Assembly: GCA_027627685.1 (NCBI GenBank)
Contig: CP091241.1
Span: forward strand, 2,295,191 to 2,359,190
Source: Hyphomonadaceae bacterium ML37
Lineage (GTDB): Bacteria; Pseudomonadota; Alphaproteobacteria; Caulobacterales; Maricaulaceae
DNA: 64,000 nucleotides
Direction of reading: 5' to 3'
Shown here: piece by piece, positions 1-64,000 of the stretch
Layout: each line of letters begins with the position of its first letter
Position numbering within the stretch: position 1 is the first letter of the stretch
The notes under the pieces: model-generated
Databases searched by the model: none
Seen by the model: only the letters and a program-made list of their open reading frames with translations
What the model was told of the DNA's origin: nothing
Translations under genes and position numbers: made by a program

Positions 1-1185
1 CACAGTGACGCGCAGGCGCGCGGCCCCCGCCGCATCCAGCTGGGTGCGCACCGTCACATCCAGGCCGCCCTCGCTGGTGGTGCGCAGGGCATGGGACACG
101 AAAATCTGGGCGATCTGGAACAAGCGCCCTGAATCGGCGCGCAGCGCCCGGTCGGTCTCGCCCTCAAAGCCCACCGTCAGCATGAGGCCCTTCTGCGCGG
201 CTTCCGGTTCGGCGGCGCGGCGGATGCGTTCGCCCAGCGACTGGGCCGTCATGTCCTCCATATTCAGCTCCACATGGCCCGCCTCGATGCGCGCCACGTC
301 CACCACATCGCCCAGCATGCGCGCCAGCGACTGGCCGGATTCGCGAACCCGCGCGGCCATGCGCGCCGGCTCGCCTTCAAGCCCGGCTTCTTCCAGCAAA
401 TGCGCCATGCCCAATACCCCGTTGAGCGGCGTGCGCAGCTCATGGCTCATATTGGCCAGCACGGCGGCGTTGGCCCGCGCCTGGTCTTCAGCACGGCGCG
501 CGGCCAGGTCATTGTGTTCGGCCAGACGCGTCATGGCTGCCGCCTGCGCCTCGGTCTGGCGGCGGGCCTCTTCAAGATCGAAATTGCTGCGCACGGCGTC
601 GGTCAGCGTCGCCGAGAAGGTGCGCGCCAGCTTGAACGTCACCACCAGGAACAAGGTCAGGACGCCGGCGAACAGGAAGCCGAAGAAGCCGCCCATAAAC
701 AGCAGGTTGGCGGCACTGATGAGAATGGCCGGGGCGTTATAGGCCAGCACGGCGGACGGCGCCGCGGCTGAAGTCAGGGCCGAGCCCGCCGTCATGCCAG
801 CAATGAAGACCAGCGCCGCCGTCAGCGCGTAAGGCGAGGCCCCCTCGCCCACCATCCACGGCGCGGCGCCCCACAGGGCGCCCATGGCGCACGAGAGGAC
901 GATGAACATGGCCATCATGCGCCGGCTCAGCGCCCGGCCCGGCTTGCGCGCGGGCAGCAGCACCACCATGCGCGCCGCCGACACCACAACCACCGCAGCC
1001 AGCCACGCGCCCAGTATCCAGGGGTTCACCCCGCCAGCGAGGAACACCGCCAGCAAGCCGGAATTGAGGACGTTCAAGGGCCCGGAGGCCAGCCCGCTGC
1101 GCGCGATCAGCCGAAGCCGCGCGTCGCGCATTCTCAAGGAGATGTCATCCTCGCGCTCGACGGCGCGGTCTGCCTGCATACCCAT
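1..1185 (-). CDS. Membrane sensor histidine kinase, N-terminal part (3' end outside window)
   Basis: The 395 codons in the window read without a stop to the window edge, so the C-terminus is missing. Residues about 35-185 hold several hydrophobic segments, which implies a multi-pass membrane sensor. A short linker leads to a HisKA dimerisation domain with a clear H-box (NMSHELRTPLNG; phospho-acceptor His248). The ATP-binding domain begins but its N-box region (residues about 352-375, RLFQIAQIFVSHALRTT) is divergent: the Asn that normally contacts Mg-ATP is His365. An AGGAAGG ribosome site sits about 8 bases before the ATG at 1185. The family autophosphorylates on His and passes phosphate to a response regulator. 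The partner here is unknown, and the N-box suggests weak or absent kinase activity. It is divergent from the lipoprotein gene that follows. Confidence 0.85.
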   Translation of the reverse strand, partial: MGMQADRAVEREDDISLRMRDARLRLIARSGLASGPLNVLNSGLLAVFLAGGVNPWILGAWLAAVVVVSAARMVVLLPARKPGRALSRRMMAMFIVLSCAMGALWGAAPWMVGEGASPYALTAALVFIAGMTAGSALTSAAAPSAVLAYNAPAILISAANLLFMGGFFGFLFAGVLTLFLVVTFKLARTFSATLTDAVRSNFDLEEARRQTEAQAAAMTRLAEHNDLAARRAEDQARANAAVLANMSHELRTPLNGVLGMAHLLEEAGLEGEPARMAARVRESGQSLARMLGDVVDVARIEAGHVELNMEDMTAQSLGERIRRAAEPEAAQKGLMLTVGFEGETDRALRADSGRLFQIAQIFVSHALRTTSEGGLDVTVRTQLDAAGAARLRVTV

Positions 1186-1326
1186 CCCAACACCCTTCCT
1201 GCGACCGCCTCTGTGTGCGGTTCTGACACGACAAGCCTGCCCTAGAGGTCTTAAAACCGGGTGCATGGCGTGTTTATGATCTGGAAATCCGCCCCCGACC
1301 GTCCCGCCGCCGTGGAGCTTTCCGCC

Positions 1327-1911
1327 ATGATACGAGCCCTGCTCGCCGCCCTCGTCCTGTTCGCCCTGCCCCTGGCCGGGTGCGGCGGCGATGATGCGCC
1401 GCAGGCGGACGGCGCACTCGCGAATCTGGTTCCGGTGGATCCTGACGCGCCGGCCGAACTGATCAGCTGGCCCGATCTGATCCCGGATGACGAGCTGGAT
1501 GCCTGGGAGGCGCTCAACGAGGGCCGGCGCGACCCGTCGCTCATGAGCCGCTTTCTCGCAGAGGGGCTGGTGGAGGGCCAGGTCGGCTCGTTCAATGTGG
1601 TGGAGGATCTCGACGGGCTGGTGGTGCGCATGCCCGGCTACTTGCTGCCGCTGGACTATGTCGAGCGCGGATCCGCCCGCGAGTTTCTGTTCCTGCCCTA
1701 TCACGGCGCCTGCATCCACTCGCCCGCGCCGCCGCCCAACCAGATCGTTTATCTGCGCTCCATCGAACCCATTGCGTTCAACGCTCTGTGGGATCCGGTC
1801 TGGGTGGAAGGGCGCATGCAGCTCGAACGCGTGGATACCGAGCTCGCCGCCATCGCCTATTCCATGACCGTGCGCTCGGTGGAGCCGTATCGCGGCGGAC
1901 GCCCGCGCTGA
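1327..1911 (+). CDS. DUF3299-family lipoprotein
   Basis: The 194-residue protein starts at ATG 1327, with GGAG about 10 bases upstream. An in-frame start at 1261 exists but would place a poor N-terminus before the signal. Residues 1-21 form a lipoprotein signal ending in a lipobox (LAGC). The mature part carries the DUF3299 signature: a VRMPGYLLPLD segment, then an FLFLPYHGACIH-type block followed by PPPPNQIVY. The family is found in proteobacterial envelopes and has no established biochemical role, although the conserved Cys/His cluster is suggestive of metal or cofactor binding (inference). It is predicted to be anchored in the inner or outer membrane facing the periplasm. It is transcribed alone and ends at a shared bidirectional hairpin. 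Confidence 0.85.
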   Translation: MIRALLAALVLFALPLAGCGGDDAPQADGALANLVPVDPDAPAELISWPDLIPDDELDAWEALNEGRRDPSLMSRFLAEGLVEGQVGSFNVVEDLDGLVVRMPGYLLPLDYVERGSAREFLFLPYHGACIHSPAPPPNQIVYLRSIEPIAFNALWDPVWVEGRMQLERVDTELAAIAYSMTVRSVEPYRGGRPR

Positions 1912-1913
1912 AC

Positions 1914-1943
1914 GAAAAACCCCCGGCGCGCGGCGCCGGGGGT
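1914..1943. terminator. Bidirectional rho-independent terminator
   Basis: A perfect 10-bp GC stem (1920-1929 with 1933-1942) has a 3-base loop and lies between convergent genes. The A-rich stretch at 1914-1919 becomes a T-tract on the minus strand, so termination should be strongest for the minus-strand lipoprotein gene. Confidence 0.8.
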
Positions 1944-1967
1944 TCATCCGTCTCGCGATGACAAGAC

Positions 1968-2690
1968 CTAGTCTTCCCAACCCCACGGGGTGGGCGGGGT
2001 GTCGACCGTCTCGGTCAGATCGAACGTGACCTCGAAGAACCGGTTCTCACGGGTCAGGCGGTAATAGAACGCCGTATCGGTCAGCTCCATGATCCACACA
2101 TTGGTGGCCGATTCCGGGATGTCCTCGCGCACGAACAGCTCCTGGCTGAACGTATCGGCCACGAAGTCCGCGCGCGCGCCCTGCGGCGGGCTCTCGGTTT
2201 CGCCGCCATACTGGGTCAGCACATCTTCAGAGCCGTCTTCCATGCGGTGATCGTGCTTCAGACGAAGCCGGCCGTCTTCCAGCCGGGTGATCAACCAGGT
2301 ACGCGAATGATTGTCGCCCACATGAAAGGGCACGCGGACTTCATCATCCATGCACTCGCGCACATGCATGACCAGCTCGCGTCCGGCGAAGCCGTCATCG
2401 CGCGGATCCGCGTCGCTGGTAATTGTCCCGGCGAAGGACTGGCCGCACAGCGCGCCAAGGCCTTCAATCAGCCCGGCCGGCGCCGAGTCGTCCGGCTCCG
2501 TCATCGCCTCGATCTCGTCGCCGGCGTCGTCCATGGCCCCGTCGAGCGCGTCCAGCGCGTCTTCACCGGCCTCCTGGACCTCTTCAGCGGCGTCAGCAAC
2601 GGAGTCTTCGATCTCTTCGCGTTCCGGCGCATTGTCGCACGCAGCCAGCGCCAGCGCACAAACGCCGGTCATCAGAAGCAATTGTTTCAT
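1968..2690 (-). CDS. Acidic lipoprotein of unknown function
   Basis: The protein has 240 residues. A short signal ends in a lipobox (ALAAC, Cys17). It is followed by a very acidic, Ala/Glu/Asp-rich region (about residues 22-70) likely to be a helical or disordered spacer. A globular part of about 170 residues contains a repeated Cys pattern and aromatic residues. I do not recognise the family. Its ATG lies one base after the stop of the deformylase gene (TGA-T-ATG), so the two are probably translationally coupled. It is likely an envelope lipoprotein, and no function can be assigned. Confidence 0.75.
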   Translation of the reverse strand: MKQLLLMTGVCALALAACDNAPEREEIEDSVADAAEEVQEAGEDALDALDGAMDDAGDEIEAMTEPDDSAPAGLIEGLGALCGQSFAGTITSDADPRDDGFAGRELVMHVRECMDDEVRVPFHVGDNHSRTWLITRLEDGRLRLKHDHRMEDGSEDVLTQYGGETESPPQGARADFVADTFSQELFVREDIPESATNVWIMELTDTAFYYRLTRENRFFEVTFDLTETVDTPPTPWGWED

Positions 2691-2691
2691 A

Positions 2692-3207
2692 TCAGGCGGC
2701 CTCCCCTTTGGATTTCATCATCTTCTGAACGCGGCGGACAGCGCGCTCGCGCTTGAGCCGGGACAGGTAGTCGATAAAGACCACGCCTTCGAGATGATCC
2801 ATTTCGTGCTGAATGCACACGGCGAACAGATCTTCAGCGATCTCCTCGCGCGGCGCCCCGTCATAATCGAGATAGTTGATTTGCACTCGCACGGGACGTT
2901 CAACCTCGTCATAAATCTCCGGCACAGAGAGACAACCCTCCGAATAGGGTTTCAGTTCCTCTGTCAGTGGCGTGATGACTGGATTGACGAAATAACGCGG
3001 CTCATTGCGGGCATCAGACAGGTCCATGACGATCACGCGCTTGGCCACGCCGATCTGGATCGCCGCCAGGCCAATGCCGTCGGCGGCGTACATGGTCTCC
3101 ACCATGTCATCCATCAGCGTGCGCAATTCATCATCGACGCCCGCCACCGGCTTTGACACCAGTTTGAGGCGCGGATCGGGAACAGTGAGGATCGGGTGTA
3201 CGGTCAT
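2692..3207 (-). CDS. def: Peptide deformylase
   Basis: The 171-residue cytosolic metalloenzyme removes the formyl group from the N-terminal Met of new proteins. All three signature motifs are present: GIGLAAIQ (residues 44-51), EGCLS with metal ligand Cys92 (90-94), and HEMDH (134-138), whose two His ligate the metal and whose Glu135 is the catalytic base. The length is typical for the family. Its usual partner fmt is not adjacent; instead the gene leads directly into an unrelated lipoprotein gene. It is divergent from the acetyltransferase gene. Confidence 0.97.
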
Positions 3208-3293
3208 CCCTTATAAGTAAGATGATCCCGGCGCGCGTTCAAGCGGCGCGCGCCTTGCAGGACACGGCCCGGGACGACCTTAGGAGGCCTGTC

Positions 3294-4430
3294 ATGCGTC
3301 TGTTTGAGACACCGCTTAGCGAGTTGAGCGCCCGCGATCGCGACGCCTGGCGGGCTCTGGCCCTGGCCCAGGGCAAGCTGATCAGCCCTTACCTCATGCC
3401 CGAGTTCGCTGACATGATCCAAACCGAGCGCCGCGATGTGCGCGTGGTGATCGCCGAAGAGAACGGCGCGCCGGTGGGGTTTTTCGCCTGCCATGTGGGG
3501 GCCGATGGCGTGGTGCGACCCGTAGGGGCGCCGCTCTCGGACTATCAGGGTTTCGCTGGGCGCCCCGGCCTTCAGGTGAGCGAGGATGCGCTGCTGCGCA
3601 CGCTGGGGGCGCGCAGCCTGGTCTATGAAAACTGGTTCGGGGCCGCGCCGGGCAAGGTCAGCGCGCGCGGCGGGTCGGCCGTGATTGATCTGTCGGGCGG
3701 CGCGCAGGCCTGGTTCGCGGGGCGCCGGGATTTGCACCGTTCGCATTTCAAGAAAATGGACCAGCGCCGCCGCAAGGCCGAGCGCGAGTTTGGCGAGATG
3801 CGCGTGGTGTTCGGCGATCCGCTGGGCGAGCGCTTCGCGACGCTGAAAGCCTGGAAAAGCGCGCAATACCGCGCCTCGGGACTGCTCGACCTGTTCGATG
3901 TGAGCTGGATCGATGCGGTGCTGGCGGGCACGGCGGCGCGCGCCTTCGGGCCGTTCCGCGGCCTGGTGGCCTCGCTCTATCTGGGCGAAGAGCTGGCGGC
4001 GGTGGAGATGGGCATGGCCGCGGGCGGCGTCTATCACTCCTGGATCCCGGCCTATGATCCGCGCTTCGCCAGCGTGTCCCCGGGCCTCCTCCTGCTGCAC
4101 GGCATACTGGATCAGGCGGGAGCGATGGGGATTGACCGCGTTGATCTGGGGCGCGGCGAACAGGCCTACAAGACCTATTACACCGACTATGAAACCCCGC
4201 TCAGCGCCGGGCGCGCCTTGCGTCCCGGCGTCGCCGCCGCCGGCGCCGGCCTGTGGGCCATGGCCGAAGCCGCCACTTCCATCCTGCCAGAGCCGCTGGC
4301 CAGCGCGCCGGTGCGTCTGCGCCGGCGCTGGGCGCACACCGCCGCCATTGAACCGGACCTCTCCGGCCGGGTTCGGCGCATGGCCGGCGCGTTCGCCTAT
4401 GCCCCGCGGCGCCTGGCGGCGGCGGGCTGA
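3294..4430 (+). CDS. FemAB/CelD-like GNAT acyltransferase
   Basis: The start is set at ATG 3294, which has a perfect AGGAGG six bases upstream, although the frame is open from 3222. The product is 378 residues. The C-terminal half (about residues 155-330) has the Acetyltransf_6 (GNAT) pattern seen in BcsL/CelD and FemAB-related proteins: a basic KKMDQRRRKAERE helix, a YRASGLLDLF segment, then a strand with the YHSWIPAYDP motif and a C-terminal DLGRGEQAYKTYYT block. Family members acylate or aminoacylate envelope polysaccharides or precursors, so a role in capsule or exopolysaccharide modification is plausible. The substrate is unknown. No signal peptide is present, so it is likely cytosolic. 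Confidence 0.75.
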   Translation: MRLFETPLSELSARDRDAWRALALAQGKLISPYLMPEFADMIQTERRDVRVVIAEENGAPVGFFACHVGADGVVRPVGAPLSDYQGFAGRPGLQVSEDALLRTLGARSLVYENWFGAAPGKVSARGGSAVIDLSGGAQAWFAGRRDLHRSHFKKMDQRRRKAEREFGEMRVVFGDPLGERFATLKAWKSAQYRASGLLDLFDVSWIDAVLAGTAARAFGPFRGLVASLYLGEELAAVEMGMAAGGVYHSWIPAYDPRFASVSPGLLLLHGILDQAGAMGIDRVDLGRGEQAYKTYYTDYETPLSAGRALRPGVAAAGAGLWAMAEAATSILPEPLASAPVRLRRRWAHTAAIEPDLSGRVRRMAGAFAYAPRRLAAAG

Positions 4431-4523
4431 GGCCAGCCGCTGCTAACGCAAACGTCAGTTCCCTTTCGCGAACGAGCCCCTATCTAGAGGGCGTAACCGT
4501 TTGCAGTCGAAGGGAGAGACCCC

Positions 4524-5648
4524 ATGCGTCACCTCGCCACCGCCAGCGCCATCGCCCTCATGATCGCCGCCCCGGCCCTCGCCGACGAGGTGTACGAGAG
4601 CGAGCAGGCGAGCTTCACCGTTGAGACGGTGGCTCAAGGCCTGGAATTTCCCTGGTCCATCGAATTCCTGCCCGGCGGGGCCATGCTGGTCACCGAGCGC
4701 GAGGGGCGGCTGCGCGTGATCGAAGCGGACGGCAGCCTGCGCGCCGAGCCGGTCACGGGTCTGCCCGAGGACCTGATCGTCATCCGGCAGGGCGGTCTGA
4801 TGGATGTGCGCATCGCGCCGGACTTTGACACCACCCGCCATGTCTATTTCAGCTATGCGCAAGGCACGGAAGGGGCCAACGGCACGGCGCTGGCGCGCGG
4901 CGTGCTGAACGCCGACATGAGCGCGCTGGAGGATGTGGAAGTCCTGTTCCGCGCCAATATCGACAAGGCCGCCGGCTTTCACTTCGGCGGGCGCATCCTG
5001 TTCAATGAGGACGATACGCTTTTCCTGACGCTGGGCGATGGCGGCCGCACCCCGCAAGAAGCCCAGGACCCGTCCAATCATCTGGGCACGGTGGTGCGCC
5101 TCCATCTCGACGGCTCGATCCCCGCCGACAATCCGCAGATCGAAAACGCCGCGCAGGGCGCGTTCAGCTTCGGCCACCGCAATGTCCAGGGCATTGACCG
5201 CAATCCGGCCACCGGATCGGTCTGGACAACCGAGCACGGGCCGCGTGGCGGCGACGAAATCAACATCCTCCAGCCCGGCGTGAATTTCGGCTGGCCGACC
5301 GTAACCTATGGCATCAACTACAATGGCTCGGTGATCACCGAAGAGCGCGACCGCCCCGAATTCGAGCCGCCGATCTGGTACTGGCGCCCGTCCATCGCCC
5401 CGGCCGGCATGGCCTTCTACACCGGGGACGCCTTCGAACACTGGCAGGGCGATCTGTTCCACGCCGCGCTGGCCGGCACAGTCCTCCAGCGCATGGAAAT
5501 CAGCGGCGACCGCGTGATCGGGGTCGAAGACCTGCTCACCGACCGTGAACAGCGCTACCGCGACGTGCGCACCGGCCCGGACGGGGCGATCTATCTGCTG
5601 GTCGACGATATCGACGGCGAAGTCATCCGGCTGGTCCCGGCGGAGTAG
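4524..5648 (+). CDS. PQQ-dependent aldose sugar dehydrogenase (YliI/Asd type), periplasmic
   Basis: The 374-residue protein has a Sec signal (about residues 1-20, cleaved after ALA). The rest is the six-bladed beta-propeller of soluble sugar dehydrogenases: LEFPWSIEFLPGG at the first blade, FHFGGR with the likely catalytic His, a TLGDGG calcium/PQQ-site segment, then SFGHRN and EHGPRGGDEIN, which are hallmarks of the family. Such enzymes oxidise aldoses in the periplasm using PQQ. PQQ biosynthesis genes are not in the window. A purine-rich AGGGAGA precedes the ATG. The gene appears monocistronic. Confidence 0.9.
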   Translation: MRHLATASAIALMIAAPALADEVYESEQASFTVETVAQGLEFPWSIEFLPGGAMLVTEREGRLRVIEADGSLRAEPVTGLPEDLIVIRQGGLMDVRIAPDFDTTRHVYFSYAQGTEGANGTALARGVLNADMSALEDVEVLFRANIDKAAGFHFGGRILFNEDDTLFLTLGDGGRTPQEAQDPSNHLGTVVRLHLDGSIPADNPQIENAAQGAFSFGHRNVQGIDRNPATGSVWTTEHGPRGGDEINILQPGVNFGWPTVTYGINYNGSVITEERDRPEFEPPIWYWRPSIAPAGMAFYTGDAFEHWQGDLFHAALAGTVLQRMEISGDRVIGVEDLLTDREQRYRDVRTGPDGAIYLLVDDIDGEVIRLVPAE

Positions 5649-5704
5649 GCAGAAGGCGGCGGCGGTATCAGCGAAGCTGATGGAGGGGGATGGCGCCGCC
5701 CCCC

Positions 5705-6265
5705 CTACCCCGACGGCTCCACCACGAACCGGTTCAGCTCGTCGCGGGCCAGCGCAAAGCCGGGATCGGCGTCGAGGGCGGCGCGCAGATCGTGATAGGC
5801 GCCCGCCAGATCGCCGGTCTGCTCGCGCGACAGGGCGCGGTTGTACAGGGCGTGGGCAGGCGATCCGAAATCGAGTTCGAGGGCGCGGGTGAAGTGCGTG
5901 ACCGCGTCTGGAAATTCCTGCGCGCCCATGAGCGCCACGCCGCGATTGTGCCAAAAGGCGGCGTGATCTGAATTGATCGCCAGCGCCCGGTCGAACTGGG
6001 CCAGCGCCTCGTCCGGGCGGCCCGCGCGGTGAAACAATATGCCGAGATTATTGTGGGTGGCCGCGCGGTCGCGCTGGGTCAGGCGCGCATCGTCCAACGC
6101 GCTTTCACATTGGGCGAGCGTGGACGTTCGCCCGCGATCCCCCGCCTCCACAGCCCGGTAACAGGCGTCGGCCTGGCTGGCGCCCATGACGATCTGGGCG
6201 TGGGCCAGCGGCGCGGCGGCCCCCGCCAGCAGACATGCGAGGAGAACGGCGTGAAGATGTTTCAT
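5705..6265 (-). CDS. Exported tetratricopeptide-repeat protein
   Basis: The protein has 186 residues with a Sec signal peptide (1-23, AHA site). At least three TPR units follow: about residues 68-101 (THNNLGILFHRAG start), 102-135 (AFWHNRGVALMG) and 137-170 (ALYNRALSREQTG). TPR arrays mediate protein-protein contacts, so this is probably a periplasmic scaffold. It resembles in layout another small exported TPR protein at 56640-57110. The gene is convergent with the sugar dehydrogenase, 56 bases away. No specific function can be given. Confidence 0.8.
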   Translation of the reverse strand: MKHLHAVLLACLLAGAAAPLAHAQIVMGASQADACYRAVEAGDRGRTSTLAQCESALDDARLTQRDRAATHNNLGILFHRAGRPDEALAQFDRALAINSDHAAFWHNRGVALMGAQEFPDAVTHFTRALELDFGSPAHALYNRALSREQTGDLAGAYHDLRAALDADPGFALARDELNRFVVEPSG

Positions 6266-6312
6266 AGCGCCGGATCATAGCACGCGCGCCGCATCGGGGC
6301 GAGATCGTCACG

Positions 6313-6343
6313 AAAAAGCCCCGGCGTCGCTGCCGGGGCTTTT
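6313..6343 (-). terminator. Terminator downstream of ctrA
   Basis: An 8-bp GC stem (GCCCCGGC at 6318-6325 with 6332-6339) has a 6-base loop, flanked by A5 on one side and T4 on the other. On the minus strand it follows the ctrA stop by about 25 bases and ends in T5. Confidence 0.85.
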
Positions 6344-6368
6344 GCAATTCCAGCGATGTGGGCCGGCC

Positions 6369-7070
6369 TTACGCGCTGGCGGCGCGCTGTTCGGCGACGG
6401 GATCGCGCAGCACATAGCCGCGGCCCCAGACGGTTTCGATATGGTTGTCGCCGCCCGTGGCTGCAGACAGCTTCTTGCGCAGCTTGCAGATGAACACGTC
6501 AATGATTTTCAGCTCCGGCTCGTCCATGCCGCCATAGAGATGATTGAGGAACATCTCCTTGGTGAGCGTCGTGCCTTTGCGCAGGGAGAGCAGCTCGAGC
6601 ATCTGGTATTCCTTGCCGGTCAGGTGGACGCGCTGATTGGCGACCTCCACCGTCTTGGCGTCCAGATTCACTGCGATATCGCCGGTGCGGATGATCGACT
6701 GGGAGTGACCCTTGGAGCGGCGCACCACGGCGTGGATGCGCGCGATCATCTCTTCTTTATGGAAGGGCTTGGTCATGTAGTCGTCGGCGCCCGAGCCCAG
6801 GCCGCGCACCTTGTTCTCGATGTCGGCATTGCCCGACAGGATCAGGATGGGCGTGTCCACCTTGGCGCGGCGCAGGGTCTTGAGCACGTCAAACCCCGGC
6901 ATGTCCGGCAGGTTCAGATCCAGAAGGATGATGTCGTAATCGAACAATTTGCCGAGATCGACGCCTTCTTCGCCAAGATCGGTGACATAGACGTTGAAGC
7001 CTTCCGACTTCAGCATCAGTTCGATCCCCTGCGCCGTGGCGCGATCGTCTTCAATCAGCAGAACCCGCAT
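6369..7070 (-). CDS. ctrA: Cell-cycle master response regulator CtrA
   Basis: The 233-residue OmpR-class response regulator starts at ATG 7070 (MRVLLIEDD), with GGAGGGGG upstream. An in-frame start at 7124 would add a non-homologous extension. The receiver domain (1-115) has the acidic pair D8-D9, phospho-acceptor Asp51 (LLDLNLP) and Lys101 (TKPF). The winged-helix domain (125-225) ends in the family motif [10 protein letters not shown]. In Caulobacter, CtrA silences the origin and activates flagellar, pilus, division and methyltransferase genes by binding TTAA-N7-TTAA. The C-terminus ends in Ala-rich residues, as expected for ClpXP turnover (inference). The region upstream holds methylation sites and CtrA-like half-sites, suggesting cell-cycle control and autoregulation. 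Confidence 0.97.
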
Positions 7071-7098
7071 CGGTTCCCCCTCCCAAGGCAGCCGGTAC

Positions 7099-7254
7099 GA
7101 ATCAACCCCGCACCTGACGTCCAAAGCGTTAACCTTGTTCGCACTGTGAGGCGAGAAGTCCTTAAAGGAAGTTAACGCGCGTTTGACTCGTTAGGCCGAA
7201 TCGAGTCCGCGAGAGGCCATATCCGTGACGGGCATGGAGTCTCAAAGGGTTAAC
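7099..7254 (-). promoter_or_regulatory. ctrA upstream control region: GANTC cluster and CtrA-box-like elements
   Basis: Five GANTC (CcrM) sites lie in about 140 bases: 7099-7103, 7185-7189, 7198-7202, 7203-7207 and 7237-7241. TTAAC half-sites lie at 7129-7133, 7172-7176 and 7250-7254. TTAA at 7172-7175 is followed after 7 bases by TTGA at 7183-7186, a near match to the CtrA box, and this overlaps the GACTC site at 7185. A TTAA-N6-TTAA pair lies at 7162-7175. In Caulobacter the ctrA P1 promoter is gated by a GANTC site and by CtrA itself. Similar logic here is inference from the site arrangement. Confidence 0.6.
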
Positions 7255-7261
7255 GGCTGCA

Positions 7262-8707
7262 CTATTCTGCAGCTGCCACCAGCGCCGGCGCCAGGGCGCG
7301 CAGGAGCGGCCCCCACTTATCCTCAGGAGATCGCACCCGTCCGTCATAGAGAATCCGGTCCTCATAGCCTGTGATCCACAGCGCTTCGGGGTTGCGCCGC
7401 GCGATCACCAGATCGCTCTGGGCGTCGGCGTGGGGCGTGCGGTGCAGGCGGAACACGGCCACGCCCTCGGCCAACGCATCGCCCAGCGGTCCGCCAATAG
7501 TGCGCAGGCGCTCGTCGCCGTCGGTGACGGCGATCATCTCCATCTTGCCCGCCTCGGTAGACAGGGCGAATCGCGAGCGCTCGATGCCGGACAGACCGGC
7601 CTGGCTGTCCGCATGCAGCTTCCAGGCTTTCTCCACCGGGACGGCGAAGGCGCGGTGGCCCTCGATCTCGCGGCACTGGAAAAAATAATGATTGTTGACG
7701 CCCATGCGTTTCAGCTCCTGCTGCAGGAGGCGAAGGACATTGGAATCGTCATTGACGTCATCGATGATCGGGGTCTGGTTCTCCAGCGTGATCCAGTGCC
7801 GCGAGCGCAGGCTTTGCGCGGCGCGCTCCACCAGCGGGTTGCGCAACAGGCGTCCGCTCTCGTCGCGGACATATTCGCCTTCTTCACCCAGCAGGAGGAA
7901 TTCGTCCGGGTGGGTGAAGTGGACCATGAAGGCCAGCAGCACCTGGGGGTGCAGCTCGTGGAACAGGTCCAGCATGGCCAGGAAATTGTCGTCGAAGCGC
8001 TCGGGGTAGAAGGCCATCTCCTTGGTCCCGATGCGGATCACCTCCAGCCCGGCCTCGGCCAGCCCGTTGAGGTAATCGAACAGATTGCGGTTGGACAAAA
8101 CCATCGGGTCGCCGCCTGACAAAAGGGCTTCCCGGATTTTCGGCTTGTCCGTGATCTCGCCGCGCTCAACGGCCTCGTTATGGTCTTCGATATAGGCGCG
8201 GATCTCGTGGATCGAGCCGGTGTCCTTGGAGGTCTTGCCGGTGAGGAAGTCAGACCGGTAGCAATAGCGGCACCAGCTGGAACACGCCCGCACCACATAG
8301 AGCAGCACCAGCTCATATTTGTGCAGCAGGCCCGGCACGGGGCTGTATTTGAGCTGGTTGGACGGATCGGCCTCGCCGGACAGATCGTCCATCTCTTTAG
8401 GGCGCGCCTTGATCAGATTGCGCACCGCGCGCGAGCGGACAGCGAGATCAAGATAATAGCCCGTGGCGCGCGGCGGCAGCCTGTCGGACACGCCGGAGGC
8501 TTCCAGCACATCAAGCTCGGCCTCGGAGTAAACCGCCGCCCCGCCGCTCGCGACATAGTCGCGATAGCGCGCGATGTCGTGGACGATATAGCGGTTGAAC
8601 CGGGTCTCATCGATCCGGGCGTAGACATTGTCCTTGTGGCGGCGCGACACCGCTTTCAGCTTGGGGCGGGATCCCGCTACGGGCTCGGGCCGATTATCAA
8701 ACGGCAT
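7262..8707 (-). CDS. Lysine 2,3-aminomutase-family radical SAM protein
   Basis: The start is ATG 8707, with GAGGAGGA three bases upstream. The product is 481 residues. The radical SAM cluster motif is CSSWCRYC (Cys142, Cys146, Cys149), followed by the SGGDP motif (197-201) that positions S-adenosylmethionine. A lysine at 388 (STEAGK) sits where KamA enzymes carry the PLP-binding Lys. The KamA family moves the alpha-amino group of lysine to the beta position, while EpmB paralogues act on EF-P. This protein is longer than EpmB, and no efp, epmA, ablB or kam-pathway genes are nearby, so the substrate is open. It lies upstream of ctrA in the same direction, 191 bases away. Confidence 0.85.
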   Translation of the reverse strand: MPFDNRPEPVAGSRPKLKAVSRRHKDNVYARIDETRFNRYIVHDIARYRDYVASGGAAVYSEAELDVLEASGVSDRLPPRATGYYLDLAVRSRAVRNLIKARPKEMDDLSGEADPSNQLKYSPVPGLLHKYELVLLYVVRACSSWCRYCYRSDFLTGKTSKDTGSIHEIRAYIEDHNEAVERGEITDKPKIREALLSGGDPMVLSNRNLFDYLNGLAEAGLEVIRIGTKEMAFYPERFDDNFLAMLDLFHELHPQVLLAFMVHFTHPDEFLLLGEEGEYVRDESGRLLRNPLVERAAQSLRSRHWITLENQTPIIDDVNDDSNVLRLLQQELKRMGVNNHYFFQCREIEGHRAFAVPVEKAWKLHADSQAGLSGIERSRFALSTEAGKMEMIAVTDGDERLRTIGGPLGDALAEGVAVFRLHRTPHADAQSDLVIARRNPEALWITGYEDRILYDGRVRSPEDKWGPLLRALAPALVAAAE

Positions 8708-9026
8708 GGCTCCTCCTCGTCGTCGATGGCTCGGCGGCGGCGAATGCGCCAACAATTGCGTGTCTCGGGTCGAACGCCCAGGGAGGGCGCGGTCAATCTG
8801 TATGGACCCGGCGCCGGGCCCACCCGTTGGATGAGGGCGGCCTGCGGCGGCGTGAGGCGGAAAATAGTGATTTTCGGCGCAAATGGAACCAGCCAGCCGC
8901 TATTTAGCGCTCCGCCAGTATAAATCACCTGTTTGCACAGGACGTTTACGTGGCTGAAACCGCGTTGAGGTTAAGACGGTTGTCGAGACGGCGCAAAACG
9001 CGCCCGCAAAACAGGCGGAACGCCCT
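8708..9026. other. Divergent intergenic region between the KamA-like gene and fliI
   Basis: These 319 bases separate the divergent starts. They contain the ribosome site of the KamA-like gene (8711-8718) and an AT-richer patch (about 8860-8935) that probably holds the promoters. No clear CtrA box, sigma-54 site or RNA gene could be recognised. Confidence 0.5.
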
Positions 9027-10352
9027 GTGCAAAGTCTGATCGAGAGAGTCCAGGGGCTCGAGACCCGCACGTTCAAAGGCCGCGTCACCGCGGTCAACGG
9101 ACTGCTGATCGAAGCCGAAGGTCCGGGCGCCGCGCTGCGCCTGGGCGCGCACGCCACGCTTGACGCTGCGCCCGGCGGCGAGCCGACGGCGTGCGAAGTG
9201 GTCGGCTTTCGCGGCGAAACCGCCCTCATGATGGCGTATGGTGATCTGGCTGGCGTGCGGCCCGGCGCGCGGGCGCTGATTGATCCCGACGGCGGCGCGA
9301 TTCGCCCCAGCCGCGCCTGGCTCGGCCGCGTGCTCGACAGCTTCGCCCGTCCGCGCGACGGGCTGGGTCCCCTGCCCGACGGCCCGGCCGATTACCCGTT
9401 GAAAGGCCGCCCGCCCTGCGCCCATGGCCGCGCCCGGCTGGGCGAGCGGCTGGAACTGGGCGTGCGGGCGCTGAACATCTTTACGCCCATGCGTCTGGGC
9501 CAGCGTCTGGGCGTGTTCGCCGGATCGGGCGTGGGCAAATCGGTATTGATGAGCATGCTGGCGCGCGGCTCCGGCGCCGACGTGATCGTCATCGGCCTGA
9601 TCGGCGAACGGGGCCGCGAGGCGCGCGAGTTTGTCGAGGACGTGTTGGGACCGGATGGGCGCGCGCGCGCCGTGGTGGTCACCGAAACCTCTGACGCCCC
9701 GGCCCTGGCGCGCCGCCGCGCGGCCTATGTCACGATGGCGACGGCCGAATTTTTCCGCGATCAGGGCCTGAACGTGCTGTGCCTGATGGATTCGGTGACG
9801 CGCTTTGCGCTCGCCCAGCGCGAGATCGGGCTGGCGGCGGGCGAGCCGCCCACCACGCGCGGCTATACGCCATCGGTGTTCGCTGAGCTGCCAGGCCTTC
9901 TGGAGCGCGCCGGACCGGGCGCAGAAGACTCGGGCACGATCACCGGCCTGTTCACCGTGCTGGTGGATGGCGACGACCATAACGAGCCCATCGCGGACGC
10001 CGTGCGCGGCATCCTGGACGGCCATGTGGTGATGAGCCGGGCGATCGCCGAGCGCGGCCGCTTCCCGGCTATCGACGTTCTCAAATCAATCTCGCGCACC
10101 GCGCCAGAGGTGTACGCGCCCCATGAGGCGCCCCTGGCGATCGAGGCGCGACGGCTCCTGGCGGCCTATGCCGACATGGAGGAACTGATCCGGCTGGGCG
10201 CCTATGCCCGCGGGACGAACCCGGAGGTGGACCGGGCGATTGCGGTCAACGAACCGCTTGAAGCCTTGCTGGCGCAAACAAAAGACGAGGCGGCCTCGAT
10301 CGAGGACAGCTTCGCGCAGCTGGCGGGCATTGTGGTGGAACAGGAGGGATAG
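9027..10352 (+). CDS. fliI: Flagellum-specific ATPase FliI
   Basis: The 441-residue protein starts at GTG 9027, the first usable start in the open frame, with AGGCGGA upstream. It is the hexameric F1-like ATPase that powers the flagellar type III export apparatus at the inner membrane. The Walker A motif is AGSGVGKS (165-172), Walker B lies in [11 protein letters not shown], and the T3SS/flagellar ATPase block [16 protein letters not shown] is intact. fliJ follows after three bases, so the two form an operon. In Caulobacter such export genes are under CtrA control; no convincing CtrA box was found here. Confidence 0.95.
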
Positions 10353-10355
10353 ACA

Positions 10356-10775
10356 ATGGCGGTGCGTTCCCATGCGCCTCTGATCCGGCTGGCCCGGTTC
10401 AAGGTGGAAGAATTACAAAAGCAGATGGCCGAGATCGAGCGCATCCGCGCCTCGATCCACGAACAGATCGACCGGCTGGAAGAAAGCGTGCCCGAGGAGC
10501 AGAGCGTGGCGGTTGAATCGCGCGAAGGCTATCTCGCCTATGGCAGCTATGCCCGCTCGGTGATCCAGCGCAAGGACAAGCTGCGCGCCTCGCTGACCAA
10601 TGTGGACATGGAGGCGGACGGGCTGCGCGACCGGCTGGAGCAAGCGTTCGGCGACCTCAAGAAGTACGAGCTGCTTGAGGAACGCCGGCTGAGCAGTCTT
10701 CAGGATGCAGTGCGCATGGCTGAACAGGCCGAGATGGACGAAATCGCCGGGCAGCGCCTGCGCCGCGCGCACTGA
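10356..10775 (+). CDS. fliJ: Flagellar export chaperone/stalk protein FliJ
   Basis: The 139-residue protein is predicted to be almost entirely alpha-helical, with heptad-like patterning over residues 15-60 and 72-130, as expected for the FliJ two-helix coiled coil. FliJ inserts into the FliI hexamer and couples it to the export gate, like the gamma subunit of F1. Sequence conservation in this family is low; the call rests on the coiled coil, the size and the position three bases after fliI. Confidence 0.85.
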   Translation: MAVRSHAPLIRLARFKVEELQKQMAEIERIRASIHEQIDRLEESVPEEQSVAVESREGYLAYGSYARSVIQRKDKLRASLTNVDMEADGLRDRLEQAFGDLKKYELLEERRLSSLQDAVRMAEQAEMDEIAGQRLRRAH

Positions 10776-10805
10776 GCGTCAGAGCCTCGAACCGGACCGT
10801 TTGAA

Positions 10806-10828
10806 CCCCGGCGCGGCGCGCCGGGGTG
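10806..10828 (+). terminator. GC hairpin after fliJ
   Basis: A perfect 10-bp stem (ACCCCGGCGC at 10806-10815 with 10819-10828) and 3-base loop lie 30 bases after the fliJ stop. There is no T-tract, so termination efficiency is uncertain. Confidence 0.5.
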
Positions 10829-10962
10829 CCGCGCGTTGAACCCGCCACAAACCCGCCCCGATGGCGCCACGCGAAGGCACAAGACTGGCTGCGTTCAATT
10901 CCGGCCTAGGCTCGGGGCGCGCCTTCATGTTATGTATTAATCAATACCGGGAGGGGAAATTC

Positions 10963-11781
10963 GTGGCGCTGCCGAGTAATAACCGGACACGTAAGGGGTT
11001 AGGTGCCTTAGGCGCAGCGCTTCTGGCGTGCATGATCCTCACTCCGTCCGTCACCGCCCAGCAGCAGCCGGTGCGTGACGAGCCGACCTCGCCGTCGGCC
11101 GAGCGCGACTTCCAAAGACAATTACAGGAGCGCTTCGACATTGAACGCTTCCGCCAGCTTGAGGTGATCCGGCGCGGGCAGGACGGTCAGGTCAGCCAAG
11201 ACGATCCGCCGCCGCGCGAACGTGATCCGCGGCTGGCCGAGATCGACTGGAATGCCGCCCGGGCCGACCATGAGCGCCAGCTGTCGGATTTCCGCCAGCG
11301 CACCCAGTCCACACCCACACGGGTGGTGACCACGGAAAGCTACACGCCCTATATCGCTCCGCACCTGATCGACCGGCTGGAGCCGGTGCATATGCCGGTG
11401 CTGCTGCCGCAGGTGAACGGCCCGATCGCGACGCGGGCGGGCGGCGATGGCGGGCTGATGCTGCGCACCCGGGCGAATTTCTACGACGCCTCCTACGATC
11501 AGAACGGCATGAGCGTGGCCATCTCCGGCACGCGCATCATCCATCACCGCTTGAACGCGCCGGCCATGCGCCGCAGCATGAATGTTGGCCGCGGCCCGGA
11601 CGGCGTGCAGGTGCAGGCGGATGAAAGCGGAGGCTATACCGCCAATTTCTCGCGCTATGGCGCGGCCTACACCGTGACCATCGAATGTGCGACCGCGCGC
11701 GATCCGCGCTGCCAGTCTGAAGACGCCATTCGCGACATCGTCAGACGCCTCGTGATCGCCGGCGGCAATCCGGAGGAATGA
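10963..11781 (+). CDS. Exported protein of unknown function
   Basis: The start is taken at GTG 10963 because GGGAGGGG lies six bases upstream and the N-terminus then reads as a Sec signal: a basic NNRTRK stretch, a hydrophobic core (GALGAALLACMIL), then a cleavage region near VTAQQ. The frame is open from 10861, but that extension has no signal character. The mature protein (272 residues in total) has a charged, glutamine/arginine-rich helical N-terminal half and a C-terminal domain (about 150-265) containing two Cys near the end (ECATARDPRC). I do not recognise the family. It precedes the M23 peptidase by 38 bases in the same direction, so the two may act together in the periplasm. Confidence 0.7.
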   Translation: MALPSNNRTRKGLGALGAALLACMILTPSVTAQQQPVRDEPTSPSAERDFQRQLQERFDIERFRQLEVIRRGQDGQVSQDDPPPRERDPRLAEIDWNAARADHERQLSDFRQRTQSTPTRVVTTESYTPYIAPHLIDRLEPVHMPVLLPQVNGPIATRAGGDGGLMLRTRANFYDASYDQNGMSVAISGTRIIHHRLNAPAMRRSMNVGRGPDGVQVQADESGGYTANFSRYGAAYTVTIECATARDPRCQSEDAIRDIVRRLVIAGGNPEE

Positions 11782-11819
11782 GCGTTCCGGATCTGACTTG
11801 ACTGGGGAGGGGTAAGACC

Positions 11820-12899
11820 ATGCGTGACTATGTGCTGGCGGCGATTGCAGCCGTGGCCGGAGGCGCGGCGCTAGTCTTCTATCCGCTGGACACGCTCCCG
11901 CCCGCGCCGCCTCCGCCCCCGGGACCTGAAGAACCGGCGCCGGAAGAACCCGCTACGGAAGAGCCTGCGCCTGAAGAACCAGCGCCCGAAGAGCCAGCGC
12001 CCGAGAAGCCCGGCCCCGGACCAATCGACCCGGACGGGACGCTGTTCGTATGGAACCCGCCGGGCGACCTGCCGACCTTCGACTATCGCAATAATGTGGA
12101 CGTGGCCGGCCGCTCCGGCGCCGGCTGGGCGGGCTCCGGCGATCTGTCGCGCAATTTCGTGTTCGCGCCAAACCTGACCTGGCCGCTGGACGGGATCGGC
12201 TATGCCAACACTCAGGTTTACCGTCCCGGCGGAACAGGGTCCGGGGTCGGCGGCGCTGGCGGATCAGGCGAGTGCGACGCGCGCAATTTCGACTATCCAT
12301 TCGAAGACAATTTTTGCGAAATCCGCAGCTCCTCGACGCGCAGCCTGTTCTGCCCGAACAACAGCACCGGCCACCATGTCGGCCAGGACATCCGGCCAGA
12401 GGTCTGCACCCGCAATTTCGATCTGGAGGACCGCCAGATGGCGGTGGCGGTGGCCGACGGCTACATCTCGTCCATCGCGTCCATGACCGTGCGCCTGCGC
12501 GGCGATGACGGCCGGAATTACTGGTACCTGCATCTGGAGCATTGGGAGGATTGCGACCTCTCCCAGCTGACCACGCCGGCCCAATGCACTGCCTCCAACC
12601 TGCCCAGCGTGTGCACCCGCTCGGCACTGCAGGTGGAGCCCGGCCAGGACGTCAGCGCCGGTGATCCCATCGGCCTGGTGTCAAACTGGTTCGGCATTGG
12701 TTGGCGCGGCGGGTCGTGCCAGCGCTCCATGACCACCGACCATCTCCATTTCGAGATCCGCGACACCATCGATCCCGACGGCAGCTTCACCGCCAGCTCG
12801 ATCCCCGTGCCGCCCTATTCCTCGCTGGTGATGTCCTATCTGCGCTATATTGGCGCCGCCGAAGATGACATTCCCGACTGGGAGGAAGCGGAGTTCTGA
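11820..12899 (+). CDS. M23 (LytM-type) metallopeptidase with Pro/Glu-rich linker
   Basis: The 359-residue protein has a membrane signal or anchor at residues 5-21. A Pro/Glu linker follows, built on tandem EEPAP units (about 37-66). The C-terminal half has the LytM zinc-site layout: HVGQD (186-190, HxxxD), a YLHLEH strand with His238, and HLH (308-310). Several Cys (152, 166, 178, 196, 245, 256, 265, 300) suggest disulphides, which fits an exported protein. M23 enzymes cut peptidoglycan cross-links or act as catalytically dead activators; here both key motifs are intact, so endopeptidase activity is expected. GGGGAGGGG precedes the start. Confidence 0.8.
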   Translation: MRDYVLAAIAAVAGGAALVFYPLDTLPPAPPPPPGPEEPAPEEPATEEPAPEEPAPEEPAPEKPGPGPIDPDGTLFVWNPPGDLPTFDYRNNVDVAGRSGAGWAGSGDLSRNFVFAPNLTWPLDGIGYANTQVYRPGGTGSGVGGAGGSGECDARNFDYPFEDNFCEIRSSSTRSLFCPNNSTGHHVGQDIRPEVCTRNFDLEDRQMAVAVADGYISSIASMTVRLRGDDGRNYWYLHLEHWEDCDLSQLTTPAQCTASNLPSVCTRSALQVEPGQDVSAGDPIGLVSNWFGIGWRGGSCQRSMTTDHLHFEIRDTIDPDGSFTASSIPVPPYSSLVMSYLRYIGAAEDDIPDWEEAEF

Positions 12900-12941
12900 G
12901 GGCTCGTTTGGATTGCTCTCAACGGGCGTCTGAGCTGTCCG

Positions 12942-13235
12942 TCAGCGGACCGTTTCGGGCCGGGCGCCAAGCTCCAGTCCCAGCGCCTGCATCACTGCAA
13001 GCGTGGTTTTGAGCGTCGGATTGCCCTTCTCGCTGAGCGACCGGTAAAGGTGCTCGCGCGACAGGCCGGTCTTCTGGGCGACATCCGTCATGCCTTGAGA
13101 GCGGGCCGCCACGCCCAGCGCGTGCGCGATGTATCGCGCGTCCCCGCTCTCGAACGCTTCGGCGACAAAGACCGCGACAGCCTCCGCGTCGGCCAGATCG
13201 TCCGCCGGATCATACGGGGTAAGCGTTTCGGCCAT
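12942..13235 (-). CDS. higA: HigA-type antitoxin (addiction module antidote)
   Basis: The 97-residue protein starts at ATG 13235, one base after the toxin stop (TGA-C-ATG). The C-terminal two thirds form a helix-turn-helix domain with the block TDVAQKTGLSREHLYRSLSEKGNPTL, characteristic of the HTH antidote family paired with RelE/HigB-like toxins. It should bind the toxin and repress its own operon. The order is toxin first, as in higBA. The symbol is assigned by family resemblance only. Confidence 0.85.
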   Translation of the reverse strand: MAETLTPYDPADDLADAEAVAVFVAEAFESGDARYIAHALGVAARSQGMTDVAQKTGLSREHLYRSLSEKGNPTLKTTLAVMQALGLELGARPETVR

Positions 13236-13236
13236 G

Positions 13237-13536
13237 TCACTCCCTCCATTGCCCGGCAAGCTGCCGGGCTGTTTCGATATCGCGCGACTGCGAATCCTTA
13301 TCCCCGCCACAGAGTAGGATGATGATCGCGTCGCCCCGCCGCTGGAAGTAGACGCGGTATCCCGGACCATAGTGGATCCGCAATTCGCTGATGCCCTGCC
13401 CGACAGGGCGCACATCCCCGGCATGGCCGAAAGCCAGCCGGTCGAGGCGCGATGCGATCAGCGCCCTTGCCCGATTGTCCTTCAAGCCTTCACGCCATTT
13501 TTGAAACTGCGGCGTCTGCCGAAGCGTTAGCATCAA
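13237..13536 (-). CDS. higB: RelE/HigB-family toxin
   Basis: The protein has 99 residues (ATG 13536, with a second ATG at 13533). It begins with the typical TPQFQKWREGLKDNRAR helix and has the RIHYGPGYRVYFQRRG core and a LLCGGDKDSQSRDIETA C-terminus, the phage-derived Gp49-like/HigB pattern. Members cleave mRNA on the ribosome. The module is 59 bases from the 3' end of ftsA, in the place where ftsZ would be expected in many alphaproteobacteria. Confidence 0.87.
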   Translation of the reverse strand: MMLTLRQTPQFQKWREGLKDNRARALIASRLDRLAFGHAGDVRPVGQGISELRIHYGPGYRVYFQRRGDAIIILLCGGDKDSQSRDIETARQLAGQWRE

Positions 13537-13595
13537 CGCGAGTGTAGCTTAAACCCGACAGTCAGACAATCGAGATCAGCCAGCCTGACCCCGCC

Positions 13596-14921
13596 TCAAA
13601 AACTCTCCGCGAACCAGCGCCAGACCGCCGCGGGACCACGTTCGCCGGGCGTGTGGGCGCGGCGCTGGCGGTCGGCGGGGGTGAGCATGCGCGGCAGGCC
13701 GGCCAGCGCCTCGCCCGGGCCATGGACCGCGCGCTGGATCAGGCCGGCGCAGGCGCTGAAGGCCGGGCCGCTGACGGCGTCGCCCAGGCCGTTCAGGGTT
13801 TCGGGGCGCCCCAGGCGCACCTGCTTGCTCATCACCCGGCCGGCCAGCTGGGCGATGCCGGGCATCTGCGCCGCGCCCCCCGTCAGCACCAGGCCGCGCC
13901 CGGCGGCGCTGGCGGCGTCGGCCAATTTGACCCGGTCGCGGGCCATTTCGAAAATCTCTTCCAGGCGCGGGCGCACGATCGCGTTCAGGAGCGCACGCGG
14001 ATGCTGGGTCATGGTCGAGGACGGCCCGCCGGACAAAGGCGGCGCTTCAATCATCACCTGATCGTCTTCGGGACTGTCCAGCGCGCTGCCATTGAGCGCC
14101 TTGATGCGCTCGGCCGCGGACATGGGCGTGGATAGGCCGCGCGCGATATCGCTGGTGACATGGGCGCCGCCCACGGGCATGGCGTCCACATGCTGCAGCA
14201 CGCCCTCGGCGAACACCGCCAGCGAGGTCATCTGGGCGCCCAGATCGAGCACCATGACGCCCAGCTCCAGCTCATCGCGCGTCAGCGCCGCCAGACCCGA
14301 TACATACGGCGTCGCCGCCACGCCGGCCACAGAATAGCCCGCCTTCTCCACGCACGCCGCCAGGTTATGAAGCGGGTCGGCCGCGCAGCTGACCAGATGC
14401 AGATCCACGCCCAGCACCTCGCCCACCATGGCGCGTGGGTCGCGCACGCCGCGATGGCCGTCCACGCGCCACGACAGGGCCAGCGCGTGCAGGATGGTGC
14501 GGCCCGGCTCGTCAAACACGCCGGCAGCCTCGTGAATGATGCGGCGCAAATCGCGGTCGCGCACCTCGCGCTGATCGAGATCCATGTCCACCGCGATGCG
14601 CGTGCTCGAGAGCCCGCCGCAAGCAGACGAGATATGCAGCTCGCTCACCGTCTGGCCGGCCATCCGTTCCGCATTGTCAACCGCAGCGCGGATCGAGGCG
14701 GCGGCCGCCTCCATATCCACCACAGCGCCCGCGCGCACGCCCTTGGTCGACACATGCCCCACCCCGATGACCCGCGGGCGCAGGCCCGCCAGGGTCGGCT
14801 CGGTGCGCGCGATGAAGCAAACAGTCTTGGCCGCGCCGAGATCCAGGGCGGCATAGATCGCCGGTTTGCGCGCGGCGGCGGCCTCTCCCGGCTGCGTGCG
14901 AAACAGATCAATCACGCTCAT
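13596..14921 (-). CDS. ftsA: Cell division protein FtsA
   Basis: The 441-residue actin-fold ATPase tethers FtsZ to the membrane and recruits later divisome proteins. The start is ATG 14921, overlapping the ftsQ stop by one base. Actin-family motifs include phosphate 1 (AALDLGAAKTVCFIA, about 24-38), phosphate 2 (MVLDLGAQMTSLAVF) and the adenosine loop (GLVLTGGAAQMPGI). The 1C subdomain lies after the first phosphate loop. The C-terminal AAVWRWFAESF is an amphipathic helix expected to bind the membrane. It is the last gene of the dcw operon here; ftsZ does not follow. Confidence 0.96.
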   Translation of the reverse strand: MSVIDLFRTQPGEAAAARKPAIYAALDLGAAKTVCFIARTEPTLAGLRPRVIGVGHVSTKGVRAGAVVDMEAAAASIRAAVDNAERMAGQTVSELHISSACGGLSSTRIAVDMDLDQREVRDRDLRRIIHEAAGVFDEPGRTILHALALSWRVDGHRGVRDPRAMVGEVLGVDLHLVSCAADPLHNLAACVEKAGYSVAGVAATPYVSGLAALTRDELELGVMVLDLGAQMTSLAVFAEGVLQHVDAMPVGGAHVTSDIARGLSTPMSAAERIKALNGSALDSPEDDQVMIEAPPLSGGPSSTMTQHPRALLNAIVRPRLEEIFEMARDRVKLADAASAAGRGLVLTGGAAQMPGIAQLAGRVMSKQVRLGRPETLNGLGDAVSGPAFSACAGLIQRAVHGPGEALAGLPRMLTPADRQRRAHTPGERGPAAVWRWFAESF

Positions 14922-15835
14922 CACGCTCCCCGGCCCGGCTCTGCAGTGCGGTCCGGCCAGGGCCGCAGCACCATCTCGCCATCCACGCGCAGATCGATGA
15001 TCTGGGCTTCGTAATCGAGTACGCCACGTTCGGCATGCATGGCGGACAATTGCGCCAGCGCCCCGCCCGGATCGCCTTCGGGCAGCAGCACCTCGCCACC
15101 GCTGGCGAGGCGCAGCGACCAGCGGCGGTCGCCCACCCGCACCCGGTGCGTGGTGCGCGAGGCGATCTCGGGATGAAGGTCCAGGATCGCCATCAGGGAC
15201 GCCGTCTCTTGCGGGGCGCCCTCTCCGATCACGATGGGCAGCTCGGCAAATTCGGCCGGGTCGGCGGCTTCGATGACGACGCCGGACCGGTCGATGACGT
15301 GATGAATCTGATTGCTCTGCCACAGGGCGAAAGGTTCGCGCTCGGTGAGGATCACCCCCACCCTGTCCGGCCACAGGCGCAGCACCTGGGCGTGCTCCAC
15401 CCAGCTCAGCGCTTCCAGACGCGCGCGCGCCTCCTGTGGATCAATCCCGGCCAGACCCGCCCCCGGCGCAGCGCCAATCAGGTCGGCCACCTCGCTGGCG
15501 TCGACGCGGCGGGCGCCGGCCACATCCACCCAGGCGACCACATAGCCGGCGTCGTTCAAACGCGCTTCAATCCAGCCATCAAGCGCCTCCCCGGCGGCGC
15601 CGAGGCGTCCGGTGGCGGCCATCAGGGAGAGTGCGCCGCAGGCGATGATGGCGGCGGTCATGACAGCGAGGCGCAACGCATAGCTCGCCCGGCGCCGCGC
15701 CGCGCGTGCGCGCGCAGCCAGCCAGTGCGACAGCTTCATACGCCCGGCTGGCGACGTCCGGACCGGTGCGCGCTTGGGAGCCCGGCGCCGGCCTTGAGCG
15801 GAGTCGCTGGCCCTGACGCGCGTTACCTTGGGCAC
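14921..15835 (-). CDS. ftsQ: Cell division protein FtsQ
   Basis: The 304-residue bitopic divisome protein links FtsL/FtsB to the cytoplasmic ring. The start is taken at GTG 15835 because GGAGGA lies six bases upstream; the frame is open from GTG 15856. A long basic cytoplasmic tail (about 1-50) precedes one membrane segment (about 53-75), then a POTRA domain (about 95-165, with [22 protein letters not shown]-type residues) and the beta domain. It overlaps the ddl 3' end by 13 bases. Confidence 0.93.
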
Positions 15836-16737
15836 GACGCATCCTCCGCCATCCACTCCACGAGATCAGCAAATTCGATCCCGCAATACGCCGCTTGTTC
15901 CGGCGCGAGTGATGTCGGAGTCATGCCCGGTTGGGTGTTAATTTCCAGTAACCACAGCCCGTTTACAGCCGGATCATACCGGAAGTCAGAGCGCGTCAGC
16001 CCCCGGCATCCCAGCGTCTTGTGCGCCATCAGCGCCGCCGCCATCGCCTCCTCGGCCACGGCCTGCGGGATGTCGGCGGGCAGCTGGTGCACCGACCCGC
16101 CATCGGCGTATTTGGCCTCGTAATCGTAAAATGCGGTCTTCGGCACGATCTCGGTGACGGTCAGCGCCCGGTCGCCCAGCACCGCCACGGTCAGCTCGCG
16201 GCCCGGAATGAAGCGCTCGATCAGCACCTCGTCGCCATAGGGCCAGTCAGCCGACGCCAGCACCGCCGGCGGCCGGTTGGCGCCTTCCGGCACGATCACC
16301 ACACCCACGGACGAGCCTTGCGCATTGGGCTTGGCCACATAAGGCGGCTTCATCACATGATCGCGCGCAGCCTCGAACCGGTTGGCGATCAGGCCGGCCG
16401 GGCAGTTCAGCCCCGCCGTGCGCAGCACCGCCTTGGCGCGCTGCTTGTCCATGGCCAGCGCCGAAGCGAGCACGCCGGAATGGGTATAGGGCAGGCGCAT
16501 ATATTCCAGCACGCCCTGAATGCGCCCGTCCTCGCCCCACTCGCCATGGAGCGCGTTGAACGCGAGATCCGGTGCGAATTCTTTCAGCTTTTCCGGCCAG
16601 AAGGGTTCAGCCGGGTCGATCTCCATCACCTCATGACCGCGCGCGCGCAGCGCTTTGGCCACCTGGGCGCCGGACACTTTCGACACATCGCGTTCCGGGC
16701 TCAGCCCGCCGGACAGGACGGCGATGCGCTTGCTCAT
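15823..16737 (-). CDS. ddl: D-alanine-D-alanine ligase
   Basis: The 304-residue ATP-grasp ligase makes the D-Ala-D-Ala dipeptide for MurF. The start is ATG 16737, sharing ATGA with the murB stop. Motifs include [14 protein letters not shown] at the N-terminal ligand site, [14 protein letters not shown] (Ddl signature 1), [11 protein letters not shown] in the central domain, and the metal-binding ...[15 protein letters not shown] signature near the C-terminus. All key segments are intact. Confidence 0.97.
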
Positions 16738-17651
16738 GATGTCTCCCCCACGCGCCGGACCTCCCATTCGAGCTCCACGCCGAACTGCGCCTTCACCTCG
16801 GCCCGCACGGTCTCGCCCAGCGTTTCGAGATCGCCAGCCGTGGCCGCGTCCTCATTGATCAGGAAATTGCAGTGCTGCGGCGAAAACATCGCTCCGCCAA
16901 GACGCCGCCCGCGCCAGCCCGCTGCATCGATGAGTTGCCAGGCCGAGCGTCCGCCCGACTGGGCCGGGTCGGGATTCTTGAACGTGGAGCCGGAGGTTTT
17001 TTCCCGGATCGGCTGCGTGCTCTCGCGCCGGGCCGTGATGGCGTCCATGCGCTGCGTAATCGCGGCGGGATCATCGGCGCGGCCTTCAAACACGGCTTCG
17101 ACGAATATCCACTCATCCGGCGCGTCGCTGTGGCGATAGGCGTAGCCCAGCTCGTCATGCGGCGCGATCAGGCGGCGTCCGCGCCGGTCCAGCGCCACCG
17201 CCTCCACCAGCACATCGCGGGTCTCGCGCTCATAGCATCCGGCATTCATGCGCAGCGCGCCGCCAATCGTGCCGGGCACGCCGACGAAAAATTCCAGCCC
17301 CGCAATGCCCGCCTTGGCCGCCGCTTTCGCCACCGACTTGTCCAGCGCCGCCGCCCCGGCGCGCAGGCGCAGCCCGTCGGCTGTGATCTGCCCGAAGGCC
17401 GGAGTCAGGCGCACCGTGACGCCCGGCAAGCCGCCATCACGCACCAGCGTGTTGGACCCGGCGCCCAGCACCTGGACGGGAATGTCGCGCGGCGTCTCGG
17501 CCAGGAAGCGGGCGAGATCCGCCTCGTCAGCAGGCAGGAACAATACCTCCGCCGGTCCGCCCACGCGCAGCCAGGTGATATCGGCCAGCGGCGCGCCTTC
17601 GATCAGCTTGCCGCGCACGGGCGGGAGGCGGGAGAGGAGCTGCGCCATCAC
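16734..17651 (-). CDS. murB: UDP-N-acetylenolpyruvoylglucosamine reductase
   Basis: The 305-residue FAD enzyme reduces the enolpyruvyl group to give UDP-MurNAc. Its FAD-binding segments are [15 protein letters not shown] and [14 protein letters not shown]. The substrate-site region is [29 protein letters not shown] carries the proton-donor Ser of the type I enzyme. The start overlaps the murC stop as ATGA and the stop overlaps the ddl start the same way. Confidence 0.97.
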
Positions 17652-19057
17652 CCCTCCGCCCCCAACCGTTCAGGCAGCTCCGCCGCCCAGGCGGTGATAT
17701 CGCCGGCGCCCAGGCACACCACCACATCGCCCGGCGCGATACGGGGTTTGAGATCGGCGGCCAGCGTCTCGCGGGTCGTGGCCGACGCGTCGCGGTGGGA
17801 GTGGCGTTGCAGGCCGGCCACCAGGCTGTCCTGATCGGCGCCCTCGATGGGGGTTTCACCGGCGGTGTAGACCGGCGTCACCAGCACGGCGTCGGCGTCG
17901 TTGAAGCAGGTGCAGAAGTCCTCAAACAGATCATTGAGGCGGGTATAGCGGTGGGGCTGGACCACGGCGATCACGCGGCCCTCCCCGGCGCGCTGGCGCG
18001 CGGCTTTGAGGACGGCGGCGATCTCCACCGGGTGGTGGCCGTAATCATCGATCACCGCCACGCCGCCGGCCTCGCCCACCAGGGTGAAGCGCCGCTTCAC
18101 GCCGGCAAACCCGGCCAGACCCTGACGCGCCTCGTCCTCCTGCCCGCCCAGCGCCTGCACCACGGCGAGAGCGGCGGCGGCGTTGAGCACATTGTGTTCG
18201 CCCATCATGGGCAGGCTGAGGCCCGCCCAGACCGACGGCTCGGCGCCGCGCGCCTGGAAGCGCAGATCAAAGCGGGCGCCGGCGGCGTCGCCTGAATGAT
18301 TGACAATGCGCACATCGGCCTGGGGCGAAAATCCATAGGTGATGACGCGCCGGTCCTCGATACGCGCGGCCAGGGCCTGCACCTCGGGATGATCCACGCA
18401 CAGCACCGCGAAACCGTAGAAGGGCAGGTTCTCGACGAATTGATGGAAGGCTTCGCGCAGGGCGTCGAAATCGCCGTAATGCTCCATGTGTTCGGGATCG
18501 ATATTGGTGATGATCCCCACCGTGCCGCGCAGTTTCAGGAAGGAGCCGTCGCTCTCGTCAGCCTCCACCACCATCCACTCGCCTTCGCCCATCTTGGCGT
18601 TGGAGCCATAGGCCGAGATTATGCCGCCATTGATCACGGTGGGATCAAACCCGGCCGCATCCATCAGCGCCGCCACCAGCGAGGTGGTGGTGGTCTTGCC
18701 ATGGGTGCCGGCCACGGCGACGCATTGTTTGAGGCGCATCAGCTCGGCGAGCATTTCGGCGCGGCGCACCACCGGGATGCGCCCGGCGCGGGCCGCGACC
18801 AACTCGGGATTGTCCCGGCGCACGGCGCTGGACACCACCAGCGCCCCGGCGCCGGCGACGTTCTCGCCATCGTGGCCGATATGAATGACCGCGCCCTTCT
18901 TGCGCAGGCGCTGCACATTGGCGCTGTCTGAAATGTCCGACCCGGTGACCTGATAGCCCAGATTGAGCATCACCTCGGCGATGCCGCTCATCCCGATCCC
19001 GCCAATCCCGACAAAATGGACAGGCGACGCGGCGGCGGCGAGGTCTCTGGGGGGCAT
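17648..19057 (-). CDS. murC: UDP-N-acetylmuramate-L-alanine ligase
   Basis: The 469-residue enzyme adds the first amino acid of the stem peptide. The start is ATG 19057 (MPPRDL), seven bases after the murG stop. A Rossmann-like N-terminal domain has [15 protein letters not shown] (14-28). The P-loop is GTHGKTTTT (117-125). [10 protein letters not shown] and the MEHYGD segment provide Mg and substrate contacts, and the C-terminal [10 protein letters not shown] motif is intact. It serves as an internal comparison for the P-loop-less murD-position gene. Confidence 0.97.
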
Positions 19058-19064
19058 GCTGGGC

Positions 19065-20153
19065 TTACTCCGCGGCGCGTTCGATGAGATCGGCCAGCGC
19101 CTCATGCGCCTGGGGCCGGCCGGCGGCGCGGGCCGCAGCGGCGCGCGCGGCGAGAGCTTCGCCGTCCGCCAGCAGCGATTCAAGCCGCTGTGACAGGCTG
19201 TCTGCCGTGAAGTCCGCTTCGGCCATGGCGTCGGCGGCGCCGGCGCGCACCAGGCCTTCAGCGTTCGCCCTCTGGTGATCGTCCATGGCGATGGCCAGCG
19301 GGACCAGAATGGAGGGGCGCCCGATGGCGGCAAGCTCTGACACCGAAGACGCGCCCGCCCGCGAAATCACCAGGTGGGCCGCCGCATAGCGCGCACCCAT
19401 ATCGTCAAAGAAGGGAGAGAGCTCGGCGCGTACGCCCGCTGTTTCATAAACCGAACGCGCCGCGTCCAGGCTTTCGTCGCGGGTCTGCTGCACCACCACC
19501 AGCCGGGCGCGAAGCGCCGCCGGCAGACGCGCGATGGCGGCGGGCACCGTCTCGGACAGGATGCGCGCACCCAGACTGCCGCCCAGCACCAGAAGCCGGA
19601 TCTCGCCATTGTCTGAAGGCGGTGCATAGGGCGTGTCGCGCGCGACCAGCACGGCGGCGCGCACCGGATTGCCGGTGACCGCGTGGCGCGCCTTGCGCGG
19701 CAGGCGGTCGAGGCGGTCAAAGCCCGATGCGACTGTGTGGGCGGATCCAGCGAACAGCCGGTTCACCCGCCCCAGCACCGCGTTCTGCTCATGGATCACG
19801 AAAGGCAGCGCAGAGATGCGCGCCGAGGCCAGCAAGGCGAAAGCCGGATAACCGCCAAATCCGGCGGCCACATCCGGCCCGAACGCTTTCACGATCGCCC
19901 GCGTGGCGCGAAGACCCGCCGCCAGGTCCGCCAGCGCGCCGGGCAGGCGGCGCGGATTGGACTGGAACGGGCTGGCGGCGCGGATCACGCTCACCCCCTC
20001 GCCGGGAAAGCCTTCGGTGTGGCGCGCGCCGCGCGCGTCTGTGACCAGGCGCACCCGCCAGCCCCGCGCGATCAGGGTCTCTGCTGCCGCCCGCGCCGGG
20101 AAGATGTGCCCGCCCGTGCCGCCCGCGGCCATGATGAGGCGCTTGCCGGTCAT
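19065..20153 (-). CDS. murG: Lipid II synthase (MurG glycosyltransferase)
   Basis: The 362-residue GT-B enzyme adds GlcNAc to lipid I on the cytoplasmic face. The first glycine loop is [12 protein letters not shown] (residues 9-20). Other motifs are [19 protein letters not shown], the third glycine loop LGGSLGAR, and the donor-site [23 protein letters not shown]. It overlaps the ftsW stop as ATGA. Confidence 0.97.
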
Positions 20154-21277
20154 GCCGGCGCGCCCACCAGGCGCTGGCGCGTGGGCTGATAGGCGCCGGG
20201 CCGGTGGCGCGTCAGCGCCAGCATCAGCCCGGCCGAGAAGGCCAGCGCCAGCATGGACGAGCCGCCATAGGACAGGAAAGGCAAGGTCATGCCGGTGGAG
20301 GGCGCCAGATCGAGATTGACCGCGATATTGACCAGCGCCTGCAGCGCGAACAGCAGGGCCAGCCCCGCCGTCGCCAGCCGGCCGAACGGATCATTGAGCT
20401 GCATGGCCAGGGTCCAGGCGCGCAGGAACAGGAGCGCGTAAAGGGCGATAATCAGCAACATGGCCAGCGCGCCGAACTCCTCGCCCGCCACTGCGAAAAT
20501 ATAGTCATTATGGGCTTCTGGCAGCACGTGCTTGATGCGCCCCTCGCCAGGCCCGACGCCCCACAGCCCGCCACTGCCGATAGCGTCCAGGGCGATGTCG
20601 GTCTGGTTACGCTGGCCGCCGCCGGACAGGAATGTCGCGACGCGGGTCTGGATATACGGCACGAAATTCACCGCCGCCGCCGCACCCGCCGCCATCCCTG
20701 CGCCCAGCCCGATGGTCCAGCGCCAGGACAATCCGCCAATCCACAGCATGGCAGCGAAAATCAGCGTGATCAGCGCGGTCTGGCCAATATCCGGCTGCAG
20801 TCTCAAAAGCACGGCCGCCACGCCGTAAATCCCCAGCGCCAGCAGCCGCCCGGGTGCAGGCGCCCCGCGATCTTCCTCGGTGAACAGCCAGGCGATGAAC
20901 ACGATGAAGGCCGGCTTGAAGACCTCGCTGGGCTGCAGCGAGAAGCCCGGCAGATGCAGCCAGCGTGTGGAGCCGTTGATGGTCTGGCCTACCGCGAGGA
21001 CCAGGACCAGCAAAACCAGCGATCCCAGCAGCGCCAGACCCGACATCCGCCGCACGCCGGTCAGCGAGAAGGCCGCGGCGGTCATCATGATGACCACGCC
21101 CGCGGCCATAAACATGACCTGACGGCGCAGATAGAAGAAGGGATCAGCGGCGCTGGACACCGCCGGGCTGGCGGCGAAGGCGAGCATGAACCCCATGCCC
21201 AGAAGGCACAGGATCACCCCCAGAAGCGGCTTGTCGATCTCGCGCAGGACCCGTGAATACTGCCGTGTCAGGCTCAT
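20150..21277 (-). CDS. ftsW: SEDS peptidoglycan glycosyltransferase FtsW
   Basis: The 375-residue polytopic protein has about ten predicted membrane segments. The start is ATG 21277 (MSLTRQYSR), overlapping the stop of the murD-position gene as ATGA. SEDS signatures present include GSTRWLHLPGFSLQPSEVFKPAF and the extracytoplasmic GGLWGVGPGEGRIKHVLPEAHNDYIFAV loop. SFLSYGG-type residues (PFLSYGGSSML) lie near the C-terminus. It polymerises septal glycan with its partner FtsI, encoded in the same operon. Confidence 0.96.
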   Translation of the reverse strand: MSLTRQYSRVLREIDKPLLGVILCLLGMGFMLAFAASPAVSSAADPFFYLRRQVMFMAAGVVIMMTAAAFSLTGVRRMSGLALLGSLVLLVLVLAVGQTINGSTRWLHLPGFSLQPSEVFKPAFIVFIAWLFTEEDRGAPAPGRLLALGIYGVAAVLLRLQPDIGQTALITLIFAAMLWIGGLSWRWTIGLGAGMAAGAAAAVNFVPYIQTRVATFLSGGGQRNQTDIALDAIGSGGLWGVGPGEGRIKHVLPEAHNDYIFAVAGEEFGALAMLLIIALYALLFLRAWTLAMQLNDPFGRLATAGLALLFALQALVNIAVNLDLAPSTGMTLPFLSYGGSSMLALAFSAGLMLALTRHRPGAYQPTRQRLVGAPA

Positions 21278-22623
21278 GCCGCGCGCCCCTTCGCGATCAA
21301 TCGCGTCAGTGTGTCCAGCGCAGCCCTGAAGGTCTGGCTGCGCGCCAGTCTCTCCTCTGGACCGCACCGGGTTGACGGAGCGTATAGGATGCGCGCGTCG
21401 GCGCCGGTGAGCGCAGCGGCGTGCAGCGCGCGCGCCAGCGCATCATCCAGACTGTCCGCCTGACGGCAGGCGATCCGCGGCGCCAGACGCCGCGCCGCGC
21501 GCGCATCGGGGCCGGACAGGATCACGCCCTTCAAGGCGTGGGGCAAGGTTTCGGGCAGGTCGGCCGCGTCCAGGCCCGCGTGGGCGATCCACCATATCGG
21601 CGCGGCGCCGGTGAAGCCGGTCAGCGCCGTCTTGGGGTCTTGTGCAGCGCCATAATCAAACACCCGCACGCGGCCCAGGCTCGTCGCCGCGATGCGCCAG
21701 CCCTGCGCGCCGGGAAAGAAGGCCATCGCTGCTTCCAGCGCATCGGGCTCGCCGCCGAGCGCCAGCGCGAGGGCCCCCGCGCCTGCGATCAGTCCTGGCG
21801 CCAGATCGGCCAGACCCGGCCCCGCCGCCTGAAGCGGGCGGCGCGGCGCGCCGGGCCGCGCATCATGCAGGCGCCCGCCCAACAGATAGACACCGTCGCC
21901 CAGCACCATCCGGCCTGAACACGCGATCAGCCGCGCGCGATCCACTCCGCCCCGGCGCAGGGCGGCCAGACGCGCGCCTGCGTCAGGCGCGTCCATGTCC
22001 AGCAGGACCGGGCCGGAGACGCGCTGGGCGAGGGCTTCGAGTTCGGCGGCGCTGATCGTCGCGCCCGCCTTCACCAGCAAGGCGTGAGCGCGGAGGTCTG
22101 GCGCGGCGGCGCACTCGGCGGCGCTGGCGGCGATGAGGGTGATGGACCCGGCGCGCAGCGGCGGCGCGTCGAACAGCGCGGTCCCTGCCCCGCCCCGGCG
22201 CACATCCAGCCCGCATCGGGCCAGGCAGGCTTCAGCCAGCTCCGCCGCTGCGGCCGCCTCATCGCCGCCCAGGACCAGCGCGGCGCGGGCGCCCCTGGCG
22301 CTTTTCAGGGCGCAGCCGAACAATCCCAATTCGGTGAGGACCGGCGTGCCGGTGACCCGGGCCAGCGCCACGGGACCCTTGTCCGGGCCATCGAGGCGGC
22401 TGACATCATCGATCACCAGCGCGGCCAGATCGCCCCAGTCGCGTGTGGACGGATCCTCGATCACCACCCCGGCGCCGCCAGCCGCCGCGCGCACGTCCGC
22501 GTCATCATCCCAGCCCGAGACCGCCATACCGCCGGATGCGAGCGCGCGCGCCATGGCGCGCCCGCGCAAGCCCAGGCCGATCACGGCGGCCCGGCCCTCG
22601 GCGCTGGCGCGAACGGGGATCAT
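21274..22623 (-). CDS. MurD-like protein in the murD position, lacking the ATP-binding P-loop
   Basis: The 449-residue protein lies between mraY and ftsW, where murD (UDP-MurNAc-L-Ala:D-Glu ligase) belongs. The N-terminus matches MurD domain 1 (AVIGLGLRGRAMARALASGG, then WDDD). The stretch TGTPVLTELGLFG (91-103) matches the segment that precedes the P-loop, and the C-terminus (ILYAPSTRCGPEERLARSQTF, 412-432) aligns with the MurD ending. However, where GTNGKSTT should stand the sequence is LVLGGDEAAAAA (116-127). The SPGIP motif, the HNxxN motif and the catalytic Glu/His/Lys blocks are also missing. The frame is open and overlaps both reading neighbours normally (ATGA with ftsW). MurC, MurE and MurF in the same operon keep their P-loops. 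It is either a catalytically dead scaffold or a protein with a new role; a working MurD must be encoded elsewhere (inference). Confidence 0.75.
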   Translation of the reverse strand: MIPVRASAEGRAAVIGLGLRGRAMARALASGGMAVSGWDDDADVRAAAGGAGVVIEDPSTRDWGDLAALVIDDVSRLDGPDKGPVALARVTGTPVLTELGLFGCALKSARGARAALVLGGDEAAAAAELAEACLARCGLDVRRGGAGTALFDAPPLRAGSITLIAASAAECAAAPDLRAHALLVKAGATISAAELEALAQRVSGPVLLDMDAPDAGARLAALRRGGVDRARLIACSGRMVLGDGVYLLGGRLHDARPGAPRRPLQAAGPGLADLAPGLIAGAGALALALGGEPDALEAAMAFFPGAQGWRIAATSLGRVRVFDYGAAQDPKTALTGFTGAAPIWWIAHAGLDAADLPETLPHALKGVILSGPDARAARRLAPRIACRQADSLDDALARALHAAALTGADARILYAPSTRCGPEERLARSQTFRAALDTLTRLIAKGRAA

Positions 22624-22636
22624 GACGCCTCCTTGG

Positions 22637-23737
22637 CTAGCGCAACTTCAGCGTGGACAGACCGATCAGGGCCAGGACGAAGGCGATGATCCAGAACCGC
22701 ACCACGATGGTGGACTCCGCCCAGCCCAGCTTTTCAAAATGGTGGTGGATGGGCGCCATGCGGAAGACGCGCTTGCCGGTCAGCTTGAAGCTGGCCACCT
22801 GCACCATCACCGACACGGCTTCCAGCACGAACAGGCCGCCAATAATGACGAGCACGATCTCGTGCTTGACCGCCACGGCGATGGCCCCGATCGCGCCGCC
22901 CAGCGATAGCGATCCGGTGTCGCCCATGAACACCATGGCCGGGGGCGCGTTGTACCAGAGAAAGCCCAGCCCGGCGCCGATCATGGCCCCGCAGATCACG
23001 GCGAGCTCGCCCGTGCCGGGGGTGAAGTTCAGGAACAGATAGTTGGAATAGACCGAGGACCCGACCATGTAGGCGATCACGCCGAACGCGCCCGCTGCGA
23101 TCATCACCGGCACGATGGCCAGCCCGTCGAGACCGTCGGTGAGGTTGACCGCATTGGAGGCGCCGACAATCACCACCACGCCGAAGGCGAAGAACACCAC
23201 CCCCAGCGGGATCAGCACGTCCTTGAAGAAGGGTACGGCCACCGAGGTGGAGAAATCGTCCGGCGTGTTGGGCGCGCCATCGAGCAATTGCACCATCCAG
23301 AACACTGCGATCAGCGCCACCACGCCCTGAAGCGCCAGCTTGCCCTTGCCCGAAAGGCCGTGATGGGAGCGCTTGGTCACCTTGCGCCAGTCATCAAGAA
23401 AGCCGATCGCGCCATAGCCGGCGGTCACGAACATCACCACCCACAGATAGGCGTTGGACAGATCGCCCCAGAGCAGCGTGCCCGTCACGATGCCGGTCAG
23501 GATGATGAACCCGCCCATGGTGGGCGTGCCGGCCTTGGTCAGCACATGGCTTTCAGGGCCGTCATCGCGGATGGGCTGGGAGCCCTGCTTTCTCAGCCAG
23601 CCGATGAAGGGCATGCCCACCACCAGCGCCACGACGAAGGCCGTCATCAGCGCCGCGCCGGTGCGGAAGGTGAGGTAGTTGAGGACGTTGAACAGGGTGA
23701 ATTGTTCGGCGAGCGGGGACAGCAACAGGTACAGCAT
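22637..23737 (-). CDS. mraY: Phospho-MurNAc-pentapeptide transferase
   Basis: The 366-residue membrane enzyme has ten predicted helices and makes lipid I from UDP-MurNAc-pentapeptide and undecaprenyl phosphate. Family motifs are PTMGG (residues 72-76), the Asp pair in [19 protein letters not shown] with a Mg ligand Asp, VFMGDTGSL, and the [10 protein letters not shown] loop. It lies seven bases after murF and thirteen before the MurD-like gene. Confidence 0.97.
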
Positions 23738-23744
23738 GGGGCGT

Positions 23745-25154
23745 TCAGGCCTGTGTTGGGGCGCCGGCGCGCGCGGTTTTCAGGGCGGCGGCGATCCTGT
23801 GAACGCCGGAGGCATTGGAGCCTTTGATCAGCACGACATCCCCCTCGCGCGCCAGTGCGTCCAGCTGTTCAATGCCAGCGCTCCAGTCAGCAGCGTGAAC
23901 CGCTTCGACCCGAGAGGGCAACGCCTCCAAAAGCGCGCCCATGCCTTTGCCGACGCCGATCACGGTGCTGACGCCCGCCTCGGCCAGTGGTTCGGCGAGC
24001 GCGGCATGCAGCGCAGGCGCATCCGGGCCCAATTCGAGCATTTCGCCCAGCACCGCGATGCGGCGCGCACCCGCGGACGGGGTGCGCGAAGACAGGCTGG
24101 CGAACGCCGCGCGCATGGAGGCGGGGTTGGCGTTATAGCTGTCATCAATCAGCGTCAGGGCGCGCCCGTCGGCGAGCTTGACGTCAAAGCGCGCGCCCCG
24201 GCCCGCCTGCGGCGTCAGCTGCGCCAGCACATCCAGCGTGAACTCCGGGGCGATGCCGACCGCGAACGCCGCGGCCGCCACGCCCGCCGCATTCACCGCC
24301 TGATGGGCGCCGGGCTGGTTGAGGCGGAAGGGCAGGACCTTGCCCGCCACGTCCATCTCGCCCGATCCGCCCTCGCCGTCGGGCGTGTAATGGACCACCC
24401 GCACCGCCGCGCCGCGCGCCATGCCGAAATCGAGCAGGAAGGCGGCGCGGGATGTGCGCGCCGCTGCCGCCAGCCGGGCGGCATGCTCGCCGTCAGCCGG
24501 GATCACCGTCACGCCTTCAACTTCCAGCCCGGTGAAGATCTCCGCCTTCGCGTCAGCAATCGCGTCCATCGAGCCGAGATTTTCCAGATGCGCCGGCGCA
24601 ATGGCGGTGATCAGCGCCACATAGGGGCGCACCTGCGCCGACAGCGCCGCAATCTCGCCGGCATGGTTCATGCCCATCTCGAAAACGGCGGCCTGCGTGG
24701 CCTGCGGCATGCGCGCCAGGGTCAGCGGCACGCCCCAGTGATTATTATAGCTCGCCACGCTCCAGTGGGCCGGACCGGCGGCGCGCAGCACGGCGGCCAG
24801 CGCCTCTTTCACACTGGTCTTGCCCACCGAGCCTGTGACCCCGATGCGCAACGCGCCCGAGCGCAGGCGCGCGCCCTGACCCAGCGCCTGCAGAGCCGCC
24901 AGCGTGTCATCGACCACCAGGCGCGGACCGTCACAGCAATCGGCGCGCGAGACGAGGACCGCACTGGCGCCCTTGTCCAGGGCGCCTTGCGCAAACTCAT
25001 GCCCGTCGCGGGCGTCTTGCAGCGCCACGAACAGATCGCCGGGCGCCAGCGTGCGGGTGTCGATGGACACGCCGGTGGCGGTCCAGCCCCCATCGCTCAG
25101 GCGCCCGCCTGTGGCCAGGGCGGCGTCAGCAGCGGTCCACAGCGGCGCGGTCAT
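23745..25154 (-). CDS. murF: UDP-MurNAc-tripeptide-D-Ala-D-Ala ligase
   Basis: The 469-residue Mur ligase adds the D-Ala-D-Ala dipeptide made by Ddl. The P-loop is [13 protein letters not shown] (105-117). Other motifs are the [11 protein letters not shown] substrate segment, [21 protein letters not shown], the [11 protein letters not shown] motif in the C-terminal domain, and GEMLELG. It overlaps the murE stop as ATGA. Confidence 0.97.
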
Positions 25155-26611
25155 GAGGGGCTCTCCAGCTCTTGCAGCAGGCGCGTGACGATGGCCGGCT
25201 CGTCAAACGGAATGATGCGGCCGCCGACAATCTGTCCAGTCTCGTGCCCCTTGCCCGCGATCAGCAGCGTGTCGCCAGCCTCCAGCATGGCGATCCCGGC
25301 GCGGATCGCGCTCTCACGGTCGCCGATCTCCTGCGCGCCCGGACAGGCCGACAGGATCGCCGCGCGGATCGCCGCCGGCTCTTCGCTGCGCGGATTATCG
25401 TCGGTGACGATGCACACATCGGCCTGCTGCGCCGCCACGGCGCCCATCTTGGCGCGCTTGGAGGGATCGCGGTCGCCGCCTGCGCCAAACACCAGAATGA
25501 TGCGCCCGCGCGTATGCGGCCGCGCCGCGCGCAAGAGCTTGTCGAGGCCGTCGGGCGTGTGGGCGTAATCGAGCAGGATCGGCGCGCCGTCTCGGGTGGC
25601 GCCCGCCTGTTGCAGCCGCCCGGCCACACCGGACAGGTTCTCCAGCGCGGCGAAGGCTGCGCCGGCGTCCACCCCGGATGCAATCGCCATCACCGCTGCG
25701 CCCAGCGCATTGGCGGTCTGGAACTCGCCGATCAGCGGCAACTCGATTACGTCCTCCTCGCCCAGCCAGGCAAAGCGCACGAGCTGGCTGGCCGGGCGCG
25801 GCGTGATTTCACGCACCGCCAGATCCCGGCCGCGCCAGCCCAGCGTCATGACCTCCAGCCCGGCGGCCAGCGCCGTCTGTTCGACCCGCGCCGACCAGTC
25901 TGAATCCATGTTAATCACCGCCTGCCCGCCAGACGGCGTCAGCGCAGTGAAGAGCCGCATCTTGGCGGCGAAATAGTCTTCAAAGTCCGGGTGATAATCG
26001 AGATGGTCCTGGGTCAGGTTCGTAAACGCGCTGACCGATACCCGTACGCCATCCATGCGCCGCTGCTTGAGCCCGTGCGACGACGCCTCCATGGCCAGAT
26101 GCGTCACCCCCTCGCCCGCCAGCGCGTCCAGCGCGGCGTGCAGCGCGATGGCGTCAGGCGTGGTGTAGCCCACCTCCGTGCGCCCGGCCTCGCGCGTCAC
26201 GCCCAGCGTGCCCAGCGCCGCCGCGCTGATGCCCGCCGACGCCCAGATCTGCCGCAGAAACTCCACCGTGGAGCTTTTGCCATTGGTGCCGGTCACGGCA
26301 GAGATGTGTTCAGGCTGGCGCGGATAGAAGTTCGCCGCGATCGCCGCCAGCGCCCCTGCGGGATCATCGGTCTCGATCACCGGGACCGGCGCGGATGTTC
26401 CGCGCGGCGCGAGCACACAGGCGGCGCCGTTCTCGACAGCAGCGTTGATGAACTGGCGCCCGTCAACGCGCACGCCGGGCAGCGCCGCGAACAGATCGCC
26501 GGACGACACCCTGCGGCTGTCCAAGGCGAGGCCGCTGATCCTCAGATCCTGCGCGCCGTGCGGCGCGGCGAGGCCTTCGGGCAGGAGATCGGCGAGCGCG
26601 CGGGTCATCAT
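25151..26611 (-). CDS. murE: UDP-MurNAc-L-Ala-D-Glu:meso-diaminopimelate ligase
   Basis: The 486-residue ligase adds the third stem residue. The P-loop is TGTNGKSST (107-115). The substrate loop TTPDA and EASSHGL are present, as is the NLTQDHLDYH block. The DDNPRSEEP motif in domain 3 is the signature of the enzyme form that takes meso-diaminopimelate rather than lysine, so the wall is predicted to be DAP-type. It overlaps the ftsI stop as ATGA. Confidence 0.97.
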   Translation of the reverse strand: MMTRALADLLPEGLAAPHGAQDLRISGLALDSRRVSSGDLFAALPGVRVDGRQFINAAVENGAACVLAPRGTSAPVPVIETDDPAGALAAIAANFYPRQPEHISAVTGTNGKSSTVEFLRQIWASAGISAAALGTLGVTREAGRTEVGYTTPDAIALHAALDALAGEGVTHLAMEASSHGLKQRRMDGVRVSVSAFTNLTQDHLDYHPDFEDYFAAKMRLFTALTPSGGQAVINMDSDWSARVEQTALAAGLEVMTLGWRGRDLAVREITPRPASQLVRFAWLGEEDVIELPLIGEFQTANALGAAVMAIASGVDAGAAFAALENLSGVAGRLQQAGATRDGAPILLDYAHTPDGLDKLLRAARPHTRGRIILVFGAGGDRDPSKRAKMGAVAAQQADVCIVTDDNPRSEEPAAIRAAILSACPGAQEIGDRESAIRAGIAMLEAGDTLLIAGKGHETGQIVGGRIIPFDEPAIVTRLLQELESPS

Positions 26612-28443
26612 TGCGGCTCCCCGGACGTGAGGACAACCGGTTCTTCGGCCGGCACGACCGGGCGGGCGCGCGGCGCGAACAGGGCGGCTACCTGCTCGGC
26701 GCGGGCGGACGGATCGGCGTCACGGCGGCGCAGCTCCAGCACCCCTGCCAGCTGGCGCAGAATGTCCCCGGCGGCGGGCGCCGCGTTCCAGCCGGCCGTG
26801 GCAAAGCCATGGGTCGCGCGGCTGGGGCGCGGACGGTCAAACGTCACGGTCAGCACATATTGCGGATCGTCGAAGGGGAACACCGCCACAAACGTCGTTA
26901 CCCGGTGATCGCGGTCATAGCCGCCGGGACCGGCCTGCAGCGCCGTGCCGGTCTTGCCGGCCACAGCCAGACCCTCCACGTCGGGGCCGCCAGCCTGAGA
27001 ACGGGCGACCGTCTCGCGCATCACGGCCAGCACCTGGGCGGCGGTGCGCGCGCTCATCACCGGATCGCCCGCAATGATCTCGCCCGGCGCCACGGGGCGC
27101 AGGGTCGGCGGCACGTAGACGCCGCCATTGGCCAGCGCCGCATAGGCGGCGGTCAGCGACAGCGGCGTCACCGCCAGACCGTGGCCGAAGGCCGCGGTCA
27201 TGGTCTCGCTGGGGCCCCAGTTGCGCGGCATGCGCGGGCGGGCGCTTTCGGACAATTCCAGCGGCGGGCGCTCGTGCAGGCGCAGGCTTTCATAGAAGGG
27301 GCGCAGTGTCTCGGCGCCCATCTGCCGGGCCATCAGGGCCGAGCCGATATTGGACGAGTGGATGATCACCTCGCGCGCGGTCAGCACGCGCCGCTGGCCC
27401 CTGAAATCGTCGATGGTGTGACCGCCCGCAAGCCGCAGAGGGCTGCGCACGTCAAACGTGTCATCCAGCGACACCAGCCCGCTTTCCAGCCCGGCGGCCA
27501 GCGCCAGCGGCTTGAACACCGAGCCCAGCTCGTACACGCCCACGCTGGCGCGGTTGAAGCGCGGATCGACGCCATCGGCGGCGGAGGCTCGCACCTCGGT
27601 GTAACGGTTCACGTCATAATCAGGCAGCGAGGCCATGGCGATGATCTCGCCGGTGCCCACGCGCATCAGGATCGCGGCCGCGCCCTGGGCCTGATGGCGC
27701 GCCATGTGCTCGGCCAGCACGCTCTCGATCCGGTGCTGGGCGGTGAGGTCGATGGAGAGGGCGACGGGACGGCCCGACGGATCATTCAGTTCGGCGTCGA
27801 ACGCCAGCTCGGCGCCGGACAGCCCGCGCATTTCGCGTCCGGCATAGCCGATGACATGAGCCGCCGCGCTCTGGCGCGGATAGATGCGGCCGGGCTGGGT
27901 CTCGAAATACACGCCGGGCAGTCCGAGATGGTGGATGGACTGGCGCGCGCGCGGCGTCAGACCATCCGCGATGGGGATGAAGCGGTGGCGCGCCCGCATG
28001 CGCGAGGCCATCCGCTCCGCGTCGATATCCGGCAGGACGCTCTGCAGGCGCGCCACAGTCTCGTCGACCAGCTCGCGCGGGATGTGCTGGCCGTCAGCAT
28101 AGGCGGCATGGAAATCGAGGGTGGAGGCCAGCACCTGGCCATGACGGTCGGTCAGCGCGGCGCGGCGCACCGTGACGTCGCCTGCCGCTTGCAGCTCCGC
28201 CGCATTGGACGCGCCGGACAGAAGCGACACCTCGACTGCGCGCGCCGCCGCGATCACGAAGCCCGCAGCCAGGACCATCCCGGCGATGCGCAGACGGCCG
28301 CGCTGGCGCGCATCCTGCCCGGCCCGTCCGCCCGCCACATGGACCTGACGCGACATGCCCGCAGGGGCGCGCTCGCCGGGCGCCGTGCGGCGCGGCTGGG
28401 TGCGGACTGTGATCGCCCGGATTTTCCTGCGCCAGGAGCCCAT
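26608..28443 (-). CDS. ftsI: Septal peptidoglycan transpeptidase FtsI (PBP3, class B)
   Basis: The 611-residue protein has a long basic cytoplasmic tail (1-50), one membrane anchor (about 52-70), a pedestal domain and a transpeptidase domain. The penicillin-binding motifs are intact: S308-V-F-K311 (nucleophile Ser308), S363-S-N365, and K497-T-G499. It cross-links septal glycan made by FtsW. Its ATG directly follows the ftsL stop. The cytoplasmic tail is longer than in E. coli, a common alphaproteobacterial feature. Confidence 0.96.
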   Translation of the reverse strand: MGSWRRKIRAITVRTQPRRTAPGERAPAGMSRQVHVAGGRAGQDARQRGRLRIAGMVLAAGFVIAAARAVEVSLLSGASNAAELQAAGDVTVRRAALTDRHGQVLASTLDFHAAYADGQHIPRELVDETVARLQSVLPDIDAERMASRMRARHRFIPIADGLTPRARQSIHHLGLPGVYFETQPGRIYPRQSAAAHVIGYAGREMRGLSGAELAFDAELNDPSGRPVALSIDLTAQHRIESVLAEHMARHQAQGAAAILMRVGTGEIIAMASLPDYDVNRYTEVRASAADGVDPRFNRASVGVYELGSVFKPLALAAGLESGLVSLDDTFDVRSPLRLAGGHTIDDFRGQRRVLTAREVIIHSSNIGSALMARQMGAETLRPFYESLRLHERPPLELSESARPRMPRNWGPSETMTAAFGHGLAVTPLSLTAAYAALANGGVYVPPTLRPVAPGEIIAGDPVMSARTAAQVLAVMRETVARSQAGGPDVEGLAVAGKTGTALQAGPGGYDRDHRVTTFVAVFPFDDPQYVLTVTFDRPRPSRATHGFATAGWNAAPAAGDILRQLAGVLELRRRDADPSARAEQVAALFAPRARPVVPAEEPVVLTSGEPQ

Positions 28444-28776
28444 TTACCGCCGGATCGCCTCCCGATAGGCCGTCTGCACCGGCTCGCCGGGGACGGAGGG
28501 CGCCACGCGCGGCAGCTCGCTGAAGATGATTTCCTGATCATGGCGCACCGGCTCGAAGCCCAGGTAGATGCGCGCCAGGCGGCGCAGGTTTTCATGATCT
28601 TCCTGCAGTGCGATCTCGGCCTCCAGCGCGCTGATCCGCCCGCGCTCGCGCGCCAGGTCGGCCTGCAGCTCGGCCAGCCTCTGCTGGTCGCTGGCGGCGC
28701 CGGTCTTGGCCACAAAGAGCGCCGCGAGCAGGGCGACCGCGACCAGGAAAGCAACAAAATTGACCAGGCGGATCAT
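28444..28776 (-). CDS. ftsL: Cell division protein FtsL
   Basis: The small bitopic protein has 110 residues, with a membrane segment at about 5-24 and a coiled-coil heptad region at about 29-65 ([16 protein letters not shown]...). This is the FtsL layout that pairs with FtsB and FtsQ to activate FtsWI. Identification rests on size, topology and position between rsmH and ftsI. Its start overlaps the rsmH stop as ATGA. Confidence 0.9.
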
Positions 28777-29780
28777 GAGCGGGCCTCCATAAGACGGGAC
28801 AGATCAGGCAGACGGGATGCGCCCGCCGCATCGCGCGGCCAGGCGGGAGCGGGGGTGCGCACCGCGGCGCGCAGCTTGGCCGAGCGGGCGCGCGGATTGT
28901 CTTGCGCCTCCGCCTCGCTGGCTGTGAGCGCCTTGCGGGTGAGCAGTGAGAAGCTCGGCTCGTGGGCCGGGAATTGTTCGGGCTGATGGCGCGAGCCGGC
29001 GCCCTCCATCCCGCAGCGTGCGCGCAGGAAGGTCTTCACAATGCGGTCTTCCAGCGAGTGGAAGCTGACCACCACCAGACGGCCCGCGGGGCGCAAGATG
29101 CGCTCGGCCGCTTCCAGCCCGCGCGTCAGCTCCCCCAGCTCGTCATTGATAAAAATGCGCAAGGCCTGAAACACGCGCGTCGCCGGATGGATGCGCATGG
29201 GCTTGCCCGGCATGACCCGCGCCACCAGCTCGGCCAGCGCCAGCGTGCGGGTGATCGGGGAGGTCTCGCGCGCGGCGACGATGGCGCGCGCGATTCGCCC
29301 GGCATGGCGTTCCTCGCCATAGAAGCGGAAAATCGCGGCCAGCTCGTCAGCCTCCAGCTGGTTGACCGCATCGGCGGCGCTGGGGCCGGAGCGCGCCATG
29401 CGCATGTCCAGCGGCCCGTCCTGCTGGAAGGAGAAGCCACGCTCGGCCTCGTCAATCTGCATGGAGGATACGCCGAGATCGAGCACCACGCCGTCAGCGC
29501 CGGACGACCCGGCGGCCTCGATGACATCCTCCATCAGGGAGAATGGCCCGAAGGCGAAGGCGAAGCGCCCCTTGAAAGCGGCCTGCATGATTTGGGCGTT
29601 GTCGCGCACGGTAGGATCGCGGTCGATGCCCAGCACCCGGCAGTCCGCCTCGCCCAGAATGGCGCGGGTGTAGCCGCCAGCCCCGAACGTGCCGTCAACA
29701 TACAGCCCGCCATCGTGCGGCATCAGGGCGTGCAGCACTTCGTCCAGCATGACAGGGGTGTGGGGCGCGTTGGTCATCAC
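28773..29780 (-). CDS. rsmH: 16S rRNA (cytosine-1402 N4) methyltransferase
   Basis: The 335-residue class I methyltransferase has SAM motif [11 protein letters not shown] (about 29-38), LGIDRDP, the [12 protein letters not shown] motif and the RsmH insert [29 protein letters not shown] follows. It modifies C1402 in the ribosomal P site. It is the second gene of the dcw operon and overlaps mraZ as ATGA. The C-terminal extension is Arg/Ala-rich. Confidence 0.97.
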
Positions 29781-30235
29781 GCCTCCTCGCGCCGGCGCGG
29801 ACGGCGCAGGGCCGCCTTGTGCTCGCGCGCATAGCTCAGATCCTTGCCCGCCTGCTCGGCGTGGGCCTCAGCGCTCCAGATTTCGAACCGGCGGCCCATG
29901 CCGACGAACACGGCGCTGGAGCTGAGCCCGGCATGCTCGATCAGATCGCGCGGCAGCGACACCCGGCCCGTGGATTCAAATGCGAGAGCCCGCGCGCCGC
30001 CGAAAATCACCCGCTCGAACGCGGTGCGCGCATCGTCATAGGGGTCCATCTCCTCGATGGCCTCGGCATAGTCTTCGAGCAGGCGCTGGCCGCCGCCTTC
30101 CAGGAAGGGGCCGTTGAACGAGCGCCAGACGTAAACGCCATTGAAACCCTGGGCGGCCACACTCGCGCGGAAATCGGCGGGGACGGAGACCCGTCCCTTC
30201 GCGTCAATCGCGTTCGTGGTGGTCGAGACGAACAT
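29777..30235 (-). CDS. mraZ: Transcriptional regulator MraZ
   Basis: The 152-residue protein consists of two SpoVT/AbrB-like repeats: [23 protein letters not shown] (about 2-24) and about 80-125 ([22 protein letters not shown]). The DxKGRVxxP motif in the first repeat is canonical. MraZ forms rings and represses its own dcw promoter through direct TGGG repeats; matching repeats lie 43-77 bases upstream. It is the first gene of the operon. Confidence 0.96.
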
Positions 30236-30277
30236 CGCCGGTCTGGAGTCCCCGCTAGCCCACGCCCCCTATTTGCG

Positions 30278-30312
30278 TGGTTAACTATGGGATAACATGG
30301 GACGGCGTGGGA
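30278..30312. promoter_or_regulatory. MraZ-box array upstream of the dcw operon
   Basis: Three exact TGGGA repeats lie on the plus strand at 30288-30292, 30298-30302 and 30308-30312, with a strict 10-bp period. A weaker fourth unit (TGGTT) lies at 30278-30282. This spacing matches the MraZ operator described in E. coli. A TTAA-N7-ATAA element at 30281-30295 overlaps the array and resembles a CtrA box; that second reading is speculative. Confidence 0.75.
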
Positions 30313-30468
30313 CACAATGCGTAAACCCCTTCGAACGGCGGGTTTTGCTTGTACGCAACAGTCAAGCAGTACAGGCGAAGACGCCCATTCCAAGAACAGA
30401 GAAAGAACAGGTTAACGCCCCGCTGCTCATGTGAGCGCGGGAGAGGTCGTCGCGGGGCTGGAAGAAGC

Positions 30469-30886
30469 GTGTCAGGCGGCCTGTAAGCCGGGTTCTGTGC
30501 CGCTCTTTCCGCAATGGAAAGAACGCGGCGGCCATTCCTCTGGGACGGCGCTTGCGCGCCGCCTCAAGCGACCTACCCGGACGGCAGCGCGGAGGCGCGC
30601 CTGTTCCGGCGAACCGGAACGCCCGTCCCTATTCGGTCTTGCTCCAGGCGGGGCTTGCCGTGCCCCCTTCCTTGCGGTCGGGGCGGTGGGCTCTTACCCC
30701 ACCGTTTCACCCTTGCCAGACGGGGCCGAAGCCGGGTCTGGCGGTCTGATTTCTGCGGCGCTGTCCCTGAACCGGTCGCCCGGCCCGCCGGGCTTTCCCC
30801 GGCGCCTTGCCTCCATGGAGCCCGGACTTTCCTCTCCCGCCCGGCTTTCGCCATTGGACGGAAGCGACCGCCCGGCCGCCTGACAC
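30469..30886 (-). ncRNA. rnpB: RNase P RNA (class A)
   Basis: On the minus strand this segment of about 418 nt carries the universal RNase P core: GAGGAAAGUCCGGGCUCC in the 5' part and the 3' CAGAACCCGGCUUACAGGCCGCC segment that closes P4 and includes the J15/2-P2 region. The ends pair as helix P1 (30469-30481 with 30874-30886, 13 perfect base pairs). It is the catalytic subunit that trims tRNA 5' leaders. Overlapping open frames on both strands are by-products of its GC content. It is upstream of mraZ in the same orientation. Confidence 0.96.
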
Positions 30887-30917
30887 AAGCCTTAAGTCGG
30901 GGTTTGCACCCTTCGCG

Positions 30918-31598
30918 TCAAGCGCATAGCGCCTTGACCGCCGCGATCAGGCCCAGCGTCTCGTTATCCAGCCGCCCGTCAACGCGGCCCGGCCGGTAGC
31001 GGCGCTGGAAGGCGCGCACCACATCGTCCAGCGCATCGTCCTGCACCGGGTAACCGATCGTGGCCAGACCCCAGAGCGCGTCGGCAGCCGCGATCGGCGG
31101 GGCGGGCTGCTCCGGCCACAGCCCCACCCCCGCCGGCGCCAGCCGGCGCCACGGAAATTTCTCGCCCGGATCGCTTTTGCGTGACGGGGCCATGTCAGAA
31201 TGGCCGATGATGTTGCAAGGCGCGATGGCGTGGCGGGCGAGAATGTCCCGGGACAGCGCGATCACCGCTTCGATCTGAACGTCCGGGAAATCCGGCAGGC
31301 CGAAATCATGGCCGCCATTGACGATCTCGATCCCGATGGAGGCCGAATTCACATCCCCGCGCCCGCGCCACGAGCCCCGGCCCGCATGCCAGGCGCGCTG
31401 GTCTTCGGCCACCAGGGCGAAGACGCGCCCGTCCTCTTCGACCACATAATGCGCGCTGACTTTGGCTTCGGGGTCGCGCAGCCGGTCCAGCGCCGCCTGC
31501 CCGCTCTCCATCCCGGTATAGTGCAGCACCAGAATGGAGACCGGCTGAGTGCGCGCGTTGAAGTTTGGCGAGGGCGCGTCGATCAGCGTGAGGGTCAT
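30918..31598 (-). CDS. N-acetylmuramoyl-L-alanine amidase (AmiD-like)
   Basis: The protein has 226 residues. The N-terminal Amidase_2 domain (about 15-150) has the zinc ligands His26 (VLHYTG), His133 (IIGHSDMAPSRKSDPG) and Asp143. A C-terminal peptidoglycan-binding helical domain (about 165-225) includes QRRYRPGRVDGRLDNETL. No signal peptide is evident, so it may be cytosolic and act in recycling, as AmpD does, or be exported by another route. It overlaps the transporter gene upstream as ATGA. Confidence 0.9.
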   Translation of the reverse strand: MTLTLIDAPSPNFNARTQPVSILVLHYTGMESGQAALDRLRDPEAKVSAHYVVEEDGRVFALVAEDQRAWHAGRGSWRGRGDVNSASIGIEIVNGGHDFGLPDFPDVQIEAVIALSRDILARHAIAPCNIIGHSDMAPSRKSDPGEKFPWRRLAPAGVGLWPEQPAPPIAAADALWGLATIGYPVQDDALDDVVRAFQRRYRPGRVDGRLDNETLGLIAAVKALCA

Positions 31599-32506
31599 CG
31601 CGGCTTCCTGAGCACCGTCTCCACCGGCGCCGTGCGCGAGCGCCGCGCCGCGACAATGCCAACACCAGCCAGCGCCATCAAGCCGCCGGTCACCAGTTGC
31701 CAGGTGATTTCATCGCCCAGCAGCGCCACACCGCTGATTACCCCGACCAGAGGGGCCATCAGGGTCAGCGGCGCGATCAGCGAGGCGTCGTAACGGCGCA
31801 AGAGCCAGTAGAACGCGCCATGGCCGAACACATTGACCAGCACCACGGTGAACACCAGCGTGGCGAAGAACGGCCAGCCGCCCGCCAGCGAGGAACTGAT
31901 CTGGTCGCGCTCGGTCAGCAGCGACAACAGCGCGAGCGGCGGAAAGGAAATCAGCCCGATCCAGGCCTGAAGTTTCAGCGCCGGGGCGGGCGTGCGCTTG
32001 ATGAAGATGGCGCCGGCCGCCGCCGCCATGGCCGCGCCCACCCCGGCCCACAGCCCGATGGTGAAGGAGAACTCGGCCGGCTTGAACACCACCAGCGCCG
32101 CCCCGGCGAACGCAATCGCCATGCCCGAGGCGCGGATCCAGCCCACGCGTTCGGACAGGAACAGCACCGACAGGAAGGTGGTGAAGGGCACAGACAGCTG
32201 CACGACGATGGCGATGGCTGAGGGCGTCGCATACCGCAGGCCGATGAACAGCAACGCAAACTGCACCGCGCCCATGGTCAGCGCCGCGCCGATCACCGGC
32301 CCGAAGGGCCGCGGTATGGGCAGCAGCCAGGGCGCCAGCATCGCATAGAGCAGCGCAAAGCGCAGGAAGGCGAAGAACAGCGGCGGCGCGCCGTCAAACC
32401 CCTCCACAATCACCGGCGTGCCGGACAGCGACCATTTCGCCACCACGAAATTGACGCCCCAGATCAGGCAGATGACGAACAGAAGGGCGAAATGGCGCAG
32501 GCTCAT
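31595..32506 (-). CDS. EamA-family (DMT) membrane transporter
   Basis: The 303-residue protein has about ten hydrophobic segments arranged as two EamA repeats (about 5-140 and 150-290). CLIWGVNFVVAKWSL at the N-terminus is typical of these drug/metabolite exporters. The substrate cannot be predicted. Its stop overlaps the amidase start, so the two are one operon and the exported or imported compound might be a wall-derived metabolite (speculation). Confidence 0.88.
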   Translation of the reverse strand: MSLRHFALLFVICLIWGVNFVVAKWSLSGTPVIVEGFDGAPPLFFAFLRFALLYAMLAPWLLPIPRPFGPVIGAALTMGAVQFALLFIGLRYATPSAIAIVVQLSVPFTTFLSVLFLSERVGWIRASGMAIAFAGAALVVFKPAEFSFTIGLWAGVGAAMAAAAGAIFIKRTPAPALKLQAWIGLISFPPLALLSLLTERDQISSSLAGGWPFFATLVFTVVLVNVFGHGAFYWLLRRYDASLIAPLTLMAPLVGVISGVALLGDEITWQLVTGGLMALAGVGIVAARRSRTAPVETVLRKPR

Positions 32507-32647
32507 GACGTGGCTCTATCGAAGCGCACGCCCGGCTTCAAGGCGGCACAGGCGGCTGCGTCACGTGAATGTGAGAAGGGACCGGGCCATGAGACGCGCG
32601 CCGTGAACCGCCGCCAGCATGGACCCTTCAGGTCCGGGGGCCGTTGA

Positions 32648-32675
32648 TTGACACGCTAATTATCTCCCGTACAAA
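32648..32675 (+). promoter_or_regulatory. Candidate sigma-70-like promoter of the O-acetylation module
   Basis: TTGACA at 32648-32653 and TACAAA at 32670-32675 have a 16-bp spacer, 103 bases before the MBOAT ATG. The rest of the 271-base gap (32507-32777) shows no gene or RNA. Confidence 0.4.
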
Positions 32676-33017
32676 CGTCCCGGACTGCACAGGCCCTCTG
32701 GCGCCCGATGCGTTAATGGGGACTCTGACCGCCGGTCAGGGCGATGGGCGCCGGCGGCTTGGCCCGGGGGGCGGGGAATGGTTTTCAACAGTCTTGTTTT
32801 CGTTCCCTTTTTTGCAATTATATCTATACTTTACTTTTTATCCCCGAATAAAATCGTTCAAAAAGCCATACTCACCGCCGGGAGCTATCTGTTCTATGGC
32901 TGGTTCCATCTGCCTTATGTTCTGATTCTGGCTTTTTCTACGGTTTTTGACTAGGACCTGTTGACGAAGTGGATTCCCAACCCGCCCGAAGCGTGATTCA
33001 AGACTGGCTTTTGGGAG

Positions 33018-33443
33018 GTGGTCTTGGTTCGCGGTTTGATGACGGACGAGGAGTGGGCGTTCTTTGCGCCTTTCGTGGTGGCGACCGGAGGCAAGCGGGG
33101 CCGCCCGCCTTCTGATCATCGCCGCGTGCTGGACGGCGTGTTCTGGATCGCGCGCACCGGCGCGCCCTGGCGTGATCTTCACGACTATTTCGGTCCGTGG
33201 ACGCGGGTCTACCGCCAGTTCCGCCGCTGGACGCTGTCAGGCGTGTGGGAGGTGATGTTGGAAGCGCTGGGCGAGAGCGGGGCCGTACCCGACAGTCTTC
33301 AAATGGTCGATTCCACTATCGTTCGCGCGCACCATCAGGCTGCGGGCGCTAAAGGGGGACTCAAAAACAGGGTTTTGGGCGCTCAAAAGGTGGCTTCACG
33401 ACCAAAATACACCTTCGCACCAACGCTGAAGGGCTGCCCATAG
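33018..33443 (+). CDS. IS5-family transposase, first frame (ORF A)
   Basis: The frame is open from GTG 33018. TTG 33024, five bases after GGGAGG, or ATG 33039 are likelier starts. It encodes the N-terminal DNA-binding part (DEEWAFFAPFV, then RRVLDGVFWIARTGAPWRDL) and the first catalytic Asp (MVDSTIVRAHH). After the GAKGG segment at 33351-33358 (AAAGGGGG) the family sequence continues in the -1 frame, so the last 28 or so residues of this frame are non-homologous. Full transposase needs a programmed -1 frameshift. Confidence 0.85.
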   Translation: MVLVRGLMTDEEWAFFAPFVVATGGKRGRPPSDHRRVLDGVFWIARTGAPWRDLHDYFGPWTRVYRQFRRWTLSGVWEVMLEALGESGAVPDSLQMVDSTIVRAHHQAAGAKGGLKNRVLGAQKVASRPKYTFAPTLKGCP

Positions 33444-33802
33444 CCGCTGAGATCACCGGCGGTGAAGTCTCCGACTACAAAGGTTATGAGGCGGTGATGG
33501 CCGCGCATGGCCCAGTCCCGCGCGTCCTGCTGGCCGACAAAGGCTATGACAGCGACAATATCCGAACATCGCTGGAAGCCGCCGGCGCCGTGCCGATGAT
33601 CCCGGCGCGCCGAAACCGCAAGAACCCCGTCCAGATCGACGACTTCGTCTATGGGCTGAGAAACCGCATCGAGCGGTGCTTCAACAAGCTGCGCTGCTCA
33701 CGCCGCCTCGCCACACGCTACGACAAGACCGCCGACAGCTATCTCGGCTTCATCCATCTCGCTTCAATCCGCCTGTGGTTCCGGTACTTTGTCAACAGCA
33801 CC
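33359..33802 (+). CDS. IS5-family transposase, second frame (ORF B, C-terminal catalytic part)
   Basis: In the -1 frame the sequence continues as TQKQGFGRSKGGFTTKIH, then the second catalytic Asp (LLADKGYDSDNIR) and the Glu region (RNRIERCFNKLRCSRRLATRYDK). The element has no stop codon of its own: the last codons are AGC-ACC and the next triplet starts with the target TA. Here the target base is C (TAC), so translation would run on into the MBOAT fragment up to 35047, giving a transposase-MBOAT chimera. Confidence 0.85.
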
Positions 33803-35021
33803 TACGTCGTCGGAAAAAAGATCGCCAGCTCAGAGGGAAGGGCTCGGGGCATTTGGCTTTTCTCAAGCATGCTCTTCAATCTGGGCATGCTTGCATATTT
33901 CAAATATTCAGCATTTTTCTCCCAGCAGTTAAATTCGGTCATACCTGCATTCCCTGCTGAAGTTAACGCGTTCTTCAACACCATCATCTTACCAGTAGGC
34001 ATTTCTTATTACACATTTCAAACCATGTCTTACTCAATTGATATTTATCGCCGCAAAATTGAGCCGAGCCGCAGCCTTCTGGACTTTTCGTTTTTCGTTG
34101 CCTTCTTTCCCCAGCTTGTCGCCGGCCCCATCGTCAGAGCCGCCGACTTCCTGCCGCAGGCACTGGGATCCGCCAAAGTCAATTTCGACCACAAAAGCTA
34201 CATCTGGGGCCTGTCTCTGCTCATCATGGGGCTGTTCGGCAAGGTTGTTATCGCCGACAACATCGTGGCCCCGGTAAGTGACATTGTGTTCAGCGATGCG
34301 CAATCAGCCGGATTTATTGCGGCCTGGTCGGGTGTTTTGGCATTCTCCGCTCAAATATTCTTCGATTTTTCGGGTTATTCGCTATCGGCGATCGGGGTCG
34401 CTTTATGTTTGGGTTACTCACTTCCGGACAATTTTCGATTTCCCTACGCCGCAACCGGCTTTTCTGATTTTTGGCGCCGCTGGCACATTTCACTGTCGAC
34501 CTGGCTCAGAGACTATCTGTACATTTCTCTGGGCGGGAACCGGCACGGCGTGCTGGCCACGTACAGAAACCTGACGCTGACAATGCTGCTCGGCGGCCTG
34601 TGGCACGGGGCGGCCTGGACCTTTGTCGTGTGGGGCGCCCTTCACGGCGCTCTGCTGATCGCCGAGCGGCTGGCGCAGCCTGTCATCAACGCCATCACAA
34701 GCCTGGCGCCGCGCTTTATCGCCACGGCCTTCGGCATACTGATCACCTATGTCTGCATCTGCTTCACATGGGTGTTCTTCAGGGCGGAGTCGTTTTCGGA
34801 CGCCATGGCGCTGGTGCGGGCCATGGTGAACCCCTTTGATCTCGGAGCGATGCCCTCCGGAGCTTGGAGCGTGATTGCGGTCACCGTGGCCATGCTCGGT
34901 TATCATGCTGCTCTGCGCCATTCGACCATCGAGGACTGTTTTGTCCGGCTGTCAGCGCCCATCCGGGTGTTGATGCTGGCATTGGCGGCGTTCTTGATCC
35001 TGACCCTTGGGGAGGAACAGC

Positions 35022-36653
35022 GTGCGTTCATCTACTTCCAGTTCTAGCCATCGATTGCCCGATATCGGCTACCGCGCGACGGCCATTGCTGTAAGCGCGC
35101 TGCTGGTCTTCTTGCTGGCGGCGTTGGCGGCCCTGAACGCCCTTCTGGATCCGTTTCAGCACAACCGGTTCGCGCCGGCGCTGGATATCGACAGAGTCGC
35201 GCTCTTTCGCGGGCAGAACACCGCGCTGTGGACGGTAGGCGAGATCGGGAGCGCCCTGCGATCAACCTCGTCTCCGATCGATGTGCTGATTGTCGGCGAC
35301 TCGCGCGGACGCTCTCTGACCGGCGGCTGGCAGGACGGCGCGACGCGGCTGGTCAGGCTCGATGACGGGACGGTTGTCCTGAACGCAGCATTTGGAGGCG
35401 CGTCGCTGGGTGAAGCGATCGAAATGGCGGATGCGCTGCTCGACCGCATGCCGCCTCCGCGTCTCATCATCTTTCAAACCGCCCTCGACGATATCTCCAT
35501 TCCCCGAGATGACCGGTCGATTGCGGTGGCGTTATCCTATCTGGAACAACCCTGGAAATATTACTTTTCAATCAGAACGGTGCGGCAGTTTCTGTCGGGG
35601 CTGTCTGAAAGGCCGCCTGTGAGTTTAAGGCCCGCCCTGCGGCCGGTTTCAGAGCCGATGCCATTGCCGCTGGCCGCAGCCCGGCCGCCGCGTGAAGCGG
35701 CCGTTACGCTCAACTCCTTTGATGATCTGCGCCCGGAGCGGATTGCAGAAGCACAGGCTTATGCACGGCGCCTGTCGCGTGGCTCATATCAGGAGATACA
35801 GCGCAACGCGTCGCAGTCCATTTTGCCGTTTGCAACGCGGGCGCAGGCGCGCGGGGCGGAAGTCTTGCTGTTCGTGCCTCCGATGCACCCCTTTATCGAG
35901 CAGAGCGCCCTGGCCCAGCTGGGCTCATTCATCCCGGTTTTGTCCTCTGGACTAGAGGAATTCACGATTTACGATGGACTTTCTTTTGATGGGCACTACA
36001 GTATGTTTACTTTTAGTGACTCTGTACACTTCCATCAAGGCGCACAGATTCTATATGATCTAATTCTATGCAATCAAACAGGTGACTCTTTATTTTCCTA
36101 TACAGGCGGCGCTTCGCCCTGCGGCGCGGCATCGGACATTGGCGACGGGGTATTGTCGCCGGTGAATAGGACCGGCATTGAACCGGTGTCTTGGCAATTC
36201 GACGGGACAGAGTCCCGTCCCATATGCGTGCCGGCGACCGGCGACTTTGCTGTTTCCATTTCCCTCGCCAACGCGCCGGTGGCCGCCTCGACTACTGTGA
36301 CGGATACAACGCCCCCCATGCCGCTGCGGATGGGTGATCTGGCTGTCTATCAGTCTTCAAGCGGATACCGGTTCCAGATCGGAACCGAAATAATCAATGT
36401 TGACGTCGATACCAGCCAGCGCACTGCTTTCGATTTCATTGTGATTGGCTCAAAACTGACGCTTTATATGAACCGCTTTTTCGTTGCCGAGTTCGAAACG
36501 GCATACGAGAGCAGACGCCAAGGAACAGCGGGGCTTGGGTATCGCAATCGCCACTGGACTGGGACGTTTGAATTGTATGGCGTGCCGGACCGGGAAGCCG
36601 ACAGCGCGGATCAGGCGGGGAATGTCCGTATGGGCGCCGGATTGTGCGACTGA
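35022..36653 (+). CDS. SGNH/GDSL-type protein, partner of the MBOAT acyltransferase
   Basis: The start is set at GTG 35022, six bases after GGGGAGG, which gives 543 residues. It overlaps the MBOAT 3' end by 26 bases. One N-terminal membrane segment (about 16-40) is followed by an SGNH fold: the block I motif LIVGDSRGRS with the candidate nucleophile Ser, and the block V DSVHFHQGA with the Asp/His pair. This is the layout of AlgJ/AlgX/DltD-like proteins that finish polysaccharide O-acetylation in the periplasm. The C-terminal 170 residues (after about 370) form an extra beta-rich region that may bind glycan (inference). Base composition drops locally around 35960-36090, suggesting acquired DNA. 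Confidence 0.75.
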   Translation: MRSSTSSSSHRLPDIGYRATAIAVSALLVFLLAALAALNALLDPFQHNRFAPALDIDRVALFRGQNTALWTVGEIGSALRSTSSPIDVLIVGDSRGRSLTGGWQDGATRLVRLDDGTVVLNAAFGGASLGEAIEMADALLDRMPPPRLIIFQTALDDISIPRDDRSIAVALSYLEQPWKYYFSIRTVRQFLSGLSERPPVSLRPALRPVSEPMPLPLAAARPPREAAVTLNSFDDLRPERIAEAQAYARRLSRGSYQEIQRNASQSILPFATRAQARGAEVLLFVPPMHPFIEQSALAQLGSFIPVLSSGLEEFTIYDGLSFDGHYSMFTFSDSVHFHQGAQILYDLILCNQTGDSLFSYTGGASPCGAASDIGDGVLSPVNRTGIEPVSWQFDGTESRPICVPATGDFAVSISLANAPVAASTTVTDTTPPMPLRMGDLAVYQSSSGYRFQIGTEIINVDVDTSQRTAFDFIVIGSKLTLYMNRFFVAEFETAYESRRQGTAGLGYRNRHWTGTFELYGVPDREADSADQAGNVRMGAGLCD

Positions 36654-36714
36654 CGGGTCAGGGCGACGCTGTGCGTCGATTCACAGGACGCGGCCAGCGA
36701 AAATCGAACCCGGC

Positions 36715-37005
36715 CTACTGGCGCTCTTCGGGCTGGTCGCCGTCGACGGTCCAGCCATGGGGGCCGCGATGGGCCTCGAGCACGTTGGGATCGCGCCGGG
36801 CCGGACGGCGGCCGCGCACCTTGGCGTACAGCCACCAGGCGCCCGCGCCCGCAATCGACAGCGCCGCCACGGCCAGGGCGGCCATGGTGAGGAAGGCCGC
36901 GAGGAGCACGCCCATGGCGATCACCGCGCCCGCGATCAGCGCCGCAAGAATGGCTCTCATTGCGGCCATGAGGCCGTGGGACTGAAACGCCTGGGTCTGG
37001 GTCAT
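36715..37005 (-). CDS. Small membrane protein of unknown function
   Basis: The 96-residue protein starts at ATG 37005 (MTQTQAFQ), with GGAGCC upstream. The frame is open to 37065 but that extension is Arg-rich and unlikely. Two adjacent hydrophobic segments (about 18-38 and 40-58) form a hairpin, followed by a basic, hydrophilic tail of about 35 residues facing the cytoplasm. No family was recognised. Confidence 0.6.
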   Translation of the reverse strand: MTQTQAFQSHGLMAAMRAILAALIAGAVIAMGVLLAAFLTMAALAVAALSIAGAGAWWLYAKVRGRRPARRDPNVLEAHRGPHGWTVDGDQPEERQ

Positions 37006-37131
37006 GGGCGGGCTCCTGCGCCGGAAACGGAACGCATGCTGCGCGCGCGAACACGCGACTGACACAAGGTTGGGGTTTCCATGCCCCGCGTCAATGGCCA
37101 GAGCCTTACAAAAGCGCCATGATGGGCAGAA

Positions 37132-37167
37132 AACCCCGTCGCGAACGCTCCGCAGCGGGTTTTTTTA
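37132..37167 (-). terminator. Candidate terminator downstream of the small lipoprotein gene
   Basis: An imperfect stem (AAACCCCG... with ...GCGGGTTT) is flanked by A4 on the left and T7 on the right. It follows the minus-strand lipoprotein gene by about 20 bases and could act on both strands. Confidence 0.5.
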
Positions 37168-37184
37168 AGCCCGGTCAGCGCGCG

Positions 37185-37571
37185 CTAGCGCCCGTCGTTC
37201 ACATTGAAACGGAAGCGCATGTTCGGCGCCACCGTGATCCGCCGGCGCGTGTCGGCATGGCTGAAATCAGCGTTGTAAATGCCCGCCAAAACATCCCAGC
37301 AACCCGCAGAGACCGTGAAGGCGTAGCTGCGCCCATGGGGAATCGACACGCCTGACGGCAAGCGGTTGAGCCCATACGTGCTGGCCGAGCAGCTGGAGAT
37401 CGCCACGGCGTTGATGGTGCGCCCGGAATTGTTCACCACCTCGATCACGCCGGTCGGCTCGCCCGGACGGATCAGCGGGCCGCCCGTGATCATGCTCTCA
37501 CACCCCGCCACCAGAGTGACGGCCGCGGCGATCAACATCACCTTCAAGGTCTTGGTCAGCGTCGACACCAT
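37185..37571 (-). CDS. Small lipoprotein of unknown function
   Basis: The protein has 128 residues. The lipobox is LVAGC (Cys24) after a hydrophobic signal. The mature part is about 100 residues, with three Cys (in SSCSAS and AGCW) and a beta-rich, immunoglobulin-like pattern: GVIEVVNNSGRTINAVAISSC, then YAFTVSAGCWDV. The domain resembles carbohydrate- or metal-associated envelope folds only loosely, and I cannot name the family. It stands alone between terminator-like sequences. Confidence 0.7.
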   Translation of the reverse strand: MVSTLTKTLKVMLIAAAVTLVAGCESMITGGPLIRPGEPTGVIEVVNNSGRTINAVAISSCSASTYGLNRLPSGVSIPHGRSYAFTVSAGCWDVLAGIYNADFSHADTRRRITVAPNMRFRFNVNDGR

Positions 37572-37741
37572 GGTCCTGCCCCTTTGCGACTAAGCCGGGC
37601 AGGCAGAGCGCCGCCCCGGTCAGCGCGCAGTATTGAAGGTGCGCCCTAGATGGGCATACCCCCTGTTCAGGGCAGGGCGATGAGGGGCGCGACTTATGCT
37701 TCACCGCTTGCAGGGATCGCTTGCGGCGATCGCGGCGGCAC

Positions 37742-38803
37742 TCACGCCGCCCGCGCCGCCTCCCGCCTGATCCGCGCCGCAACACGATCTGCAAAGGCCG
37801 CGCATCCCGCCGTTCCGCCGAGATCCGCCGTCAGCGGACCGGCGCGAAGCTCCGCCTCCAGCGCCGCCTCGATGGCTTCAGCCGCCCTCGCCTCACCCAG
37901 CCCGTGGCGCAGCAGCAGAGCCGCGCTGGCGATGGCGCCCGACGGGTTGGCCTTGTCCTGGCCGGCGATGTCCGGGGCGCTGCCATGGATGGGCTCGAAC
38001 AGGCCCGGCCCGCCCGCGCCCAGGCTCGCCGAGCCAAGGAGGCCGATGGAGCCGGCGATCACGGCGGCCTCGTCCGACAAGATGTCGCCGAACAGGTTTT
38101 CAGTGAGGATGACGTCAAAGCGCGCCGGATGGGTGACCAGCGCCATGGCGCACGAATCCACCAGCTGATGGTCCAGCGCCACGTCGGGAAAGTCTTTGGC
38201 CACATCCTCCACCACCGCGCGCCAGAGCCGGGAGGTCGCCAGCACATTGGCCTTGTCCACGCTGGTGACCCGGCCAGAGCGCCCGCGCGCCGCCACGAAG
38301 GCCACGCGCGCGATGCGGCTGACTTCCTCAGCGGTGTAGATGCAGGTGTCGCTGGCGCGCTCACGCCCCTCCTCGCGCGCGCCGAAATACAATCCGCCCG
38401 TCAGCTCGCGCACAATCAGCAGATCCGCGCCGCGCACCCGTTCGGGCCGCAGGGGCGAGAAATCCTCCAGCCCGGGCATCACTCTCACAGGCCGCAGATT
38501 GGCGAACAGGCCCAGCGCCTTGCGCAAGCCCAGCAGCCCCGCCTCGGGCCGCACCGGACCGCCATCCCAGGCCGGGCCGCCCACCGCGCCCAGAAACACC
38601 GCATCGCTGGCCTTGGCCTTGGCGAGGGTGTCCGGCGGGAGCGGGTCGCCGCAGGCGTCTATCCCGGCGCCGCCGAAATGGGCTTCTTCAAACGACAGCT
38701 TCAGGCCACACGCCTCACCTGACGCCTCCAGGCACGCCTGCGCCGCGCGCGTCACCTCAGGCCCGATGCCGTCTCCAGGCAGCAGCAGAATGCGCGCGCT
38801 CAT
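37742..38803 (-). CDS. leuB: 3-isopropylmalate dehydrogenase
   Basis: The 353-residue enzyme catalyses NAD-dependent oxidative decarboxylation in leucine synthesis. Family landmarks are LLPGDGIGPEV at the N-terminus, the VGGPAWDG substrate segment, RELTGGLYFG, DKANVL with the catalytic Lys, VTHPARFDVILTENLFGDILSDE, and EPIHGSAPDIAGQDKANP. It is the last gene of the ilv-leu operon, overlapping the leuD stop as ATGA. About 170 bases without features separate it from the lipoprotein gene. Confidence 0.97.
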   Translation of the reverse strand: MSARILLLPGDGIGPEVTRAAQACLEASGEACGLKLSFEEAHFGGAGIDACGDPLPPDTLAKAKASDAVFLGAVGGPAWDGGPVRPEAGLLGLRKALGLFANLRPVRVMPGLEDFSPLRPERVRGADLLIVRELTGGLYFGAREEGRERASDTCIYTAEEVSRIARVAFVAARGRSGRVTSVDKANVLATSRLWRAVVEDVAKDFPDVALDHQLVDSCAMALVTHPARFDVILTENLFGDILSDEAAVIAGSIGLLGSASLGAGGPGLFEPIHGSAPDIAGQDKANPSGAIASAALLLRHGLGEARAAEAIEAALEAELRAGPLTADLGGTAGCAAFADRVAARIRREAARAA

Positions 38804-39378
38804 GCGGCGCGGTCCGTTTCAAAGCGGGCGATGGCCTCGCTTTGCGCCAGGATATAGCCCATGGGGTCCACGCCCTCGATCAGGCAGGTGCGGGCGAACG
38901 GCTCCAGCACGAAGCGGGCGGTGATGTTCCCGGCGATGATTTGTCCCGCCGCGACATCAATGCTCATTTCCAGCCCGTCGCGGTCCATCAGGGCGGCGTG
39001 GGACGCCTCGTCGATCTCGCAGATCACCAGGCCGTTCTTGAACGCGTTGGAGCGGAAAATGTCGGCGGCGCGCGTGGTCACCACGGCGCGAAACCCGAAA
39101 TCCTTCAGCGCCCAGGGCGCATGCTCGCGCGAGGAGCCGCAGCCGAAATTATGCCCCGCCACCAGAATGCGCGCCTCGCCAGCCGGTATTTCATTGAGCC
39201 GGTGCGCTTTCCTCGAGCCATCGGAATGGAAGCGCCAGTCATGAAAACACGCCTCGCCCAGCGCGCCGCGTGTGGTCGTGGTCAGGAAGCGCGCCGGGAT
39301 GATCTGGTCAGTGTCCACATTGGCGTCCGGCAGGGTGAAGGCCGGGGCGGTGATTGTGAGGATCGGCTCATTGCGCAT
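38800..39378 (-). CDS. leuD: 3-isopropylmalate dehydratase small subunit
   Basis: The 192-residue subunit has the swivel-domain signatures [13 protein letters not shown] and [18 protein letters not shown]. Together with LeuC it isomerises 2- to 3-isopropylmalate. Its start overlaps the leuC 3' end by 11 bases and its stop overlaps leuB by 4. Confidence 0.97.
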
Positions 39379-40789
39379 GGGAGGCCTCCAGAATGCGGCG
39401 CGGATCGGCGATGGCGCCGGCGACCGCCGAGGCGGCGGCCGTGGCCGGGCTCGCCAGCACGGTGCGCACGCCCTGACCCTGCCGCCCAGCGAAATTGCGG
39501 TTGGAGGTGGACACGATCAGCTCGCCCGGCCGCCCGCTATCGCCGTTCATGGCGATGCACATGGAGCAGCCGGGCTCGCGCCATTCGGCCCCGGCGGTGC
39601 GGAAGATCGCATCCAGCCCTTCAGCTTCGGCGGCGCGCTTGACCGCTTCTGAGCCCGGCACGACCAGCATGCGCACGCCCGGCTTGACGCAGCGTCCGGC
39701 CATGACCGACGCCGCCTCGCGCAGATCGGACAGGCGCGCATTGGTGCACGAGCCGATGAACACCGCGTCGATCTTCTCGCCCAGCAGCGCCTCGCCCGGC
39801 TTGAATCCCATATAGGCCAGCGCTTCGGTCATTCTGGCGCTGGACGGCGCAGGCGGGCTGGAATCCACCGGCGCGGCCATGTCGGGGCTGTCGCCCCAGG
39901 TGATCATGGGCGCCAGGCGCGAAGCGTCCAAGCGGACTTCAGCGTCGAACACCGCGCCCGCATCGCTGCGCAGCTGCGCCCAGCGCGCCTTGGCCGCTTC
40001 GAACGCTGCGCCTTTGGGTGCGTGGGCGCGGCCCTGCAGATAGCGGAAAGTGGTTTCGTCGGGAGCAATCATGCCGGCGCGCGCGCCCGCCTCGATGGAC
40101 ATGTTGCACACCGTCATGCGCTCTTCCATGGACAGCGCCTCGATGGCGGGGCCTGCATATTCAATCACATGGCCCGCCGCGCCGCCCGCGCCCAGCTCGG
40201 CGATGATGGCCAGGATCAGATCCTTGGCGCCCACGCCCACGCGCAGCTCGCCGTCCACATGGACGCGCATGGTCCTGGGCTTGCGCTGCAACAGGCACTG
40301 GCTGGCCAGCACATGGCCCACCTCGGTGGTGCCGATCCCGAAAGCCAGCGCGCCGAAGGCGCCATGGGTGGAGGTGTGGCTGTCGCCGCAGACAATGGTC
40401 TGGCCGGGCTGGGTCAGGCCCAGCTCCGGCCCGATCACGTGAACAATGCCCCGGTCGGCGCTGTCCCACCCGGCCAGGCGGATGGCGTGGCGGCGGCAAT
40501 TGGCCTCCATCGTCTCCACCTGATGGCGCGCCGCCGCGCTGGCATAGATGGGCCGGGCCCCCGGCGCACGCGGCGTGGTGGGGGTGGAATGATCCAGCGT
40601 GGCGTAGGTCAGATCGGGCCGGCGCACGCTGAAGCCCCTTGCGTCCAGCTCGGCGAAGGCCTGGGGGCTCGTCACTTCGTGGATGAGATGCAGGTCCACA
40701 TAGATCAGGGCGGGCGCATCATCGCGCTCGGGCGTGACGACATGGGCGTCCCAGACCTTGTCGAACAGGGTTCTAGATGGCGACGGCAT
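39368..40789 (-). CDS. leuC: 3-isopropylmalate dehydratase large subunit
   Basis: The 473-residue aconitase-family protein starts at ATG 40789, with GGAGGCC upstream; the frame is open further but the extension is not homologous. The Fe-S cluster Cys are in GSCTNAR and in [10 protein letters not shown]. The motifs [12 protein letters not shown] and [28 protein letters not shown] are present. Its 5' end overlaps ilvE by 17 bases. Confidence 0.97.
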
Positions 40790-41741
40790 GGCTGGCCTCC
40801 TTGTCGGCGTTGACCGAACGGACCGGCTCCAGCCAGCCCCATTCATCTTTGGTGGTTCCGTCAAACAGGCCGAAGAAACGCTCCTGGATCAGGCGCGTGA
40901 CCGGCCCTGCGCCCGCGGCGCGGGTGGTCTTGTCATCGACTGAACGGATCGGCGTGACTTCGGCGGCGGTGCCGGTGAAGAAGGCCTCGTCGCACAGGTA
41001 AAGCATCTCGCGCGGCAGGGCCTGTTCGACCACCTCAATGCCCTCTTTACGCGCCAGCGTGATCACCGTGTCGCGCGTGATGCCCTGCAGGATGGAGCTG
41101 GCCGCCGGCGGGGTCATCAGCTTGCCGTTCTTGACCAGGAACAGGTTTTCGCCTGCGCCTTCGGACAATCGCCCGTCCACGTCGAGCCCGATGCCTTCGG
41201 CATAGCCGCGCGACTTGGCCTCGCGCGAAATGAGATAGCTGGAGAGGTAATTGCCCCCCGCCTTGGCGCCGGTGGGCGCGGTATTGGGCGCGAGGCGATT
41301 CCAGGACGAGACCATCACGTCCACCCCGCGCGTGCGCGCTTCCTCGCCCAGATAGGCCCCCCACGGAAAGGCGGCGATGAACATCTCGATGGGGGTGTCT
41401 TTCGCGGGCACGACCCCGATGGAGCCATAGCCGATAAAGGCGATGGGCCGGATATAGGCCGAGCTGAGCCCGTTTCTGGCTACCAGTTCCTTGCAGGCGG
41501 TGACGATCTCGTCCTCGGAGAAAGGGATGTCGACCGAGTAGATGCGCGCTGAATCAATGAGGCGCTGGATATGATCGCGCACGCGGAAACCCGCCGGGCC
41601 CGAGGGCGTGTCATAGACGCGGATGCCCTCGAACATGGAGGTGCCGTAGTGCAGGCCGTGGCTGAGCACGTGCACCTGGGCGTCGGCCCAGCGGATATAG
41701 GCGCCATTGCGCCAGATATAGTCGGTTGTCGTGATAGCCAT
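40773..41741 (-). CDS. ilvE: Branched-chain amino acid aminotransferase
   Basis: The 322-residue fold-type IV PLP enzyme does the last step of Ile, Val and Leu synthesis. The start is ATG 41741 (MAITTTDY). Motifs include [34 protein letters not shown] with the PLP Lys, and [25 protein letters not shown] follows near the C-terminus. It lies 13 bases after leuA and overlaps leuC, placing transamination in the middle of the operon. Confidence 0.96.
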
Positions 41742-41754
41742 GTGTGAATGTCCT

Positions 41755-43332
41755 TCAGGCGGCGGCGTCGGCGCGGGCCTCTCGGCGGCGGCGCACGGCA
41801 AGGGCGTTGTTGAGCGCGTCGATATAGGCCCCGACGCAGGCGGGCAGGATGTCGCGGGCGCGGGCGCGGCCAGGGAAGCGCTCCCCGTCCACCTCCGCTT
41901 CCAGCTCGACCAGAACGTCTGCGCCCTGGCCGTCCGCGCCGGTCTCGTCCGGATCGGCGGCGATGTATTGCATGTCGATCCCGGCCACGCGCGCAGGCGC
42001 GTCCATGATCTGGCTGACCGCCTGATAGGCGGCGTCCAGCGCGCCGGGCGCGCGGGCGAGATCGCTGACCCGGCCCCGCGTCGGATGGTCCAGCTCGATG
42101 CGCGCCACCGGCTGGTCCTTGCGTGAAATCGGGGCGCGGATTTCCAGCCGCGACAGCGTCCACATCTGGTCGCTGGCATCACCATCCAGCCGCGCCAGAA
42201 CCGCCGCCAGCCGGGCTGAATCCACGGTGCCGACCTCGTCAGCCACCGCCTTGAATGCGGTGAAGGCGCGCGCCAGCGCCTCGCCCTCCAACGTCCAGCC
42301 CAGCTCCGCGGCGCGGGCGGCCAGGGCGTGCTTGCCCGAATGCTTGCCCAGCACCAGCGCGTTGGACGCCAGACCCACATCTTCAGGCTTCATGATCTCA
42401 TAGGTCTCCCGGTTCATCAGCACGCCGTGCTGGTGGATGCCGGATTCGTGGGCGAAGGCATTGGCGCCCACGATGGCCTTGTTGCGCGGCGGATGGGTGT
42501 TGGTGACCTGGGACAGGGTGCGCGTCGCGGCCATGATCTGGCGGGTATCGATCCCGGTGGTCAGGCCGAACTGGTCCTTGCGGGTGCGCAGCGCCATCAC
42601 CGCATCCTCCAGCGCGCAATTGCCCGCCCGCTCGCCAATGCCGGTCAGCGCGCACTCGATCTGGCGCGCCCCGCCGCGCACGGCGGCCAGCGAATTGGCC
42701 ACCGCCATACCCAGATCGTCATGGCAATGGGCCGAGAAGATCACGCCCTCGGGCCGCTCCACCGCCCGCCCCAGATGGGTGAACAGCTCGGCCATCTCTT
42801 CGGGCGTGGCGTAGCCGACCGTGTCGGGGACATTCAGCGTACCCGCCCCGGCGCCGGCGGCCACGGACAGGGCCTCCACCAGGAACTCGCGCTCGGTGCG
42901 GATGGCGTCCTCGGCGGAAAACTCCACGTCATCGGCGAACTCACGGGCATAGGCGACCATCTCCGCGATCCGGGTCAGGATCTCCGCCCGGCTCATTTTC
43001 AGCTTGAATTCGCGGTGCAGGGGGCTGGTGCCCAGAAACACATGGATGCGCTTCTTCGCCGCCGGTTTCAGCGCCTTGCCCGCCGCCTCGATATCGCCTT
43101 TGGCCGCCCGCGCCAGCGAGCAGATGACGGGGCCGTCCACCTCACCCGCAATGCGCTCGACCGCGCGGAAGTCACCGGGCGACGCGATGGCGAAGCCTGC
43201 CTCGATGACGTCAACTTTCAGCGCCGCCAGCGCTTTGGCCATTTTCAGCTTGCCGGCCTCGCTCATGGAGAAGCCGGGCGCCTGTTCACCATCGCGCAGC
43301 GTGGTGTCGAAAATAATGACCCGGTCACTCAT
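41755..43332 (-). CDS. leuA: 2-isopropylmalate synthase
   Basis: The 525-residue enzyme condenses acetyl-CoA with 2-ketoisovalerate, the entry step to leucine. The TIM barrel has FDTTLRDGEQAPGFSM (8-23), HCHDDLGMAVANSLAAV and GIGERAGNCALE. HESGIHQHGVL and GKHSGKHAL follow. A C-terminal allosteric domain (about 390-510) is present, so leucine feedback is expected. It overlaps the ilvM stop as ATGA. Confidence 0.97.
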   Translation of the reverse strand: MSDRVIIFDTTLRDGEQAPGFSMSEAGKLKMAKALAALKVDVIEAGFAIASPGDFRAVERIAGEVDGPVICSLARAAKGDIEAAGKALKPAAKKRIHVFLGTSPLHREFKLKMSRAEILTRIAEMVAYAREFADDVEFSAEDAIRTEREFLVEALSVAAGAGAGTLNVPDTVGYATPEEMAELFTHLGRAVERPEGVIFSAHCHDDLGMAVANSLAAVRGGARQIECALTGIGERAGNCALEDAVMALRTRKDQFGLTTGIDTRQIMAATRTLSQVTNTHPPRNKAIVGANAFAHESGIHQHGVLMNRETYEIMKPEDVGLASNALVLGKHSGKHALAARAAELGWTLEGEALARAFTAFKAVADEVGTVDSARLAAVLARLDGDASDQMWTLSRLEIRAPISRKDQPVARIELDHPTRGRVSDLARAPGALDAAYQAVSQIMDAPARVAGIDMQYIAADPDETGADGQGADVLVELEAEVDGERFPGRARARDILPACVGAYIDALNNALAVRRRREARADAAA

Positions 43333-43604
43333 GACGCCGCCTCCAGCGGCTGGGGTTGGAGCTGGGGCTCAGCCGACGCCACCGCCTCGACCTCGTACAT
43401 CTTGGTCAGCTGGGCGCAGACCGTCTCCACCCGGCGGCCCGCATCGCGCGGCGCCAGGTGAAGGGTCAGGCGCGCGGAGGCGCCAGCCCGCGTCTCGGGC
43501 AGGGTCAGGGCGCGCACCACAAAGCCGCGCCGCTCCACCAGGCCGATGAGGCGCAGCACCGCGCCCTCGCCGGGGCGAAAATCAATATCGATGCGGCAGG
43601 TCAT
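43329..43604 (-). CDS. ilvM: Acetolactate synthase small subunit, short IlvM-like type
   Basis: The 91-residue protein is a single ACT-like domain (residues about 2-75), the size of E. coli IlvM (87 residues) rather than the 160-180-residue IlvH/IlvN subunits common in alphaproteobacteria. It begins RIDIDFRPGEGAVLRLIGLVERRGF, the ACT beta1-alpha1 pattern. It overlaps the large subunit gene upstream and leuA downstream, both as ATGA. In enterics the IlvG-IlvM isozyme is not inhibited by valine; whether that applies here is inference. Confidence 0.85.
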   Translation of the reverse strand: MTCRIDIDFRPGEGAVLRLIGLVERRGFVVRALTLPETRAGASARLTLHLAPRDAGRRVETVCAQLTKMYEVEAVASAEPQLQPQPLEAAS

Positions 43605-45307
43605 GAGGCCTCCATCATGTCAAAATTGGATTTGCCCGGCGGCACCAGCGGCCAGACATTTTCGGCCGGGTCGATGCGCACATGGGCCAGGATCGGCCCG
43701 CGGGTGTTGAGCAGGCGGTCGATCGCGCCGGGCACGTCCACGCGCCGGTCCACGGTGAACGCCTCGATCCCGAAGGCGCGGGCGACTTCGGCGAAATCGG
43801 GATTGTCGTAGAGGTCGACCTCGGAGAAATTATGCTCGTAGAACAGCTCCTGCCACTGGCGCACCATGCCCAGCTGGGAATTGTCCAAGAGCACGATCTT
43901 GAGCGGCAGGCCGTAGCGGCGCAGCGTGGCCAGCTCCTGGATATTCATCATGATCGAACCGTCGCCGGTCACCGTCACCACCGTGGCGTCCGGCTCAGCG
44001 AACAGCGCGCCGATACCCGCCGGAATGCCATAGCCCATGGCGCCCAGGCCGGCGCTGGTCAGGTGGGCCTGGGGCCGTGAGAAGCGGCAATGCTGGGCCA
44101 CCCACATCTGGTGCTGGCCCACATCGCAGGTGGCGATGAAACGGTCGCCGGCCTGACGCGACAACTCGTTCAGCAAGGCCGGGGCGTAGACGCCCGCGCC
44201 CGGCGCGTCATAGCGGAAAGCCCAGTCGGCGGCGTTCTGGGCGCAACGCGCACGCCAGGCGGCAATGTCGAGACGCCCCGGATCCAGCGCCGCGAGGATC
44301 GCCGCGATATCGCCGGGCAGCGCCACATTGGCGCGGCGCAGCTTGGAAATCTCCGACGCGTCGCCATCGATATGGATGACCTGCGCGCCCGGCGCGAACG
44401 TGTCGAGCTTGCCCGTGGCGCGGTCATCAAAGCGCGCGCCCACACAGATCAACAGATCGCTTTCCATCACCGCCGTGTTGGCCGCGCGCGTGCCGTGCAT
44501 GCCCAGCATGCCCAGGAAATCTTCGCGCTCTGTGGGCAGGCCGCCCAGACCTTTCAGCGTCGCCACCGCCGGGATGCGGGTGCGGTCGTGGAAATCACGC
44601 AAGGACGCTTCGGCGCGGGCGATGGCGATGCCGCCGCCGAAATACAGGACCGGGCGGCGCGCGGCGCGGATCATGGCCTCGGCAGCGCGCATGGACGCCG
44701 GATCGGCCGATGCATAAGCGGCGGGCGCCGGCGCCGGTCCCGCTGGGGGGAACGGCCCGAGGGCTTGGGTGACGTCCTTGGGCAGGTCGATCAGGACCGG
44801 CCCCGGCCGCCCGCCCTTCGCCAGAGCAAACGCTTCGGCGAAGATCTGGGGGATGTCGGCTGCGCTGCGCGCAATGAAAGAATGCTTCACGATCGGCAGG
44901 GTGACGCCGAACACGTCAATCTCCTGGAAGGCGTCGGTGCCCATCAGGGATGTGCCCACCTGACCGGTGATCGCCACCAAGGGCACTGAATCCATGAACG
45001 CGTTGGCGATCCCGGTGATCAGATTGGTGGCCCCCGGCCCGGACGTGGCCAGGCACACGCCCGGCTCGCCCGACACCCGGCCATAGGCGTCGGCCGCCAG
45101 CGCCGCCGCCTGCTCATGGCGCACCAGCACGTGCTTCAGGCGCGAGCCCGGCAACGCGTCATAGACCGGCATGATCGCCCCGCCGGGATAGCCGAACACA
45201 TAATCGACGCCCTCGCGCTCCAGCGCCTCGACAACCAGATGGGCGCCGGTGCGGGCGGAGGGTTTCGGGGCCGTGTCGTGCGGCGGCGGGGCGGCGGCGG
45301 TCAGCAT
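43601..45307 (-). CDS. ilvG: Acetolactate synthase large subunit
   Basis: The 568-residue ThDP enzyme starts at ATG 45307, four bases after ilvC. The active-site Glu is in VRHEQAAALAADAYGR. GPGATNLITGIANA, the FAD-domain and the C-terminal ThDP/Mg motif GDGSIMMNIQELATL-x-RYGLPLKIVLLDN are intact. It forms acetolactate and acetohydroxybutyrate for Val, Leu and Ile. The ilvG symbol rather than ilvB is used because it is paired with a short IlvM-type subunit. Confidence 0.95.
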   Translation of the reverse strand: MLTAAAPPPHDTAPKPSARTGAHLVVEALEREGVDYVFGYPGGAIMPVYDALPGSRLKHVLVRHEQAAALAADAYGRVSGEPGVCLATSGPGATNLITGIANAFMDSVPLVAITGQVGTSLMGTDAFQEIDVFGVTLPIVKHSFIARSAADIPQIFAEAFALAKGGRPGPVLIDLPKDVTQALGPFPPAGPAPAPAAYASADPASMRAAEAMIRAARRPVLYFGGGIAIARAEASLRDFHDRTRIPAVATLKGLGGLPTEREDFLGMLGMHGTRAANTAVMESDLLICVGARFDDRATGKLDTFAPGAQVIHIDGDASEISKLRRANVALPGDIAAILAALDPGRLDIAAWRARCAQNAADWAFRYDAPGAGVYAPALLNELSRQAGDRFIATCDVGQHQMWVAQHCRFSRPQAHLTSAGLGAMGYGIPAGIGALFAEPDATVVTVTGDGSIMMNIQELATLRRYGLPLKIVLLDNSQLGMVRQWQELFYEHNFSEVDLYDNPDFAEVARAFGIEAFTVDRRVDVPGAIDRLLNTRGPILAHVRIDPAENVWPLVPPGKSNFDMMEAS

Positions 45308-45311
45308 GGCC

Positions 45312-46328
45312 CTACTCCGCCTGACCGGCATTGGCGCCGGGCTGCAGCCAGGCCATGCGGGCGCGCAGACGCGCACCCGTCTTTTCGATGTCCTGCTCCA
45401 GGTCCTGGCGCAGCAGGGCGTCATAGCGCGGCTTGCCGGCCTGATTTTCCAGGATCCAGTCGCGGGCGAAGGCGCCAGACTGAATGTCGGTCAGCACCTC
45501 GCGCATCCGCGCCCGGGTCTCGGCATTGATGACGCGCGGACCCGAGACCAGATCGCCGTATTTAGCGGTCTCCGAGATGAAGTCATGCATGCGGGCCAAT
45601 CCGCCCTCATACATCAGATCAACGATCAGCTTGAGCTCGTGCAGGCATTCGAAATAGGCGATTTCCGGCTGGTAGCCCGCCTCCACCAAGGTCTCGTATC
45701 CCGCGGCCACCAGCTCGCTGGCGCCGCCGCACAACACCGCCTGCTCGCCGAACAGATCGGTCTCGGTCTCTTCGGCGAAGGTCGTCTCGATTGCGCCGCC
45801 CGTCGTGCCGCCATTGCCTTTGCAATAGGCCAGCGCCCGCTCGCGCGCCTCACCCGACGCGTCCTGCCAGACCGCGAACAGGCTGGGCACGCCGCGCCCG
45901 ATCTCGAACTCCCGGCGCACCAGATCGCCCGGTCCCTTGGGGGCCACCAGAACGACGTCGATATCGGCGCGCGGGCGCACCTGGCCGTAATGGATGGAAA
46001 ACCCGTGGGCGACCATCAGCGTCTCGCCCGGCGTCATGTTGGGGGCGATATCGGTCTCGTAGACCGACTTGTGGGTCATGTCCGGGGTCAGCATGGCGAT
46101 GAAAGTGGCGCGCTTGGCTGCATCTGCGGGGGTGAACACCTCAAACCCGTCCGCCGCAGCCCGCGTGGCCGCCTTGCCGCCGGGGCGGGCGCCGACAATG
46201 ACCGTATGGCCGCTGTCCCGCAGATTGCGGGCATGGGCGCGGCCCTGGCTGCCATAGCCAATGATGGCGATGGGGCCGGGCTGGATCGCCTCGGCCTTGG
46301 CGTCGTCTTCGGTGTAGATGCGGGTCAA
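45312..46328 (-). CDS. ilvC: Ketol-acid reductoisomerase (class I)
   Basis: The 338-residue enzyme has a Rossmann motif [17 protein letters not shown] (24-40) and ends in the short class I knotted domain. Metal ligands are in [10 protein letters not shown] and [12 protein letters not shown]. It isomerises and reduces acetolactate or acetohydroxybutyrate. It is the first structural gene after the attenuator, so its transcription should depend directly on read-through at 46361-46388. Confidence 0.97.
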
Positions 46329-46360
46329 TTGTCAGTCTCCGGTGTGAAAGTCAGGACAAG

Positions 46361-46388
46361 AAAAAACCCCCGCTCGGGGAGCGGGGGT
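46361..46388 (-). terminator. Attenuator terminator of the ilv-leu operon
   Basis: On the minus strand, a perfect 10-bp stem (ACCCCCGCTC, loop CCC, GAGCGGGGGT) is followed by T6. It lies 31 bases after the leader-peptide stop and 33 bases before the ilvC start codon. GGAGCGG in the leader (46434-46440) is exactly complementary to CCGCTCC in the ascending arm (46378-46384), which gives a mutually exclusive antiterminator pairing. Confidence 0.88.
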
Positions 46389-46419
46389 CCTTGGCGTCTT
46401 GGGGAAATTTCAGCTTCCG

Positions 46420-46545
46420 TCAGACAGGCGCCACCGCTCCGCGAAGGGAGGTAATAAGCACGACGACGAGAAGGACGAACGAAGACAGCGCCACGGCTTT
46501 GAACCGGGCGTCTGCAGTCTTCGCAATGGCCTTCGCGTCGCGCAT
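46420..46545 (-). CDS. ilv-leu operon leader peptide
   Basis: The 41-codon open frame starts at ATG 46545 and ends in TGA (46422-46420), 31 bases before the terminator. Residues 24-31 read VLLVVVLI, eight consecutive branched-chain residues, followed by TSLRGAVAPV. This is the pattern of IlvL: ribosome stalling at the control codons when charged Val, Leu or Ile tRNA is scarce would leave the GGAGCGG segment free to form the antiterminator. The frame is too short for usual gene calling. No strong ribosome site is visible before the ATG (only GAGACGG). Confidence 0.82.
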   Translation of the reverse strand: MRDAKAIAKTADARFKAVALSSFVLLVVVLITSLRGAVAPV

Positions 46546-46859
46546 GGCGGGCCGTCTCGATTGCTTGGGCGTCCAGGACGATCCTGAACGCGGCTGACCC
46601 GGCGATGCTGCATGTGCGGCCTCGCCGATCTGTTGGAAAGGCTAAGGGCGATAGCGCCTCCTTGGCAACCGGGAAAATGTACGGACCTTGGGAAAAAATA
46701 TTTCGTAATTTATATCAATGTGTTGCTGCCTGATTTTCGCAGACCGCCCCCGAAATTGTGGCTTTCGGGCAACATAAGGCCGGTTGACGCGCTGCAGAAA
46801 TGCCGCCCATCGTAGGGCCAAGCGCTGAGCACGTGCAGCGCAATTCGTTGGAGTTCGAC
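46546..46859. other. Divergent control region between the ilv and thr leaders
   Basis: These 314 bases separate two divergent leader peptides. An A+T-rich block at about 46690-46735 stands out from the GC-rich surroundings. TTGACG at 46784-46789 could be the -35 of the thr promoter, but no good -10 was found. No gene or RNA was recognised. Confidence 0.5.
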
Positions 46860-47012
46860 ATGGCTCAGGCCGCCGTCCTTCGTGGTCTTGATCTGGCGAG
46901 CGCCGTAGCGCTGGCCGGTCTTGGCGTCATGTCGTCCGGCCTCCTTATCCGCTCCACAACTGCGACCACCTCCACCACCACGATTATGGGCGGGCGGTGC
47001 GGCGCGGGCTGA
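46860..47012 (+). CDS. thr operon leader peptide
   Basis: The 50-codon frame starts at ATG 46860, with GGAG (46850-46853) six bases upstream. Residues 33-42 read TTATTSTTTI, seven Thr codons and one Ile codon in ten, followed by MGGRCGAG and TGA. The ending closely recalls E. coli ThrL (TTITTTITITTGNGAG). A hydrophobic N-terminal extension of about 30 residues is absent from ThrL. Stalling at the Thr/Ile codons would control the terminator at 47041. Confidence 0.8.
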   Translation: MAQAAVLRGLDLASAVALAGLGVMSSGLLIRSTTATTSTTTIMGGRCGAG

Positions 47013-47040
47013 GGATCAACACTCACACCTGACCGACCCG

Positions 47041-47071
47041 ACCCGCTCCCGGCCCCGGCAGCGGGTTTTTT
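47041..47071 (+). terminator. Attenuator terminator of the thr operon
   Basis: ACCCGCT (47041-47047) pairs with AGCGGGT (47060-47066) around a 12-base GC-rich loop that can pair further, followed by T6 (47066-47071). It lies 29 bases after the leader stop and 41 before thrA. GCGGG near the leader end is complementary to CCCGC in the ascending arm, a shorter antiterminator than in the ilv case. Confidence 0.8.
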
Positions 47072-47112
47072 CTTGGCTGAATTCCGGCTTATCGAACAAG
47101 GACCTGACGATC

Positions 47113-48858
47113 ATGGACGCCGCCCTCGACCAACCCGCCGCCCGCCCGCTCTGCGTGCTGAAATTCGGCGGCTCGGTGCTGACCGCCAAGGCTGACTACG
47201 CCGCGGCGGGCGCTGAAGCCTACCGCCATGTGCGCGCCGGCGAGACCGTGATCATCATCGTGTCCGCCCTCCACGGCGAGACCGACGCCCTGTTCGCCGA
47301 GGCTGAAGCCGGCGGTGCAAACGCCTGCCCGGCCATGACGGCGCGGCTGGTGCGGCTGGGCGAGTATCGCTCGGCGGCTCTGATGGGGCTGGAGCTCGCA
47401 AGGCTGGGCGTGCGCGCCCGCGTCCTCGATCCCCACGAAATCGCACTGGAAGCCGAAGGCGACCCGCTGGATGCGGACCTCGTACGTCTCGACCGCGCCC
47501 GCCTCCACGCCGCGCTTGGCGATGTGGAGGCGGTGGTCCTGCCCGGCTTTACCGCTGGTCATGAACGCCACGGCGCCGTGACGCTGGGCCGGGGCGGGAC
47601 TGATCTGACCGCGGTGTTCTTCGCCACGCAGGCCGGGGCGCGCCGGGTACGCCTGATCAAGGATGTGGACGGGGTCTATACCGATGATCCGGCGCGAGAT
47701 CCGGGGGCGCGGCGCTATGACCGGCTGGACTATGACGCCGCGCTCAAAGCCAGCCGCGGCCTGATCCAGCCCAAGGCGATCGAGGCGGCCCGCGCCGCCG
47801 GTCTGGAGATCGAGATCGCCGCCATGGGCGCCGGCCACGCCACCCGCATCGCGCCGGGCCCTGCCGTGATCGGCGCGCCCGTGCGCACCCGGCCCCTGCG
47901 CGTGGCGCTGCTGGGCTGTGGCGCGGTAGGATCGGGCGTGCTGGACCATATGCTGGCGCGGCCCGACCTGTTTGCGGTCAACCCGGTCCTGGTGCGCCGC
48001 CCCGAGCGCCGCGCCGGAGATGCGCGCGCCGCCTTCACCGCTGACGCGGACGCCGCGCTGGCGGACAATCCGGATCTGGTGATCGAGGCCATGGGCGGCA
48101 TCGACCAGCCCGCCGATCTGATGCTGCGGGCGCTGGCGGGCGGCGCCCACGTCGTCACCGCCAACAAGGCCGCCCTGGCGGCGCGCTATGACGCGCTTCA
48201 GGCCGGCGCCCGCAAAGCCGGACGCCGCCTGCAATACGCCGCCAGCGTCGGCGGCGGGGTGGTGATTCTCGAAGCGCTGGAGCGGCTTAAACCCCGCGGC
48301 GTGGTGAGCGTCGAAGGCGTCATGAACGGCACCGGCAATTTCATTCTCAGCCGCCTGCGCGCCGGGGCCGCCTTCGATGACGCCGTGGCCGAAGCCCAGC
48401 GCCTCGGTTTCGCCGAAGCCGACCCCAGCGCCGATGTGGACGGGCATGACGCCGCCGACAAACTCTCTCTTCTGATCCGCGAAGCCTTCGGGCGCGATGT
48501 GGCGCCGGAGGCGATCGCCAAAGAGTCCCTGCGCGCCGCCACGCCGGAGCGCCTCGCCGAAGCGGCGGCCAAGGGCGACGTGTTCAAACAGATCGGGCGC
48601 TGCGCCCTCAACGCCGACGGATCAGTGGAGGCCAGCGTGCGCGTGATGAGCGTACCCGCGTCCCATCCGCTGGCCGGTGCGGTGAATGAAGAGAACCGGT
48701 TTGTGGTCACGCTGGCCGACGGTTCGGTGCACGCCCTTTACGGCAAGGGCGCCGGGCGCTGGCCCACGGCGGCGTCGGTGTTTGCAGATGTCATGGACAT
48801 TGCGCGCGCTTGCGCGTGTGATGCGCCCGAACGCGCAGCGCTCGCCGCCAGCGCCTGA
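47113..48858 (+). CDS. thrA: Bifunctional aspartate kinase-homoserine dehydrogenase without ACT domains
   Basis: The 581-residue fusion starts at ATG 47113. The kinase part (about 14-255) has KFGGS (17-21), the GRGGTDLTA motif (159-167) and DVDGVYTDDP. The dehydrogenase part (about 262-575) has the NAD(P) loop GCGAVGSGV (268-276), TANKAA (349-354), MNGTGNF (404-410) and DPSADVDGHDAADKL. E. coli ThrA has about 820 residues because two ACT-type interface domains lie between the catalytic parts; here the two catalytic parts are joined almost directly, and the dehydrogenase also lacks the C-terminal ACT domain. Threonine feedback is therefore unlikely (inference), which leaves attenuation as the visible control. 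Confidence 0.92.
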   Translation: MDAALDQPAARPLCVLKFGGSVLTAKADYAAAGAEAYRHVRAGETVIIIVSALHGETDALFAEAEAGGANACPAMTARLVRLGEYRSAALMGLELARLGVRARVLDPHEIALEAEGDPLDADLVRLDRARLHAALGDVEAVVLPGFTAGHERHGAVTLGRGGTDLTAVFFATQAGARRVRLIKDVDGVYTDDPARDPGARRYDRLDYDAALKASRGLIQPKAIEAARAAGLEIEIAAMGAGHATRIAPGPAVIGAPVRTRPLRVALLGCGAVGSGVLDHMLARPDLFAVNPVLVRRPERRAGDARAAFTADADAALADNPDLVIEAMGGIDQPADLMLRALAGGAHVVTANKAALAARYDALQAGARKAGRRLQYAASVGGGVVILEALERLKPRGVVSVEGVMNGTGNFILSRLRAGAAFDDAVAEAQRLGFAEADPSADVDGHDAADKLSLLIREAFGRDVAPEAIAKESLRAATPERLAEAAAKGDVFKQIGRCALNADGSVEASVRVMSVPASHPLAGAVNEENRFVVTLADGSVHALYGKGAGRWPTAASVFADVMDIARACACDAPERAALAASA

Positions 48859-48871
48859 AGGAGTTTGACCC

Positions 48872-49819
48872 ATGATCCAGTCCGCTGCCGCCAGCGCGCC
48901 CGCCAGCATCGGCAATGTCTCGGTCGGGTTCGACGTATTGGGCCAGGCCTTTGACGCCGTGCGCGACACCGTTACCGCCGAACGCGTCCGGGGGTCCGGC
49001 GTGACCCTGGGCTCGGTTAGCGGGCTCGTGGATTTTCTTCCCGATCGCGTGGAAGCCAATACCGCCCTGACGGCCGCCGGCGCCGTCCTGTCTGAGGCGC
49101 ACGCCAAGTTCGGCGTGCGCGTCTCCATCCACAAGGGCGTGCCGCTCAGCGCCGGGATGGGCGGGTCCGCCGCCTCTGCGGTCGCCGCCGCCGCCGCCGT
49201 GAACGCCCTGCTCGACACGCCGTTCGCGGTGGACGACCTGCTGCCCTTCGCCCTGAAAGGCGAGGCGGTGTCGGCTGACCCGCCACCCTGGGACAATGTC
49301 ATGGCGAGCCTGCATGGCGGGCTGGTGATCGCGGCGCGCCTCGACCCGGCGCTGATCCGGCGCCTGCCAGCCCCCAAGGGATTGGTGGCGATCCTGCTGC
49401 ATCCCGACGCCCGGATCGAGACCCGCGCCGCGCGCGGCATTCTCAAACCGTCAGTACCGCTTCACACCGCCGTGGAGCACGCCCGGCGCATCAGCGCCTT
49501 CACGCTGGGCTGCGCCATCAATGATCTCGATCTGGTGCGCGCAGGGTTTGAGGACATCCTGATCGAGCCCCAGCGCAAATACCTCCTGCCCGAACTGCCT
49601 GCGGTGAAGAAAGCGGCGATGGACGCCGGCGCGCTGGGCTGTTCCTTCTCCGGGTCCGGCCCGTCGGTCTTCGCCTGGGCGCTCTCCGGCGACGCGGACA
49701 TGGTGGAAGCGTCCATGGCCGCCGCGTTCAAACGCGCCGGGCGACAGGCGCAGGCCTATCGCGCGCCGCTGGATAGCGCCGGTGTTCGCATCGAGCAGGT
49801 CGCGGAGGCGGCGGCGTGA
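48872..49819 (+). CDS. thrB: Homoserine kinase (GHMP family)
   Basis: The 315-residue kinase has the GHMP phosphate loop PLSAGMGGSAASAVAAAAAV (about 91-110), an N-terminal ASAPASIGNVSVGFDVLG motif and a C-terminal SFSGSGPSVFA motif. It phosphorylates homoserine for ThrC. Many alphaproteobacteria use an unrelated aminoglycoside-kinase-like ThrB, so the GHMP type fits the enteric-like organisation of this operon. It lies 13 bases after thrA. Confidence 0.95.
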   Translation: MIQSAAASAPASIGNVSVGFDVLGQAFDAVRDTVTAERVRGSGVTLGSVSGLVDFLPDRVEANTALTAAGAVLSEAHAKFGVRVSIHKGVPLSAGMGGSAASAVAAAAAVNALLDTPFAVDDLLPFALKGEAVSADPPPWDNVMASLHGGLVIAARLDPALIRRLPAPKGLVAILLHPDARIETRAARGILKPSVPLHTAVEHARRISAFTLGCAINDLDLVRAGFEDILIEPQRKYLLPELPAVKKAAMDAGALGCSFSGSGPSVFAWALSGDADMVEASMAAAFKRAGRQAQAYRAPLDSAGVRIEQVAEAAA

Positions 49820-51123
49820 ACTTCGTCTCGACACGCGGGGGCGGTTCGCCGGTCCGGTTTGAAGACGCCATCCTCGCCGGAACGGCGGGCGATGGCGGTC
49901 TGTTCAGGCCCGAGTCCCTGCCCGAAAGCGTCCTGAATGAGCTTACCGGCGCGGAAAGCGTCGCGGAAACCGCGCACTTGTTGCTGGAACCCTTCGTGGC
50001 TGGCGGCAGGCTCGCCTCTTCGCTGAGCATGATGTGCGCCGAGGCCTTCGACTTTGACGCGCCTCAGGTGATGCCGGACCCGGCCCAGCCCGGCCTGATG
50101 GCGCTGGAACTGTTTCACGGCCCCACGGGCGCCTTCAAGGATTTCGGCGCGCGCTTCCTGATGGCCTGCCTCAGCCGCCTGTCCGACGCTCAGCATCCGC
50201 GCACCGTGCTGGCCGCCACCTCGGGCGATACCGGCGGGGCGGTGGGATGCGCCGCAGAGGGGCGCGCCGGCGTGCGCGCCGTGATCGTGTTCCCAAAGGG
50301 CCGCGTCTCCGACTTCCAGCGCCACCAGCTGACCTGCTGGGATGCGCCGGTGAGCGCGCTGGAGGTCGAAGGCGATTTCGACGCCTGTCAGGCGCTGGTG
50401 AAATCCGCCTTCGCCGATGCCGGTCTGGCGGCGCGCCACCGGCTGACCAGCGCCAATTCGATCAATCTCGCCCGGCTCCTGCCCCAGGGCGCCTATCTCG
50501 CCCGCGCCTGTGCGCAGGCATTGGTGCGCACAGGCACATGGCCCGGCCTGATCATCCCCACCGGCAATCTGGGTCATGGCGTCGCCGCGCTCTACGCCCG
50601 CGCCATGGGCGCGCCCATCGGGCCGATCGTATTGGCGACCAACGCCAATGGAACGCTCGCCGACTGGGCCGCCAGCGGGATGTTTGAGCCGAGGGCGTCC
50701 GTCGCAACGCTCGCCAACGCCATGGATGTGGGCGCGCCCAGCAATTTCGAGCGGCTGGAAGCTCTGCCCGCCGGGGCGGGCGATGTACGGGTGGAGCAAG
50801 TCGACGACGACGCCATCCGCGCCCGCATCATCAGCGAGTATGTCCGTTCAGGCTATGTCTGGTGCCCCCACTCGGCCACCGGCGCAGAAGCCTTTGCGCG
50901 CCTTGACCCTGCAACGCGCGACGCCCGCCCGTGGATCGTCGCTGCCACAGCCCATCCCTACAAATTCGCCGACATTGTCGAGCCCCTCATCGGGCGCGCC
51001 ATCGCCCCGCCCCCGGCGCTGGAGGCCGTTCTGTCGCGCCCGTCACGCGCGACCCAGGCGAAGGCGGAGCTTGCCGCCCTCGCCCGCCATCTCGAAACAC
51101 TGGAAGAGCCCGCCCTGTCATGA
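49816..51123 (+). CDS. thrC: Threonine synthase
   Basis: The 435-residue PLP enzyme starts at GTG 49816, overlapping the thrB stop (GTGA). The PLP Lys is in the [14 protein letters not shown] block (about 98-111). [10 protein letters not shown] forms the phosphate-binding loop, and PTGNLGHG also matches the family. It converts O-phosphohomoserine to threonine. Its stop overlaps ilvD as ATGA. Confidence 0.96.
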
Positions 51124-52808
51124 CCGAAAAGCGCCCCTCCCACACCTTGATCCAGGGCCCGGCCCGCGCTCCGGCCCGCGCCATGCTGCGCGCTGCCGGT
51201 TTCGATGATGAGCGGCTCGCCAAGCCGATGATCGCCATCGTCAACACCTGGACAAGCGTCACGCCCTGCAACATGCATCTGGCGGGTCTCGCCGATCATG
51301 CCCGCGCCGGGATCGAGGCGGCGGGCGGCACGGCGGTGGATTTCAACACCATCGTGGTCACCGACGGCATCGCCATGGGTACTGAAGGCATGCGCGCCAG
51401 CCTGATGAGCCGCGATTGCGTGGCCGATTCGGCCGAGCTCGCCGTGCGCGGCCATTGCCTCGACGCAGTGCTGTTCATGGTGGGCTGCGACAAGACATTG
51501 CCCGGCGCCGCCATGGCCGCGGCCCGCCTCGATCTGCCCAGCGTCATCCTTTATGGCGGCTCGATCATGCAGGGAAAGCTGGGCGGCAAGAACCTGACCA
51601 TTCAGGACGTATTCGAAGCCGTCGGCGCCTGCGCCGCCGGGCGCATCAGCGAAGCCGAGCTGATCGAGGTGGAGAAGGCCGCCTGCCCCGGCGCGGGCGC
51701 CTGCGGCGGCCAGTTCACTGCCAACACCATGGCGCTGGCGCTGAGCGTGCTGGGCCTCAGCGACATGGCGCTCAATGACCTGCCCGCCGTGCACCCCGAC
51801 AAGCCCAAAGCCGCCGAGGCGGCGGGGCGTCTGGTGGTCGAAGCGCTCAATGCCGGACGGAATGCGCGCAGCCTGATCACGCCAACCTCGCTGAAGAACG
51901 CCGCCACCGCCGTGTCGGCCACCGCAGGTTCGACCAATGCCGTGCTGCATCTGCTGGCCATCGCGCGCGAGGCCGGCGTGCCCACAGACGCCTTCAATAT
52001 CGATGATTTTGACGCCATCTCGCGCGCCACGCCGGTGATCGCCGATCTCAAACCCGGCGGGCGATACATGGCGCCGGACATGAGCGCAGCGGGCGGCACG
52101 CGGCTCTTGGTCCAGCGCCTTGAGCAATCGGGCCACCTCACCGATGCGCGCACCATCACGGGACGCACATTGTTTGAAGAAGCCGCCCTGGCTGAAGAAA
52201 CCCCCGGCCAGGACGTGATCCGCAGCGCCGCTGATCCGGTGAAGGCGCGCGGCGGGTTCGGCGTGCTCTATGGCGATCTCGCGCCGGAAGGCTGCGTCGT
52301 GAAGCTCGCCGGCCATGACCGGCTCTTCGTGTCCGGTCCCGCCCGCGTGTTTGACAGCGAGGAAGCCTGTTTCGAGGCGGTCAATCAGGGCCGCATCCAG
52401 AAAGGCGATGTGGTGGTGATCCGCTATGAGGGACCGGCGGGCGGGCCCGGCATGCGCGAAATGCTGGCGGTGACCGCCGCCATCCAGGGCGCAGGCCTAG
52501 GCGACGACGTGGCGCTGATCACGGACGGGCGGTTTTCCGGCGCGACCTACGGCTTCATGGTCGGCCATGTGGCGCCGGAAGCGGCGCGCGGCGGGCCGCT
52601 GGCCTTCATCCGCGATGGCGATGTGATCACCATTGATGTGGATGGCCGGCGCCTTGATGTTGACGCTGATCTGTCCGCCCGCATGGCGCGCGGCTTCATC
52701 GCGCCCAAGCCGCGCTATCCCACCGGCGCCTACGCCAAATACGCCGCGCTGGTGCGCTCGGCGTCGCAGGGCGCTGTGACCAGTTTTCCATTCGACGCGC
52801 CAAGCTGA
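51120..52808 (+). CDS. ilvD: Dihydroxy-acid dehydratase
   Basis: The 562-residue Fe-S dehydratase starts at ATG 51120, overlapping the thrC stop. Cluster Cys are in TPCNMH, VGCDKT and [12 protein letters not shown]. The [20 protein letters not shown]-terminal motif is intact. It acts in both the Ile and Val branches. Its place in the threonine operon links threonine supply with isoleucine synthesis, while threonine deaminase (ilvA) is not in the window. Confidence 0.96.
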
Positions 52809-52865
52809 ACCCGGCGCGCGCGAAGCGCTCGCCAAGGCGCGACTCGCCTGCTAAACGCTGCGCTC

Positions 52866-53528
52866 ATGAAAACCGCTGTCATCGTCTTCCCCGGTTCAAA
52901 CTGCGACCGCGATGCGGCCGTGGCGATCGAGCGCGTCACCGGCGTGGCCCCGGCCATGGTCTGGCATGGCGAATCCAGCCTGCCCGAGGGCCTGGATTTC
53001 ATCATGATCCCGGGCGGGTTTTCCTACGGGGATTATCTTCGCTCGGGCGCCATCGCCGCGCGCTCGCCCATCATGGGCGATCTGGTGCGCCGCGCCGAAG
53101 GCGGCACGCCGGTGCTGGGCGTCTGCAACGGCTTCCAGATCCTGATCGAGGCGGGACTGCTGCCCGGCGCGCTGATGCGCAATGCCGGCCTGCGCTTCAT
53201 CTGCGAGAAAACGCCGCTCTATGTGGAAAGCGCCAATATGCGCTTCACCCGCGCCTATCCCGGATCAAGCGAGCTGGTCATCCCCATTGCCCATCATGAC
53301 GGCAATTACTTCGCCGACGACGCCACGCTCGACCGGCTGGAAGGCGAAGGCCAGGTCGCCTTCCGCTATGGCAATAATCCCAATGGCTCGGCGCGCGACA
53401 TTGCCGGGATCACCAATAGCGCGGGCAATGTGCTGGGCATGATGCCCCACCCCGAACGCGCGGTGGACCCGATCCATGGCGGAACCGACGGGCTGGGCGT
53501 GTTCGAGAGCGTTCTGGGGAAGGGGTGA
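52866..53528 (+). CDS. purQ: Phosphoribosylformylglycinamidine synthase subunit PurQ
   Basis: The 220-residue class I glutamine amidotransferase subunit has nucleophile Cys87 (GVCNGFQ) and the His195/Glu197 pair (MPHPE). It supplies ammonia to PurL. The purS gene that usually lies just upstream is absent; ilvD precedes it by 57 bases. purL follows only after an antisense toxin-antitoxin pair. Confidence 0.96.
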
Positions 53529-53551
53529 TGGCCGCTTTGCGTCCGCACCCG

Positions 53552-54013
53552 CTATCCGGCTGCGCGCACCGCAGCGTGGCCGACCGACGGGGCCGGCGCC
53601 CATCCCACGGCCCGCAGCGCCTCCACCAGGCTCTCCACACGCGCGCCGCCTTCCGGAGCCAGCAGTCGCCGGACATGGGTCTCACCCTTGCCCAGACGCC
53701 GCGCCAACTCAATCTGGGCGCCGCGCCCGTAGGCGCCAGCCCACTGGGACAGGACCATGCGGTAGGCCGTGACGTGCTCAACCGGAATTGTGCGCTCGCC
53801 GGACCGGCGCGCCCGGGGCGGCGGGATGTCGTCGCCCACACGCAGGCGTTCGCGCAGCACCACGTCCAGCGCGTCGGCCGCGTTCTCCAGCGCCTCGGCG
53901 TCATCGGCGCCGTCAGTGGCCAGTTCGGGAAAGTCCGCGCTGGTGACCAGAAAGCGCCCGTCCTCGTCCGGTTCAAGGCTGACCGGGTAGGCGTAGACGA
54001 GATGATCGGTCAT
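53552..54013 (-). CDS. hicB: HicB-type antitoxin
   Basis: The protein has 153 residues. The N-terminal HicB fold (about 5-60) reads VSLEPDEDGRFLVTSADFPELATDGADDAEALENAADAL in pattern. A helix-turn-helix region (about 95-130) contains AQIELARRLGKGETHVRRLL. It should neutralise the cognate HicA and bind operator DNA. It lies 9 bases after the hicA gene. Confidence 0.88.
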   Translation of the reverse strand: MTDHLVYAYPVSLEPDEDGRFLVTSADFPELATDGADDAEALENAADALDVVLRERLRVGDDIPPPRARRSGERTIPVEHVTAYRMVLSQWAGAYGRGAQIELARRLGKGETHVRRLLAPEGGARVESLVEALRAVGWAPAPSVGHAAVRAAG

Positions 54014-54022
54014 TCTGGTCTC

Positions 54023-54229
54023 CTAGAAACCGTCTTTGGGGATGGCGAGATCGCGCAACATCTTGTGCAGCAGGCCGGCGCCGATCTCGCCCGACTTCAC
54101 GGTGGTGGGCCGTCCGCCGACGCGGATCAGCTGGTCGCCGCCCTTGCCCCGCTCCGGAGACACCTCGAACGGCAAGCCGTGAGCGCGGGCATAAGTGCGT
54201 GCACGCCGGATGAATTCCTTTCCGTTCAT
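54023..54229 (-). CDS. HicA-like protein lacking the usual catalytic histidine
   Basis: The 68-residue protein starts at ATG 54229. HicA mRNA interferases share a core GSH-x(n)-G-x-TVVK...GLL-x-MLRxLGI. Here the layout ERGKGGDQLIRVGGRPTTVKSGEIGAGLLHKMLRDLAI fits except that the catalytic His position reads Asp (KGGDQ instead of KGSHG). Either the toxin is inactive and kept for regulation, or another residue serves. It is divergent from purL, 93 bases away. Confidence 0.8.
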   Translation of the reverse strand: MNGKEFIRRARTYARAHGLPFEVSPERGKGGDQLIRVGGRPTTVKSGEIGAGLLHKMLRDLAIPKDGF

Positions 54230-54322
54230 GCATCGACTGAAGCACAGTTTAGCGTCAGACGCGAAAAGATCAATAGTGTGCGCACAAAACTGTGCGCAAC
54301 TCAGGCAGCCGGGTAAAAGCTC

Positions 54323-56560
54323 ATGACCGACACAAACCGCTACGCCCCCGGAATCACGCCGGAGATCGCGCTCGATCACGTCACGGCGGATGAGTATGAG
54401 ATCATCTTGCGTGAGCTGGGACGGGCGCCGAACCTCGTCGAGCTGGGGATTTTCTCGGTGATGTGGTCGGAGCACTGCTCGTACAAGTCGAGCCGGGTGC
54501 ATCTGGCGAAATTCCCCACCAAGGGCGAGCGGGTGATCTTCGGCCCCGGCGAAAACGCCGGCGTGATCGATATCGGCGACGGCCAGGCAGCCATCTTCAA
54601 GATGGAGAGCCACAACCACCCCAGCTTTATCGAGCCCTATCAGGGCGCAGCCACAGGCGTAGGCGGGATCTTGCGCGACGTGTTCACCATGGGCGCACGC
54701 CCGGTGGCGCTGATGAACGCCCTGCGTTTTGGCGACCCCAAACACCCCAAAACCCGCCAGCTGGTGGCCGGTGTCGCAGCGGGTATTGGCGGCTACGGCA
54801 ATTGCGTGGGCGTGCCCACGGTCGGCGGCGAGACCAATTTCGACAAGGGCTATAACGGCAATATCCTGGTCAACGCCATGGCGGTGGGAATCGCCGACAC
54901 GGACAAGATTTTCACCGCCGCCGCGCGCGAATCCGGCTTCCCCGTGCTCTATGTGGGCGCCAAGACCGGACGCGACGGCATCCATGGCGCGACAATGGCC
55001 AGCGCCGAGTTCGGCGAGGGTTCTGAAGAAAAACGCCCCACCGTCCAGGTCGGTGATCCCTTCACCGAGAAAAAGCTGATCGAGGCATGCCTGGAGCTGA
55101 TGGCCGAGGACGCGATCAGCTCGATCCAGGACATGGGCGCGGCGGGCCTGACCTCCTCCAGCGTGGAGATGGCCTCGCGCGGCGGGCTTGGCATCGAGCT
55201 TGATCTCGACCACGTGCCCCAGCGCGAAACCGGCATGACCGCCTATGAGATGATGCTGTCGGAATCCCAGGAACGCATGCTGATGATCGTGAAACCCGGC
55301 CGCGAGCATGTGGCCGAGGCGATTTTCCGCAAATGGGATCTGGACGTAGCCACGATCGGCGTGATCGCGCCTCATGGACGCCTGGTGCTGCGCCATAAGG
55401 GCGAGGTGGTGTGCGACCTGCCGCTCGATCCGATCGGTGAGAAGGCGCCCAAGTATGAGCGCCCCTGGTTCCCCGCCGAAGCGCGCGCCAGCATCGACGC
55501 CAAGACGCTGCGCGCGCCCGAACATATGGGCGAGGCCCTGCTGGCGCTCATGGGCTCGCCGGACATGGCGTCCAAGCGCTGGATCTGGAGCCAGTATGAC
55601 CGCCACGTGATGGCCGACACCGCAGCCAGCTCCGAAGACCCGGCGGACGCGGCCATCGTGCGCGTGCACGGTACGAACAAGGCGCTGGCCATCACCACGG
55701 ACTGCACGCCGCGCTATTGCGCCGCCGACCCGTTTGAGGGCGGCAAGCAAGCCGTGGCGGAAGTCTGGCGCAACCTCACCGCCGTGGGCGCCGATCCCAT
55801 CGCCATCACGGACTGCCTGAATTTCGGCAATCCCGAGCGGCCTGAAATCATGGGTCAGTTCGTGGGCTGCGTGGAAGGCATGGCCGAAGCCTGCCGCGTC
55901 CTCGCCTTCCCGGTCGTGTCGGGCAATGTCTCGCTCTACAACGAGACCGACGGCAAGGCGATCCCGCCCACACCGGCTGTGGGCGGCGTGGGGCTGCTGC
56001 CGGACGTGACCGTGCGCGCGGGCTTTGGCGGCATGAAGGATGGCGATGTGGTGCTGCTGGTGGGCGACACCCACGGCGCGCTCGGCGCCTCGCTCTATAT
56101 GCGCCATATTGAGGAGCGCGAGGACGGCGCCCCGCCGCGCGTGGACCTGGCCGCAGAAAAACGCCACGGCGATTTCGTCCGCGCCGAAATTCGCGCCCGG
56201 CGCGCGACGGTCGTCCACGACATTTCCGACGGCGGCCTCGCCTGCGCCGCTGCGGAAATGGCGATGGCGTCCGGCGTGGGGATCAAGCTGGCTTACTCAG
56301 GCGCCCTGCCCGCCTTCGCCTGGATGTTCGGCGAGGATCAGGGGCGCTATCTCATCGCCGCCGACGCCGCCACGGCGGAAACCATCCGCGCCAATGCTCT
56401 GACCGCAGGCGTGCCGGTCAGCGTGGTGGGTCTGGCGGGCGGTCGCCATGTGTCGATCAACGGAACCCACAGCATCGATCTCATCGCGCTCAAACAGGCC
56501 CATGAAAACTGGATGCCCCGCTTGATGGCCGGCGAGCCCACGGCGATCGCCGCCGAATAG
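54323..56560 (+). CDS. purL: Phosphoribosylformylglycinamidine synthase subunit PurL
   Basis: The protein has 745 residues, the small PurL that works with PurQ and PurS. The N-terminal ATP/substrate motif is [23 protein letters not shown], the first PurM-like domain [20 protein letters not shown] and the mid-protein [10 protein letters not shown] are present. The second half (about 420-735) repeats the fold, with DCLNFGNPE and [13 protein letters not shown]. It is complete and ends at a strong terminator. Confidence 0.97.
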
Positions 56561-56584
56561 GCTCTCAGGTCGTCGCCAGAACGA

Positions 56585-56616
56585 AAAAGGCCGGAGCCCC
56601 GAAGCTCCGGCCTTTT
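56585..56616. terminator. Bidirectional terminator between purL and a TPR gene
   Basis: A 13-bp stem (AAAAGGCCGGAGC at 56585-56597 with 56604-56616) with a 6-base loop, A-run on the left and T4 on the right, lies 24 bases after the purL stop and 24 before the convergent gene's stop. Confidence 0.88.
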
Positions 56617-56639
56617 CAATTCATCGTATTCAGCCGGCG

Positions 56640-57110
56640 TTAGTTGGTGCAGGCGGCCAGGGCCAGATTGGCCTGCACGGCGGTCTCGCCGCCCGCCAGT
56701 TCACCGGCGCGGGCAAAGTCCGTGCGCGCGCCCGCCTGATCGCCGGCCAGCCACAGGGCCGCGCCGCGATTGGTGTGGGCTTCCCACGATCCGCCCGTGC
56801 GCTCGGCGGCGTCGTTGCATGCATCCGCCGCGCCTTCGCTGCCCTGATTGGCCAGCGCCGCGCACAGATTGACCGCAGCGGCGGCCTTGTTGCGGCTGGT
56901 GGTGCCGGAGTTGATCGCGGAGCGGGCGAAGTGCTCGGCGGTCGCCCAGTCGCTGCGCTCGATACGGCTGGCCGAGGCGCGCACATTGGCGTTGGCGGTG
57001 GATACGCTGACGAAGGCCGGCGCGGCCGAGCAATCCTGGGCCTGCACGGCGGGGATCGCGGTGAGGCTCAATGCGGCGCCAGCGAACAGCACACGGACGA
57101 GAGCGGTCAT
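56640..57110 (-). CDS. Small exported TPR-like protein
   Basis: The 156-residue protein starts at ATG 57110 (MTALVRVLF), with GAGGTCTCC-type purines upstream and a Sec signal cleaved near VQA. The mature part has a repeat layout: about 50-85 (SDWATAEHFARSAI), then EAHTNRGAALWLAGDQAGARTDFARAGEL, a TPR-like pair. It resembles the protein at 5705-6265 in size and organisation. Function is unknown; it is likely periplasmic. Confidence 0.75.
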   Translation of the reverse strand: MTALVRVLFAGAALSLTAIPAVQAQDCSAAPAFVSVSTANANVRASASRIERSDWATAEHFARSAINSGTTSRNKAAAAVNLCAALANQGSEGAADACNDAAERTGGSWEAHTNRGAALWLAGDQAGARTDFARAGELAGGETAVQANLALAACTN

Positions 57111-57195
57111 GGGGAGGTCTCCTGGTTTATGTGGGCCAATCCCGGCCCTGACAATTTGTCCAAGCAAATTAGTACGCTCACCCCCGCTTGAAAAG

Positions 57196-57208
57196 TGAAC
57201 AGTGTTCA
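57196..57208. promoter_or_regulatory. Perfect 13-bp palindrome, candidate operator
   Basis: TGAAC-AGT-GTTCA lies 86 bases upstream of the minus-strand TPR gene start, in an A+T-richer stretch. A dimeric repressor or activator could bind it; the protein is unknown. Confidence 0.35.
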
Positions 57209-57314
57209 TTTTTGTGTGAATTTCCTGTAATGCTGCGAAATATTGCGCCGCATCAAAGGCTTGGCCGGGCGCTTGCGCGCCCGGCCAGTTTTCGTTCAGC
57301 CATGAGGCGACAGG

Positions 57315-58349
57315 CTACTTGGCAGGTTCGGCGCGCGCCCGCCGGATGTCCGCCAGTTCGCTCAGCATCGCGTCAGCGCGGACGGCGACATCGACCGCTG
57401 TGTCCACCACGCCCAGATAGAAGTCCGGCATGATGATGTCGAACGTGTCATTGACCGTGTGATAATAAGGATGGTCCTCCACCCCCAGATACAGGAAGGG
57501 AATGCCCTGCAGGTGGAAGGCGGCGTGGTCGGACAGCATGGTCCAGTCATCGCGCCGGTTCTCGGTGGGCCTGTCATAGCCGGCCAGCAGCTCTACCGCA
57601 GACTCCGACGCCGCCGCCTCGATCAACCCGACCAGTTCGGGCGTGTGGTAGGAGCCGACCGCAAACAGGCGCCCGGTATCGCTATAGCCCAGCATGTCGA
57701 GATTGAGATTGAAGGCGATCTCGCCAATGCCGTCCGGCCGGTTGGCCACGAAGTGACGCGCCCCGTCCAGCCCGCCTTCTTCCGCGTCGAGCGCGACGAT
57801 CACCACATTATGGCGCGGCGGATTGGCGAGGAAATGCTCTGCCACCGCCAGCAGGCCGCCGACGCCGGACGCATTGTCATCGGCGCCGTTGAAAATCTCG
57901 CCCTGCTCATTCATGCCGATATGGTCGTAGTGGGCGGTGACCACCATGGCGATGGACGGGTCCTCGCCCTCGATCACGCCGATCAGATTGATGCCGGGAA
58001 TATCCGCGGTCAGGTTGTCGCGTTCGCGCAGGTCCATCGGGCGCGCCACGGCGAAGGCCTGCTCATAGCCGCCCTCGGCCGGCGCCAGCCCGATCGCCTC
58101 AAAGCGCGACAGCACATAGGCGCGCGCCCGCGCGCCGCCCTCAGAGCCGACCATCCGGCCTTCCATGTCGTCAGCTGCCAGGATGCACACATCGCGCAAG
58201 GGCTGGGCTGCAACGCCGTCGCAAGCGCCGGGCGCTGCGGCTGTGGCCGGCGCAGCATTGTCTTGGGAGGCCTGCGGTGAACAGGCGGCGAGCAGCATCG
58301 CCGCAGACGCAGCGGCGAAGAACAGGCGATTGGTCAGCATTTTCATCAT
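57315..58349 (-). CDS. M28-family aminopeptidase, lipoprotein
   Basis: The protein has 344 residues. The lipobox is LAAC (Cys23). The zinc-site motifs are TAHYDHIG (His140), NGADDNASG (bridging Asp157/158) and LDAEEGG (Glu190/191). A later Asp and His lie in LNLDMLGYSD and EDHPYYHTVND. Family members remove N-terminal residues from peptides or cut glutamyl or folate-like substrates. The protein is anchored in the envelope. It is divergent from bolA. Confidence 0.9.
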   Translation of the reverse strand: MMKMLTNRLFFAAASAAMLLAACSPQASQDNAAPATAAAPGACDGVAAQPLRDVCILAADDMEGRMVGSEGGARARAYVLSRFEAIGLAPAEGGYEQAFAVARPMDLRERDNLTADIPGINLIGVIEGEDPSIAMVVTAHYDHIGMNEQGEIFNGADDNASGVGGLLAVAEHFLANPPRHNVVIVALDAEEGGLDGARHFVANRPDGIGEIAFNLNLDMLGYSDTGRLFAVGSYHTPELVGLIEAAASESAVELLAGYDRPTENRRDDWTMLSDHAAFHLQGIPFLYLGVEDHPYYHTVNDTFDIIMPDFYLGVVDTAVDVAVRADAMLSELADIRRARAEPAK

Positions 58350-58422
58350 ACCCCATGGCGAAGCGCGCCCGCGCGCTCATATACTAGGGGTCAAGCTTTA
58401 CGCCATGCCGGAGCGCCACGCC

Positions 58423-58653
58423 ATGCCCATGCCCGCCGATGACATCGCCAATCTGATCCGCGAAGGCGTGCCGGGCGCGCAGGTGGAGATCATCGATCTG
58501 GCCGGCGACGGCGATCACTACAAGGCGGTGGTCGTGGCCGAGGCGTTTCGCGGCCTGCCCCGCGTACGCCAGCACCAGCTGGTCTATAAAGCCCTGCAAG
58601 GGCGCATGGGCGGCGAGCTGCATGCTCTCGCCCTTGAAACCCGTGCGCCGTAG
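58423..58653 (+). CDS. BolA-family protein (IbaG-like)
   Basis: The protein has 76 residues from ATG 58423, with GGAG nine bases upstream; ATG 58405 is the alternative and adds six residues. The BolA fold is seen in AQVEIIDLAGDGDHYKAVVVAEAFRGLPRVRQHQLVYKAL; the His in RQHQLVY is the conserved cluster ligand. BolA proteins partner with monothiol glutaredoxins to bind a bridging 2Fe-2S cluster. The grxD gene lies 33 bases downstream. Confidence 0.92.
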   Translation: MPMPADDIANLIREGVPGAQVEIIDLAGDGDHYKAVVVAEAFRGLPRVRQHQLVYKALQGRMGGELHALALETRAP

Positions 58654-58686
58654 ATTTTCCTGCCGCCTCCATAAAGGACATCATCC

Positions 58687-59019
58687 ATGACCGACCCCGC
58701 CACGCTCGACTCCATCCGCCAGACCGTCCAGTCCAACGACATCGTCCTGTTCATGAAGGGCGATCCCATGTTTCCCCAGTGCGGCTTCTCCTCCGTGGTG
58801 GCGCGCGTGCTTGACCATCTCAAGGTCGAATACGCCTCGGTGAACGTGCTTGAAGACATGAATGTGCGCGAGGGCATCAAGGCCTATTCCGACTGGCCCA
58901 CCATCCCGCAGCTCTATGTGAAGGGTGAGTTCGTCGGCGGCTGCGATATCATCAAGGAGATGTTCGAGGCGGGCGAGCTGCAGGCTCTGCTGAAAGAGAA
59001 GGGCCTGATCGCCGCTTGA
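58687..59019 (+). CDS. grxD: Monothiol glutaredoxin (Grx4 type)
   Basis: The 110-residue protein has the CGFS active site (Cys32-Ser35) preceded by KGDPMFPQ and followed by the glutathione-binding [17 protein letters not shown] segment. It assembles and transfers 2Fe-2S clusters, probably with the BolA protein encoded upstream. Confidence 0.97.
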
Positions 59020-59036
59020 GCGTGAAGGATACCGCC

Positions 59037-59441
59037 ATGGCCCGCCTGTCCAAAGACGAGATCGCCCGCCTGCGCGCTGACCTGCCGCCGGAGGTCGACG
59101 TGATCGCCTTCCATGAAGGCACCGAACCGCCGGGCTGCAGCCCGCTGAACGCGGAAAAGCGCGACGGAATCTATCACTGCGCGGTGTGCGGCGAGGCGCT
59201 GTTCTCCAGCGCCGCCAAATACGAATCGGGCAGCGGCTGGCCCAGCTTCTTCGCGCCGCTATCGGCAGAGGCCGTCGGCACGAAGCGCGACTTCAAGCTG
59301 ATCCTGCCGCGCACAGAGTTCCATTGCGCCAATTGCGGCGCCCATGGCGGGCATGTGTTCAATGACGGCCCGCCGCCCACCGGTCAGCGCTGGTGCGCGA
59401 ACGGACGGGTGCTGGACTTTCGACCGGCGCCGGAGGAGTAA
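59037..59441 (+). CDS. msrB: Peptide-methionine (R)-S-oxide reductase
   Basis: The start is ATG 59037, with AAGGA seven bases upstream; a TTG at 59016 would overlap grxD. The product has 134 residues. Zinc-binding CxxC pairs are Cys48/Cys51 and Cys97/Cys100. The catalytic Cys120 is in QRWCANG, where most MsrB proteins read RYCVN. FHCANCGAHGGHVFNDGP is canonical. It reduces methionine-R-sulfoxide in proteins. Grouping with bolA-grxD suggests a redox-repair cluster. Confidence 0.95.
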   Translation: MARLSKDEIARLRADLPPEVDVIAFHEGTEPPGCSPLNAEKRDGIYHCAVCGEALFSSAAKYESGSGWPSFFAPLSAEAVGTKRDFKLILPRTEFHCANCGAHGGHVFNDGPPPTGQRWCANGRVLDFRPAPEE

Positions 59442-59493
59442 TACGCCTTCGCCATTGCCTTGAGGGAGCCGGGTCCGCCCGGGCGCATTGCTC

Positions 59494-61809
59494 ATGTTCA
59501 CATCATTTGTCCGACTGGTCGCGCCACTCGCCGGCGCCGCCATGATCCTTGCCGCCTGCCAGGATGCGCCTGACGCGCCTGAACCGGAGACCCGAGCCGA
59601 TATGGATGCATCCCAGACCGCCGCGCCGAGCCTTCTGGCGCGCGCCCTTGAACTGTCCGCTCCCGACGACGAGCAGCGCCCGTTCACCATCGAACAGCTG
59701 GGCCGCACGCGCGTGGATGAATACGCCTGGATGCGCGACGATAACTGGCAGCAGGTGATGCGTGATCCGTCGGTGCTGCAGGCCGATATCCGCACCCATC
59801 TGGAAGCAGAGAACGCGTATTACTCCGACGTAATGGCCCCTACCGCCGCGCTGCAGCAGCGCCTGTACGCCGAGATGCGCGGGCGCATCAAGGAAGACGA
59901 TTCCTCCTCGCCCGAGCGTGATGGCGACTGGTTCTACTACAGCCGTTACCGCGAAGGCGGGCAGTATCCGGTCTATGTGCGCCGCGCCGCCGGCCCTGAT
60001 GGCGAAATGACCGGCGAAGAGCAGATCGTGTTCGACGGCGACGCCGAAGCCGAAGGCATCGACTACTTCCAGCTGGGCGCGGTGGACCACTCCCCGGACC
60101 ATCGCTGGCTTGCCTATGCAGTGGACACCGCCGGATCGGAATTCTACCAGCTGCGAATCCGCAATTTGGAGACCGGCGAGGACATCGCCACCCTCACTGA
60201 TGAGAGCTATGGCTCGCTGGAATGGGCCAATGACTCGCGCACGCTGTACTGGGTCTGGCGCGACGAGAATAACCGCCCGCGCCGCGTCTATCGCCAGACC
60301 ATCGACAGCGAGACGCGTGAGCTGATCTACGAGGAATCCGATCCGGGCTATTTCCTGGGCGTCGGCAAGACCGACGGCAATTCCTGGATCATCCTGTCGG
60401 CCAATGACCACACCACGTCCGAGCTGCGCCTGTTTGACGCCAATGATCCGGCCGCCGAGCCGCTTCTGGTGTCGCAGCGCGAGACCGGCGTGGAATACTC
60501 GCTGACCGAAGCCGGCGGGCGGATGTTCGTGCTGACCAATCAGGACGGCGCGGTCGACTTCAAGATCATGTCCGCCCCGCTGGATGACCCGCGCCGGGAG
60601 AACTGGAGCGACTTCATCGATCATCGCCCGGGTGTGCTGGTCACCAGCCTGATCGGCTATCAGGACTGGCTGGTGCGCCTGGAGCGCGCCGACGCCCTGC
60701 CCCGCCTGGTCGTGCGCCGTTTCGCCGATGACGCCGAGCACGAGATCGCGTTTGACGAGGAAGCCTATGCGCTGGGCGCCTGGGGCGGCTACGAGTACGC
60801 GGTCGACCGGCTGCGCTTCTCCTACGAGAGCCCGTCTACGCCCACCGAAATCTATGACTATGACATGGCCAGCCGCGAGCGGACCCTGATCAAGCGTCAG
60901 GAAATCCCGTCGGGCCACAATGCCGACGATTATGTCGTGCGCCGCCTGATGGCCACGGCGCGCGACGGCGAACAGGTCCCGGTGACCCTGCTTTATCGCG
61001 AAGGCACGCCGCTGGACGGTACGGCGCCGGTGCTCCTGTACGGTTATGGCTCCTACGGGATCACCATTCCGGCCAGCTTCTCCACCTCGCGCCTGTCGCT
61101 GGTGGATCGCGGCATGATCTACGCCATCGCCCATATCCGCGGCGGCATGGCCAAGGGGTATCAGTGGTATCTCGACGGCAAGCTGGACAAGAAGGAAAAC
61201 ACCTTCAACGACTTCGTCGACGCCAGCCAGATGCTGATCGATGAGGGCTATACCCGGGCCGGCTCCATCGTCGCCTATGGCGGTTCGGCCGGCGGCCTGC
61301 TGGTGGGCGCGGCGATCAACCAGGCGCCGGAGATGTTCGCCGGCGGCATCGCGGCGGTGCCGTTCGTGGACGTGCTCAACACGATGAGCGATCCGTCCCT
61401 GCCGTTGACCCCGCCCGAATGGCCCGAATGGGGCAATCCCATCGAGGACGAGGCGGCCTATGACTACATCCTGTCCTACAGCCCCTATGACCGCGTCAGC
61501 GCCCAGGCCTATCCGCACGTTCTGGCCACGGCGGGGCTGACCGATCCGCGCGTCACCTACTGGGAGCCGGCCAAGTGGATCGCGCGCCTGCGCGCCACGC
61601 GCACCGATGACGGCCTGACCCTCATGCGCACCAATATGGGCGCGGGCCATGGCGGCGCTTCGGGCCGGTTTGATTCCCTGCTGGAGCGCGCCGAGGAGTT
61701 CGCCTTCGCGCTGATGGTGGTGGGTCTGGCCGACGCCGAGGCGGCGGAAGCGGCGGCGGAAGCGGGCGCCGCGGCGCCAGCCGAAGACGACGCCAATACC
61801 GGCGGCTAA
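59494..61809 (+). CDS. S9 prolyl oligopeptidase-family lipoprotein
   Basis: The protein has 771 residues from ATG 59494, with a lipobox LAAC after a hydrophobic signal; a TTG at 59488 is an alternative start. A beta-propeller (about 110-450) precedes an alpha/beta-hydrolase domain. The catalytic Ser598 is in YGGSAGG, the Asp in AGLTDPRV, and His719 in GAGHGGASG. Oligopeptidase B-type features are present in the domain order. It cleaves short peptides in the envelope. The C-terminus is Ala/Glu-rich and possibly disordered. It is followed by a terminator. Confidence 0.92.
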   Translation: MFTSFVRLVAPLAGAAMILAACQDAPDAPEPETRADMDASQTAAPSLLARALELSAPDDEQRPFTIEQLGRTRVDEYAWMRDDNWQQVMRDPSVLQADIRTHLEAENAYYSDVMAPTAALQQRLYAEMRGRIKEDDSSSPERDGDWFYYSRYREGGQYPVYVRRAAGPDGEMTGEEQIVFDGDAEAEGIDYFQLGAVDHSPDHRWLAYAVDTAGSEFYQLRIRNLETGEDIATLTDESYGSLEWANDSRTLYWVWRDENNRPRRVYRQTIDSETRELIYEESDPGYFLGVGKTDGNSWIILSANDHTTSELRLFDANDPAAEPLLVSQRETGVEYSLTEAGGRMFVLTNQDGAVDFKIMSAPLDDPRRENWSDFIDHRPGVLVTSLIGYQDWLVRLERADALPRLVVRRFADDAEHEIAFDEEAYALGAWGGYEYAVDRLRFSYESPSTPTEIYDYDMASRERTLIKRQEIPSGHNADDYVVRRLMATARDGEQVPVTLLYREGTPLDGTAPVLLYGYGSYGITIPASFSTSRLSLVDRGMIYAIAHIRGGMAKGYQWYLDGKLDKKENTFNDFVDASQMLIDEGYTRAGSIVAYGGSAGGLLVGAAINQAPEMFAGGIAAVPFVDVLNTMSDPSLPLTPPEWPEWGNPIEDEAAYDYILSYSPYDRVSAQAYPHVLATAGLTDPRVTYWEPAKWIARLRATRTDDGLTLMRTNMGAGHGGASGRFDSLLERAEEFAFALMVVGLADAEAAEAAAEAGAAAPAEDDANTGG

Positions 61810-61832
61810 GCCCGCTTCGCCATAAGAACAGG

Positions 61833-61866
61833 ACGGGCGGGTTCCACATCGGAACCCGCCCGTTTT
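61833..61866 (+). terminator. Terminator of the S9 peptidase gene
   Basis: A perfect 13-bp stem (61833-61845 with 61851-61863), loop ACATC, ends in T4, 24 bases after the stop. It is also positioned to stop the convergent TonB-like gene. Confidence 0.9.
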
Positions 61867-61892
61867 GTATGCGCCGTCCGGATCAGGCCGGA

Positions 61893-62540
61893 CTATTCGA
61901 GACGGTAGTCAAGCTGGGTCTGAACGCCGCGCCGCACAATGTCGCCGCCCGGGCGGCCGACCTCCATGGCGTGGGTCCAGCGCGAAACCGCCGCCAGGCT
62001 GGCGCGCGCAAACCCGTCACTGTCACAGGCGAGCACCTGAAGATTGGCGGTGCGGCCGGAGGCGAGAATGTCGTACTGGATCGTGCAGGCCCCCTCGATG
62101 CCGCGCGACAATTCCCGCTGCGGATAGACCGGCTCGACCCGGTCGGTCAGCTGCGGAATGGTGAATGTGACCACGGGCGCCGTGATCACTGCGGCCGTGT
62201 ATTCGATGGGCGGCGGCCCCAGCGTGATCGGCTCTACGCCGGGGGCGGTCTGGGTGTCCCGGCGGATGGACGGATGCGGCGGCGGCGGCTCCACAGGCGC
62301 GATCTCCTGCGGCGGATCGCGGACGGGATCACGGTCGGCGATATCGAATGAGATATCGATCTGGGGCGTCGGAGTCGCGTCCGGCGCTGGCGCCGCATCG
62401 TCGTGGATCAGCGCCACCATCAACAGGAACAAGCCTGCCGTGATGATCACGGCCAGAGCAGCGGAAACCAGAATGCGAAACAGGCCTGCCGGAGACGTCG
62501 AGTGTCCGGCGGCGGCTGGCGATAGCGTGGTCATCAGCAT
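61893..62540 (-). CDS. TonB-like energy-transducing protein
   Basis: The protein has 215 residues (ATG 62540; ATG 62534 also possible). A single N-terminal membrane anchor lies at about 22-45. A Pro-rich spacer (about 50-110) contains PPPPHPS. The C-terminal TonB domain (about 125-213) reads VEPVYPQRELSRGIEGACTIQYDILASGRT in pattern. TonB links the proton-motive force of ExbBD to outer-membrane receptors. No exbB or exbD is in the window; they may lie beyond the upstream end. The Pro/Lys repeat of classic TonB is weak. Confidence 0.87.
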   Translation of the reverse strand: MLMTTLSPAAAGHSTSPAGLFRILVSAALAVIITAGLFLLMVALIHDDAAPAPDATPTPQIDISFDIADRDPVRDPPQEIAPVEPPPPHPSIRRDTQTAPGVEPITLGPPPIEYTAAVITAPVVTFTIPQLTDRVEPVYPQRELSRGIEGACTIQYDILASGRTANLQVLACDSDGFARASLAAVSRWTHAMEVGRPGGDIVRRGVQTQLDYRLE

Positions 62541-62674
62541 TCTCCCTTGCCTTTGGGGGCAGGCCCGCCGCCCGCCCGCGACCAGCCAGAAGAATTATAC
62601 GCGTTCAGGGCGAATTCGTGGCGAATCCACCCGCCTCGATTGCTGCGCCGCACAATCAAGCACCGGAACGACAA

Positions 62675-62699
62675 GACCCCGCGGCGTGGCCGCGGGGTC
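62675..62699 (-). terminator. GC hairpin after the TPR gene
   Basis: An 11-bp stem (GACCCCGCGGC at 62675-62685 with 62689-62699) with a 3-base loop lies 36 bases after the TPR gene stop, before the tonB-like start. The T-tract is short, so partial read-through to the TonB gene is possible. Confidence 0.6.
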
Positions 62700-62735
62700 T
62701 GTCATGTCAGTCACAGTCCTGGTCTGGCGGCGGCT

Positions 62736-64000
62736 CTAGCCGGCGGCGGCAGCCGAGCGAGCTTCGACTTCCTCGCGGAAAGCCGCAGCGTCCTCGTCGT
62801 TCATGCCCGGCTCACGGATCTGTTCGCCGAAGATATTGAAGTAGCGTTGGCAACGCTCCGGGATGGAGGAGAAGCGCACGCGTCCGTCGTCGCCCACAGA
62901 GCCGGTCAGCACGAGCGAGCGGCGTTCGGCGTCCAGAGTCAGCCGGCATTCGTCGATGGCGACTTGCTCGCGCTGGCGCGCCCGATTGGCCTCGCCTTCG
63001 ATCTGGCTGTTGATGAACCGGATCCAGCCATCGGCGTTGCGGCGGCTGCTGGGGTAACGGGCCGCTTCGCGATAGGCCGCGATGGCCGGCTGGATGCGTT
63101 CCTGCTGGTAGCGCACGCTGCCCAGCAGCTCCCAGGCGCGGCCGGTTTCGGTGCTGGACAGTCCGCCCGCATCCAGCGCGGCGGACAACGTCTGCTCGGT
63201 CTGCGGCCATTGACGCATCTGGAAGCGCGCCTCGGCGATCTTCAGGGCGGTTTCACCGCTCGGACGCACGCGGTTGAGCTGTTCCAGCGGCGCGATGGAC
63301 CGCTCGAATTCGTCAGCCTGACGCCACATATTGCTCAGAAGCGTGAGGTGCCGCTCGGTGGGCTGCACCCGGCCGGCATTGATCTCACGTTCGAGGATGG
63401 CCGCCCCGCGATACGGGTTCCGGAAGTGGCTATAGTACGCCACCATCCCGACGATCTCGCCTTCCTCTTCCAGCAAGCCGTTCAGATACATCAGGCGGGC
63501 CGTTTCGAACGAGTTTTCTTCCTGGTCGAGGCGGGCATAGAGCGCGCGCAAATTTTGCCAGGAGCGGCGCGACCCAGGGAATGCATTCAGCATTTCTCGC
63601 ACGACCCGCAGCTCGTCTGACGTGCGATCAAGCTGATTGTAATAGTATTGCATCAGGTTGTAGTCGGCTTCAGACTTGCTTCGATTGTTCGTATAAAAGA
63701 ACTCAGCGTAGCGCAGACCGTCCTGGAAACGCTCCGCTTGCACATAGGCTTGGGCCATAAGGCGGGCCAGCGGCACCGTAAGTTCGGCTCCCCCGGAAAT
63801 CGCCATCTCCAGCTGCTGAATGCCCTCATTGATGCGCTCATTGACGATCATGATCTGACCGACCTGAGTTCTGATCGTCACGATCTCGTCAGGGACAAGC
63901 GCGCCTGTGGCGATGGCGGCAAGAAAGTCATCGATCGTGCGGCGGGCGTCATCCACCTGATAGTAGGCCGACCCCCGGATACGCAGGACGATGGACCGCT
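62736..64000 (-). CDS. TPR-containing protein, 5' end outside window
   Basis: At least 421 residues are present and the frame is open to the edge, so the N-terminus and start are missing; the GTG at 63956 is not needed as a start. Repeated helical units are seen at about 60-250 (counted from 63956): ARLMAQAYVQAERFQDGLRYA, then DYNLMQYYYNQLDRTSDELR, then SWQNLRALYARLDQEENSFE. The C-terminal part has two Cys and an acidic tail. Such TPR proteins accompany exb/tonB genes in related alphaproteobacteria (from memory, not checked), which fits the TonB-like gene downstream. Confidence 0.82.
   Translation of the reverse strand, partial: RSIVLRIRGSAYYQVDDARRTIDDFLAAIATGALVPDEIVTIRTQVGQIMIVNERINEGIQQLEMAISGGAELTVPLARLMAQAYVQAERFQDGLRYAEFFYTNNRSKSEADYNLMQYYYNQLDRTSDELRVVREMLNAFPGSRRSWQNLRALYARLDQEENSFETARLMYLNGLLEEEGEIVGMVAYYSHFRNPYRGAAILEREINAGRVQPTERHLTLLSNMWRQADEFERSIAPLEQLNRVRPSGETALKIAEARFQMRQWPQTEQTLSAALDAGGLSSTETGRAWELLGSVRYQQERIQPAIAAYREAARYPSSRRNADGWIRFINSQIEGEANRARQREQVAIDECRLTLDAERRSLVLTGSVGDDGRVRFSSIPERCQRYFNIFGEQIREPGMNDEDAAAFREEVEARSAAAAG

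Follow-up and report, generated by a model that had tools for sequence, protein, structure and literature searches.

A described counterpart of the system examined here is the MurD2/MurL pathway of Xanthomonas oryzae, in which, according to the accessible parts of two reviews, MurD2 adds L-Glu and MurL, using ATP, epimerises this residue (PMC8788868, PMC5808125). The glutamate-site residues given for X. oryzae MurD2 are E197, R358, P433 and F435, and the alphaproteobacteria named as carriers of MurD2/MurL include Devosia, Pelagibacterium and Parvularcula; the genus described below is absent from that list in the accessible part of the paper (PMC8788868). MurD has also been stated to bind MurG and MreB, with reference to work on Thermotoga maritima, and a scaffold role towards the Mur ligases has been put forward for MurG (accessible part of PMC6420597); in plastids, a Mur ligase homologue, PAP11, is found within another complex (accessible part of PMC12681378). 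Whether the Mur ligases also serve a structural role in the machineries of elongation and division is hard to test because these enzymes are essential.

The window analyzed here, a stretch of 64,000 nucleotides, carries a dcw cluster in which the murD position, between mraY and ftsW, is occupied by a gene for a MurD-derived protein without a P-loop (hereinafter the slot gene and the slot protein). The relevant features, in window coordinates, are as follows.

17648..19333, minus strand: murC, with an intact P-loop, GTHGKTT; TIGR01087 cross-match at G000:C1:2313234-2314208; the listed start is probably upstream of the real one
20150..21277, minus strand: ftsW, named by sequence reading, with an ATG that overlaps the TGA of the slot gene (ATGA)
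21274..22623, minus strand: slot gene, encoding the P-loop-less, MurD-derived protein of 449 aa, recognised from its frame, motif alignment, profile and predicted fold
21286..21291, minus strand: AAGGGG in the last slot codons, the probable ribosome-binding site of ftsW, read directly from the sequence
21760..22293, minus strand: former ATPase (middle) domain of the slot protein, residues 111-288, with limits set by hand from the alignment
22246..22269, minus strand: GGDEAAAA, residues 119-126, aligned opposite the P-loop GTNGKSTT
22402..22410, minus strand: DDV, residues 72-74, aligned opposite the SPG motif of canonical MurD
22628..22634, minus strand: AAGGAGG, a Shine-Dalgarno-like sequence of the slot gene, read directly from the sequence
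22637..23737, minus strand: mraY, named by sequence reading, immediately preceding the slot gene
23745..25154, minus strand: murF, with an intact P-loop, GSVGKTS; TIGR01087 cross-match at G000:C1:2319277-2320038
25151..26611, minus strand: murE, with an intact P-loop, GTNGKSS; TIGR01087 cross-match at G000:C1:2320794-2321327

The slot frame starts with ATG, separated by 13 bases from the stop codon of mraY, is open throughout and ends with a TGA that overlaps the ATG of ftsW; the preliminary description of this DNA had likewise reported a complete frame with an ATGA coupling to ftsW. The motifs quoted there, AVIGLGLRGRAMARAL, GGDEAAAAA and RLARSQTF, are all found in this frame, and the intact P-loops that it assigned to MurC, MurE and MurF can be read in the respective frames of the cluster. 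The order mraY-slot-ftsW and the ATGA overlap are kept in all nine carriers of the slot gene that we identified.

In an alignment of these nine slot proteins with 13 canonical MurDs, the latter carry, with small variations, the motifs SPG, GTNGKSTT, ELSSYQL, PDHxDRHG, YxxAK, HNxQN, NDSKATN and SPACASFDQF, and none of these is present in full in any slot protein. The Walker A motif (GTNGKSTT or GSNGKSTT) is found in 13/13 canonical sequences and 0/9 slot proteins, some twelve residues in the PDHxDRHG region are missing, and individual slot proteins retain scraps of motifs (SKA in L102, PAC in L101). At 43 of the 121 positions that are invariant in the 13 canonical MurDs, all nine slot proteins depart from the canonical residue. 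The claim that the P-loop, SPG, the HNxxN block and the catalytic residues of the central domain are gone, originally made for one protein, is correct, and the loss is seen in all nine. A base-calling error or a hidden or displaced P-loop, two of the ways in which the preliminary description could have been refuted, is very unlikely because the same loss occurs in nine separate records.

The slot protein from the window matches none of the Pfam Mur domains when searched as a single sequence and yields 11.6 bits (E 0.1) against the MurD model TIGR01087, which does not reach the curated cut-off of 211.95 bits. A profile built from the nine slot proteins aligns end to end with a profile of 14 canonical MurDs (hhalign, 439 columns, probability 100, E 6.6e-53), and a three-domain Mur ligase fold is confidently predicted from the slot sequences alone. 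Together, these comparisons show that the slot protein is a full-length homologue of MurD from which the motifs of the ATP, substrate and glutamate sites are gone, with the three-domain fold predicted to be intact. The canonical MurDs were picked from fetched loci (13 for the motif and invariance alignments, 14 for the profile, alignment A4, and 17 of the 27 loci in alignment A3); all 27 canonical loci carry GKST, and adjacency to mraY was read only for G202 and, outside this set, for L054 and L062.

Residue conservation in the slot proteins bears on two further readings. Of the residues invariant in canonical MurD, all nine slot proteins keep 15/33 in the N-terminal domain, compared with 4/48 in the middle and 3/40 in the C-terminal domain, and the N-terminal domain weakly matches NAD-binding-type profiles and chains. 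Conceivably, this nucleotide-fold domain still binds a UDP-MurNAc species and adjusts the activity of MurA, MurC, MurE, MraY or MurD2/MurL. Against such a ligand-binding regulator, SPG, a UMP contact, is lost in 9/9 slot proteins, a loss that speaks against UDP binding, and the glycine-rich loop is altered, more strongly in the second subclade; we consider this possibility rather unlikely. The other reading starts from 14 residues that are invariant across the nine slot proteins and rare in canonical MurD, including G237-R238 after S236, and P342. These could reflect a newly acquired activity or partner unconnected with cell-wall synthesis, with the place in the operon owed to descent only. 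This is improbable given that the gene order and the overlap with ftsW are kept in 9/9 carriers and that Pfam and NCBIfam detect no other domain in the slot protein.

The preliminary description had reasoned that a second MurD, or a route of the MurD2/MurL type, must exist elsewhere, and such genes are indeed found in the window genome, a single contig of 3,038,461 bases. An intact ectopic MurD-type ligase is encoded at C1:1195576-1196928 (267 bits against TIGR01087, cut-off 212), and a MurL homologue at C1:990216-991538 matches positions 10-440 of the 447 in NF041275 with 250.9 bits (E 1.8e-74); the cut-off of this model, which is named for Xanthomonadales, is 700 bits, and the MurL homologues considered here score below it. 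MurI was not detected in the window genome by a search that was positive in 10/14 control genomes. Both the ectopic MurD (53-100% identity, with GTKGKST in each case) and the MurL homologue, first recognised in G034, where it adjoins the ectopic MurD, are present in all 11 genomes of the genus. Among the 12 ectopic MurDs from these genomes and G202, a member of a sister genus, the position of E. coli K348 is occupied by Arg in all 12, that of A414 by Pro in 11 and that of D182 by Glu in five; compared with the four glutamate-site residues of X. oryzae MurD2, the window-genome enzyme has E, R and P, and Gly at the fourth position. The specificity of the ectopic MurD for L-Glu is thereby only partly supported. 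With an intact ectopic MurD and a MurL homologue encoded in the genome and MurI undetected, the step once catalysed by the slot enzyme, which forms the second bond of the stem peptide, can, judging from gene content, be accomplished by ligation of L-Glu followed by epimerisation. Alignment A1 of MurL used 11 of the 12 sequences, leaving out that of G138, and alignment A5 included eight of the 11 ectopic MurDs of the genus.

Several observations concern the surroundings of this route. The genes for the ectopic MurD and MurL (L038-L048, L068-L078) are arranged tail-to-tail in seven genomes of the genus; in the subclade of the window (G000, G173; G240, G138), they are separated by 42-205 kb or found on different contigs. 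The absence of MurI as a mark of the genus was considered and rejected: MurI is undetected in 53 of the 99 sampled genomes of the family (some of them incomplete), and 41 of these 53 also lack MurL. All seven tested among these 41 carry a Dat-like gene with a score of 236-269 bits, just under the curated cut-off. In a survey of 21 hand-picked genomes, the best match for D-amino-acid aminotransferase was at most 153.5 bits in 12/12 MurL genomes and 236-269 bits in eight of the nine other genomes of the family, none exceeding the cut-off of 277 bits. The slot protein itself does not appear to come from the ectopic MurD; this derivation was rejected because the slot profile matches the canonical MurD profile far better (E 6.6e-53) than the ectopic one (E 9.9e-6).

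Examination of the murD position in related genomes, a survey suggested in the preliminary description, uncovered different states of the slot. In the family, MurL is present in 12 of the 99 sampled genomes, namely, the 11 genomes of the window's genus and G202; the genus name, Oceanicaulis, is taken from a single named record (L007, Oceanicaulis sp. MAG, 78% identity). The dead MurD of these marine bacteria occupies the slot in eight of the 11 genomes and in the L007 contig, which together make the nine carriers. The remaining three genomes (G232, G252 and G259; loci L097, L098 and L099) have no slot gene, with 40-53 bases between mraY and ftsW and an AGGA-type ribosome-binding site before ftsW in each. 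In a tree of MraY and FtsW rooted on a single outgroup, G202, these three comprise one clade (support 100) that is the sister group of the other members of the genus (support 85); owing to this position, the gene deleted in this clade may have been dead or still intact. G202 itself encodes MurL and the ectopic MurD and yet has an intact canonical MurD between mraY and ftsW. In this genome (L053 on G202:C3, L107 on G202:C1), MurL, the ectopic MurD and an Mpl-like gene, named by reading, stand in a row on one strand, and the intact canonical MurD is present although MurI was not detected and Dat gave no strong match.

In all 15 other MurL-bearing alphaproteobacteria sampled, mraY is followed directly by ftsW; these genomes were read around mraY only, and six of them do not combine a completeness of at least 90% with a contamination of no more than 5% (G346, with a partial match of 80 bits, was excluded before this count). 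With 3/11 genomes of the genus and 15/15 of these others lacking the slot gene, it is dispensable in one clade and its role is not general. The states look like a series of replacement stages, from both enzymes (G202), through a dead copy that is kept (8/11), to the gene gone (3/11 and the other lineages). The distribution also bears on the notion that the slot protein is still an active ligase, using an ATP site of non-canonical type, and that the ectopic MurD does something else. The gene does occupy the murD slot, and its product is predicted to retain the fold, but the Walker A motif, the lysine motif and a complete glutamate-site motif are found in 0/9 slot proteins, residues around PDHxDRHG are deleted, 11/11 genomes of the genus have a MurL homologue and an ectopic MurD that carries GTKGKST, and three genomes live without the slot gene, so we regard this explanation as scarcely credible.

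The slot gene keeps its ribosome-binding site and the ATGA overlap with ftsW and is under purifying selection. In four close pairs, three of which share sequences and so are not independent, dN/dS is 0.13, 0.15, 0.14 and 0.25, with 2dlnL against a value of 1 of 180, 159, 165 and 87, respectively, under a pairwise codon model (GY94-type, F3x4) implemented in our own script rather than a standard program. A fifth, more distant pair (WIN-L104; w 0.19, dS 1.73) lies outside these four and inside their range; L100-L101 and L102-L103 were not used owing to saturated dS. Substitutions are in excess at the third codon position even with the last 12 codons removed (p 9e-21, 2e-16, 1e-17 and 3e-6 in the four pairs). 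The reference values are 0.03-0.08 for canonical MurD (eight pairs, with two of ten omitted because of saturated dS), 0.07-0.13 for the ectopic MurD and 0.08-0.11 for MurL; among the neighbours, unsaturated pairs give 0.04-0.11 for ftsW and 0.015-0.06 for mraY, so that the dN/dS of the slot gene, compared pair by pair, exceeds that of ftsW or mraY by a factor of about 2-6. From the dN/dS, codon-position and reference values, it follows that the constraint on the slot gene is real and weaker than that on the neighbouring enzymes. Nominally, dN/dS rises from the middle domain (0.07-0.14) through the N-terminal (0.11-0.22) to the C-terminal (0.16-0.44) domain in every one of the four pairs; the constraint on the middle domain is close to that on MurD2 and MurL in the same genomes.

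The main rival to a function of the protein itself is translational coupling: the frame would be held open since ftsW and the downstream genes need arriving ribosomes, the encoded sequence would matter little, and the gene would in the end be removed cleanly, leaving ftsW with a free-standing ribosome-binding site, as would already be the case in one clade. The overlap in 9/9 carriers, with the purine-rich ribosome-binding site of ftsW within slot codons, the short AGGA-bearing junctions in 3/3 gene-less genomes, the empty slot in 15/15 other MurL genomes sampled and a dN/dS above that of canonical MurD all fit such a relic. However, a pure spacer predicts a dN/dS of about 1 and not 0.13-0.25, and neither the codon-position signal that remains without the last 12 codons, nor a middle domain constrained about as strongly as MurD2/MurL, nor the fold confidently predicted from the slot sequences alone is expected from it. 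Coupling explains the overlap and the clean junctions and leaves the dN/dS unaccounted for, and we find it unlikely as the explanation.

We prefer the possibility, to which we give an even chance, that the slot protein is a pseudoenzyme, the original MurD of the genus after the loss of catalysis, kept as a silent docking or spacing subunit. The catalytic residues are lost and the sequence is maintained by selection, and the persistent constraint on the former ATPase domain in the absence of an active site fits a need for the fold and surface rather than the active site. Under this scenario, the takeover of the chemistry by MurD2/MurL would have freed the old MurD from catalysis, and the protein would have been retained for a second job of Mur ligases, the binding of partners at the membrane (MurG, MraY, MreB or other Mur ligases), now without any catalysis of its own and co-translated between MraY and FtsW; one clade lost or never kept it. 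That it is, specifically, a structural subunit of a membrane-proximal Mur/MraY/MurG/FtsW assembly, uncovered when MurD2/MurL took over the chemistry, we propose more tentatively. Of the earlier suggestion of a retained structural pseudo-ligase or a regulator, retention as a working pseudo-ligase is supported by purifying selection and the predicted fold, and placement in a Mur/MraY/FtsW assembly, or a regulatory role, is carried over only as a possibility.

Some observations sit less well with a docking pseudoenzyme. The dN/dS of the slot gene exceeds that of ftsW and mraY severalfold in the same pairs; the amino-acid identity of the middle domain is about that of the N-terminal domain, and it is the latter that keeps most of the canonical residues genus-wide; and one pair lacks codon-position bias in its C-terminal domain (p 0.41). 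The L-Glu residues of the ectopic MurD are partial and the MurL homologues stay under the 700-bit cut-off, and G202, which has both, still has an intact MurD.

Pseudoenzymes are a known kind of protein and MurD2/MurL has already been described; the new part is the dead MurD of the dcw cluster, and we found no description of such a protein kept there under selection in the open-access literature. Nature seems to have split the functions of MurD, with the chemistry passed to MurD2/MurL and a dead MurD selected in the operon, and the close relatives without the slot gene are built-in controls. If this view is correct, it amounts to a natural separation of functions and would show that a Mur ligase can be under selection for a role other than catalysis. 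For genome annotation, the implication is that the gene at the murD position is not always MurD.

The slot protein resembles canonical MurD in its place between mraY and ftsW, in end-to-end profile homology, in the predicted three-domain fold and in length (425-453 aa, compared with mostly 462-475 aa), and differs in that the catalytic and substrate motifs of canonical MurD are missing and that it scores far below the MurD cut-off. The window genome resembles the Xanthomonas oryzae MurD2/MurL pathway, as given in the accessible parts of its reports (PMC8788868, PMC5808125), in having an ectopic MurD with Arg at the K348 position, a MurL homologue and undetected MurI; the difference is that a dead MurD stays in the slot, which is empty in the 15 other MurL-bearing alphaproteobacteria sampled. 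With the Mur ligase assemblies on MurG and MreB, as outlined in the accessible part of PMC6420597, the likeness is a binding function that a dead MurD could, by analogy, keep, in the form of docking to MurG or MreB, although the enzymes described there are active. Finally, plastid PAP11, according to the accessible part of PMC12681378, is likewise a Mur ligase homologue that has become a component of another complex; it is, however, a different Mur ligase in a different complex, whereas the slot protein remains in the cell-wall operon.
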